DNA of 30,342 nt from positions 1 to 30,342 of IMG/VR virus record IMGVR_UViG_3300029286_001477. One strand, 5' to 3'. Shown here piece by piece: positions 1-30,342 of this stretch. This DNA comes from a virus. A program made the position numbers and the translations under genes. Each line of letters starts with the position of its first letter. Positions within the stretch are counted from its first letter, which is position 1. The notes beneath the pieces are model-generated. The model was not told the DNA's origin and searched no databases. It saw only the letters and a list, made by a program, of their open reading frames with translations.

Positions 1-585
1 CAATCAGGCGCAGGAGCGCATACCGAAACCCAAGACACGATCGCCGCCAGTGTGGACTGCTCTCGGCTCGAAGTCCTCGCCTTCGCAGTGGCCGCGAGGC
101 GCGGCTCCAGGCGGCGATTAAGGAAGGAAAGAAGAGAAGATCAGATTGGACAAGACCCAAACAAGACCCGGATCAAAGCAGTCAGCGGCCTCGCAGACTC
201 GGCACGCCCGGAGCACGTGTCGGGTGGGCACGCAAGAAAATGCGGGTTTGCGGCCCCGCGCCGGCGCAAACTTTATTGTGCTGTTCACGCGGCTCGGCCG
301 GCGCAATTAAACCAATCCTCTAAGATAAGAATTGGAGCGGAGGGGAAGGGAACGGAATCGGATCGGAAGGGAAAAGAAACTCCGCAGCGTCAGAGGGGTC
401 GGCGGCCAGAGCGGGCGGCACAAGAACAGAAGCCCGCTGAGGCCGCCTTCCCCTCCGCCGCCGCTCCGCTCGCGCGTCTGGTCGAGCCACGCAGCACCAA
501 AACCAAGAGCGTATCTCGCCCAGCCGTATCACGACCCCGGAAACTATGCGGCTCTTTCGGAAGCCTTCTTTCGCCTCCGAACTAA
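1..585 (+). CDS. Possible basic protein, 3' part of a gene crossing the window ends
   Basis: This frame is open from nt 1 to a TAA at 583-585 (194 codons). If the window is a circle, it joins in frame to an ATG at 30322, giving about 201 residues that begin MNNTESLQSGAGAH. The product is rich in Arg, Lys, Ala and Pro, with a Cys/His pair set around residues 88-104 (KCGFAAPRRRKLYCAVH). I recognise no family. The first 35 codons look like ordinary coding sequence; the rest is low complexity. From about nt 330 another plus frame (332-775) is also open and looks more natural near its end, so the gene could be frameshifted. The part around 180-310 could instead belong to a dispersed non-coding repeat. 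Its place between the small-terminase candidate and the terminase operon fits a phage gene. Low confidence. Confidence 0.33.
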   Translation, partial: QSGAGAHTETQDTIAASVDCSRLEVLAFAVAARRGSRRRLRKERREDQIGQDPNKTRIKAVSGLADSARPEHVSGGHARKCGFAAPRRRKLYCAVHAARPAQLNQSSKIRIGAEGKGTESDRKGKETPQRQRGRRPERAAQEQKPAEAAFPSAAAPLARLVEPRSTKTKSVSRPAVSRPRKLCGSFGSLLSPPN

Positions 586-775
586 GACCCCCACCACACC
601 AAGATGCTATCGGCGAAACGCCGCTGCAATCAGTCAGTCGCTCTGCGGTTGTCGCAAGGCTCCAGGTGTCGGTCAGTCCCGATTGCGAAGCGCATCGGGA
701 TTCCCTACGGACAAGAAAGACTCGGATTCCGAAATTATCCCGCCAAGTTTCGAAGACGACAACTTGTCATGCTAA
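332..775 (+). CDS. Alternative open frame overlapping the previous one; coding status unclear
   Basis: This is a 147-codon frame with only a TTG start and no clear ribosome binding site. Its first 50 codons are Arg-rich and look like a shadow. The last 90 codons look more protein-like, with the acidic C-terminus DKKDSDSEIIPPSFEDDN. The preceding frame looks better before about nt 480 and this one better after about nt 500, so the two may be one gene broken by a one-base error or shift. Without homologues this cannot be settled. Confidence 0.2.
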   Translation: MERRGRERNRIGREKKLRSVRGVGGQSGRHKNRSPLRPPSPPPPLRSRVWSSHAAPKPRAYLAQPYHDPGNYAALSEAFFRLRTKTPTTPRCYRRNAAAISQSLCGCRKAPGVGQSRLRSASGFPTDKKDSDSEIIPPSFEDDNLSC

Positions 776-864
776 TTTCGGATTGAAGCCTCATCTATGT
801 TGGGTGTGGGGGGGGGGAGGGGACAAGAACCTCTAACCAAGATTGAAAAAAAGGGAGATCAAAA
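586..864 (+). other. Stretch without a convincing gene, ending in a leader with a strong RBS
   Basis: Between the open frame ending at 585 and the small gene at 865, the only candidates are the tail of the 332-775 frame and Arg-rich shadows. The notable content is a G-rich tract (802-822) and, at 839-864, a leader reading GATTGAAAAAAAGGGAGATC. That leader closely resembles the ones before the genes at 5922 and 6361. I see no convincing promoter. Confidence 0.5.
802..822 (+). repeat. G-rich tract with a run of ten G
   Basis: The run G10 spans 808-817. With its flanks (GGG, TGT, then G10, A, GGGG) it fits the usual quadruplex pattern of four G3 runs with short loops. It lies about 43 bases before the start of the 865 gene, so it would sit in that gene's 5' leader. 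Homopolymers of this length are prone to slippage and to sequencing length errors. Confidence 0.7.
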
Positions 865-1035
865 ATGACAACAGATGGAACATGCGAACTGGTAACCAAG
901 TCGAAATTGGAAGAGTTGAAGATCCTCTGGGCTTTGACTTGGGACAAGGTCGAGAAACAATTCCCGACATTGAACTCCCGCGAGTTGTACGATCTCACAA
1001 CGGTAGTTTTCAACCAGACACTTAACCGCGCATAA
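865..1035 (+). CDS. Small hypothetical protein, 56 aa
   Basis: The ORF starts at an ATG eight bases after a strong GGGAG ribosome binding site and ends at TAA 1033-1035. The product (MTTDGTCELVTKSKLEELK...) is mostly helical in character with one Cys and several Trp and Leu residues. I do not recognise it. It is the first of six very small genes that run to 1869 with short gaps or ATGA overlaps, so they are probably translated from one message. By position between the small- and large-terminase candidates it may be an accessory packaging or host-takeover peptide, but nothing in the sequence shows which. The start choice is firm; the function is unknown. Confidence 0.7.
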   Translation: MTTDGTCELVTKSKLEELKILWALTWDKVEKQFPTLNSRELYDLTTVVFNQTLNRA

Positions 1036-1044
1036 GGAGATCAA

Positions 1045-1128
1045 ATGGAATTTTTAATCATATCGGCGATCTTTGGGTTGGCCACCCAGGTCGCACTCAT
1101 CACCTGGCCATGGAGGGAACAGAAATGA
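1045..1128 (+). CDS. Tiny membrane peptide, 27 aa
   Basis: The ORF starts nine bases after the previous stop, behind AAGGAGATCAA, a near-perfect ribosome binding site. It encodes MEFLIISAIFGLATQVALIT followed by WPWREQK. Residues 3-20 form one hydrophobic segment with a basic tail, so a single-pass membrane peptide is likely. Its TGA overlaps the next gene's ATG (ATGA at 1125-1128), which suggests translational coupling. The role is unknown. Confidence 0.6.
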   Translation: MEFLIISAIFGLATQVALITWPWREQK

Positions 1129-1331
1129 TAATCAGGGTCATTAACAGAATACTGACGGATCAGTCTAGAGTCTGGAACGTGGAACTGGCAGAGGATGAGC
1201 AGACCATTGTGTTGCATGCTCCGGACGAAAAGACCGCACAAAATACTGCATGGCAAATACAGGCCGCCATTCAAAAGAACATAGGAGAAGAAGTTAAAAT
1301 CGTTTACTCAACCAAGATCAGGAGGGCATAA
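1125..1331 (+). CDS. Small hypothetical protein, 68 aa
   Basis: I place the start at ATG 1125 because GGAGG at 1112-1116 sits eight bases upstream and the ATG overlaps the preceding stop. An in-frame ATG at 1110 has no such site. The product (MIIRVINRILTDQSRVWNVELAEDE...) looks like a small alpha/beta fold with alternating hydrophobic strands. No motif is recognised. It is the third member of the tiny-gene cluster, and its 3' end carries the AGGAGG that serves the next gene. Confidence 0.65.
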   Translation: MIIRVINRILTDQSRVWNVELAEDEQTIVLHAPDEKTAQNTAWQIQAAIQKNIGEEVKIVYSTKIRRA

Positions 1332-1333
1332 AA

Positions 1334-1525
1334 ATGAAATGCCAAACATGCGAGCAGTTGAAAGTCGAAACCCTAGCCATCGCGGAGGGGGCTGCGCCGA
1401 TCCGGTTGGAAGGGTTCACGATCACGGACCGGATCCACGCGCTGCACGGCGCGCTGGAAAAGCTCCTGACCGAAATGAACAGCACGCGCGGATTTATACT
1501 GGCGGATTTATTCGTGAAGGAATAG
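1334..1525 (+). CDS. Small CxxC protein, 63 aa
   Basis: The ORF starts just after the previous stop, with AGGAGG at 1320-1325 as ribosome binding site. The product starts MKCQTCEQLKVETLAIAEG, so C3 and C6 form one CxxC pair. One pair is too few for a classical zinc ribbon unless the protein dimerises. Residues 30-60 look like an amphipathic helix (HALHGALEKLLTEM). I recognise no family. Spacing and codon use support a real gene in the tiny-gene operon. Confidence 0.65.
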   Translation: MKCQTCEQLKVETLAIAEGAAPIRLEGFTITDRIHALHGALEKLLTEMNSTRGFILADLFVKE

Positions 1526-1528
1526 GCT

Positions 1529-1699
1529 ATGCAGGACTTCGAACGACACTACCGGGCGCAACTGGCGCAGGCAAAGATCGACTATGCCAAGGACCAGGCG
1601 CGGGCGCTGAAGCGGTATCAACGGGCGCAGGTCAGAGCAATCGAAATGTACGAACGAAACAGCAACCGGCCGGGAGGCCAACAGGAGTTGAAGCTATGA
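1529..1699 (+). CDS. Small charged helical protein, 56 aa
   Basis: The ATG follows the previous stop by three bases and the TGA overlaps the next ATG (ATGA at 1696-1699), so it is probably coupled on both sides. The product (MQDFERHYRAQLAQAKIDYA...) is highly charged, with regularly spaced Ala, Gln, Arg and Tyr over residues 5-45, as in a single long helix. It could be a coiled-coil adaptor or a nucleic-acid-binding peptide. There is no recognisable motif and no upstream Shine-Dalgarno sequence of note. Confidence 0.55.
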   Translation: MQDFERHYRAQLAQAKIDYAKDQARALKRYQRAQVRAIEMYERNSNRPGGQQELKL

Positions 1700-1869
1700 T
1701 CTGCAAGAAATGCGGACAGGACCATCACAAAGCGATCCAATGCATCGGAGGGAAGGGCGGCAAGGCACCGAAGCATGAAGAGGCGCAACGGGCCAACGCG
1801 AATAAGCGCTGGGCGGCGTGGCGGGCGGCAAAGTCGCAGCCTGAAGCTGGGACCAATCAACCGGAATAA
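1696..1869 (+). CDS. Small Cys/His protein, 57 aa
   Basis: The ATG lies inside the stop of the gene before it. The product begins MICKKCGQDHHKAIQCIGGK: C3, C6 and C16 with H10 and H11 make a plausible single zinc site. After it comes a Lys/Gly-rich segment and a basic helix (RANANKRWAAWRAAKS). This combination is common in small nucleic-acid-binding phage proteins, but I cannot name the family. It is the last of the six small genes and is followed 23 bases later by a factor-independent terminator. Confidence 0.6.
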   Translation: MICKKCGQDHHKAIQCIGGKGGKAPKHEEAQRANANKRWAAWRAAKSQPEAGTNQPE

Positions 1870-1892
1870 GCAAACACAAAATGGGGCACTAC

Positions 1893-1929
1893 AAGGCCAT
1901 CGGCGCGAGGGCGACCGGTGGCCTTTTTT
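1893..1929 (+). terminator. Rho-independent terminator before the large-terminase gene
   Basis: AAGGCCA at 1893-1899 pairs with TGGCCTT at 1919-1925, and the stem extends inward through CGG/CCG (1901-1903 with 1915-1917). The loop is about 11 bases and T6 (1924-1929) closes the structure. It should end transcripts of the tiny-gene cluster. I see no good promoter between it and the large-terminase start 26 bases on, so late expression probably needs read-through or antitermination. Confidence 0.8.
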
Positions 1930-1933
1930 CTGT

Positions 1934-1964
1934 CCATAGGCTAACAGTTCGCCTATGGGTAGGA
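1934..1964 (+). repeat. Hairpin repeat, copy 1, containing the large-terminase start codon
   Basis: CCATAGGC (1934-1941) and GCCTATGG (1951-1958) form a perfect 8-bp stem with the loop TAACAGTTC. The ATG at 1955-1957 is inside the 3' arm. The shared repeat core covers 1938-1964 and recurs at 3249-3275 and 4758-4783. The placement suggests an RNA hairpin that hides the start codon, but this is inference. Confidence 0.75.
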
Positions 1965-3247
1965 TGTTCACGCTCACGCCCAAACAAGAAATCGCGTGGC
2001 ACGATCACCTTGCCCGCCCGGACATTCGCCGCCATCTTTTCTACGGCGGCGCGCGATCCGGCAAGACAGACGTAATCCTCGCATGGCTTTGCGTCGAGGC
2101 CGCTACCTATCCCGGCGCGCGGATACTCATGGCGCGACGCACGCGGATTGCTGCCGCCAAGAGCCTCTGGTCGGATAGCCTGGTCAAAATGCTCCGCGGC
2201 CGGCCGGACTTCAAGATGTTGGAAAGCGACCTGGAGATTCGGCACGAGAATGGATCCCTGATCCGCGTGGACGGATTCGACGACCAGGAGCGCGTTGACA
2301 AGATTCTCGGCACGGAATACCTGCACATCTTTTTCAACGAAGCCACGCAAATAAGCTGGGATACTGTCGGCACGGTCCTAACCCGACTGGCCCAAATTGT
2401 TGACGGCTCTCCGTCGCACAAGGCAATTTTCGACTGCAATCCGAAGAGCCAACGCCACTGGCTCTACAAAGCCGGGATCCTACACCAAAATCCGGAAACA
2501 GGGGAGCCACTACCGGACGCCGCGACCTGGAGCTCGATGCACTGGCTACCCGCTGACAACCCATACCTGAGCAAAGACTTTCTGGAAACACTCGAAGCCA
2601 TGACCGGGCCCCAGCGCCGGCGAATGCTGGATGGGGTATGGTGCGAGGGCGGCGGCGCGGTCTATGACGAATTCGACGAAGTGCAACACGTTCACAAGGG
2701 CCCCATGCCTGCGGGCTGGCAGCACTGGGAGAAAGTGCGCGGCATCGACTTCGGCTACACCAACCCATTCGTCTGCCTCTGGGGCGCGATCGATCAGGAC
2801 GGCCGCCTGTGGATTTACCGGGAGCGCTACGTCGCCAAGCAAACCGTCCAGATCCACGCCGCGGCGATCAAATCAATGGAACCAAAAACCACGTCCTACC
2901 GATGGACAATCGCCGATCATGATGCCGAGGACCGGGCCACGCTCCATGAGGCTGGAATTTTCACTCAACGCGCCAGCAAAAATGTCGAACGTGGGATCAA
3001 GGCAGTCAAGGAACGGCTAAAAGTCCAACCGGACGGCCGGCCGCGTCTGATCATCTGCGACAGTTGCCCGGAAACGATCAGCGAGTTCTACGACTATGCC
3101 TGGCAGCCACAATCTGACGGCCGGAACGCCAAGGAAGCCCCACTGAAGGACCGCGATCATGCCATGGACCCGATCCGGTACATGGTCATGAAACTCGACC
3201 AGTGCCGGGGCGGCGGCCTGGCCATTCCCGGCTATTTGCCGGTTTAA
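1955..3247 (+). CDS. terL: Phage terminase large subunit
   Basis: This is the DNA-packaging motor: the N-terminal ATPase drives DNA into the prohead and the C-terminal nuclease cuts the concatemer. In its 430 residues I see a Walker A (GGARSGKT, 31-38), a Walker B ending in Glu (LHIFFNEA, 123-130), a coupling motif (FDCNP, 159-163) and RNase H-like nuclease acidics (GIDFGYTNPF with D265; ADHDAED with D321/D323; DRDHAMDP with D401/D405). Length and order fit Terminase_6/3-type large subunits. The ATG at 1955 lies in a hairpin arm and lacks a good ribosome binding site. ATG 1964 (three residues shorter) is possible, but GGGTAGG is too close to it. The portal gene follows 32 bases later. Confidence 0.93.
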   Translation: MGRMFTLTPKQEIAWHDHLARPDIRRHLFYGGARSGKTDVILAWLCVEAATYPGARILMARRTRIAAAKSLWSDSLVKMLRGRPDFKMLESDLEIRHENGSLIRVDGFDDQERVDKILGTEYLHIFFNEATQISWDTVGTVLTRLAQIVDGSPSHKAIFDCNPKSQRHWLYKAGILHQNPETGEPLPDAATWSSMHWLPADNPYLSKDFLETLEAMTGPQRRRMLDGVWCEGGGAVYDEFDEVQHVHKGPMPAGWQHWEKVRGIDFGYTNPFVCLWGAIDQDGRLWIYRERYVAKQTVQIHAAAIKSMEPKTTSYRWTIADHDAEDRATLHEAGIFTQRASKNVERGIKAVKERLKVQPDGRPRLIICDSCPETISEFYDYAWQPQSDGRNAKEAPLKDRDHAMDPIRYMVMKLDQCRGGGLAIPGYLPV

Positions 3248-3248
3248 C

Positions 3249-3275
3249 AGGCTAACAGTTCGCCTATGGGTAGGA
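3249..3275 (+). repeat. Hairpin repeat, copy 2, between terminase and portal
   Basis: This copy is identical to copy 1 over 27 bases. It begins one base after the terminase stop. Its own stem is weaker (AGGC/GCCT, 3249-3252 with 3262-3265). Its 3' end, GGGTAGGA, supplies the ribosome binding site for the portal ATG at 3280. Confidence 0.8.
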
Positions 3276-3279
3276 ACCA

Positions 3280-4764
3280 ATGACACCAGACAAAACAGAT
3301 CCACGTTTAACACGCTCCAACATCATCCTGTCCACCAGGGCGGAGCAGATCCGCTTAAACCTGCTGGCAGTCGCCGGCGGCCGGCCATACATCGATGCCC
3401 GCCTGTCCCGGCTACCATTTGAGAGTGAAATCTCGTGGAACGGCCAAGCCGCTCGCCCGCTAAACAGTAAATATTTCAATGCCACGGGAGGCGGGCATGG
3501 TGAAGGGCGCCGCGCTCGCGCATTCCTAATCAACTACGCCGGCCGCATCACCCGCAAAATAAACCAATTTGTTTTTTCGACAGAAGTCCAGCGTCAGAAA
3601 TCGGATTCATTATTCCGAGCCGATACAACGCGCACCGGCACGCCAATCGATACATTCATGGCGCGTGTAAGCCAAATCGTTACTGCAGCGCAATGGTGTT
3701 GGATCAGCGTTGACCGCGATTCACTGCCACGCGACGCCCAAGGCCAACCAGTCCAGCGCAGCGTGGCGGACAAAGAGGCGAGCGGCGACCGGGTCTTCTG
3801 GTCAGTCTGGACACCGGACGAGGTTGTCGACTGGCACTTTGACCGTACCGGCAAACTTCTCTGGCTAATCACGGAACAGACGGTCTATGACAATGAACAC
3901 TTCGACATGCCGGCGACAAACCGACCGGTCCGGACGATCTGGCAGCGGGGCGAAGGAAGACGGCTATGGCTCAATCCCGAAGACAAAACGAAAATCGACA
4001 AAGAAGAAACTTTCAGCACCACACTGGACGAGGTTGGATTCATACCGGTGGGCACACCATCGGCGGCAGCCTGGTGGTTTGATGACGTGGAGATGATCCT
4101 GGCCGCCATCCTGAATCTTACATCGGCCCATCACGAAAATCTTTTCCAATCCGTCTATCCGCAATTGATTCTCCCCGACACCATGCTGCAAACGATCATG
4201 GACCGGCTAAAAATATCCGGCGAGGCGGTCATGGAAATGATCCGGGGCCTCAACTACCCGATCTTCGAACCACTGGAAGCCAGCGGTCTGACGCGCTACC
4301 TGATGCCGAATGCCGGGGATATGACCCCAATTCCGAACGCGCTCGATCGGCTCCGGGAAGAAGTCATGAAAATTGTCGGCCTGGCATTGCAAAATCCTGA
4401 TTCGCGGCAAGTACAAAGCGCTGAATCGAAAGCATGGGACCATCTTGATCCCGAGGCGGTGCTGAAGGAGCGCACGCAGATCCTCGAGGAATGCGAGACA
4501 AAAGCCGTGGCGCTCTCGCGCCGGCTGGACAATACCTTCGCCGAATACCAACCAGTATACGGAAAGACGTTCAACGTGCGCGACATCATGGCCGACATGG
4601 CCACGTTAATGGAAGTAAAAAAGATGGGCCTGCCGGCAATCGTCGACAAGGAATTTCAGAGGGCTGGAATTGAATTATTCGACCGACAATTCGGCATCCC
4701 GGAAGACCGAAAGCAACAGTACTTGGACGCAATCTTGAAGGCGGCACCGGCGGCAACAGGCTAA
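3280..4764 (+). CDS. Phage portal protein
   Basis: The portal forms the dodecameric ring at one capsid vertex through which DNA passes. The call rests on position directly after the large terminase, on length (494 residues, usual for portals) and on features such as an early segment RTGTPIDTFMARVSQIVTAA and a long helical C-terminal half with ALDRLREEVMKIVGLAL and an SAESKAWDHLDPEAVLKE stretch, typical of portal stem/wing helices. The start is set by AGGA of the repeat five bases upstream. The gene ends inside repeat copy 3 (TAA 4762-4764). I cannot name the exact portal family without a search. Confidence 0.85.
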   Translation: MTPDKTDPRLTRSNIILSTRAEQIRLNLLAVAGGRPYIDARLSRLPFESEISWNGQAARPLNSKYFNATGGGHGEGRRARAFLINYAGRITRKINQFVFSTEVQRQKSDSLFRADTTRTGTPIDTFMARVSQIVTAAQWCWISVDRDSLPRDAQGQPVQRSVADKEASGDRVFWSVWTPDEVVDWHFDRTGKLLWLITEQTVYDNEHFDMPATNRPVRTIWQRGEGRRLWLNPEDKTKIDKEETFSTTLDEVGFIPVGTPSAAAWWFDDVEMILAAILNLTSAHHENLFQSVYPQLILPDTMLQTIMDRLKISGEAVMEMIRGLNYPIFEPLEASGLTRYLMPNAGDMTPIPNALDRLREEVMKIVGLALQNPDSRQVQSAESKAWDHLDPEAVLKERTQILEECETKAVALSRRLDNTFAEYQPVYGKTFNVRDIMADMATLMEVKKMGLPAIVDKEFQRAGIELFDRQFGIPEDRKQQYLDAILKAAPAATG

Positions 4765-4783
4765 CAGTTAGCCTATGGGTAGA
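4758..4783 (+). repeat. Hairpin repeat, copy 3, overlapping the portal stop
   Basis: It differs from copies 1 and 2 by C to A in the loop and by G to A near the 3' end. The loop change extends the palindrome to AGGCTAA/TTAGCCT (4758-4764 with 4768-4774), a 7-bp stem with a CAG loop. The portal stop codon lies in the left arm. It is followed directly by AGAAGGAGATGGT, a strong ribosome binding site for ATG 4794. Confidence 0.8.
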
Positions 4784-4793
4784 AGGAGATGGT

Positions 4794-4820
4794 ATGCCGA
4801 TCTATAGCAGCAGTAAGTAG
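4794..4820 (+). CDS. Eight-residue mini-ORF with a strong ribosome binding site
   Basis: AAGGAG sits seven bases before this ATG, yet the frame stops after MPIYSSSK at TAG 4818-4820. The next open frame starts at 4832. Either this is a leader peptide that feeds ribosomes to the next gene by re-initiation, or the two belong together through a -1 shift that would give MPIYSSSKVAWPTMNLPNM. There is no classical slippery heptamer at the junction. Confidence 0.4.
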   Translation: MPIYSSSK

Positions 4821-4831
4821 CATGGCCGACA

Positions 4832-5128
4832 ATGAATCTCCCAAACATGGGAGGCGGCTTGACGCGGCCATCACTCGGCGGATTTTCCAAGCCACTCAAC
4901 AAGATCAAAATCACGAACACGAAACCGAAGACGACGATCGGGCCGACGAAACAAAACCTTAAACAGAAGAATCGTTCAAATGCTGTAACCGTCACCAAAC
5001 CGAAACAACGCTCCTGGCTGGATCGATTTCTTAACGAATCGCCGCCGGGCCTGTATCCGGAGAAGCCGAAGAAAAGGAAAAAAAGTTATCGCGAGGAAAT
5101 GATATTGAAAGGTGGACTTCAGGACTAG
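4832..5128 (+). CDS. Small basic protein downstream of portal, 98 aa
   Basis: The product starts MNLPNMGGGLTRPSLGGF, is very basic (Lys-rich throughout) and ends with a segment SWLDRFLNESPPGLYPEKPK. Codon use stays regular to the end, which supports this frame over a 46-residue frame at 4822-4962 that overlaps it. The start has no ribosome binding site of its own; translation probably depends on the mini-ORF at 4794. By position between portal and scaffold it may be a head accessory or DNA-binding internal protein. No family is recognised. Confidence 0.6.
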   Translation: MNLPNMGGGLTRPSLGGFSKPLNKIKITNTKPKTTIGPTKQNLKQKNRSNAVTVTKPKQRSWLDRFLNESPPGLYPEKPKKRKKSYREEMILKGGLQD

Positions 5129-5173
5129 GCAAAATAATTTCTCGCCCACACTGTCGGGCGCATTTGGCAGGGC

Positions 5174-5194
5174 ACGGGGACCATGATACCCCGT
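5174..5194 (+). other. Short hairpin between two head genes
   Basis: ACGGGG (5174-5179) pairs with CCCCGT (5189-5194) around a nine-base loop. An A-run follows rather than a T-run, so it is not a good terminator on the plus strand. It may protect or process the mRNA. The rest of 5129-5215 shows only the ribosome binding site CAGGAG for the next gene. Confidence 0.4.
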
Positions 5195-5215
5195 AAAAAA
5201 TAATCAGGAGCAGCC

Positions 5216-5893
5216 ATGAATATCAAGGAACTGTTGGCGAAGATCAGCAAGGGCGAAGCATTGACAGACGAGGAAAAAGCGTTTGTCGCCGCTTATGACC
5301 CGGACAAGGCAGTCAACTCGAGCGCCGCAGCCGCCCGCAAAAGCGCGGAAGCGAAACTCAAGGAAAAAGAAGCCGAACTGCTGAAAATGCAGACCGACAT
5401 CGAAGCCTTGAAGGTTGAGGCCGAGGAAAAAGCGAACGCCAACAAACCGGAACTGGAAAAACTGACGCGCGAACTGGAAAAGCTAAAGAAGGGCCTGGCG
5501 GAAAAAGAAACGGCCGTCCAGCAACTGATTCAGGAAAAGCGCCAGATGATCCGGGGCGGGAAGATCAGCCGCGTCATGGCGAGTCTAAAATTTGTCGAAG
5601 GATTAGATCCGGACATAGTCCGCCTGGGCGTGGAAAAATCCCTGGCGGCGATCGGCGACGAGGATCTGGAATCGGAAGACGTGATAAAACCGATCCTGGA
5701 ATCGTTCAAGGCAAAGAATAAAGCAATTTTGGTGGATACCAGCGGACACGGCGGCGGTAATCCGCCTAAGAACGGGGGAGGTGGCGCGAACGACACGATG
5801 ACTATGAAAAAGGTCAAGGAAATGTCCCCGGAAGAGTTCTTAAAAAATAAGGACAAAATCTGGGCCGCTGACCTAAAGGGCGAACTCAAGTAA
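5216..5893 (+). CDS. Phage capsid scaffolding protein
   Basis: Scaffold proteins fill the prohead during assembly and are then lost. This 225-residue product has the usual make-up: a charged N-terminus (MNIKELLAKISKGEALTDEE), a long Lys/Glu-rich coiled coil at about residues 40-105, a middle segment (SRVMASLKFVEGLDPDIVRLGVEKSLAAI), a Gly/Asn-rich linker near 180-192 and a short charged C-terminal helix. This matches Gp20/DUF4355-like scaffolds by eye. It stands between portal and major capsid, the classical place. A good ribosome binding site (CAGGAG) lies eight bases before the ATG. Confidence 0.8.
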   Translation: MNIKELLAKISKGEALTDEEKAFVAAYDPDKAVNSSAAAARKSAEAKLKEKEAELLKMQTDIEALKVEAEEKANANKPELEKLTRELEKLKKGLAEKETAVQQLIQEKRQMIRGGKISRVMASLKFVEGLDPDIVRLGVEKSLAAIGDEDLESEDVIKPILESFKAKNKAILVDTSGHGGGNPPKNGGGGANDTMTMKKVKEMSPEEFLKNKDKIWAADLKGELK

Positions 5894-5921
5894 CAGCAAT
5901 AGAAAAAAGGAGATCAAAATC

Positions 5922-6299
5922 ATGCGTTTAATTATCAGTATTTCAATGTTCTTGGCCGCCTCGATCGGCGTTATGGCCCAGGGCTACACACCGCTCTCTC
6001 TGCAGAGTGTGCGTGCCGTGCACTCTCAAACCGTGACGAACGGTCAAGAGGTTACGCTTCGCACCGGTATTAACGTTCTGACTGCGGCAGGCCAGGCGGA
6101 TACCTATACCAACACGATCACGATTGCCAACTCCGCGTTGTCATCGTCCGGCTATGCCATCATCAATGCCGTTGCTTCGACAAATCTGATCGCCATTGCC
6201 AAGACCGGAAATTGGAAATCGGCTGCCGTTGAATTGGCGGCAGGTCAAATGGTCTTGATCATCTCATCGTCAACGAACGCGTTCCATTCGGTCAAGTAA
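5922..6299 (+). CDS. Small exported protein between scaffold and capsid genes, 125 aa
   Basis: The N-terminus MRLIISISMFLAASIGVMAQ is a textbook Sec signal peptide with likely cleavage around residues 19-20. The mature 105 residues are Thr/Ser/Asn-rich beta-strand sequence (VRAVHSQTVTNGQEVTLRTG, then TYTNTITIANSALSSSG). The start is fixed by AAAAAAGGAGATC, nearly identical to the leader of the capsid gene. A decoration or head-fibre protein would be expected here, but such proteins are not normally exported, so the signal peptide is odd. No family is recognised. Confidence 0.7.
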   Translation: MRLIISISMFLAASIGVMAQGYTPLSLQSVRAVHSQTVTNGQEVTLRTGINVLTAAGQADTYTNTITIANSALSSSGYAIINAVASTNLIAIAKTGNWKSAAVELAAGQMVLIISSSTNAFHSVK

Positions 6300-6360
6300 G
6301 TAGTCAGCGAAGCAAGAGTTCTCGAACGTTCAACAAGATCGAAAAAAAGGAGATCAAATC

Positions 6361-7209
6361 ATGGGTATGACAAACATCAAGTCTGAAATCTGGGCGCAGC
6401 AGATCATCGCATTGCTTGCGACACGGCTCGTTGCCGAAGGTATCTGCAATCCCCACGTGGTGCCGTCTGCCAATGGCGACAAGTGCCACATCGTGGGCGC
6501 CGGTGAAGTCACCGTGGACGATTACGATTCGTCCGAGGACATCGAATATCAGGATCCGGACGACACGGATACCGAGTTCACGTATAACGTGGACAAGAAA
6601 TTCGCGCTGATGGTCCACGACAAAGACATCAAGCAGGCGGCCATCTCCTGGCAGGAGTTGTACGCCAGTCGTGGCGCCTACGGCCTGATCAAGGCCCTGG
6701 ATGCCAGCGTGTTCGCGGATCATGCCTCTGCTGGTCTGGACAGCTACGAAAGCTCCTCGACCCCCTGGCAGCTCGGCGCCGCCGGCGCGGATGTTCCGAA
6801 CCTGTTCGCCGCCCTGGCAAAACAGCTCAATGATGCCGACGCGCCCCAAGAAGGCCGGTACATTGTGCTGCCCCCGATTGGGATCCAGGCCATGCAGCTC
6901 TACCTGACCGGAAAGTCAACCGACTTCGGCAACCAGGTCCTGCTGAACGGCCAGATCGGCCGCTTCATGGGCTTCGACGTGCACATGTCGAACAACCTCA
7001 CCACCGCGGCCACCACCATTCACGCCCTCGCGGGAGTCAAGGGTGATGGAATCGCCTGGAAGGTGCAGATCGATCCGAACGACATCGAGAGCCTGCGCTC
7101 CGAAGGTCGCTTCGCCACGCTGATTCGCGGGCGCGTCCTGGCCGGACACAAGGTCTATCGGTCCGGCATCGTGGTCGACGTGAACCTGAACACCACGTTG
7201 CTGGCGTAA
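6361..7209 (+). CDS. Major capsid protein, HK97-fold type (inferred)
   Basis: The main shell protein is expected directly after the scaffold, and this 282-residue soluble protein fits. It shows an N-terminal helical arm (IKSEIWAQQIIALLATRLVAEG), an acidic loop (DDYDSSEDIEYQDPDDTD), an A-domain-like stretch with RYIVLPPIGIQAMQLYL, then IGRFMGFDVHMSNNL and the C-terminal RGRVLAGHKVYRSGIVVDV. These are usual landmarks of P22-like or related HK97-fold coats of about 280-350 residues. A very strong ribosome binding site (AAAAAAAGGAGATC) suggests high expression. ATG 6367 is an alternative start. A strong hairpin follows the gene. Confidence 0.8.
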   Translation: MGMTNIKSEIWAQQIIALLATRLVAEGICNPHVVPSANGDKCHIVGAGEVTVDDYDSSEDIEYQDPDDTDTEFTYNVDKKFALMVHDKDIKQAAISWQELYASRGAYGLIKALDASVFADHASAGLDSYESSSTPWQLGAAGADVPNLFAALAKQLNDADAPQEGRYIVLPPIGIQAMQLYLTGKSTDFGNQVLLNGQIGRFMGFDVHMSNNLTTAATTIHALAGVKGDGIAWKVQIDPNDIESLRSEGRFATLIRGRVLAGHKVYRSGIVVDVNLNTTLLA

Positions 7210-7231
7210 AAGCGCCGACAACACTGTAATC

Positions 7232-7259
7232 CCCGGGCCGGATTCAACTCCGGCCCGGG
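7232..7259 (+). other. Perfect 11-bp GC-rich hairpin after the capsid gene
   Basis: CCCGGGCCGGA (7232-7242) pairs perfectly with TCCGGCCCGGG (7249-7259) around the loop TTCAAC. No T-run follows, so transcription probably continues into 7288. A stable stem here could protect the upstream capsid mRNA from 3' exonucleases or weaken downstream expression. Confidence 0.75.
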
Positions 7260-7287
7260 CTACAGACGAAACCAGAAAGGCAATCCG

Positions 7288-7458
7288 ATGGATAACAAAA
7301 ACAAAAGCAAAGAGGCAACGCCGGAGAAAACTCCCGTTCTGATCAACATCGTGTGCGGCGAGCGGCGCCGGCAATGCGCCAAGGATGATTTCCCTTTCTT
7401 CAAGGCGCGCGGCTTTGAAAAGATCGAGAACGATTCCAAGGCCCCGTCGTTTGCATAA
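7288..7458 (+). CDS. Small hypothetical protein, 56 aa
   Basis: The product starts with a Lys-rich tail (MDNKNKSKEATPEKTPVLIN) followed by a compact segment with C23 and C30 and FPFFKARGFEKIEND. Short proteins of this kind, with a sequence like DFPFFKARGFEK, commonly follow the capsid gene in phages, but I know no function. AGAAAGG about six bases upstream is a moderate ribosome binding site. It is too short for many gene finders. Confidence 0.6.
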   Translation: MDNKNKSKEATPEKTPVLINIVCGERRRQCAKDDFPFFKARGFEKIENDSKAPSFA

Positions 7459-7541
7459 TCTTCCTACTCCGGCCATTCCCTCCGGAGCCCAACGGCCGGC
7501 CGCCGGTTACCTGGACCGTGCGGCTGGCTACTGAGGCAACA

Positions 7542-7937
7542 ATGGCGATCGACATCACCGGCGCAAATACTTACTTCGGCGTAACTGCTCACACCAAATC
7601 GGATATCTGGACAAAAATCCCACTGGCCCGGCGCATTGCCGCTATCGCGCACGCTACCCGGCTGATTCAAAACCGACTTGGTGACGCAGACATTGAAACA
7701 GATACCACGGAGGCGCGCGACTTCCCACGCCACGACGCCGCGGTCTATGAACAGGCTTTGTTTATACTAGAAACGGACGCAATGGATGCCGCACTTAAAG
7801 TGCAGATGATCAGCGAAAAACAAATCGGCTCGCTGGCCGCAAACCTTCGCGCGGTGCAATCGCTGCACAACGTTCTTGCTCCGGCTGCCATTGATTTCCT
7901 TTACGTTACGCGATCTGTCAGGCTTTCAAGAGGATAA
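7542..7937 (+). CDS. Head-tail adaptor (gp6/DnaT-like connector family)
   Basis: This 131-residue protein has the pattern typical of phage head-completion adaptors: early DITGANTYFGVTAHTKSDIW, then a helix with ARRIAAIAHATRLIQNRL, an acidic middle and long helices to the end. Such proteins dock under the portal ring and join head to tail. The position right after the capsid genes fits. I chose ATG 7542 (GAGG six bases upstream) over the in-frame GTG at 7518. The C-terminal tail LYVTRSVRLSRG runs up to the next start, which follows after one base. Confidence 0.65.
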   Translation: MAIDITGANTYFGVTAHTKSDIWTKIPLARRIAAIAHATRLIQNRLGDADIETDTTEARDFPRHDAAVYEQALFILETDAMDAALKVQMISEKQIGSLAANLRAVQSLHNVLAPAAIDFLYVTRSVRLSRG

Positions 7938-7938
7938 A

Positions 7939-8235
7939 ATGACGCTTAATATCTTGAAGATAATCAGTAAATCAAGAAACAGCTCGGTTGAAAAACAATC
8001 GGGCGTGATCGAAGCCGTTCCGCCGGCGACCGCAGGAAGAGCGGTAGAACGGAGCCGCCGGATAATCTACCTGATAACCCGATATGAAGGCGGTTCCCAA
8101 ACCGCTGCGTGGGCACTGGCCGATGAACTTGAAAAGGATCTGACGATCACCTGCGACGTTCTCCAAACTGAACCGTTCGTTTATTCCGTAGTAAGTAGTC
8201 AAAAAATAATCGGTGAATGGGGAGCTTGGGCTTAA
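7939..8235 (+). CDS. Hypothetical virion-region protein, 98 aa
   Basis: The start at ATG 7939 has AGAGGA upstream and leaves only one base after the previous stop. The protein begins with a basic stretch (MTLNILKIISKSRNSSVEKQ), then RRIIYLITRYEGGSQTAAWALADELEKD and a strand-rich end. Its size and location suit a head-closure or tail-completion protein, but no family is recognised. It overlaps the next gene as TAATG, indicating coupled translation. Confidence 0.6.
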   Translation: MTLNILKIISKSRNSSVEKQSGVIEAVPPATAGRAVERSRRIIYLITRYEGGSQTAAWALADELEKDLTITCDVLQTEPFVYSVVSSQKIIGEWGAWA

Positions 8236-8552
8236 TGAAATTCCTGGGTAGATATCTTTGGGGCGTAGCCCCGGGCATTGCAAAACGTCATTTCACGACC
8301 GCAAAGGTTGAACATGAAGATCTGTCGAACATGGCCCAGATTTTCAATAACGTCGAAATGAAAGCTATCCCACTGGCTGACACGCCGCGTATTGAAAAAG
8401 ACGGAATGAACTGGAAACTTTGTATTCCCTGCCAGGCGGGCGAACCAAAAGTTGTTGGAAAGAATAATGAAGTCCAAGTCCATTCGCGATATCAGGTCTG
8501 GGCATGGAATGGTTTCGTCTGGATCGCCGACTGGGTGAGAGCACACGCATGA
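8235..8552 (+). CDS. Hypothetical virion-region protein, 105 aa
   Basis: The ATG overlaps the preceding stop (TAATG). The product (MKFLGRYLWGVAPGIAKRHF...) is a mixed soluble protein with C68 and C71 (LCIPCQ) and a Trp-rich end (YQVWAWNGFVWIADWVRAH). Its stop overlaps the next ATG (ATGA 8549-8552). The tight coupling on both sides argues that it is made together with the proteins around it, probably as a connector or neck component. No family is recognised. Confidence 0.6.
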   Translation: MKFLGRYLWGVAPGIAKRHFTTAKVEHEDLSNMAQIFNNVEMKAIPLADTPRIEKDGMNWKLCIPCQAGEPKVVGKNNEVQVHSRYQVWAWNGFVWIADWVRAHA

Positions 8553-9484
8553 GCACGCCATTTACAAACCAAGCGGGGACGACCTGGCAAACAATGCTGG
8601 ACGAAATCACCTTGGCCTATTCTGAACGGCGTCAGGCCTTGGGCCAGTCCGCTTACACACCGGAAGATAGCAGGGACGTTCAATCGGTGGCGTATTGGGC
8701 GGAATTGCAAAACTGGCTGGAAACGAGCTGCGTTTCTTTCATTGATCACGTGAACGGCCCATTGACTTCTGCCGGGGATGAGTTCCTGTATTTCACGCTC
8801 GATAATTGGCGGGCAACGGCAGGACTTAATGCCACTGGCTTCCGCCGATCCGTGGATGGAATAACGATGCTCTACGGCCAGATGCAGGAGGGGGATGCCA
8901 TCGGCCCGTGGGTCTTCGAGGATTTACAGAAGGGGTTTGGGGCGTTGGAACTCACGGTTGAAAATGGAACCTGGACAGACAACGGAGAAATGTCCGTCCG
9001 GTCCGTAGTTGCTAATTGCGGGGGAACGAGTTGGGAAGGAGCAAAAAGGGAAGCTGAAATTGCGTGGGACTCAACGCCAAATTCTTTAGGAGGTGCGGGG
9101 GCGCCTGGAGCCCAAACGTCCGGTCACATCGAAATTATGATTCCAGAGGCCGGTATCTATCGGGCATATGCTTATCCAAGAGTTTCCTTGCCGGCATCAT
9201 TCACGTCACGCGCTATTGATTTATATTTGAAGGGTATTGCGCCTCATATTTGGAATACGCCAGGGATACTCGATTTTAATGGCGACGATGTTCAGGAAGA
9301 GTTGACTCATATCGGTTCCGTTGAAGCAACATCGGGTAATATCAACGCAATATTCGCGAAAGTCGGGCAAACACCGCAATCCGAAACTTATCCTACATGG
9401 TGCGAACCGCCGGCCTGGTCAAGTATTCGTGGATATACCGCTTGCCTGTTCAATTTGTTTCATTGGAACTTTACCAACGCCTGA
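8549..9484 (+). CDS. Hypothetical structural protein, 311 aa
   Basis: ATG 8549 is chosen because of the ATGA overlap; an earlier in-frame start at 8504 would lie deep in the upstream gene. The N-terminal 90 residues are helical (TTWQTMLDEITLAYSERRQA... YWAELQNWLETSCVSFIDHV). The rest is strand-rich with Gly, Trp and Tyr, including an NGTWTDNGEM turn and HIEIMIPEAGIYRAYAYPRV. This helix-then-beta layout suits a virion protein that anchors by its N-terminus. It has no signal peptide, unlike the genes further on. The family is unknown. Confidence 0.6.
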   Translation: MSTPFTNQAGTTWQTMLDEITLAYSERRQALGQSAYTPEDSRDVQSVAYWAELQNWLETSCVSFIDHVNGPLTSAGDEFLYFTLDNWRATAGLNATGFRRSVDGITMLYGQMQEGDAIGPWVFEDLQKGFGALELTVENGTWTDNGEMSVRSVVANCGGTSWEGAKREAEIAWDSTPNSLGGAGAPGAQTSGHIEIMIPEAGIYRAYAYPRVSLPASFTSRAIDLYLKGIAPHIWNTPGILDFNGDDVQEELTHIGSVEATSGNINAIFAKVGQTPQSETYPTWCEPPAWSSIRGYTACLFNLFHWNFTNA

Positions 9485-9492
9485 GGTGAACT

Positions 9493-10116
9493 ATGTCAGA
9501 CAAATATTCGCCAGTCGACATCGTCCTCGATGCCAACACCCGCAGCCGGCGCGTGATTGTTGGCTCATCGCTGGAACTTCCTGATATTACCCAACAAATC
9601 GATCTCTTCTATGGCGGCCAATATCTTTTCATAGCTCAGGTGTTCAAGGGGCTGCCTTCGATTCATTATGTGTTCACTGATAATACGGCGTTCTTCTGGG
9701 GCGCTCATTACCTTGAGCGCGATCCCGCATACCCAATCTCAAGCGTCAATTCTCAATTCCATATTCCCGGCGACTATATGTTCGATCCGGCAAAAGGCCT
9801 TCTCTGCTGGCGCGCTAACCTGGCAACAACTGAATTACTCGCGGCCATGACCGAAACGACGAATCCATCATTGCTTTTCCATAATGCGCTTTGGGCAATT
9901 CCCCCAAATGTTGACCCGGTCCCGATCGCATTTTGGGATAACTCGATTTGGCTGCCTTCCGTAAATGCCGCAACCGCCGAACCGGCCGCCACCCAATATG
10001 AGCGCCGTAAAGACGGTCGCACCCAAGTCCTTTTCGCAGATGGCAAATGGCGCACACGGTACGGCGTCCTGGTTGAAGGCAAACCTGCTGAGACTTGGGG
10101 AGATCCGGAGGACTGA
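9493..10116 (+). CDS. Hypothetical structural protein, 207 aa
   Basis: The start follows the previous stop by eight bases with a weak GAGGTGA site. The first half is beta-rich and contains ITQQIDLFYGGQYLFIAQVF and LPSIHYVFTDNTAFFWGAHY. The C-terminal 45 residues hold many charged residues (YERRKDGRTQVLFADGKWRT). No signal peptide or membrane segment is present. It probably belongs with the two or three genes before it as a tail or neck component. No family is recognised. Confidence 0.55.
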   Translation: MSDKYSPVDIVLDANTRSRRVIVGSSLELPDITQQIDLFYGGQYLFIAQVFKGLPSIHYVFTDNTAFFWGAHYLERDPAYPISSVNSQFHIPGDYMFDPAKGLLCWRANLATTELLAAMTETTNPSLLFHNALWAIPPNVDPVPIAFWDNSIWLPSVNAATAEPAATQYERRKDGRTQVLFADGKWRTRYGVLVEGKPAETWGDPED

Positions 10117-10133
10117 AGATAGAGCCACAGAAG

Positions 10134-10152
10134 TCAGAGATCAGAGATCAGA
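10134..10152 (+). repeat. Short tandem repeat before the collagen-like gene
   Basis: The unit TCAGAGA occurs twice in a row and is followed by the partial copy TCAGAAC. It lies in the 52-base gap before the ATG at 10169. Simple repeats like this arise by slippage and also flank dispersed repeat elements; here an inserted element lies only 30 bases downstream. Confidence 0.6.
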
Positions 10153-10168
10153 ACTTGAGGAATAAACC

Positions 10169-12490
10169 ATGATAAAAAAGACTCCTTTCCGTAGGACGTC
10201 CCGATTCACTGGGTCTCCCGATCGCCCAGTCCCCTTGTCCTCTTTTCCCCTCCTTGGTGGGGCCAGGGGTGGGTTCTTGATCTCCGTGCTGCTCCTGTTC
10301 CTGGCATTCATTCCGTGCACCGGGTTCGCAGACGCGCAATATATGAAATGGACCTTGATTCCTGTCACAAATTATCCGGGTGTGCCCTATGCCGCCGCAC
10401 TGGCGGAATTACAATCGGCACTTCCCGGTCGTGGTGCGCGATGGGGGGTCCAGGGATCAACCCTTGCCACAAATGTGTCTGGTTATCAAACCCCAACGAC
10501 TTGGGAAATCGGCAGTTCATACACCATTGAATTTACGGCTCAATCAAATTATTACAGGATGCTCTCATCAAATTTTGTGATGACGGCTGCCATTTCCTAT
10601 ACGAACTGGTACATGCCGTATTCAAACACGCTTTCGATTACGGCATCAGGGTTAACGGCGCCTGCCGCCTGGACATTATCCGGACCATCCGAATTCAACA
10701 ACTCCTTGGCCTATCGGGCTGCCGGCACAAACTCCATGGATATTGTTGCCGTGCCGACCGGGACATACTCAGTTACTTTCCTGCCAGTCGTCGGATATCA
10801 CTCACCAGGCACAATCACCAGCGAAATCACCGCAACCAATCCGATAGTCAACACTATTGCCGGCACCTATTCACTTTCGTCCAATTCTTTGACCGTTCGA
10901 TTCCAACCGCCAGCCACCCAGCCTACAGCAAAGTATTGGGTGGATAATGTCGCTTTCCCGACTCTATTGGGGCCGTTTGGGCATAACATTCTGGCATCCT
11001 TGGCCGTATCAAATGATTATACCGTGACTTTCGGCGCGGTGCGCGGATATCAATTTGCGGCCTCGACGACGTTGACCAATTTCGTTGACGCTCGCATCCT
11101 TACCAATACTTTTATTCCGTATTCCAACAGCCTTGCCGTTGCCGTGGTCGGGAACACAAGCGGATCAAACTGCGTCTGGACCCTGGCCGGCCCGGACGAG
11201 TTCACGAATGCCGTCAGCTATGGCACAACGTTTACCAACTCATTCACGGTGTCGGGGATCCCGACCGGGCTTTACACGGTCACCTTCCCGGCAATTATCG
11301 GCTATTCCGCGCCGGCCGCAGCCGCTACCAACATCACCGGGGATAGTCCGCTGATCAATAGCATGACCGGAACCTATGCCAGCGTGATCTGGGGCACAAA
11401 CACCAGCACGAATACGCCGGCAACAAATTTCCCGGCCTCTACCAACGCCATCACGCTCATGGTGGATACCAATGGCCTATTCAAGACGCCCAGCAGGGAA
11501 AAGATCATTGAGGCGAATGGTCTTTTGACTATTGACGGAACAAATCTTGCCACGGGTCCACAGGGTCCAGCAGGTAGTAACGGGGCAGCTGGTGCCCAAG
11601 GTCCGCAGGGCATCCAGGGCCCCCAAGGTCCACCAGGATCAAATGGCATAAACGGCGCCACAGGGCCACAAGGTCCTGCTGGTACGAACGGCACAACTGG
11701 CGCTCAAGGCCCGCAGGGAATTCAGGGCCCGCAAGGTCCGGCCGGGAGTAATGGAATAGATGGCGCAGTTGGCCCACAGGGTCCGCCAGGAACAAACGGG
11801 GCCACAGGAGCCCAGGGGCCTCAAGGAGTGCCGGGGTCAAATGGCGTTGACGGCGCGGTCGGCCCGCAAGGCCCGGCAGGTACGAATGGGGCGGATGGCG
11901 CCACGGGCCCACAGGGACCGGCAGGTTCTAACGGCGTTGATGGCGCAGTCGGGCCACAAGGCCCGGCAGGTCCCGTGACAAATCGGATTGTTACCTACCT
12001 GGGAATCACGTACACCATCACGAACGATCCGACGGCAAGCGGGGACGTGCTCAAATTCGATCCCACCTCCAGCAACGCCTGGTTTGCTGCAGTTGGCGGC
12101 GCTGTCGGCGATCTGTCGTCCACCCAGATTGTCACCCGCATTGTGTCTTTTTCCGGCGTGGATTTTGATTCTCTTGTCGGCACAAATAGCCCGGATGACC
12201 TGTATCAGTTCTCGCTGACGATCGCCACCAACCCCGCCTTCACCGGCACGACTGTTTCCTTCCAGTCTACCAATAATCCCGCCGCCTGGTTCTACTGGAA
12301 CGGCGCACAATTTGAAGATATGGAATACGGAGAATTGCCGCACCTCTATCTTAATAGTTACCAGGCGCGCGTGTTCTATGCCTGGACAAACTCGATCCGG
12401 GGCGACACGTATTATTGCCGGGGCTATATCATCAACTCCGATCTGTTGTCCGTTATAAACATTGTCAATAAAGTACTGGAGCCCAAATGA
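10169..12490 (+). CDS. Exported collagen-like fibre protein, 773 aa
   Basis: The N-terminus carries a signal peptide interrupted by a foreign 32-residue block (residues 5-36): MIKK precedes it and [20 protein letters not shown] follows. After the signal come two similar beta domains (about 145-235 and 315-405) sharing the pattern [48 protein letters not shown] and a final GTY, like PEGA or carboxypeptidase-regulatory folds. Residues about 461-603 are an uninterrupted collagen-type G-X-Y run, then a beta-rich C-terminal domain of about 170 residues. This suits a trimeric adhesive fibre. GAGGAA nine bases upstream supports ATG 10169. Its TGA overlaps the next ATG. Fibres are normal in phages; exported ones are not. 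Confidence 0.75.
10181..10276 (+). repeat. Apparent repeat element inserted in frame in the signal-peptide region
   Basis: This 96-base block is exactly 32 codons. It translates to a Pro/Arg-rich, unhydrophobic stretch ([16 protein letters not shown]... [12 protein letters not shown]) that separates MIKK from a perfect hydrophobic signal core. It contains ACTGGG/CCCAGT inverted arms (10208-10213 and 10225-10230) and CCCC(N8)GGGG-type pairing. The end, coding for [10 protein letters not shown], resembles widespread intergenic palindromic repeats of bacterial chromosomes. Boundaries are inferred from the restored signal peptide. Confidence 0.6.
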
Positions 12491-13530
12491 AAATAATCCT
12501 GATTATTGCAGTTTGCACATTGGCGTGTTTCCGGCTAGAAGCGCAGGATACTCTGACGCAACGCCTGATCAAATATGCGAGACACGATGCGCCGAACACC
12601 GAAATCCTTCCAAACATTTCCAAGTCATTATATCCCGCAACAACGGTTTTCACTTATCATGACTATGAGGTTTTGGAATGGTGGAATGCGATGTTGGAGA
12701 ACGTGGAGGGTGAAACGTCACGCGCGAAACGCAATATGCCCGACATAAGTGACTTGTGTATGATTGGCCAGGTCGTCACCCCGCAAACGGAGGCGGAGCA
12801 GGAAAATCAGGATGCCGAAATAGCTTGGTTCGGGAACCATGGTTTCAACGGTGCGTTACTGGTTTGGAAAGGCGAGCCGCCCGAAAAACTGGCGGCAATC
12901 GCCCGGAAACTCCACGCTCAAGAATGGCGACTTGCCTGGACGTTCGGCCCGGAAGAGTCCAAAGAAGATAATGTCTATGTGAATCCTCTAAAATATGTCG
13001 AAGCTTGCCGATTAATACTCCCGTATTGCTCTTTCGTTATCCCGGCTTTCCGCAAAGCGACAATTACTCATTTTTCGCAAGTGGAAGATGCCGATCGGTA
13101 TCGGAGAATCCTGATTGACCTTATCCGAGAAGCGGCGCCGGATATTCCGATCATGGGCGAAACGACTCTCCGCGCCGCCAATTCCTATTCGTTGCTGTCC
13201 GGCACGCACGCAGAGACGGCCGGAACAATCGTTTTCGAAGCGACGTATGCCGATTATCGGATGGATAAGGTTGTTAAGTATCTGCGAGCGCAACGGATCG
13301 CTGAGCCGTATCTATTTCTCATTACCGGAACAAAGCCATATTACGAACGTCGCACATTGGGATGGGATTGCGATCTGCCGTCGATGTGGCGATACAACAT
13401 GGCAACGTGTGAAGTAATCAACCAGATAAAAAAGGCCGCGTTAGTTCTGGCCGGGGGAGGAGGTGGAACAAGACGATTGTGGGAAAAGGATTTGTCGGAT
13501 GACCTAACCAAAACAACCTGGCGCAAATAA
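12487..13530 (+). CDS. Exported protein, possible TIM-barrel or glycosidase-like, 347 aa
   Basis: The N-terminus [20 protein letters not shown] is a signal peptide. The mature protein alternates strands and helices in a barrel-like way: [11 protein letters not shown], then [68 protein letters not shown] and [12 protein letters not shown]. Acidic residues at strand ends (the GPEES, GETT and FEATY segments) are where a glycosidase would have its catalytic pair, so a surface-polysaccharide enzyme is possible but unproven. Its start overlaps the collagen-like gene (ATGA), suggesting that the two are made and exported together. No named family is recognised. Confidence 0.6.
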
Positions 13531-13555
13531 GCGCCTCAAATCGAGGAGACCGAGA

Positions 13556-14302
13556 ATGAAGATGATGAAAATGTTGGTTCTGATTGTTGTCGCGCTTGTG
13601 GCGACGATCAATCTGGCGGTCAGTGCGGAAGTTGCCGCCAACCCGTCAGTCGCCGCTTATTTCAATGCGGCCGCCTTGGAAAAAGCCAAACAAGAAGCGA
13701 GTGCGAAAGCTAATGCGGAAATAGCTCTCGCCGTGAAGTTGGCGACCGCCAGAGAACAGGCCATAGCAGAATCCAAGTTCAACGAAGCCGAAGCCATCCG
13801 GGCAAAGGCCGCAAAGGAAGCCAGCGACCTGGCGGCAGCCAAAGCCAATGCCAAGGACCAGGCGGACAAAGAAGCCGCGTACTTGGCCAAGCAAAAGGCA
13901 GATGCCGAAGCCGCAGCCAAGGCCAAAGCCGCCGTAATTGCCAAAGCCAAGCAGGAAGCGGAGGCTAAAGCCATCGCCGAGTATGCCGCCAAGAAAGCAC
14001 AAGCAGAGAAGGATGCTGCGCTGGCAAAAGCTCAAGCGGTGGAACTGGCCGCATTGGCGGAAAAGGCAAAGGCGATTAACCAGGTGCTGGAGAAAGCCAA
14101 AGCCGACCTGGCGGCAATCGAAAAAGAAAAGACCACCAAACAGGCGGCGGAAACCGCCAGGCAATCGGCCCAACAAGCGGCGGAACAGGCCGAAATTCAA
14201 AAAGCTGCCGCAGATGCCAAAGAGAAGGCTGAACTGGCCGCAATTATTAAACCCGCCCAGGATGCGGCGGAAGCGAGCCTTAAAGCGGCTCCCGGCAAAT
14301 AA
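13556..14302 (+). CDS. Exported Ala/Lys-rich helical rod protein, 248 aa
   Basis: Residues 1-24 (MKMMKMLVLIVVALVATINL...VSA) form a signal peptide. Nearly all the rest is an uninterrupted Ala, Lys, Glu and Gln-rich helix of about 200 residues, with AKAKA-type and KQEAEAKAIAEYA-type near-repeats, like the rod of TolA. It probably spans a long distance as a single helix or coiled coil in the periplasm or outside the cell. Its low complexity means similarity to TolA-like proteins may come from composition only. A CGAGGAG site precedes the start. It follows the glycosidase-like gene by 25 bases in the exported-protein cluster. Confidence 0.65.
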   Translation: MKMMKMLVLIVVALVATINLAVSAEVAANPSVAAYFNAAALEKAKQEASAKANAEIALAVKLATAREQAIAESKFNEAEAIRAKAAKEASDLAAAKANAKDQADKEAAYLAKQKADAEAAAKAKAAVIAKAKQEAEAKAIAEYAAKKAQAEKDAALAKAQAVELAALAEKAKAINQVLEKAKADLAAIEKEKTTKQAAETARQSAQQAAEQAEIQKAAADAKEKAELAAIIKPAQDAAEASLKAAPGK

Positions 14303-14345
14303 CCGTCTCGAATCGTAAACACCCAAGCCAGGAGGGGAGAGAATC

Positions 14346-14945
14346 ATGCGTAGAAATATTATCACAATCATTATAGGCGCGACATTAATCTCCCTCTCCT
14401 GCGCCTGGTTCTACGGTCCGGGGAATCTCACCGGCAAACGCGTTTATATCACCAGCTGCAACTACTACGACACGTTGTCGCCAACAAACAACTTTGATTA
14501 CGGCGATACCAACGCCGCCATCACGGAACGCGTTGGAGGATTCAGCGCTGCCAATGCGTTTATCGTAGGCTACCCGACCACGTTTGGGGTCATGTTGGAG
14601 TGGGATCTGGCAAAGGTTTATCTTTCAGCCACACTCCAGTATTTCCAAGGCACGAATTCCGGGGCGTCTGCGAACTGGATCACCATCGGAACGATTACAA
14701 ATTCGGTTGAAAAAGCCGAGGGCAAGGAAGGCGCGCATTTTGGGTTGATTACCTGGTATCCGCCGGCAAACACCAACGTGGAGTATCTGGTGCGCATTTA
14801 TGCGGTCGGAACCGCGGATGGTTACGAAACCAATTGGATCTCATCCGATCTGTCCGCCACCAACATAGACTCACATGGCGACGGCAATACCTGGTCTGAC
14901 TGGTCGGTTGTGGGCATAAAAGTAATTCCTGTAAAATGTTTTTAA
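14346..14945 (+). CDS. Exported beta-rich protein, 199 aa
   Basis: The N-terminus MRRNIITIIIGATLISLSCA is a signal peptide. The Cys at residue 19 might be a lipid site, though the preceding SLS is not a standard lipobox. The mature part is rich in Asn, Thr, Gly and aromatics (ISTC-like ITSCNYYDTLSPTNNFDYGD, and NVEYLVRIYAVGTADGYETN), like a jelly-roll or fibronectin-type beta sandwich. It is the fourth exported protein in a row. AGGAGGGGAGA upstream gives a strong start. The function is unknown; a surface-binding module is a reasonable guess. Confidence 0.6.
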   Translation: MRRNIITIIIGATLISLSCAWFYGPGNLTGKRVYITSCNYYDTLSPTNNFDYGDTNAAITERVGGFSAANAFIVGYPTTFGVMLEWDLAKVYLSATLQYFQGTNSGASANWITIGTITNSVEKAEGKEGAHFGLITWYPPANTNVEYLVRIYAVGTADGYETNWISSDLSATNIDSHGDGNTWSDWSVVGIKVIPVKCF

Positions 14946-14972
14946 CAATAACCCAAAAGGCTGGTTAACGAT

Positions 14973-15293
14973 ATGAGCAACCGGGGTAGAATTAAAATTG
15001 AACTGAATATAGCTACGGGCCTGCTTACACTCGCGATCATCTGCATTGGCGCAATATCCTGTTACGCCCAGATCGAACACCTGACTCCCGCAAACGTTGA
15101 AAAGATTGCCACCATGCCGTCAACCAGCCTACTTGCTCTCATAACAATTCTATCGCTGATCCTGACGGCCTACCTAATCCGTTTGTTGTTTTCTAAACTA
15201 CTGACGGCTCTGGACGAGAACACAAAATCGAATACGAACATGGCACGTCTGCTCGCGGAACGTCCGTGCATCAGGAATCCGAAAAACGATTGA
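14973..15293 (+). CDS. Two-TM membrane protein, holin candidate, 106 aa
   Basis: Two hydrophobic segments are clear: residues 14-33 (ATGLLTLAIICIGAISCYAQ) and about 52-72 (SLLALITILSLILTAYLIRLL). A short basic N-terminus and a charged soluble tail (ALDENTKSNTNMARLL) complete it. Two TM segments, about 100 residues and a place just before a peptidase gene match class II holins, which make the inner-membrane lesion at lysis. The first segment could also be a cleaved signal peptide, leaving a one-TM protein such as an inner-membrane spanin, but there is little coiled coil. No homologue is named. Confidence 0.5.
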   Translation: MSNRGRIKIELNIATGLLTLAIICIGAISCYAQIEHLTPANVEKIATMPSTSLLALITILSLILTAYLIRLLFSKLLTALDENTKSNTNMARLLAERPCIRNPKND

Positions 15294-15294
15294 G

Positions 15295-15507
15295 ATGAAG
15301 AACCTCTACCATACACCTTTTTGCCCAACCTGCATCAGCGATGCAATTGCAAATGACGAGGATATTCTATCCGTGTTGTCCGATCCGCATAATCATGCGG
15401 AGAAGCGGAGACACCTGATCGAATTGATCCAACGCCGGCGGAACCTGAAAGAGGAACACGCCCGGATGGGAATGGGTAATTCGCCATTGGAAGTGATGGA
15501 CACATGA
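15295..15507 (+). CDS. Small hypothetical protein with a CxxC, 70 aa
   Basis: The gene starts one base after the previous stop (TGAGATG). The product begins MKNLYHTPFCPTCISDAIAN, with C10 and C13 as a CxxC pair, followed by two helices rich in charge (HNHAEKRRHLIELIQRRRNLKEEHARMG). Its end overlaps the next ORF by four bases (ATGA). It might be a small lysis accessory or regulator because it lies between the holin candidate and the peptidase. No family is recognised. Confidence 0.55.
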   Translation: MKNLYHTPFCPTCISDAIANDEDILSVLSDPHNHAEKRRHLIELIQRRRNLKEEHARMGMGNSPLEVMDT

Positions 15508-16361
15508 ACATGCTACCCGAATTGCGGCCCGGACTGATCCTGAACATGAGCACCAATTCCATGTTTGGGAAATTGATCCGGCTGGTGTTGGCCCGTAACT
15601 GGGATAACCGCCACGAGTGCCCGAACCATGACGCCATCGTTGTCGAACATGCCGGGCAGTTGTGGATTGGAGAGTCTCAACCGCCGGTTGCGCGATTGAC
15701 CCCGATCGCCCAGTACGAAAAGGAGATCAAATCAAAATTCCTTTATCGCCTGCGGGTGTTGGAAGTTGTCGGCGCGACGACAAACGAGGAACGTCTGGCG
15801 GCGAACTGGTGGCTGGACAATGTTCGCAATTCCCCGTATGATTATTTTGGAATATGGCGGCTGCTGATAAAGGCAGTTTTTGGGAACTGGTTTAAGCAAG
15901 CGGCAGGGTGGACATGGGCAAATTGGTGTTCCGAGGGCGTTGCCGAGGCGTGGAAGAAAGGCGCAAAGCGCGATCCTTGGGGCAAGCTGAATCCTACGCC
16001 TCTTACGACGTGGACACGGTATCAACAGGGAAAATTCCGGCTGGTTGGCAACATCGTTTCACAGCAGGAATCCGTGAAACGTATTTTCGCGCGTCTCGCA
16101 TACGCCGCATTCTTCGTTCTAATCGCCCTCTGCATCGTGACCTCCGGTTGCGCCGTCATCAAGGTCGACGTCCACGCCGACGGAAACTGGAACGGACAGG
16201 CCTACACACTGTTCAAAACACTGGAAGTTCCACCGTTTGTTATTGGCGGCACGAACCAGTTTGAGACAATGGGCATCTACAAAAGCGGCACAGATATCGA
16301 GAAGGCCGGAACACTGATCGGAACAGCCGTCAAAGCGGCGGGATATGGAGGATCAAAATGA
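15504..16361 (+). CDS. Permuted papain-like peptidase fused to a lipoprotein-like tail
   Basis: The N-terminal 180 residues resemble circularly permuted NlpC/P60 (YiiX/LRAT-type) peptidases. The His comes first (CPNHDAIVVEH, H42), an acidic residue follows (E49 or E57), then an SPYDYFGIW motif and the nucleophile Cys in WANWCSEGVAEAW (C142). Such enzymes cut peptidoglycan peptides or lipids, so an endolysin role fits the location after a holin candidate. Residues 190-216 then form a basic start, a membrane segment and VTSGC, like a lipoprotein signal, followed by about 70 mature residues. A fusion of this kind is unusual. An internal GTG (16074) may start the tail separately. Confidence 0.65.
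   Translation: MNMLPELRPGLILNMSTNSMFGKLIRLVLARNWDNRHECPNHDAIVVEHAGQLWIGESQPPVARLTPIAQYEKEIKSKFLYRLRVLEVVGATTNEERLAANWWLDNVRNSPYDYFGIWRLLIKAVFGNWFKQAAGWTWANWCSEGVAEAWKKGAKRDPWGKLNPTPLTTWTRYQQGKFRLVGNIVSQQESVKRIFARLAYAAFFVLIALCIVTSGCAVIKVDVHADGNWNGQAYTLFKTLEVPPFVIGGTNQFETMGIYKSGTDIEKAGTLIGTAVKAAGYGGSK
16074..16361 (+). CDS. Possible separately started lipoprotein (outer spanin candidate), 95 aa
   Basis: Within the peptidase ORF, a GTG at 16074 follows AGCAGGA by four bases and opens VKRIFARLAYAAFFVLIALC with VTSGC after it, the layout of a lipoprotein signal (basic start, hydrophobic core, Cys). The lipobox has Thr at position -3, which is not ideal. The mature part would be about 70 residues. 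Small outer-membrane lipoproteins encoded in or near endolysin genes often act as outer spanins. Whether this internal start is used is unproven. Confidence 0.35.
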   Translation: MKRIFARLAYAAFFVLIALCIVTSGCAVIKVDVHADGNWNGQAYTLFKTLEVPPFVIGGTNQFETMGIYKSGTDIEKAGTLIGTAVKAAGYGGSK

Positions 16362-17317
16362 GCAGATTCAGCGATTGGATGGAAGAACTCTTAGCCTGGC
16401 TGAAATCTCAACAGACACCCGACCCGACACCAACGCCCGATCCGGTCCCGCCTGATCCGATCCCGCCCGCGCCAACTACCGGCACAATCGACGCCTGCCT
16501 GTTCTACAAGGCCCAGGCCGGGGACTACGGCCAGAACCGCGGCTACACCAGCACCCTGTCCGTCTGCAGATGGTCATTCAATCACCAGGGCGATGACGCC
16601 AAAGCTGAATCCCAACTCAAGCGCCTGTGCGGCGAGTCCAAGGCGTTCGGCGTCAAGAACGGCCTCAACGTCAAACTCGTTCCCATGATAATCATTTCCA
16701 GCAACGGTAAATGGACGCCCTACAACGCCTATCCCTTTGGCGGTGGCTTGCACAAAGAGCGCGTCTGTTTCTGGCTGGGCATCTGGAGGCAGAAGCATAT
16801 GGAACCTAACGGACTCTATCCGTTCCCGATATTCTCATGCGGCGATAATCTGGATCCCACCAACAACCCCGCTGATGGCAACTGGCAGAAAATGATCAAG
16901 GAGATCGGCGCCTACGTCCAAGGCGCTGAGTGGGGCGCAAAGTTCTCAACCGTCTTCCCGGATGTCTGCATGATCTGGGAAGCCGAAAAACTCGGAGGCG
17001 TCGCCTTGGCCCAGAAGGCCGTCGATGTCGGCCGCGCCGCCTTTCCAAAATCCCGCATTTGGATCCACGCCACCAAACCCGAATTCGCCGGCGTCAGCGC
17101 CGATGTCATCGCCATCCAATCCCCACTTGATCCGTTCAGCGGTGACAAACTCACCGACGATGCGATCCGGTCCCACCACGAGGCATTCCGTAAAGCCCGA
17201 CGGTCGTCTGCCCAAAAACTCATGTGGATGGAATGGACCATGCCCGACGCCACCAAGGCCGCCGCCCAGCGTAAACTCATACGCAACCTTCCAGATTGTT
17301 CTGGCGTGGGGTGCTGA
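16358..17317 (+). CDS. Proline-linker protein with possible barrel domain, 319 aa
   Basis: The first 20 residues are an amphipathic helix (MSRFSDWMEELLAWLKSQQ). A striking Pro/Asp/Thr linker follows (residues 21-40, TPDPTPTPDPVPPDPIPPAP), then a domain of about 275 residues starting TGTIDACLFYKAQAGDYGQN. That domain has strands such as KLVPMIIISSN, FPDVCMIWEAE, KSRIWIHATKPE, ADVIAIQSPLDP and QKLMWMEWTMPD, reminiscent of a TIM barrel of the glycosidase kind. There is no signal peptide. The linker suggests tethering to another protein or to the virion. It starts in the previous stop (ATGA) with GGAGGA upstream. The family is not certain. Confidence 0.6.
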   Translation: MSRFSDWMEELLAWLKSQQTPDPTPTPDPVPPDPIPPAPTTGTIDACLFYKAQAGDYGQNRGYTSTLSVCRWSFNHQGDDAKAESQLKRLCGESKAFGVKNGLNVKLVPMIIISSNGKWTPYNAYPFGGGLHKERVCFWLGIWRQKHMEPNGLYPFPIFSCGDNLDPTNNPADGNWQKMIKEIGAYVQGAEWGAKFSTVFPDVCMIWEAEKLGGVALAQKAVDVGRAAFPKSRIWIHATKPEFAGVSADVIAIQSPLDPFSGDKLTDDAIRSHHEAFRKARRSSAQKLMWMEWTMPDATKAAAQRKLIRNLPDCSGVGC

Positions 17318-17338
17318 AAGGCTTTAGAGTCCGCCTAA

Positions 17339-17782
17339 ATGAAAGCATTCCTGACAGCGGTTATAGTTGCGATGCTGGCCGGACAGGCCGTGGCCTGGGA
17401 TATCATCCGCCTTGCTGTTCCGGATCGCGCCCATGAATCCACCTGGCGCGATGCACTGGCCGATAAACTTCATGGTACAACTGAAGTTTACGTTACCTAT
17501 GGCCGCGTGGACGTGTTGACCGCCACGGAAGCGATCGAACTTGATTTTGCACACAAGTACCATGAATCCCTAGGCCAGGCGCTTCATTACGCCCACGAAA
17601 CCGGCAAGGTGGGGGTGATCGCCCTTATATTCGACGGGCGCGATAAAATGGACTCGACTCAACTGGACTGGATTGAAGCACTTTGCAATGAAAGCCATGT
17701 GAGATTGATTGTGCTGATCCGGAAGAATGTTAAAAGCGCTACAATGCCCGAAAACGGCCTTGCCGTTCCGCCCACTCCGTGA
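17339..17782 (+). CDS. Exported protein with PD-(D/E)XK nuclease-like fold, 147 aa
   Basis: Residues 1-19 (MKAFLTAVIVAMLAGQAVA) are a signal peptide. The mature part follows a pattern I associate with small exported endonuclease-fold proteins of Gram-negatives: HESTWRDALADKLHG, then YVTYGRVDVLTATEAIELDF with D58, E67 and D69, then AHKYHESLGQALHYAHETGK and VGVIALIFDG. The acidic pair after D58 is E-L-D rather than E-x-K, so catalysis is uncertain. Lying next to attP at the edge of the late region, it looks like a cargo (moron) gene with a role outside the cytoplasm, such as degrading foreign DNA. That role is inference. Confidence 0.55.
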   Translation: MKAFLTAVIVAMLAGQAVAWDIIRLAVPDRAHESTWRDALADKLHGTTEVYVTYGRVDVLTATEAIELDFAHKYHESLGQALHYAHETGKVGVIALIFDGRDKMDSTQLDWIEALCNESHVRLIVLIRKNVKSATMPENGLAVPPTP

Positions 17783-17852
17783 TACCTTTTCCCTTCGATG
17801 CCATCGAATTTGACAACTTAGTCGTGCTCATTGGCCTGAAAATGGGTCGTTC

Positions 17853-17870
17853 AGGGCGGAATAATTCCGC
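17853..17870. promoter_or_regulatory. Left arm-type site of attP
   Basis: AGGGCGGAAT at 17853-17862 overlaps the palindrome GCGGAATAATTCCGC (17856-17870). The same ten bases occur inverted twice on the right side of the core (18095-18104 and 18106-18115). Such short repeats flanking a tRNA-type core are what the N-terminal domain of tyrosine integrases binds. The assignment is inferred from the arrangement. Confidence 0.55.
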
Positions 17871-17924
17871 TCCAGTAAAAGCAATCTGCAATAACCCTAA
17901 TAAACTCGATAGATTGCAACCCGC

Positions 17925-17969
17925 TTTCTAATCCGACGGTCGCAGGTTCGAATCCTGCCGGGGGTGCCA
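17925..17969 (+). other. attP: attP core: 3' part of a tRNA-Arg(UCU)
   Basis: These 45 bases read as a tRNA from the anticodon loop (TTTCTAA, anticodon TCT) through the variable loop, a T-arm with GCAGGTTCGAATCCTGC, an acceptor strand CGGGGGT, discriminator G and CCA. The 5' side does not complete a tRNA: the bases before the anticodon loop (CCCGC) do not pair with TCCGA as they should. So this is a partial copy that restores the host tRNA gene after integration. It lies about 160 bases from the integrase gene's end, the usual place. Confidence 0.85.
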
Positions 17970-18030
17970 TTTCTTTTTCGCCTGACATCGTTGATTTATC
18001 CTTGTTTTTATTGATCACTTCTGGGATGCT

Positions 18031-18115
18031 TGATTGCAGCGATCAAGAAATGATTGCAGGGGATGACCGGGAATAACCGGGAATGAAACGATCAATTCCG
18101 CCCTGATTCCGCCCT
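18031..18115. promoter_or_regulatory. Right arm-type and excisionase-like direct repeats
   Basis: Three direct-repeat pairs follow one another: TGATTGCAG at 18031 and 18051 (20 bases apart), ACCGGGAAT at 18066 and 18076 (10 apart) and ATTCCGCCCT at 18095 and 18106 (11 apart). The spacings match one or two DNA turns, as expected for proteins bound side by side. The last pair is the inverse of the left arm site at 17853. Likely binders are the integrase arm domain and the excisionase encoded at 19850. Confidence 0.55.
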
Positions 18116-18131
18116 GGATGAGCGCCGAACT

Positions 18132-19232
18132 TTAGATCCGGAGCGCGAAATAACGCCGAGCATCTTTTTCTGTGACCAGTTCCCGATAATGATCCCATAG
18201 AACGGCCGCAGAACCGCTATGCCCCAAAAGCATGGCGGTCTTGGCGGCGTCCTGATGCAATGCTAGGTGATAACTGGCAAAACTGTGCCTCATGGCGTTG
18301 TCGGGCCATTTTGGTAATTTGGCGGCCAAGGCGATCTTTCGAAGCCAGACGTAGAGCCGCCTGGTAGCGAGTGGGCAGACTCGGACATCTGGATGGTCAG
18401 ATTTAGCGATCAGCGGCCGCAGGGTGTCGGAGATCGGAATCAACCGTTGACGGCGCTTTTTGGCGACTGCCGGCGTTACCCGGATATGGGTTGCGGATAT
18501 GTCACCCCACCGCAGGGCCATAAGCTCGGCGGTCCGCAGGCCGGCGAACAGGCCGATACCAATCATGGGCAGGAAATCCCGGCGCAACTTCTTGGCGGAT
18601 TTCAAGATGGTCTTTGCCTGGTTCGGGGTGAATATCTCGGGAGTGGTTTCATCTTGTCGGCTGATCGTGATGGCCTCGGCAGGGTTGCTAACAATGGCGT
18701 CCAACCGACGGCACCAGTCGAAGAACCCCCACCAGGAGCGGCGCAAGTTGTTCCGGGTGACGGGCGCGGCGTTCAGTGTGCCAAGGTATTCCATGAGCAG
18801 GGCAGGGGTGACGGTGGAGATCAACCTTGAGCCATGATCGCGGGCCAGCCGGCCGATGTATGAGCGGAGATCGCCCAAGGACCGGGGCCGGAGGCCTGCG
18901 GCGGTCTTTTCGACTAGGTACTTGGCATAGAGTTCCTGAACTGTGGCCATGACCAGGGGGCTGGCCTTGTGCGCTTCCAGCCAGACCCGTGCGGCATCGA
19001 GCAGGGAGATCCCGGCCGGAAGCAGGCGCCGGGCGTCATCGGCATCTATGAGTTGCCGCTGATCCGGAGTGGATATGATGCGCTGCGCGGTGAGCTGTTC
19101 GGCATCGAGCCATGCCTGGCACTGGGGTACGGTGTCAAACACCTTCCGCCGTTGTCCGCCGCGGTTTATTTCCGCCAACCACTTGGTCCCCTTGGGCCGG
19201 ATCATGCCACCATTGTATCGGGTGTGGATCAT
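18132..19232 (-). CDS. int: Tyrosine recombinase, phage integrase
   Basis: This enzyme recombines attP with the host tRNA-Arg gene. The 366 residues show an arm-binding N-terminus (about 1-60), a core-binding helical domain (about 85-180) and a catalytic domain with R233 (GLFAGLRTAEL), K258/K259, R315 in NAMRHSF, H338 in LLGHSG and nucleophile Y349 in WDHYREL. The first box has Asn (DNAMRHS) in place of the usual His, a known natural variant. M1 and M10 are both possible starts. It points toward attP on the opposite strand from the late genes, as in many temperate phages. Confidence 0.93.
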   Translation of the reverse strand: MIHTRYNGGMIRPKGTKWLAEINRGGQRRKVFDTVPQCQAWLDAEQLTAQRIISTPDQRQLIDADDARRLLPAGISLLDAARVWLEAHKASPLVMATVQELYAKYLVEKTAAGLRPRSLGDLRSYIGRLARDHGSRLISTVTPALLMEYLGTLNAAPVTRNNLRRSWWGFFDWCRRLDAIVSNPAEAITISRQDETTPEIFTPNQAKTILKSAKKLRRDFLPMIGIGLFAGLRTAELMALRWGDISATHIRVTPAVAKKRRQRLIPISDTLRPLIAKSDHPDVRVCPLATRRLYVWLRKIALAAKLPKWPDNAMRHSFASYHLALHQDAAKTAMLLGHSGSAAVLWDHYRELVTEKDARRYFALRI

Positions 19233-19233
19233 T

Positions 19234-19527
19234 TTACGGCTGATTCAGTTTTGCCGATTGATGTCCGATAATTGCCCCTCCGTGCCGATACACGACGCAA
19301 GGAGGGGACAGGAGGGCGCGTAATTCTACACCCTTGAATTCCAGGGTGGAAATAGGAATGCCATTAAGCTTTTCAGCTAATTTGCAATAAGCCATGATCA
19401 TTTGAGTCAAGGCGCGCGCCATTGATACGTGCTGACTTTGCAGTGCCCATTTGAATCTGTCGGTCAGCTCCTGATCCATCCGGGCACTGGCCGTCTTTTC
19501 CCTGCCAGTTTTAATTTTTGGCCTCAT
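19234..19527 (-). CDS. Ribbon-helix-helix-like repressor candidate, 97 aa
   Basis: I set the start at ATG 19527 because AGAAGGAG lies eight bases upstream on the minus strand. A longer frame would begin inside the operator region. The product (MRPKIKTGREKTASARMDQEL...) has a basic tail, then a short strand TASARMD and two helices (ELTDRFKWALQSQ and SMARALTQMIMAYCKLAEKL), the layout of Arc/CopG ribbon-helix-helix proteins. It is transcribed divergently from a second small DNA-binding protein and with the integrase (one base apart), so it is the best candidate for the lysogeny repressor. Its C-terminal 30 residues are unlike known RHH domains. Confidence 0.6.
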   Translation of the reverse strand: MRPKIKTGREKTASARMDQELTDRFKWALQSQHVSMARALTQMIMAYCKLAEKLNGIPISTLEFKGVELRALLSPPCVVYRHGGAIIGHQSAKLNQP

Positions 19528-19649
19528 AACATTTTCTCCTTCTGATAAGAATGTATTACATTTGCGTATATTTGTCAATCAGGATATGAATAAAAATAGT
19601 TGCATATAATTGGTTGACAGTTGCGTATAATTGTAATACATTTACGCGC
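19528..19649. promoter_or_regulatory. Divergent promoters and operators of the lysis-lysogeny switch
   Basis: Two mirror-image promoters are visible. Rightward: TTGACA 19614-19619, 17 bases, TACATT 19637-19642. Leftward: TTGACA (TGTCAA on plus, 19573-19578), 17 bases, TACATT (AATGTA on plus, 19550-19555). TTGCRTATAWTTG occurs at 19562, 19600 and 19621 in the same orientation. ATGTATTAC at 19551-19559 is mirrored by GTAATACAT at 19633-19641 over the -10 boxes. The rightward start would fall at or next to the ATG 19650, so that message may be leaderless. Confidence 0.7.
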
Positions 19650-19850
19650 ATGAAAGAAACCACTGTCTCGATGCGGGTACAAAAGAAGGATCGGGAAATC
19701 TGGGGCAAAGCGGCGAGGAACTCGAAGAACCTCTCCGCTTTTTTTATTTCCAGAATAAATCTGGCGATCAAATACCACAAACTGATCGAACAGGCGGAAA
19801 AATCCGGGCTAAAGATCTCGGCTATGAAGATTGGGGTAAACAACACCTAA
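19650..19850 (+). CDS. Small DNA-binding regulator candidate (Cro-like role), 66 aa
   Basis: The product starts MKETTVSMRVQKKDREIWGK. TTVSMRV looks like the DNA-contacting strand of a ribbon-helix-helix protein and the following helices (REIWGKAARNS and LSAFFISRINLAIKYHKLIE) complete the fold. I chose ATG 19650 because the promoter lies directly in front and the N-terminus then starts at the strand. There is no ribosome binding site, which fits a leaderless message. It faces the repressor candidate and heads the rightward early operon. Its stop overlaps the next start (TAATG). Confidence 0.6.
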   Translation: MKETTVSMRVQKKDREIWGKAARNSKNLSAFFISRINLAIKYHKLIEQAEKSGLKISAMKIGVNNT

Positions 19851-20044
19851 TGACTCCGCATGCGGAAACCATAGCGCGCGGAATGCTGACGCCGGACGAG
19901 GTTGCCTGCCAGCTCGGCGTGACGGCGGAAACTATCCTCGATTGGTGTCGGACCAAAAGACTAACCGCGTATCGATTCAGCCGAAAAATCATTCGTATCA
20001 AACAAACAGATCTCGCCGTTTTTATCGAACACTCGAAACCATAG
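19850..20044 (+). CDS. Excisionase-like MerR-type HTH protein, 64 aa
   Basis: The sequence MLTPDEVACQLGVTAETILDW, then CRTKRLTAYRFSRKIIRIKQ and TDLAVFIEHSKP (residues 12-64), is the familiar pattern of the HTH_17/excisionase family: a helix-turn-helix, a wing with basic residues and a final helix. Such proteins bend att DNA for prophage excision or regulate early promoters. The length is typical for the family. It overlaps the preceding regulator by one base, so both come from the rightward early promoter. The direct repeats at 18031-18115 are plausible binding sites. Confidence 0.75.
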   Translation: MTPHAETIARGMLTPDEVACQLGVTAETILDWCRTKRLTAYRFSRKIIRIKQTDLAVFIEHSKP

Positions 20045-20061
20045 ACGGAGGGAGGTCATGA

Positions 20062-20478
20062 ATGAAAACCGTGTGGATTGCCATCATCATCCTGACCGTG
20101 GCGGAAATTGCCGGTGGGCAAACGTGCCGGGGAATTGTGGGAGCGGCAACCTATTACACCGCGCAGAGTTGCAGGCAGGAAGGAACAAGCGGCTCCTGGA
20201 CAGCCTCCGGGAAACGATTCGACGAATCGGCGCTTACCTGCGCCTTGCCGAAAGAAATGGCGAAGGCGATGAACATTCAGTTCGGCGACTCGGTCCGTGT
20301 AACGAACTTAGACTCCGGGAAAAAGATCGTCGTGCGCTACACGGACACCGGGCCAGGCAAGAAGGCTCAAAAGCGGGGAGTTGTAATCGACTTATCGATC
20401 CGGGCGATGATTGACCTGGCGGGCGGTTCTGGGGTTCATGCGGGTCGGGTGAAAGTGGAGATCGGAAGAGTAAAATGA
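20062..20478 (+). CDS. Exported RlpA-like double-psi beta-barrel protein, 138 aa
   Basis: Residues 1-20 (MKTVWIAIIILTVAEIAGGQ) are a signal peptide. The mature part matches the RlpA/expansin-like barrel: GIVGAATYYTAQS, then SWTASGKRFDESALTCALP, GDSVRVTNLDSGKKIVVRYT, DTGPGKK and GVVIDLSIRAM. Bacterial RlpA proteins are lytic transglycosylases acting on stripped glycan strands in the cell wall. This small version lacks the SPOR domain. It sits in the early region right after the excisionase-like gene, not in the lysis module, so it may alter the wall during lysogeny or early infection. GGAGGGAGG upstream supports the start. Four cysteines are present (C22, C37, C60 and the context of C22). Confidence 0.75.
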   Translation: MKTVWIAIIILTVAEIAGGQTCRGIVGAATYYTAQSCRQEGTSGSWTASGKRFDESALTCALPKEMAKAMNIQFGDSVRVTNLDSGKKIVVRYTDTGPGKKAQKRGVVIDLSIRAMIDLAGGSGVHAGRVKVEIGRVK

Positions 20479-20784
20479 ACGAAATCCAACTCGCTGAATT
20501 GGGTTGCGGGAGATTAGAAATTTCGTCAGTCCTGCCTGGTAGATGAAAACTGCAAAAAGGAAATTAGAGAAAAGCGCATAGAAAAAATAAAGAGGGCTGG
20601 AAGAAAGGAGTGTAACCAGCCGACAGGTTCCTCATTTGTGCATCGAGACTATGACCCAGATGCCGGTTATTCAAGAGTCCCAAATGTTCAACCAGAAGGC
20701 CTAAATCTACCAATAATTGAAGTTCCATTATGCCTTGATCTAAACCAGTTCCTTGAAATTCAGGAGCCATATAAGGAAGAGTAA
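20475..20784 (+). pseudogene. Small gene apparently broken by a one-base frameshift
   Basis: An ATG at 20475 overlaps the stop of the RlpA-like gene (ATGA) and opens MNEIQLAELGCGRLE before the frame stops at TGA after 23 codons. From 20518 the +1 frame continues without a start codon of its own (KFRQSCLVDENCKKEIREKR...) to TAA 20782-20784. Joined at about 20518-20520 (GAAATTT), the two give roughly 100 residues with several Cys (SCLVDENC), a basic helix and an acidic end. Options are a sequencing error, a decayed gene or a programmed shift. No family is recognised. Confidence 0.5.
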
Positions 20785-20789
20785 TAATC

Positions 20790-21278
20790 ATGAAGATCAT
20801 CGGACGAAACTTGGAGGACGGAATTCTGATGGAGATGACGATCCAGGAATATATCGGGATCAAGACAGCGGCAATCAACCTGCGGGAAGTCCCTGATTTT
20901 TCCGTGTTGGATGATCCGGCGTTGAAAGAAGCGGTCCCGGCGCCGGCGGCACCCACGCCGGAGGCCTCGCCGGCGGCACGGACGAAGAAACCAAGGGCAA
21001 AGAAGGAGAAGGGAGACAAAGAAGTTCGGCTGTGCGCCTTTTGCGAGAAACCGCTTCCGCGAGGAACGTTCGCGCTGCAAAAGACACATAAAGGGGAATG
21101 CAACAAGAAGTATCAAAAAAAATGCGCGAATGAAAGGTATCGCGCAAAACATGGCCAGGGGAAATCTGGTCCCACAGAGACGCTCAATCCGGCGGACCCA
21201 ACACTGTCGGAGTCGGAACGTATGGCGGCGCGCCTGGCGATCATCAAACGGGCGGCGGCCAGTCACTCGGATAATTAA
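20790..21278 (+). CDS. Zinc-finger protein, 162 aa
   Basis: Three parts are visible: an N-terminal segment (MKIIGRNLEDGILMEMTIQE) of about 45 residues, a Pro/Ala/Lys-rich linker (48-78), and a zinc module with C82, C85, H100 and C104 (CAFCEKPLPRGTFALQKTHK), extended by C112. The tail is basic, then helical. The finger resembles plain treble-clef or DksA-like DNA/RNA binders. It stands at the head of the recombination genes, so a DNA-binding or regulatory role is likely. The ribosome binding site is AAGGAAGAG 15-8 bases upstream. The family is not named. Confidence 0.6.
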   Translation: MKIIGRNLEDGILMEMTIQEYIGIKTAAINLREVPDFSVLDDPALKEAVPAPAAPTPEASPAARTKKPRAKKEKGDKEVRLCAFCEKPLPRGTFALQKTHKGECNKKYQKKCANERYRAKHGQGKSGPTETLNPADPTLSESERMAARLAIIKRAAASHSDN

Positions 21279-21305
21279 CCAGGGAATAATCAGAAGGAAA
21301 AGGAA

Positions 21306-22625
21306 ATGCACGAAAATAAAGTCAAGATCGTCAGTCTAGAAATCGAGAATGTCAAACGGGTCCAAGCGGTAAACCTGACGCCAGCGGAATCCGGATTGAC
21401 CGTCATTGGCGGGGATAACCGGCAAGGGAAGTCATCCTGCCTGGACGCCATCATGGCGGCGCTGGGAGGCGAGAAGTTCAAACCGAGCGATCCGGTCCGG
21501 GGTGGCACATCCAAAGGCCAGGCGGTTGTGACACTCTCGAACGGGGTGCAAGTGACGCGGTCCTTCACCGGTAAGGGCTCGTATCTGAAGGTGGACTCTC
21601 CGGACGGGATGAAGACGGGGCAAAGTCTGCTGAATGAATTCGTCAGCGCGTTCGCACTGGACCTGTCTTCATTCCTGGTTGCCACGGATAAGGCCCGGGC
21701 GGAGATCCTGCTGGAGATCATCGGGGTAGACCTGACCCCGCTGGATGAAAAGATCGCCAAACTGGAGGCGGACCGGCTGGCTGTCGGCCGACTGGAGACA
21801 AAGGCAAAGGGTCACGCGGAGTCCATGCCATACGATGAGGCGGCCGGGAACGTACTGCTGACTCCATCGGAAATCATGGCTGAGTTGCAGGCCAAAATTA
21901 GCAAGAACGCCAAGAACCGAGAGCGACGCAACCAGGTGGAGAACCTGAAAGAGAAAGTGGAGGCCGGAAAACTGGTAGTTGCCCAGCGAGAGAAACGCGT
22001 TCAGGAATTGGAGGCCGCACTCGCCGATGCGCGGGCCGACAAACTGGCCCGGGTTAAAGACTTAACGGCGATTGAATGCGAATATCAGTTGGCGATCGAA
22101 TCGCTGGCCGGCCTGCAGGACGATGATACTACGGCACTCAAACAGAAACTCACCGAGATCGACGCGGCCAACGCACGTGTTCGTCAGAACCTGGAACGGG
22201 AGAAGGCCCTGGCGGAAGTGGAAGGCCACCACGAGGAATATCTGAGCCTGCAACACGAGATCGAGGCGATTCGGGATGAGAGAAAAGCCCTGCTGGATGG
22301 CGCGAAGATGCCGTTGCCCGGGCTGACGGTCGAGGGCGGGATCCTGGCCTTCAATGGCCACGCCTGGGACTGCATGAGCCATGCGGAACAACTCATGGCG
22401 GCCACGGCGATCTGCCGAGCAATCAACCCGAAGATGGGATTCGTACTGATCGATAAACTGGAGACGATGGACCTTGCCACGTTGAAAACGTTCGGGACCT
22501 GGCTAGAAGAGGAAAGACTCCAGGCCATTGCAACGCGCGTATCTAAGGGAGGGGAATGTTCTATCGTAATCAGTGATGGGATGGTTGAGGGAATGAAACC
22601 GAAAGCTGCAATTAAATTCGATTAA
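21306..22625 (+). CDS. SMC/RecN-like ATPase, phage recombination gene
   Basis: The 439-residue product has the SMC/Rad50 layout in short form: an N-terminal half with VKIVSLEIENVKRVQAVNL and a Walker A (GGDNRQGKSS, 35-44), a coiled-coil middle (about 145-335, with NRERRNQVENLKEKVEAGKL), and a C-terminal half with a signature-like SHAEQLMAATAI (about 357-368) and a Walker B region FVLIDKLETMD (about 379-389). These ATPases work with nucleases on DNA ends. No SbcD-like nuclease is adjacent; an ERF annealing gene follows 51 bases on. The coiled coil is far shorter than in cellular Rad50. Phage versions of this size are common beside ERF or RecT genes. Confidence 0.82.
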   Translation: MHENKVKIVSLEIENVKRVQAVNLTPAESGLTVIGGDNRQGKSSCLDAIMAALGGEKFKPSDPVRGGTSKGQAVVTLSNGVQVTRSFTGKGSYLKVDSPDGMKTGQSLLNEFVSAFALDLSSFLVATDKARAEILLEIIGVDLTPLDEKIAKLEADRLAVGRLETKAKGHAESMPYDEAAGNVLLTPSEIMAELQAKISKNAKNRERRNQVENLKEKVEAGKLVVAQREKRVQELEAALADARADKLARVKDLTAIECEYQLAIESLAGLQDDDTTALKQKLTEIDAANARVRQNLEREKALAEVEGHHEEYLSLQHEIEAIRDERKALLDGAKMPLPGLTVEGGILAFNGHAWDCMSHAEQLMAATAICRAINPKMGFVLIDKLETMDLATLKTFGTWLEEERLQAIATRVSKGGECSIVISDGMVEGMKPKAAIKFD

Positions 22626-22636
22626 CTGCAATTAAA
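22606..22636 (+). repeat. Direct repeat at the end of the ATPase gene
   Basis: CTGCAATTAAA occurs at 22606-22616 and 22626-22636, exactly 20 bases apart, the first inside the last codons of the ATPase gene and the second just after its stop. Two sites two helical turns apart suggest a protein-binding site before the ERF gene, but no promoter is evident. It could also be a small duplication. Confidence 0.5.
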
Positions 22637-22676
22637 CGTCGAAAGGTGAAATTAAGTTATTAAGGGAGGGAAGATC

Positions 22677-23429
22677 ATGGCATCGAACGAACCGAATGTG
22701 ACGCAAAGCGCTGAGATCGGCAAACTGGCCGAAGCACTGGCTCTTGCCCAGGCGGATATAAAGGGTGCCATCAAAACGTGCGAGAATCCGTTTTACCACA
22801 GCCGGTACGCGGACCTGGCGACGGTCATGGATGCCTGCCGCGAACCGCTCAGCAAGCACGGCCTCGCAGTGTTCCAGACAACGGAAGGCGGAGCGGATAG
22901 CGTAACCGTCGTTACGACACTGGCCCATTCAAGCAATCAGTGGATCCGGGGCCGGTTGACGCTAAAGCCTGTCAAAGCGGATCCGCAAGGACTGGGGAGC
23001 TGCATCACCTACGGCCGGCGCTTCACGCTGGCCGCCATGGTGGGCGTGGCGCCAGAAGACGATGATGGAAACACGGCTTCGGGAAAACCCGTTTCCGGCC
23101 ATCCGCAACTGCATGAAGCCGAACCGGAAAAGAAAACCGCGTTTCAGCCGAAACAAAAAACCCCAGAGGTGCAAGAAATGCTGAAGACCGGCCAGGCGGT
23201 TGCGGTCCCACCGGTGTCCACCGCGGAAAAGGTGCCGCCAAAGCTACGGACCTTGATGGAATTAAGCGGCGTGTCGTTGCCGGAACTATACGCCTACCTG
23301 AAAGGAAAAGGCTGGTTAAAGCCGGATCAACCGATCTGGTCGCTGAACAAAGACATCTATGAAAAGATGATCGAGGACGCGAACTGGACAACGGTCGTGA
23401 ACAAAATCAAAGCCACGCGCAAGTCCTGA
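22677..23429 (+). CDS. erf: ERF-family single-strand annealing protein
   Basis: ERF proteins pair complementary DNA single strands and allow phage genome circularisation and recombination. The N-terminal 130 residues match the family closely: ALALAQADIKGAIKTCENPF, YHSRYADLATVMDACREPLS, KHGLAVFQTTEG, TVVTTLAHSSNQWIRGRLTL and DPQGLGSCITYGRRFTLAAM. An acidic/linker stretch and a helical C-terminal domain follow (total 250 residues, near the usual length). A good AGGGAGG site precedes ATG 22677. Its neighbours, an SMC-like ATPase upstream and a DUF669 protein downstream, form a standard recombination cassette. Confidence 0.9.
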   Translation: MASNEPNVTQSAEIGKLAEALALAQADIKGAIKTCENPFYHSRYADLATVMDACREPLSKHGLAVFQTTEGGADSVTVVTTLAHSSNQWIRGRLTLKPVKADPQGLGSCITYGRRFTLAAMVGVAPEDDDGNTASGKPVSGHPQLHEAEPEKKTAFQPKQKTPEVQEMLKTGQAVAVPPVSTAEKVPPKLRTLMELSGVSLPELYAYLKGKGWLKPDQPIWSLNKDIYEKMIEDANWTTVVNKIKATRKS

Positions 23430-23461
23430 ACCACAACATCGCAGAATAAGGAGAAACGACA

Positions 23462-23965
23462 ATGGAAAACGAAAAGTTAGATTGGGATTCGGAAATCGAA
23501 CACGACGGCAAAGGCGGCAAGTTCGTCCTTCTGCCGGATGGTGAGTATCGCTTCGGAGTCGTATCAATGACGAAAACGACCTCGAAAAAACTCCAGTGCC
23601 CCATGGCCAAGGTGATCCTGGCTATCTATGCCAAGGACGATATCCACTATGAAAAGGAACTGCTTCAGATCGAGGATAACCTCGTGCTGCATTCAACCTG
23701 CGAATGGAAAATCTGCGAGTTCTTCCGGGCAATCGGTGACCGCAAACACGGCCAGAAGATCAAGCCGAATTGGCCCGAAGTGCCCGGATCGACCGGGCGC
23801 TGCATGATCCATACCGAAACATTCACGAAACGCGATAATACCGAAGGCAAAAACAATAAGGTAGATTTCTACCTTGATCCGGATGCGCCAGCACCTGCGG
23901 CGCCGTCATCCACCACGTCCGAACCGGACGCCAAACCGGAAGATAGAACGGGCCTTGCATTCTGA
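23462..23965 (+). CDS. DUF669-family protein, SSB-like
   Basis: Phage DUF669 proteins lie beside annealing proteins and helicases and are thought to serve as single-strand DNA-binding proteins. This 167-residue product has the expected pattern: GKFVLLPDGEYRFGVVSMTK near the start, KAKV-like strands, an NLVLHSTCEWKICEFFRAIG helix and GSTGRCMIHTETFTKRD. A Pro/Ala/Ser-rich tail ends in RTGLAF, reminiscent of the flexible acidic tails with a final hydrophobic group in SSB proteins. The start is set by AAGGAG. A 60-base gap to the helicase carries a short GC stem (23981-24003). Confidence 0.8.
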   Translation: MENEKLDWDSEIEHDGKGGKFVLLPDGEYRFGVVSMTKTTSKKLQCPMAKVILAIYAKDDIHYEKELLQIEDNLVLHSTCEWKICEFFRAIGDRKHGQKIKPNWPEVPGSTGRCMIHTETFTKRDNTEGKNNKVDFYLDPDAPAPAAPSSTTSEPDAKPEDRTGLAF

Positions 23966-24025
23966 TTCTGCCCGGACCGCGGGGCGACTCATCCGAGCGC
24001 CCCTCTGTCCCACCTCTGGAATTCC

Positions 24026-25576
24026 ATGCAATTAAGGCATTACCAATCCGCTGCCGTCGAAGCGGTCTATCAGAAATGGCGCGAGTTCCGCCGCGTTCTG
24101 ATGGTCCTCCCAACCGGAACTGGAAAAACAATCTGCTTCGCGCATATCGCGACCAGAGAATCCGAGGCCGGGCGGCGGACTCTCATCCTGGCGCACCGCG
24201 ACGAGCTGATCCGCCAGGCAGTTGATAAACTGCACCGGGCCACCGGAGTTATGGCAGCGGTCGAGAAGGCCGAGGAAACATCGCTGGGCACATTGGGCAA
24301 TGTCGTTGTCGGCAGTGTGCAAACACTGATGCGACAGAGCCGGCTTGACCGCTTTGCGCCTAACCATTTCGATGCCATTGTGGTCGACGAGTGCCATCAT
24401 GCACTGTCAGATTCTTATCAGCGGGTCCTGTCTTATTTCGCCGACGCCCGTGTGTGCGGCGTCACCGCCACCCCGGACCGCGGCGACAAAAAGAACCTGG
24501 GCCAGTATTTCGAAGCGCTGGCCTATGAGTACGGTTTGCGGGACGCCATCCGGGACGGCTGGCTCTGCCGGATCGCGGCGCTGACCGTGCCGCTTAAAAT
24601 CGATCTATCCGCAGTCCGGATCACGGCCGGAGACTACAACGAGACCGACCTGGGCAACGCCTTGGATCCATACCTGCCACATATCGCCGATGCAATCCCG
24701 GCGGATCGCAAGACGCTTATATTCACGCCGCTCTGCGAAACCGCCAAGAAACTGAAGGGCTTCCTGCAGGAGATCGGACGCCAGGCCTTTTACGCCAGCG
24801 GAGAAGACCGAGGCGCAATGGCGGATTGGGAGGCGGCCGGTCCGGGCTCCGTAATGCTGAACGCCATGCTTCTGAATGAGGGCTACGATCATCCACCGAT
24901 AGACTGTATCTGCGTTTTGCGCTGTACGCGCTCGCGGCCGTTCTTCGCCCAGATGTGCGGCCGCGGCACGCGCATCTATCCGGGCAAACGCAATCTGCTA
25001 CTGCTGGATTTCCTCTGGAACACATCAACCCATGACCTTTGCCATCCGTGCAACCTGGTTGCCGGCACTCCAGAGATCGCCGAAAAGATGGAGAAGGCCC
25101 AGGAAGAGGCCAATGGCGAAATGGATTTGGACGATCTGGAGAAGCAGGCGCAATCCGACGTTATCCGGGAACGGGAAGAGGCACTGGCCGAAATATTACG
25201 CAGCCAGCGCAACAAGAAACGCACTATGATCGACCCGGTCGAATTCGGCATTTCAATCGCGGACGAGGATATTCTGGATTACGAACCGCTATTCGCATGG
25301 GAACACAAAGCCCCGACAGAAATCCAACTAAAGAAACTTGCTGAATTCGGCTTGGCGGTGGATGCCATCCCGAACCGTGGCTATGCAAGTAAATTGCTGG
25401 AACGCGCATACGCACGAAGCAGCCAGCGCCTGGCAAGACCCAGACAAGTCGCCCTGCTGCACAAATACGGCTACACGAACGCGGCCCAGATGAATTTTAA
25501 GGAAGCGGACAAAACGATCAAAGGGATTGCGGCAAACGGCTGGCAGCGGCCGGAGCCGGCGGAGATCGTGTTTTAA
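24026..25576 (+). CDS. Superfamily 2 DEAD/DEAH-type helicase
   Basis: The helicase opens DNA using ATP. In 516 residues I see the Q-like start LRHYQSAAVEAVYQKW, motif I PTGTGKT (29-35), Ia LILAHRDEL, II DECHH (121-125), III TATPDR (147-152), IV around TLIFTPLCETA, V around NEGYDHPPIDC and VI QMCGRGTR (309-316). The C-terminal 150 residues are specific to phage relatives, with a charged helix and a final repeat-like segment EIQLKKLAEFGLAVD. The start has no strong ribosome binding site; an ATG close to the motif start is the only reasonable choice. It probably acts in replication or recombination with the ERF and DUF669 proteins. Confidence 0.9.
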   Translation: MQLRHYQSAAVEAVYQKWREFRRVLMVLPTGTGKTICFAHIATRESEAGRRTLILAHRDELIRQAVDKLHRATGVMAAVEKAEETSLGTLGNVVVGSVQTLMRQSRLDRFAPNHFDAIVVDECHHALSDSYQRVLSYFADARVCGVTATPDRGDKKNLGQYFEALAYEYGLRDAIRDGWLCRIAALTVPLKIDLSAVRITAGDYNETDLGNALDPYLPHIADAIPADRKTLIFTPLCETAKKLKGFLQEIGRQAFYASGEDRGAMADWEAAGPGSVMLNAMLLNEGYDHPPIDCICVLRCTRSRPFFAQMCGRGTRIYPGKRNLLLLDFLWNTSTHDLCHPCNLVAGTPEIAEKMEKAQEEANGEMDLDDLEKQAQSDVIREREEALAEILRSQRNKKRTMIDPVEFGISIADEDILDYEPLFAWEHKAPTEIQLKKLAEFGLAVDAIPNRGYASKLLERAYARSSQRLARPRQVALLHKYGYTNAAQMNFKEADKTIKGIAANGWQRPEPAEIVF

Positions 25577-25577
25577 T

Positions 25578-25838
25578 ATGAGAAAACTTACACAAGCAGA
25601 GATTAAATTTCTTTCTGCAATCCCACATGATCATGTCATCTCGGAACAAATGACGATTCGCGGAACACTCCGCCCATATGAATTTCCAAAGGGAACAAAC
25701 CGTAAAACAATTGAAAATCTTTGGCAGTTAGGCTTGCTCAAACTCGGCCACGTTTGGGCCAGTGAATTGCCTTGTTCGCTTACTGATAAAGGAAAATCGG
25801 AATTAAAAACAGCAACGGAAAGTCAACAAAAACCATGA
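25578..25838 (+). CDS. Small winged-helix-like protein, 86 aa
   Basis: The product (MRKLTQAEIKFLSAIPHDHV...) contains IENLWQLGLLKLGHVW and a strand pair ending SLTDKGKSELK, which together look like a winged helix: the sequence LTDKGKSEL is typical of MarR-like or replication-associated winged-helix ends. I take the ATG 25578 (TAATATG just after the helicase stop) over an upstream in-frame ATG inside the helicase gene. AT content is higher than in its neighbours, as for the next gene. The function is unknown. Confidence 0.55.
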   Translation: MRKLTQAEIKFLSAIPHDHVISEQMTIRGTLRPYEFPKGTNRKTIENLWQLGLLKLGHVWASELPCSLTDKGKSELKTATESQQKP

Positions 25839-26092
25839 AAAAACAGCCACAATTCTTTAAAAAACCCATTAAACCGTTGACAAGGTGGGAATACTTTTAC
25901 CTTGAAAAGAAACTCTTCTCTCCCGGATTTGAGTTTACCGACCTGCAAAGTATGGGAAACCAAGGATGGGAATGCTGCGGATTTCTTGGAGCATTCTGGA
26001 TGTTCAAACGTCAACTCCGTCCGAATGCCACCCCTCAATACTATCAATGCCTCCGAACAATCGACTTGCAAGAGACAACTGCGCGCGGTTAA
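25835..26092 (+). CDS. Small hypothetical protein, 85 aa
   Basis: It starts in the stop of the previous gene (ATGA) and is therefore probably coupled to it. The product is basic at the start (MKKQPQFFKKPIKPLTRWEYFYLEKK) and has an aromatic-rich middle (GWECCGFLGAFWMFKRQL). The phrase SMGNQGWECCGFLGAFWMFK resembles DUF4177-like small proteins, in which a GWE(L/V) turn precedes a strand. This is a weak resemblance. It and its upstream neighbour are more AT-rich than the surrounding replication genes, a possible sign of separate acquisition. Confidence 0.5.
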   Translation: MKKQPQFFKKPIKPLTRWEYFYLEKKLFSPGFEFTDLQSMGNQGWECCGFLGAFWMFKRQLRPNATPQYYQCLRTIDLQETTARG

Positions 26093-26153
26093 ACCTGAAT
26101 AGTGATACGGTAGCCGATACGATTATTTGATTGGTATCCGTAGAAAGAACCAA

Positions 26154-28346
26154 ATGACCGAAACAGAAAAAGCCCTTGCCTGCCTGGAGGTACTCGCCGC
26201 CTGGCGCGCAGATAGATACGAAAGTTGGATCGCGGTCGGAATGGCGTTGAAGTCCGCCGGCGCATCCCTGGATGCCTGGGACACCTGGAGCCGGCAATCC
26301 GGGAAGTACCAACCGGGCGCCTGTGAGCGTAAGTGGAATTCGTTCAACGGATCACTCGCCGGCGGCGTGACACTCGGCACCATTGCGGCCTGGGCACTGG
26401 AGGATAACGACGGCCAACCGACCTGGGAAAAGAATCCCGGCCAACCACTGAACTGGGAATCAGAAATCGGACGGGATAGGTCCACAATGAACCGACCCTC
26501 GGTCCACAATGAACCGACCACCTCGATCCCGGACCCGGCCGCAGACTGGGCGCCGGGAGATCTGGTCCGATACCTGGAGGCTCTCTACCAACCGGAAGAA
26601 TGCGTCTCCTATGCCGTCGAATCCCGGCAAGAAGCCGACGGCCGCTGGGTCCCGTCAGGTCTTGGCAACTACTGGCAAACGCGCACCGACCTGGTTGCCC
26701 GAATCAACAAGTACCAGGGCGACCTGCCCAGCGCGATCGGATCATGGCGACCGGAATGCGGCGCGTGGATCCGGCCGAACCCGATGGATGGCCAGGGGAT
26801 CAAGAACGACAACGTTTCCGATTATCGCCACGTCCTAGTCGAAGCCGACTCCATGCCGATTGCCGACCAACTCGCGGCGATCCGCCGACTGCAGTTGCCA
26901 TGCGCGGCGATCGTTCATTCCGGCGGCAAATCCATTCACGCCATCGTCAAGATCGATGCCGGCAAGGATTATCAACTCTACCGGCGCCGGATTGCCACCT
27001 TGTTCGACGCACTACGGGAGATCGGATTCGAGCCGGACCGGCAATGCCGCAATCCGGCCAGACTTTCCCGAATGCCCGGCATCGAGCGCGCCGGCAAGCC
27101 GCAGTATCTTATCGCCCTGCAAACCGGATTGCCGTCTTGGCAGGCATGGGAGGCCTGGCGCAAGGCGGAAGAGGAGAAGCCGCCAGACGGCGAACCGCTG
27201 CCGCAGATCAAGACCCTGGCCGAGCTGGTCCGGGTCCAGTCGGGCCACGATCCGGATGAACTGCTCAAATACCGGTACCTGTCCCGAGGCGGCGGCCTAC
27301 TACTTGTGGCCCAGACCGGCGCCGGCAAGTCATCCTTCGTCATGCAAGCGGCCATGCTGTGGGCCCTGGAGCGGCCGTTTTTCGGGATCACGCCGGCACG
27401 GCCGCTAAGAACGTTGATCGTCCAGGCGGAAAACGACGAGGGCGATATGGCCGAGATGCGCGACGGCGTCCTGGAATCCATAGACTTGGACGCCGAATCC
27501 CGCGACCTGGTCCTGTCATCGGTCCGGACGGTCTATGATAATGCCCACACAAGCCACCAGTTCGGCCAGGTACTCCGATCGCTTCTGACCGCGACTCCGA
27601 CCGACCTACTGGTCATTGATCCGGCCCTAGCCTATCTGGGCGGCGATTCAGGCCAACAGAAGGACGTCTCTCTGTTCCTGCGCAACATCCTGAACCCGAT
27701 TCTGACGGAGTTCCGGATTGGCCTGATCCTGGTCCACCACACGACCAAGCCGCCGAAGGGCGATGAACGCTCAAAATGGCAAGGCGGCGACTTCGCCTAC
27801 CTGGGCGCCGGCGCGGCGGAGTGGGGCAACTGGGCACGCGGCATCATCAATATCGAGGCAAAGGAAACTGTCTACAAGCTACGCCTACCGAAACGCGGCA
27901 AGCGGATTGGCTGGCGCGACGCGGAGAACAATGCCGAAGTTCTCCGGTACATCGCCCACGCCAAGGATCCAGCCCAGATATACTGGCGGGAGGCGGACTT
28001 TGACGAGATACCGCTGGAAGGCGATAAATCGGCTGCTGGCGCCAGCCAGCAACGCACCCAGACGCCCAAGCCGCCGCTGGAGGCATATCTTCCCCTGGCA
28101 GTGGAGTTATCGGCCAAAGGCCCAGTCCAGACCACGATCTTCAGGGCCTCTCTCGACGGCCTAACCGTGGACGACATCCGGATGTCACGCACCTACGAAC
28201 GCGCTCTGTTCGATATGCTGACGAAGGGTGACAACCCGCCCCTGGCGGTCACGAAAAAGAGGGTCGGGTTTGCCCAGTTCATAGGTGCGCCGGACGCCAT
28301 TCTAAAACTCGAAAACGACCAGAAAACCCAGAAACTCAACTTTTGA
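26154..28346 (+). CDS. Primase-helicase (PriCT, primase-like and RepA-type ATPase domains)
   Basis: This 730-residue protein combines replication domains. Residues about 15-75 (ESWIAVGMALKSAGASLDAW, then GKYQPGACERKWNSFNG) match a PriCT-type domain. Residues about 220-330 have HVLVEADSM, PCAAIVHSGGKSIHAIVKID and RLSRMPG, as in archaeo-eukaryotic-type primase domains of phage replication proteins. Residues about 375-560 form a RepA/RecA-like ATPase with Walker A QTGAGKSS (near 386-393), Walker B LLVIDPA (near 486-491) and LVHHTTK. ATG 26154 is preferred to a TTG at 26127. It is followed immediately by a repeat-rich non-coding region, the likely origin. Confidence 0.82.
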   Translation: MTETEKALACLEVLAAWRADRYESWIAVGMALKSAGASLDAWDTWSRQSGKYQPGACERKWNSFNGSLAGGVTLGTIAAWALEDNDGQPTWEKNPGQPLNWESEIGRDRSTMNRPSVHNEPTTSIPDPAADWAPGDLVRYLEALYQPEECVSYAVESRQEADGRWVPSGLGNYWQTRTDLVARINKYQGDLPSAIGSWRPECGAWIRPNPMDGQGIKNDNVSDYRHVLVEADSMPIADQLAAIRRLQLPCAAIVHSGGKSIHAIVKIDAGKDYQLYRRRIATLFDALREIGFEPDRQCRNPARLSRMPGIERAGKPQYLIALQTGLPSWQAWEAWRKAEEEKPPDGEPLPQIKTLAELVRVQSGHDPDELLKYRYLSRGGGLLLVAQTGAGKSSFVMQAAMLWALERPFFGITPARPLRTLIVQAENDEGDMAEMRDGVLESIDLDAESRDLVLSSVRTVYDNAHTSHQFGQVLRSLLTATPTDLLVIDPALAYLGGDSGQQKDVSLFLRNILNPILTEFRIGLILVHHTTKPPKGDERSKWQGGDFAYLGAGAAEWGNWARGIINIEAKETVYKLRLPKRGKRIGWRDAENNAEVLRYIAHAKDPAQIYWREADFDEIPLEGDKSAAGASQQRTQTPKPPLEAYLPLAVELSAKGPVQTTIFRASLDGLTVDDIRMSRTYERALFDMLTKGDNPPLAVTKKRVGFAQFIGAPDAILKLENDQKTQKLNF

Positions 28347-28696
28347 GGAATTATGCGTAAGTCGTTGATACACTGCGTGCGGCCGACGATTCTGAAAACC
28401 GTGATTTTTTCGCCGGTTTTTCTTGATCGTTTTTGCCGTCCCGCCGTTCATCGTTTTTCACTCGTCCCGCCAAACGAGAACTTTTCACGTAAGTCGTTGC
28501 AAATCAACCGTGCCGCCGTTGCGCCGTTTGCTCTTATTCTTACCCTTCGGCGAGACGGGCGACACGCCACGGACTCTTCCCCGTCCCGCCGTGTCGCCAA
28601 TAACCCCCCCTACAAAGTAGGGGGGTTATGCGGCGCGGCACGGGACGGAGTACGTGGATGCGGCACGACGACGGCGCGGGAAAGGAGCGTCACTCG
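28347..28696. other. Repeat-rich non-coding region, candidate replication origin
   Basis: About 350 bases after the primase-helicase gene show no convincing gene (the only open frame has low-complexity Arg/Pro content). Instead there are direct repeats: CGTAAGTCGTTG at 28356 and 28488, ATCGTTTTT at 28426 and 28450, and CGTCCCGCC at 28437, 28463 and 28582. GGCGACAC (28558-28565) is inverted as GTGTCGCC (28591-28598), followed by a strong hairpin at 28600-28629. Iteron-like repeats, T-runs and a hairpin beside the initiator-type gene are what an origin would contain. Confidence 0.5.
28600..28629. other. Strong hairpin in the candidate origin
   Basis: ATAACCCCCC and TAC on the left pair with GTA and GGGGGGTTAT on the right around an AAA loop: 13 pairs with one bulged C. 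No T-run follows on either strand, so it is not a normal terminator. Extruded as a cruciform or formed on single-stranded DNA, it could be a priming or initiator site. Confidence 0.7.
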
Positions 28697-28918
28697 ATGA
28701 AAAGAAAATACCTTGAACCAATACGTCACATGCCAGAACTGAAACACACACTCGACGGTCAACCATTCGACTTGGAAAAGTCCGAAGTAGCAAACTGGAT
28801 CGCCGCGCAACCCGGAGCCAGATTAACACTCTTCGACGTATGCCGCGAAAACAAGCTAATCATCTACGATCCGATCAAGAAATCCTGGAAGGGCAACCTA
28901 TGCGCCTCGAAGACCTAA
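28697..28918 (+). CDS. Small hypothetical protein, 73 aa
   Basis: I set ATG 28697 as the start because AAAGGAG lies 10-16 bases before it; the longer frame upstream lies in the repeat region. The product (MKRKYLEPIRHMPELKHTLD...) contains EKSEVANWIAAQPGARLTLF and DVCRENKLIIYDPIKKSWKG. The latter reads like the end of a small HTH or winged-helix domain. It overlaps the nuclease gene by 19 bases, so the pair is probably coupled. The family is unknown. Confidence 0.55.
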   Translation: MKRKYLEPIRHMPELKHTLDGQPFDLEKSEVANWIAAQPGARLTLFDVCRENKLIIYDPIKKSWKGNLCASKT

Positions 28919-29298
28919 ACCCAGCGCTCCAAAACCAAGTTCGCCACCAACTCGGACTCGAGCCCAACCCGCTCCTGAACCAAGACCCGCCCGGGCCGGC
29001 TACCCAATCCCAGGACGAGCGCGCGCTCCAACGCCTCTGCGAGCAAGAACTCACCTTTCGCGGGATAATCTACCTACACCTGTCCTTCAGAGCCCGAGAA
29101 AAAGTCGGCTGGCCTGACCTGACCTTCGCACTCCAAGGAATACCCTACGTCGTTGAACTGAAGACCGCCTCCGGATCTCTTACCAAGGACCAAACGCACA
29201 TCCTCGCCGATCTGAAAGCCAACGGCTGGCGTACTCACGTCATCCGATCCTACGAAGCCTTTACCACCCTCCTATCAGAAAGAAAACCCGATGCCTGA
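28900..29298 (+). CDS. VRR-NUC domain nuclease
   Basis: VRR-NUC proteins are small PD-(D/E)XK nucleases found in phages, often acting on branched DNA. The 132-residue product shows the family order: a helix with CEQELTFRGIIYLH (E50), GWPDLTFALQG (D73), PYVVELKTASGSLTKDQTHI (E86, K88, Q98) and a C-terminal helix-strand pair (NGWRTHVIRSYEAFTTLLSE). ATG 28900 begins MRLEDLNPALQNQ. An in-frame upstream ATG at 28840 would lie inside the preceding gene. It could resolve replication or recombination junctions before packaging. Position just before packaging genes (on a circle) fits. Confidence 0.85.
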   Translation: MRLEDLNPALQNQVRHQLGLEPNPLLNQDPPGPATQSQDERALQRLCEQELTFRGIIYLHLSFRAREKVGWPDLTFALQGIPYVVELKTASGSLTKDQTHILADLKANGWRTHVIRSYEAFTTLLSERKPDA

Positions 29299-29701
29299 TT
29301 GCCATCTCTGCCGCTACAATGGACATCCCACAACTCGCTGCTTCACATGCAAGGGACCCTCCAATAAACTGAATCAACACGGGATCCGGTTCGTAAACGT
29401 GGATCTGCTGGACAAGATCAACGTGGCAATGATCCCACTTAAACAACGCGAAACGGCGCCACCTATGACAAACTTCATGCATACCTGGCTGCGACTGCCT
29501 CCGAAAACAAGGGACCTGATCGCACGGTTTATCTCCACCCCCCAGCGATATGGAGCCACAAAAGCGTACCGGTCCGGCCTCTCGCGCGTAAGCGTTCACC
29601 GTAGACTGATCCGAGCGGTTAAGCAGTTCCCGGAACTCCGGGCCGTCTTAAAGTTGAGGATGAGAGGGAATATGAATAAAGTTAAGGATAATAATATTTG
29701 A
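29291..29701 (+). CDS. Zinc-binding HTH protein, 136 aa
   Basis: The N-terminus holds a clear zinc module: C4, C7, C17 and C20 (MPDCHLCRYNGHPTTRCFTC). The C-terminal half resembles a sequence-specific DNA binder: PPKTRDLIARFISTPQRYG, then TKAYRSGLSRVSVHRRLIRA, in which GLSRVSVHRRL looks like an HTH recognition helix. A late-gene activator or a sigma-like factor is a reasonable guess, since it lies at the junction of early and late regions. It overlaps the nuclease gene by eight bases. No named family is recognised. Confidence 0.6.
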   Translation: MPDCHLCRYNGHPTTRCFTCKGPSNKLNQHGIRFVNVDLLDKINVAMIPLKQRETAPPMTNFMHTWLRLPPKTRDLIARFISTPQRYGATKAYRSGLSRVSVHRRLIRAVKQFPELRAVLKLRMRGNMNKVKDNNI

Positions 29702-29714
29702 AAGAATAAAATCT

Positions 29715-30218
29715 ATGAATGATAACGAAGAACTCAATACGAAAAATAAGGTTGAGCCAATATCCGGAAAAGCAAAAGGGTGGAGTAATTTAATTCCAGT
29801 GAAAAAGGGGCAAGTATTAAATGTAAAGGGACAAAGCAAAGGACGAACAGCAAGATCAATACTCACGTGGATAGGAAGACGAAAACCACCTAATGATCTG
29901 GCGGAAGTGATGCGCAGAAAGTTCAACATGGAAAGATATACGATCGACAACGAGACGGCGATCTTACTCTGCCTGACATACATGGCCATGAAGGGGGATT
30001 TGCGCGCCATTGAATTATGGCTTGATCGAAAATATGGCAAGGTGACAACACAGATCGACGTGACGACAACTAATCCGGGTCCACTGGTCCAGATACTCAA
30101 CGCACCAGCGGGGGATAGGACAATGACGGTTATACGCGATGTCCAAGCAAAAAAAATAATTGATGTGTCGGTCGAATCTAATTCTGTTCCCACGACATAT
30201 CCCACGAAAGACGAATGA
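29715..30218 (+). CDS. Terminase small subunit candidate (DUF5681-like)
   Basis: The small terminase recognises phage DNA for packaging. In this 167-residue protein, residues 37-65 (KGQSKGRTARSILTWIGRRK) resemble the start of DUF5681-type proteins, which read G(R/K)-x-KGR..RS. A helical stretch follows (LAEVMRRKFNME, then NETAILLCLTYMAMKGDLRA) and the block IELWLDRKYGKVTTQIDV, again characteristic of that group, which often sits beside the terminase. The C-terminal 40 residues look flexible. If the window is circular, the large terminase follows about 2 kb downstream. The gene is AT-richer than its neighbours. Confidence 0.6.
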   Translation: MNDNEELNTKNKVEPISGKAKGWSNLIPVKKGQVLNVKGQSKGRTARSILTWIGRRKPPNDLAEVMRRKFNMERYTIDNETAILLCLTYMAMKGDLRAIELWLDRKYGKVTTQIDVTTTNPGPLVQILNAPAGDRTMTVIRDVQAKKIIDVSVESNSVPTTYPTKDE

Positions 30219-30321
30219 AGGCGAGGGCAACCGGCCTGTCATGACGCCAACAGGGTAAGCATGATAAACAACGTGAAATATTCCAGAACAAACAAAATAA
30301 CACAATAAATACGGGGGTAAA
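30219..30321 (+). other. Short intergenic stretch before the last start codon
   Basis: These 103 bases contain a 15-codon mini-ORF (ATG 30261 to TAA 30308, MINNVKYSRTNKITQ) with a weak site before it, which I do not count as a gene. The sequence turns AT-rich near the end, then GGGGG at 30312-30316 gives a passable ribosome binding site for ATG 30322. No repeats shared with the window start were seen. Confidence 0.5.
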
Positions 30322-30342
30322 ATGAACAATACAGAGAGTTTA
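30322..30342 (+). CDS. 5' start of a gene running off the window (likely continued at nt 1)
   Basis: Seven codons (MNNTESL) are present before the window ends. GGGGG at 30312-30316 lies six bases upstream. The frame is preserved if the window end is joined to nt 1, where it stays open for 194 more codons. See the entry at 1-585 for the rest. Confidence 0.45.

Follow-up and report, generated by a model that had tools for sequence, protein, structure and literature searches.

The packaging-gene locus

The window, which is the whole 30,342-nt stretch of DNA that was analysed, is a 30.3-kb linear IMG/VR virus sequence from a temperate phage. A preliminary description had pointed to a 27-base repeat at three packaging-gene junctions, and the repeat is real: the copies at 1938-1964 and 3249-3275 agree in every base (27/27), the third at 4758-4784 matches at 25/27 positions, and the pattern CTAACAGTTNGCCTATGGGTAG is found three times in the window against a chance expectation of 0 (100 dinucleotide shuffles). 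Its placement at the terminase and portal junctions had also been described correctly, with copies ahead of the gene for the large terminase subunit (TerL), within the 32-nt TerL-portal gap, and across the portal stop codon. No further CTAACAGTTNGCCTATGGGTAG copy occurs elsewhere in the window record, and the exact pattern was not found in the IMG/VR or GTDB genomes scanned. Within each copy, positions 1-21 of the motif shared with relatives form the element called E here, which the window spells CTAAC-AGTTC-GCCT-ATGGG-TA.

1928-1954: inverted partial copy of E, overlapping E copy 1 and forming a 12-bp hairpin
1938-1964, plus strand: E copy 1, ahead of TerL; motif positions 1-21 at 1941-1961; predicted +1 at A1961, with a 3-nt leader to ATG 1964
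1964-3247, plus strand: TerL (PBSX type), start at 1964 preferred to 1955
3249-3275, plus strand: E copy 2, between TerL and portal; motif at 3252-3272; predicted +1 at A3272, with the 8-nt leader AGGAACCA to ATG 3280
3280-4764, plus strand: portal protein (phrog_145)
4758-4784, plus strand: E copy 3, on the portal stop codon TAA (4762-4764); motif at 4761-4781; predicted +1 at A4781
4832-5128, plus strand: 98-aa ORF in the portal-scaffold interval, lacking a family match; L136 and L137 also have ORFs in this position
5142-5200, plus strand: structured leader of the scaffold gene, formed by an H-type pseudoknot and a following hairpin
5216-5893, plus strand: head scaffolding protein (phrog_206), 3' of the structured leader
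18132-19232, minus strand: integrase
22677-23429: ERF
24026-25576: helicase
26127-28346: primase

The TerL start codon had been placed inside the stem formed by copy 1, that is, at ATG 1955. ATG 1964 is more likely to be the start, because the start codons of relatives (ATG in L004, GTG in L010-L012) line up with it.

Distribution and anatomy of the element

TerL relatives at 85-87% identity comprise L004 from IMG/VR and four loci of one Kiritimatiellae MAG (L010-L013). These close relatives carry a homologous but different TTGACATTCYGGCYATRGG before TerL, before the portal gene and after it. E is present at all three sites in L004 and in the Kiritimatiellae MAG prophages L046 and L047, and on either side of the portal gene in L066, which comes from another MAG. 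The copy ahead of TerL is restricted to the closest relatives plus a degenerate version in L114, and the copy after the portal gene overlaps the portal stop codon in the window, prophage L046 and L066. Across a wider family, E flanks the portal gene on both sides in most of about 20 genomes, down to 40% portal identity. In portal relatives down to about 34-47% identity, TTGA(C/T)-N5-GGCY lies directly upstream of the portal gene, where the TGA of the motif is often the TerL stop codon, and recurs between the portal gene and the scaffold leader. Distant portal relatives (L073, L074 and other portals at 25-31% identity) display no convincing shared junction element.

The consensus drawn from relatives has TTGAC at positions 1-5, five variable bases, GGCY at 11-14 and usually AT at 15-16. 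TTGAC-N5-GGC is matched at 7 or more of its 8 fixed bases in 13/20 pre-portal and 16/19 post-portal sites versus 8.6% of background windows; the template was drawn from the same sequences, which makes the spacer comparison the fairer control, and spacings other than N5 reach 7/8 matches at 0-6 sites. The motif was defined post hoc, after the sequences had been viewed, and its copies were picked partly by eye, among them the weakest ones, those in L111, L114 and L115. The sample of relatives contains several fragments, parts of its MAG prophages may have decayed or been misassembled, and duplicate IMG/VR records were counted once. Two tests are free of the template, one being the pyrimidine-purine (Y/R) step and start codon at positions 20-21 (see below) and the other the likeness of copies within a genome. 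The best 20-mers before and after the portal gene agree at a mean of 14.5/20 positions within a genome versus 12.3 between genomes (0/5000 permutations, p<0.0002), as expected if a phage-specific factor reads them.

The preliminary description had asked whether the repeat is scattered at random in related genomes and had entertained a small mobile intercistronic element. E instead recurs at the same gene junctions, and a weight-matrix scan detects no site beyond the three, either in the window or in each phage region scanned. A mobile repeat of the REP or MITE kind is not supported, on these grounds: there are three fixed junctions per phage region, spelling differs between genomes, and copies within a genome are alike. 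Two other identities were set aside. Copy 3 contains GGCTAAC/GTTAGCC, which resembles the attC cores of integron-like cassette attachment sites, but it breaks the RYYYAAC/GTTRRRY rule and is absent from relatives. A packaging (cos/pac) site is unlikely for copies that lie 1.3-1.5 kb apart with variable cargo between them.

That cargo is diverse. In L004, L011, L012 and L066 it includes a TIR-domain effector, an M23 peptidase, DUF3800, Usp with a Na/H exchanger, and a TPR protein, located in the TerL-portal interval or ahead of TerL, directly upstream of E, with some genes pointing away. The fact that such varied cargo ends just upstream of E in these four genomes is what a site of insertion or recombination, through which foreign genes enter the packaging region, would produce. 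This explanation is very improbable, however, as the cargo has no common left boundary and no second site at its other end, and E is retained in the window and in many relatives that lack cargo.

E also persists where the packaging genes do not. Those TerL copies of the MAG that are decayed still retain it, and three decayed prophages (L045, L046 at 4867-5035 and L051 at 8005-8213) keep E together with only the first 44-66 TerL codons, one of them being a TerL-portal deletion fusion. In L069 (1-3356), E heads a satellite-like gene set that encodes two HTH proteins, a RepA-like ATPase, a primase and a protein related to the DUF5681 protein of the window (29715-30218); near-identical contig ends are present in L067 and L068, all three contigs belonging to one MAG.

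Tests of a shared RNA hairpin

The repeat was originally read as an RNA control element shared by TerL and the portal gene, in which the transcribed repeat folds and a bound phage protein sets translation of both genes jointly. Part of this proposal stands, since a shared element is tied to both genes, but the common hairpin does not. Copy 1 folds at -16.2 kcal/mol (z -3.0) and is the only copy that is better than its shuffles, which is attributable to the inverted partial copy of E that overlaps it. The z scores of copies 2 and 3 are -0.4 and -0.1; the longer stem that had been ascribed to copy 3 exists in the sequence but confers no unusual stability. In a test over 19 homologous sites of the closest relatives, with shuffles and a partner slid by one column as controls, pairing in the proposed 8-bp stem extends to 48.7% of cells versus 46.8% when shuffled and 53.9% when slid. 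The compensatory changes that had been suggested as a check are no more frequent than in shuffles at these sites, and on pair counting a shared RNA stem is rejected.

Position-specific inverted repeats are nonetheless seen, and they use different arms at different sites (13 bp in L004, L011 and L066; 12 bp at window copy 1). The 13-bp repeat encloses the portal start, with z scores of -3.7 to -4.6, and between L011 and L066 both arms change, from T-A to C-G. Together with the folding of copy 1, this hairpin speaks for an RNA operator. The corresponding hairpin in L012, however, has a C-A mismatch, the TerL copies of relatives lack a matching 3' arm, and many post-portal copies have no start codon nearby. 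With the stem not kept in relatives and two of the window copies folding no better than shuffles, a hairpin operator at E appears improbable. The inverted repeat at the portal start may instead be a local regulatory layer, at the DNA or RNA level, that is not common to the sites.

The view that no described element has this sequence is borne out. The window has no Rfam match at the gathering threshold, eight relatives yield only tRNAs at an E-value below 0.1, and literature searches on an element like E found nothing.

A candidate transcription-start element

The right-hand end of E is its most regular part. Positions 20-21, which had no role in defining the motif, form a Y/R step in 46/48 copies versus 25% expected, and a start codon stands exactly at position 21 in 14/28 pre-gene copies versus 4.4% expected. 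A start point would be expected to show such a Y/R step at constant spacing, and the step is consistent with transcription starting at the end of the box. E is probably a short phage-specific transcription-start element that gives TerL and portal mRNAs with short leaders or none. Positions 20-21 would serve as -1/+1, with transcription beginning at position 21, and a trans-acting factor specific to each phage would read the element. The three copies would then produce separate transcripts for TerL, for the portal protein and for a post-portal unit (scaffold, capsid). The TerL and portal mRNAs would have little or no leader, and none at all where the start codon is at position 21.

Several observations from individual genomes bear on this proposal. 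At the post-portal site, E and the next gene are separated by roughly 100 nt or more that include a structured leader, so E is more than just a ribosome-binding region. A degenerate E in L005 ends 5 nt ahead of a tRNA-Met gene, a position for which a translational element would not account. In L012 and L011, the interval separating TerL from the portal gene is occupied by opposite-strand genes (Usp and Na/H exchanger; DUF3800) that stop just short of E, and cargo in this orientation means that the portal gene needs its own start site. Finally, sigma-70-type promoters replace E at both portal junctions of L124 and L126 (4/4 sites), with TTGCCG, TTGACG, GTGACG or TTGACT as the first box, a spacer of 17-18, TAAAAT, TACAAT or TATAAT as the second, and TG preceding the second box at all four sites. 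Taken together, the evidence favours a transcription-start element over a translational operator.

The same observations speak to cleavage of a single late transcript at the Y/R step, which would release the TerL, portal and scaffold mRNAs. The fixed place of the step, the intergenic location of E and the tRNA 5 nt downstream in L005 would all suit an RNA processing site. The long transcript that this requires is broken by the opposite-strand cargo of L011 and L012, however, and sigma-70-type promoters take the place of E in L124 and L126, which leaves processing a slim prospect.

A DNA operator is somewhat easier to accommodate, although still unlikely. E would bind a phage repressor or activator whose target promoters have gone unrecognised, and would not itself set the start. 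Inverted half-sites occur in the portal sites of relatives and in window copy 1 (TGACATTCYGGC on both strands), and 1928-1954 forms an inverted repeat with 4758-4784; such half-sites suit a dimeric DNA-binding protein, with E being asymmetric elsewhere. Against this, E is tied to a start point by the constant place of its Y/R step and by the start codon found at position 21, and a second conserved promoter motif is not seen near E.

If E does start transcription, then uncultured temperate phages, some of them in Kiritimatiellae, would use a short promoter of an unusual kind to transcribe their packaging and capsid genes. Sigma-70 rules or a T7-type polymerase would not explain such a promoter, pointing to an unrecognised transcription factor. 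E would also help to locate cargo and late genes in these phages, and it would provide an example of packaging mRNAs without leaders.

Comparison with known promoter classes

E shares some features with each of several promoter classes. Like T7-class promoters, it is about 20 bp long, lies just upstream of the start, is repeated before several late genes, and is alike within one phage but different between phages; T7 TATAGGG is also similar to TAT(A/G)GG in the window and Kiritimatiellae copies. E differs in its putative start at Y/R rather than GGG and in having other conserved boxes. No single-subunit RNA polymerase (PF00940) was detected in 15 viral records and 3 MAGs, some of which may be fragments, whereas the T7 control scored 1e-110, and no RNA polymerase is found among the window proteins scanned. 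A T7-type promoter with a phage-encoded polymerase was rejected despite its attractive geometry, as the polymerase is missing in these 18 relatives.

The TTGAC box recalls sigma-70 promoters, and true sigma-70-type ones occupy the same two junctions in L124 and L126. E nevertheless has no -10 box at 16-18 nt and carries its GGCY block 5 nt after TTGAC. By inspection, TTGACA/TATAAT boxes 16-18 nt apart are missing from the E-type copies of relatives, and a scan of window 1500-6500 finds no plus-strand sigma-70 promoter. The search for a phage-encoded sigma factor returned no sigma-70 region 4 above the cut-off, only sub-threshold scraps. A general host promoter was also rejected: in most of 116 related genomes TTGACNNNNNGGCYATNNNYR is about as frequent as in the control, and in G001, which has 16 matches versus 0 in the control, nearly all are phage-type copies.

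Activator-dependent late promoters of the P2 Ogr and Mu C type supply one temperate phage with multiple late promoters that have a site in common. E resembles them in this respect, and also in its possible further use by the satellite-like element of L069. The P2 Ogr and Mu C sites, however, are dyads or lie at about -55 with a separate -10, whereas E ends at the putative start point.

Possible readers of E include a phage protein that has gone unrecognised, a highly diverged polymerase and a factor from the host. More tentatively, E might represent a separate class of promoter in which boxes near -20 and -10 are followed immediately by the start. Its reader would be an unrecognised RNA polymerase, sigma factor or activator, co-evolving with E across a large family of uncultured phages, and the TerL and portal mRNAs would be leaderless. 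The portal protein has no match among 50,697 phage records.

The structured leader of the scaffold gene

A second element precedes the scaffold gene in the window and in about 20 relatives, including L107-L109, L111-L118, L123, L125, L136, L011 and L012. In the window, the leader at 5142-5200 folds as an H-type pseudoknot with stems S1 (5143-5146/5157-5160) and S2 (5151-5155/5166-5170), followed by a hairpin (5175-5179/5189-5193). Its order is constant, with S2 directly adjoining S1', then the hairpin and then the ribosome-binding site. In a five-sequence alignment, 97.1% of cells are paired compared with 32-44% in slid versions, and seven cells are changed on both sides, a number reached by 0/500 shuffles. 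This covariation is the firmer part of the evidence. Compared with random windows drawn from the same loci, the leaders give a combined p of 2e-14, with 2/20 failing; this value is optimistic because the folding rule and anchor points were set after inspection. A generic pseudoknot search without anchoring failed to recover the structure, and the leader has no Rfam match.

Autogenously regulated phage mRNA leaders include the T4 gene 32 pseudoknot and the P22 scaffold leader, scaffold being the regulated gene in P22. The leader at 5142-5200 is likewise an H-type pseudoknot in a phage gene leader, and its gene encodes a scaffold as in P22. It differs in sequence and phage family, and the comparison concerns the leader, not E. 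If the assignment is right, the leader would be a second new cis-regulatory RNA.

Other repeats and the ends of the record

Additional repeats are present in the window. The 17-bp repeat AAAAARGGAGATCAAAW occurs at 848-864, 5903-5919 and 6343-6359, and two of its copies lie directly ahead of the ORFs at 5922 and 6361, where they look like a common ribosome-binding context. A collagen-like tail-fibre gene (773 aa) contains internal repeats of about 101 nt at 11510-11961. The DUF5681-like protein at 29715-30218 is perhaps a small terminase; in L047 a homologue precedes TerL, and the right end of the window may therefore join the left end.

Follow-up and report, generated by a model that had tools for sequence, protein, structure and literature searches.

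An in-frame phage gene that looks like a merger of a permuted papain-like enzyme and a small lipoprotein

Introduction

Phage lysis genes are usually placed between the fibre region and the integrase gene, beside a gene for a membrane protein. The eukaryotic LRAT/PLAAT family is not known to have a lipobox or a released tail, and in PLAAT proteins a catalytic domain is followed by a C-terminal membrane anchor. In the related bacterial enzyme YiiX, the pocket holds a fatty acid and lipidated substrates have been proposed (PMC3142127, PMC7387801). In S. aureus, lipoprotein N-acylation requires LnsB and LnsA, the latter being matched best by YiiX and PLAAT proteins (PMC7387801), and Tox-Act1 from Salmonella is a phospholipase (PMC12994826). 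Thus, in the available text of these reports, the characterised members of the permuted group mostly have lipid acyl bonds as their target (PMC3142127, PMC7387801, PMC12994826). Moreover, YiiX-like or papain-like amidases occur among the tail genes of Bacillus phages, according to the available parts of two reports (PMC7685451, PMC9703825).

Two-polypeptide endolysins are described in phages of Gram-positive bacteria, where the short form, in the examples given, is a C-terminal part such as a wall-binding domain (available text of PMC9430671). Here, a phage gene is described that encodes a putative permuted papain-like enzyme and a candidate lipoprotein in a single reading frame, and the possible origins and products of this arrangement are weighed.

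Layout of the locus

The window, i.e., the whole stretch of DNA that was analysed, covers a virus record 30,342 bases long, in which Pfam identifies genes for terminase, phage capsid protein, collagen-repeat fibre, integrase, and a primase-type protein. The gene under study has the fibre region on one side and the integrase on the other and lies next to a gene for a membrane protein, and by eye a membrane protein gene lies near the enzyme gene at each of the three loci compared (the window, record G002, and locus L093). The ORF runs from ATG 15504 to a stop at 16359-16361 and comprises 285 codons with 0 internal stops; the layout given in the first-pass annotation (15504-16361, H42, C142, C216, the GTG, and AGCAGGA) was confirmed in every element. 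The features are as follows.

14973-15293, plus strand: two-segment membrane protein, holin candidate, two genes upstream of the enzyme ORF (hydrophobic segments by eye; loose lipobox match)
15295-15507, plus strand: small upstream gene, 70 aa, with an ATGA overlap with the enzyme ORF
15504-16361, plus strand: whole ORF, 285 aa, enzyme module and candidate lipoprotein module in the same coding frame throughout
15504-16073, plus strand: residues 1-190, enzyme module taken as permuted papain-like (YiiX/PLAAT-type) from its relatives, their alignment, and profile matches to solved structures
15627-15629, plus strand: His42, catalytic candidate, invariant in 3/3 sequences and aligned with the His of YiiX and BcPPNE
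15672-15674, plus strand: Glu57, candidate third catalytic residue, 15 after the His, invariant in 3/3, with the spacing of His49-Glu64 in BcPPNE
15837-15839, plus strand: Tyr112, candidate conserved tyrosine, invariant in 3/3; a Tyr of the three-sequence profile aligns with the BcPPNE Tyr
15927-15929, plus strand: Cys142 in WCS, nucleophile candidate; WCS invariant in 3/3, aligned in a weak second stretch with YCSE of YiiX
16063-16069, plus strand: AGCAGGA, possible weak Shine-Dalgarno sequence for the internal GTG (-4.3 kcal/mol, not above background)
16074-16076, plus strand: in-frame GTG, codon 191, possible internal start; a TGA of the +1 frame overlaps it at 16075-16077
16074-16148, plus strand: signal or transmembrane segment VKRIFARLAYAAFFVLIALCIVTSG, basic side inward (core hydropathy 2.86; 17-residue maximum 2.71)
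16149-16151, plus strand: codon of C216; VTSG-C216 closes the lipoprotein-type signal, with 69 residues after it
16149-16358, plus strand: candidate mature lipoprotein, Cys216-Lys285, 70 residues, Ala at +2 (sequence and lipobox scan)
16358-17317, plus strand: downstream gene, 319 aa, with a proline-rich linker and an ATGA overlap with the end of the enzyme-lipoprotein ORF

Neither the membrane protein at 14973-15293 (Pfam, PHROGs; no family above cut-off) nor the downstream gene (Pfam, PHROGs, NCBIfam) matched a known family.

The enzyme module

The whole ORF has no confident family in Pfam, PHROGs, or NCBIfam, and PADLOC returned nothing useful. A search of the whole record of a terminase relative, G002, yielded a homologue at E 2.7e-7, and this protein as query led to a second relative at L093, with 59% to the G002 protein. 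In local phmmer comparisons, the enzyme part of the window matched L093:1351-1926 with an E of 2e-11 and the G002 gene L006:4905-5492 with an E of 9.1e-6. The three-way alignment keeps H42, E57, Y112, and W141-C142-S143 invariant, among others, and the spacing between His and Glu is 15 in all three sequences, the same as between His49 and Glu64 in BcPPNE (PMC3142127). By eye, no export signal is seen at the N-terminus of the module.

Peptidase_C92 (PF05708) does not match the window ORF, and the two relatives score 17.9 and 19.4 bits (E 0.0033 and 0.0011), both below the curated Pfam cut-off of 27 bits. When the three-sequence profile was run against 177,635 PDB sequences, only two matches appeared at E<=10, E. 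coli YiiX (2IF6, E 0.041) and B. cereus BcPPNE (3KW0, E 0.055); in the alignment His, Glu, and Tyr fall onto BcPPNE, and Cys falls onto YiiX only in a weak second stretch. The structure model of the window ORF was unusable (pLDDT 35.9), and the relative L093 gave a poor model (pLDDT 42.3, pTM 0.45) whose best VIA-align rows, all below Z 8, were PLAAT3/AdPLA (4FA0, Z 7.0), YiiX (Z 6.5), and BcPPNE (Z 6.1), the next one standing at 3.6. Foldseek searches of PDB and BFVD with the same model found nothing at E<=0.001. The domain is taken as a permuted papain-like enzyme of the YiiX/PLAAT group, on profile and fold comparisons that stay below formal cut-offs, and is not filed under Pfam C92. The permuted papain-like domain proposed in the first-pass annotation is upheld by the order of His, Glu, Tyr, and Cys, which aligns with that of the solved YiiX and BcPPNE.

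The label "endolysin-like" given in the same annotation is tentative, since the permuted group acts mostly on lipid acyl bonds in published work, and for the same reason an endolysin is one option for the predicted activity, unproven, and not the default. The ORF matched no endolysin family in Pfam, PHROGs, or NCBIfam, and a possible role in lysis is suggested by the position of the gene.

The lipoprotein module and the internal start

A lipoprotein signal was defined as a basic n-region, a hydrophobic core, and a lipobox Cys no more than about 35 residues from a start, with a loose PS00013-like lipobox pattern as the filter. Read from GTG 16074, VKRIFARLAYAAFFVLIALCIVTSG-C fits this loose pattern, with a basic n-region, a hydrophobic core (2.86), small residues, and the Cys. 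On both strands of the window, the scan finds two such sites (14973 and 16074), whereas 40 dinucleotide shuffles gave 0.05 on average, so that the signal exceeds chance and the lipoprotein-type signal claimed earlier for this ORF holds under the loose pattern. The strict form [LVI][ASTVI][GAS]C has 0 sites in the window, and it fails at C216 because position -3 is Thr. The basic residues before the hydrophobic segment favour an orientation that keeps the enzyme inside and puts the tail outside. In E. coli, a residue other than Asp at +2 directs a lipoprotein to the outer membrane; the tail, with Ala at +2, would by this rule go there.

The proposal of an outer-spanin-like tail found no support, given 2 prolines in the 70 residues of the mature part and no recognised i-spanin partner; the membrane protein at 14973-15293 has no long periplasmic coil by eye and no spanin family match. 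A classical lambda-type o-spanin, which is marked by a proline-rich mature part, was rejected for the few prolines (2/70).

GTG 16074 is the only start codon located 14-35 codons before C216 in the lipobox scan. Its Shine-Dalgarno pairing, at -4.3 kcal/mol, is equalled or bettered by 25% of 176 in-frame internal start codons, and in a simplified initiation score made for this analysis 68 of 270 internal starts match it and 23 of 29 gene starts surpass it. The start of the enzyme at 15504 is also weak in this score, yet better than that at 16074 (10.74 vs 12.83). The internal start is thus ordinary and of background strength, and a strong internal ribosome site was rejected; the GTG and the AGCAGGA named in the first-pass annotation are both present.

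The joint between the two modules

In both relatives found, a separate gene encodes the enzyme, in line with the suggestion in the first-pass annotation that the two parts may be separate genes in relatives. The G002 protein has 195 aa and ends in DLIVGDSRGE, and the L093 protein has 191 aa and ends in DNIVQNR; the window reads GNIVSQQES at this place and continues with V191 (GTG 16074) as KRIF, so that the ends of the relatives fall within a few codons of the GTG. Therefore, the enzyme domain ends where the lipoprotein signal begins. Because both relatives are stand-alone and end so close to this codon, two genes seem to have merged in frame to give the ORF. The frame is continuous and codon usage is typical on both sides of the joint: the tail has a log-odds per codon of +0.172 in the frame of the enzyme vs -0.392 and -0.272 in the other forward frames. 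The joint has no long homopolymer.

In G002, a separate gene for a 95-aa lipoprotein, MKKITLTIATAALAAVTGC (L006:4565-4852), precedes the enzyme gene by 52 bases, and no lipoprotein gene was found near the enzyme of L093 with the lipobox-type scan applied to G002; thus, the merger would unite two module types that lie side by side in one of the two relatives. The tail of the window has no sequence likeness to the G002 lipoprotein. G002 also holds, near its enzyme gene, an ORF of 180 aa (L006:3791-4333) with a motif that by eye resembles a second papain-like peptidase and with no Pfam match.

A TGA of the +1 frame (16075-16077) overlaps the GTG as GTGA, as in the ATGA overlaps at 12487, 15504, and 16358. 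This fits a pair of genes that overlapped while still separate, but it counts for little as evidence, because any GTG start followed by a codon beginning with A yields GTGA. A resemblance between the +1-frame end and the ends of the relatives was dropped as evidence, as the stretch is too short to count.

The merger is known from one assembled copy, and no second sequence carries it. The window ORF had no relative in viral contigs (searched whole and with its first 190 residues), in genome contigs, or, by tblastn to E 1, in phage records, and none in the MAG of the host kin or in nine virus records; two plasmid matches (E 1 and 5) were read as chance. Neither the ORF nor the three-sequence profile found a relative in 387 genomes of the phylum of G004, a search run without a positive control, so that its empty outcome carries no weight. 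The tail alone had none in viral contigs and none at E<=1 among 22,482 ORFs of 93 loci, and its seven phage matches in a search to E 10 (E 2 to 8) were read as chance.

Host and related phages

The terminase of the window is 85-86% identical to copies on four contigs (L007-L010) of one Kiritimatiellae MAG and 63-64% identical to that of G002; therefore, the host is probably from the Kiritimatiellae, a little-studied bacterial group. Two of these contigs, L008 and L009, share the gene order of the window through the fibre and carry other genes after it, where the lysis region would be, so that these kin prophages are uninformative on the joint. No description of lysis genes of Kiritimatiellae phages was found in a search for papers on Kiritimatiellota prophages, which returned none.

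By eye, the collagen-repeat fibre (10169-12490; Pfam Collagen, E 2.7e-21) seems to have at its N-terminus a hydrophobic segment resembling an export signal, and so do the corresponding proteins of two Kiritimatiellae prophages (L089:534-2315 and L090:564-3200), which is unusual for a virion protein. Signal-peptide-like starts are also seen by eye in the genes at 12487, 13556, 14346, and 17339 (regions 12487-14945 and 17339-17782), around the cassette, and the phage may therefore export many proteins. At 20062-20478 lies an RlpA-like protein with a double-psi beta-barrel (Pfam DPBB_1, E 2.3e-8) and a signal-like start, possibly a wall-acting protein.

Proposed mechanism and alternative explanations

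The reading preferred here, with a probability of roughly 0.48, is a natural in-frame merger of adjacent phage genes for a cytosolic YiiX/PLAAT-type enzyme and a small lipoprotein, in which the tail would be released as a lipoprotein and both parts would take part in envelope break-up. The precursor would be inserted by its hydrophobic segment, with the enzyme in the cytosol and the tail outside, and C216 would be lipidated. Two mature products are favoured, formed via the lipoprotein signal peptidase and/or the GTG. In one route, the signal peptidase would cut before C216, the cut signal would keep the enzyme anchored in the inner membrane, and the internal start would not be needed; in the other, initiation at GTG 16074 would yield the lipoprotein, and both routes could operate. 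The released tail would probably reach the outer membrane, and enzyme and tail may both help to break up the envelope as infection ends, with the enzyme attacking acyl bonds (of lipids or lipoproteins) or peptide bonds. A more elaborate version, which seems improbable, treats the ORF as a small polyprotein from which the signal peptidase would produce an inner-membrane-tethered acyl-bond enzyme and an outer-membrane lipoprotein as its partner or substrate, both attacking the outer membrane jointly without classical spanins.

The product could instead be a plain membrane-anchored fusion from which a separate lipoprotein is never made, as the uninterrupted frame, the background strength of the internal start, and the Thr at -3, which weakens the lipobox, would allow. 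Nevertheless, the segment has a full n-region, core, small residues, and Cys with a start codon at the right distance, and the enzymes of the relatives lack an anchor; this reading is judged unlikely. Nor is it very probable that these are two ordinary genes whose stop was lost very recently, or only in the assembly, through a base exchange or a shift of the frame by one base in the final codons of the enzyme gene. The relatives do stop at the joint, the GTGA resembles the ATGA overlaps of neighbouring genes, and the copy is single; however, that overlap arises with any GTG before a codon starting in A, the frame and codon usage run through the joint, and no long homopolymer is present there.

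A function other than lysis, in which the enzyme acts on envelope lipids or lipoproteins during infection or lysogeny (e.g., in superinfection exclusion or as a virion part), would suit the acyl-bond activity of permuted members such as LnsA (PMC7387801) and Tox-Act1 (PMC12994826) and the Bacillus phage tail genes with such amidases (PMC7685451, PMC9703825). It appears a distant prospect, however, as lysis genes usually lie where this gene does, with the fibre region and the integrase on either side and a membrane protein gene next to it.

Comparison with known systems

No phage fusion of a permuted papain-like enzyme with a lipoprotein was found in literature searches on endolysin internal starts, spanin/endolysin fusions, NlpC with lysis cassettes, and endolysins with a lipobox or gene fusion, which is not proof of absence, and nothing fitting was found on internal signal peptides and polyproteins or on permuted NlpC/P60 together with phages or acyltransferases. 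The window ORF has His, Glu, Tyr, and Cys in the same order and at the same spacing as the YaeF/YiiX-like enzymes (PF05708; 2IF6, 3KW0), but it falls below the Pfam cut-off and carries a lipoprotein module in the same ORF. The LRAT/PLAAT acyltransferases and phospholipases (H-rev107, AdPLA) provide the best fold match of the relative L093, and the PLAAT layout of catalytic domain and C-terminal anchor recurs in the window ORF, which differs from them in its phage setting, its lipobox, and its putative released tail.

As in the two-polypeptide endolysins, there is one gene with a candidate in-frame internal start and a common stop; in contrast to the cases in the available text of that report (PMC9430671), the short form would be a lipoprotein and the ribosome-binding site is weak. 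Similarly to the outer spanins of the lambda Rz1 and T4 types, a small phage lipoprotein would stand beside a candidate lysis enzyme, but, compared with those in the available part of PMC6139136, it lies in frame inside the enzyme gene, is not proline-rich, and has no recognised i-spanin partner.

The gene thus appears to be a new combination of known parts, in a single sequence. If real, it would let one ORF supply both an enzyme and an outer-membrane lipoprotein, make it worth asking if the permuted papain enzymes of phages attack lipids rather than the wall, and extend the design of two products from one gene beyond phages of Gram-positive bacteria.
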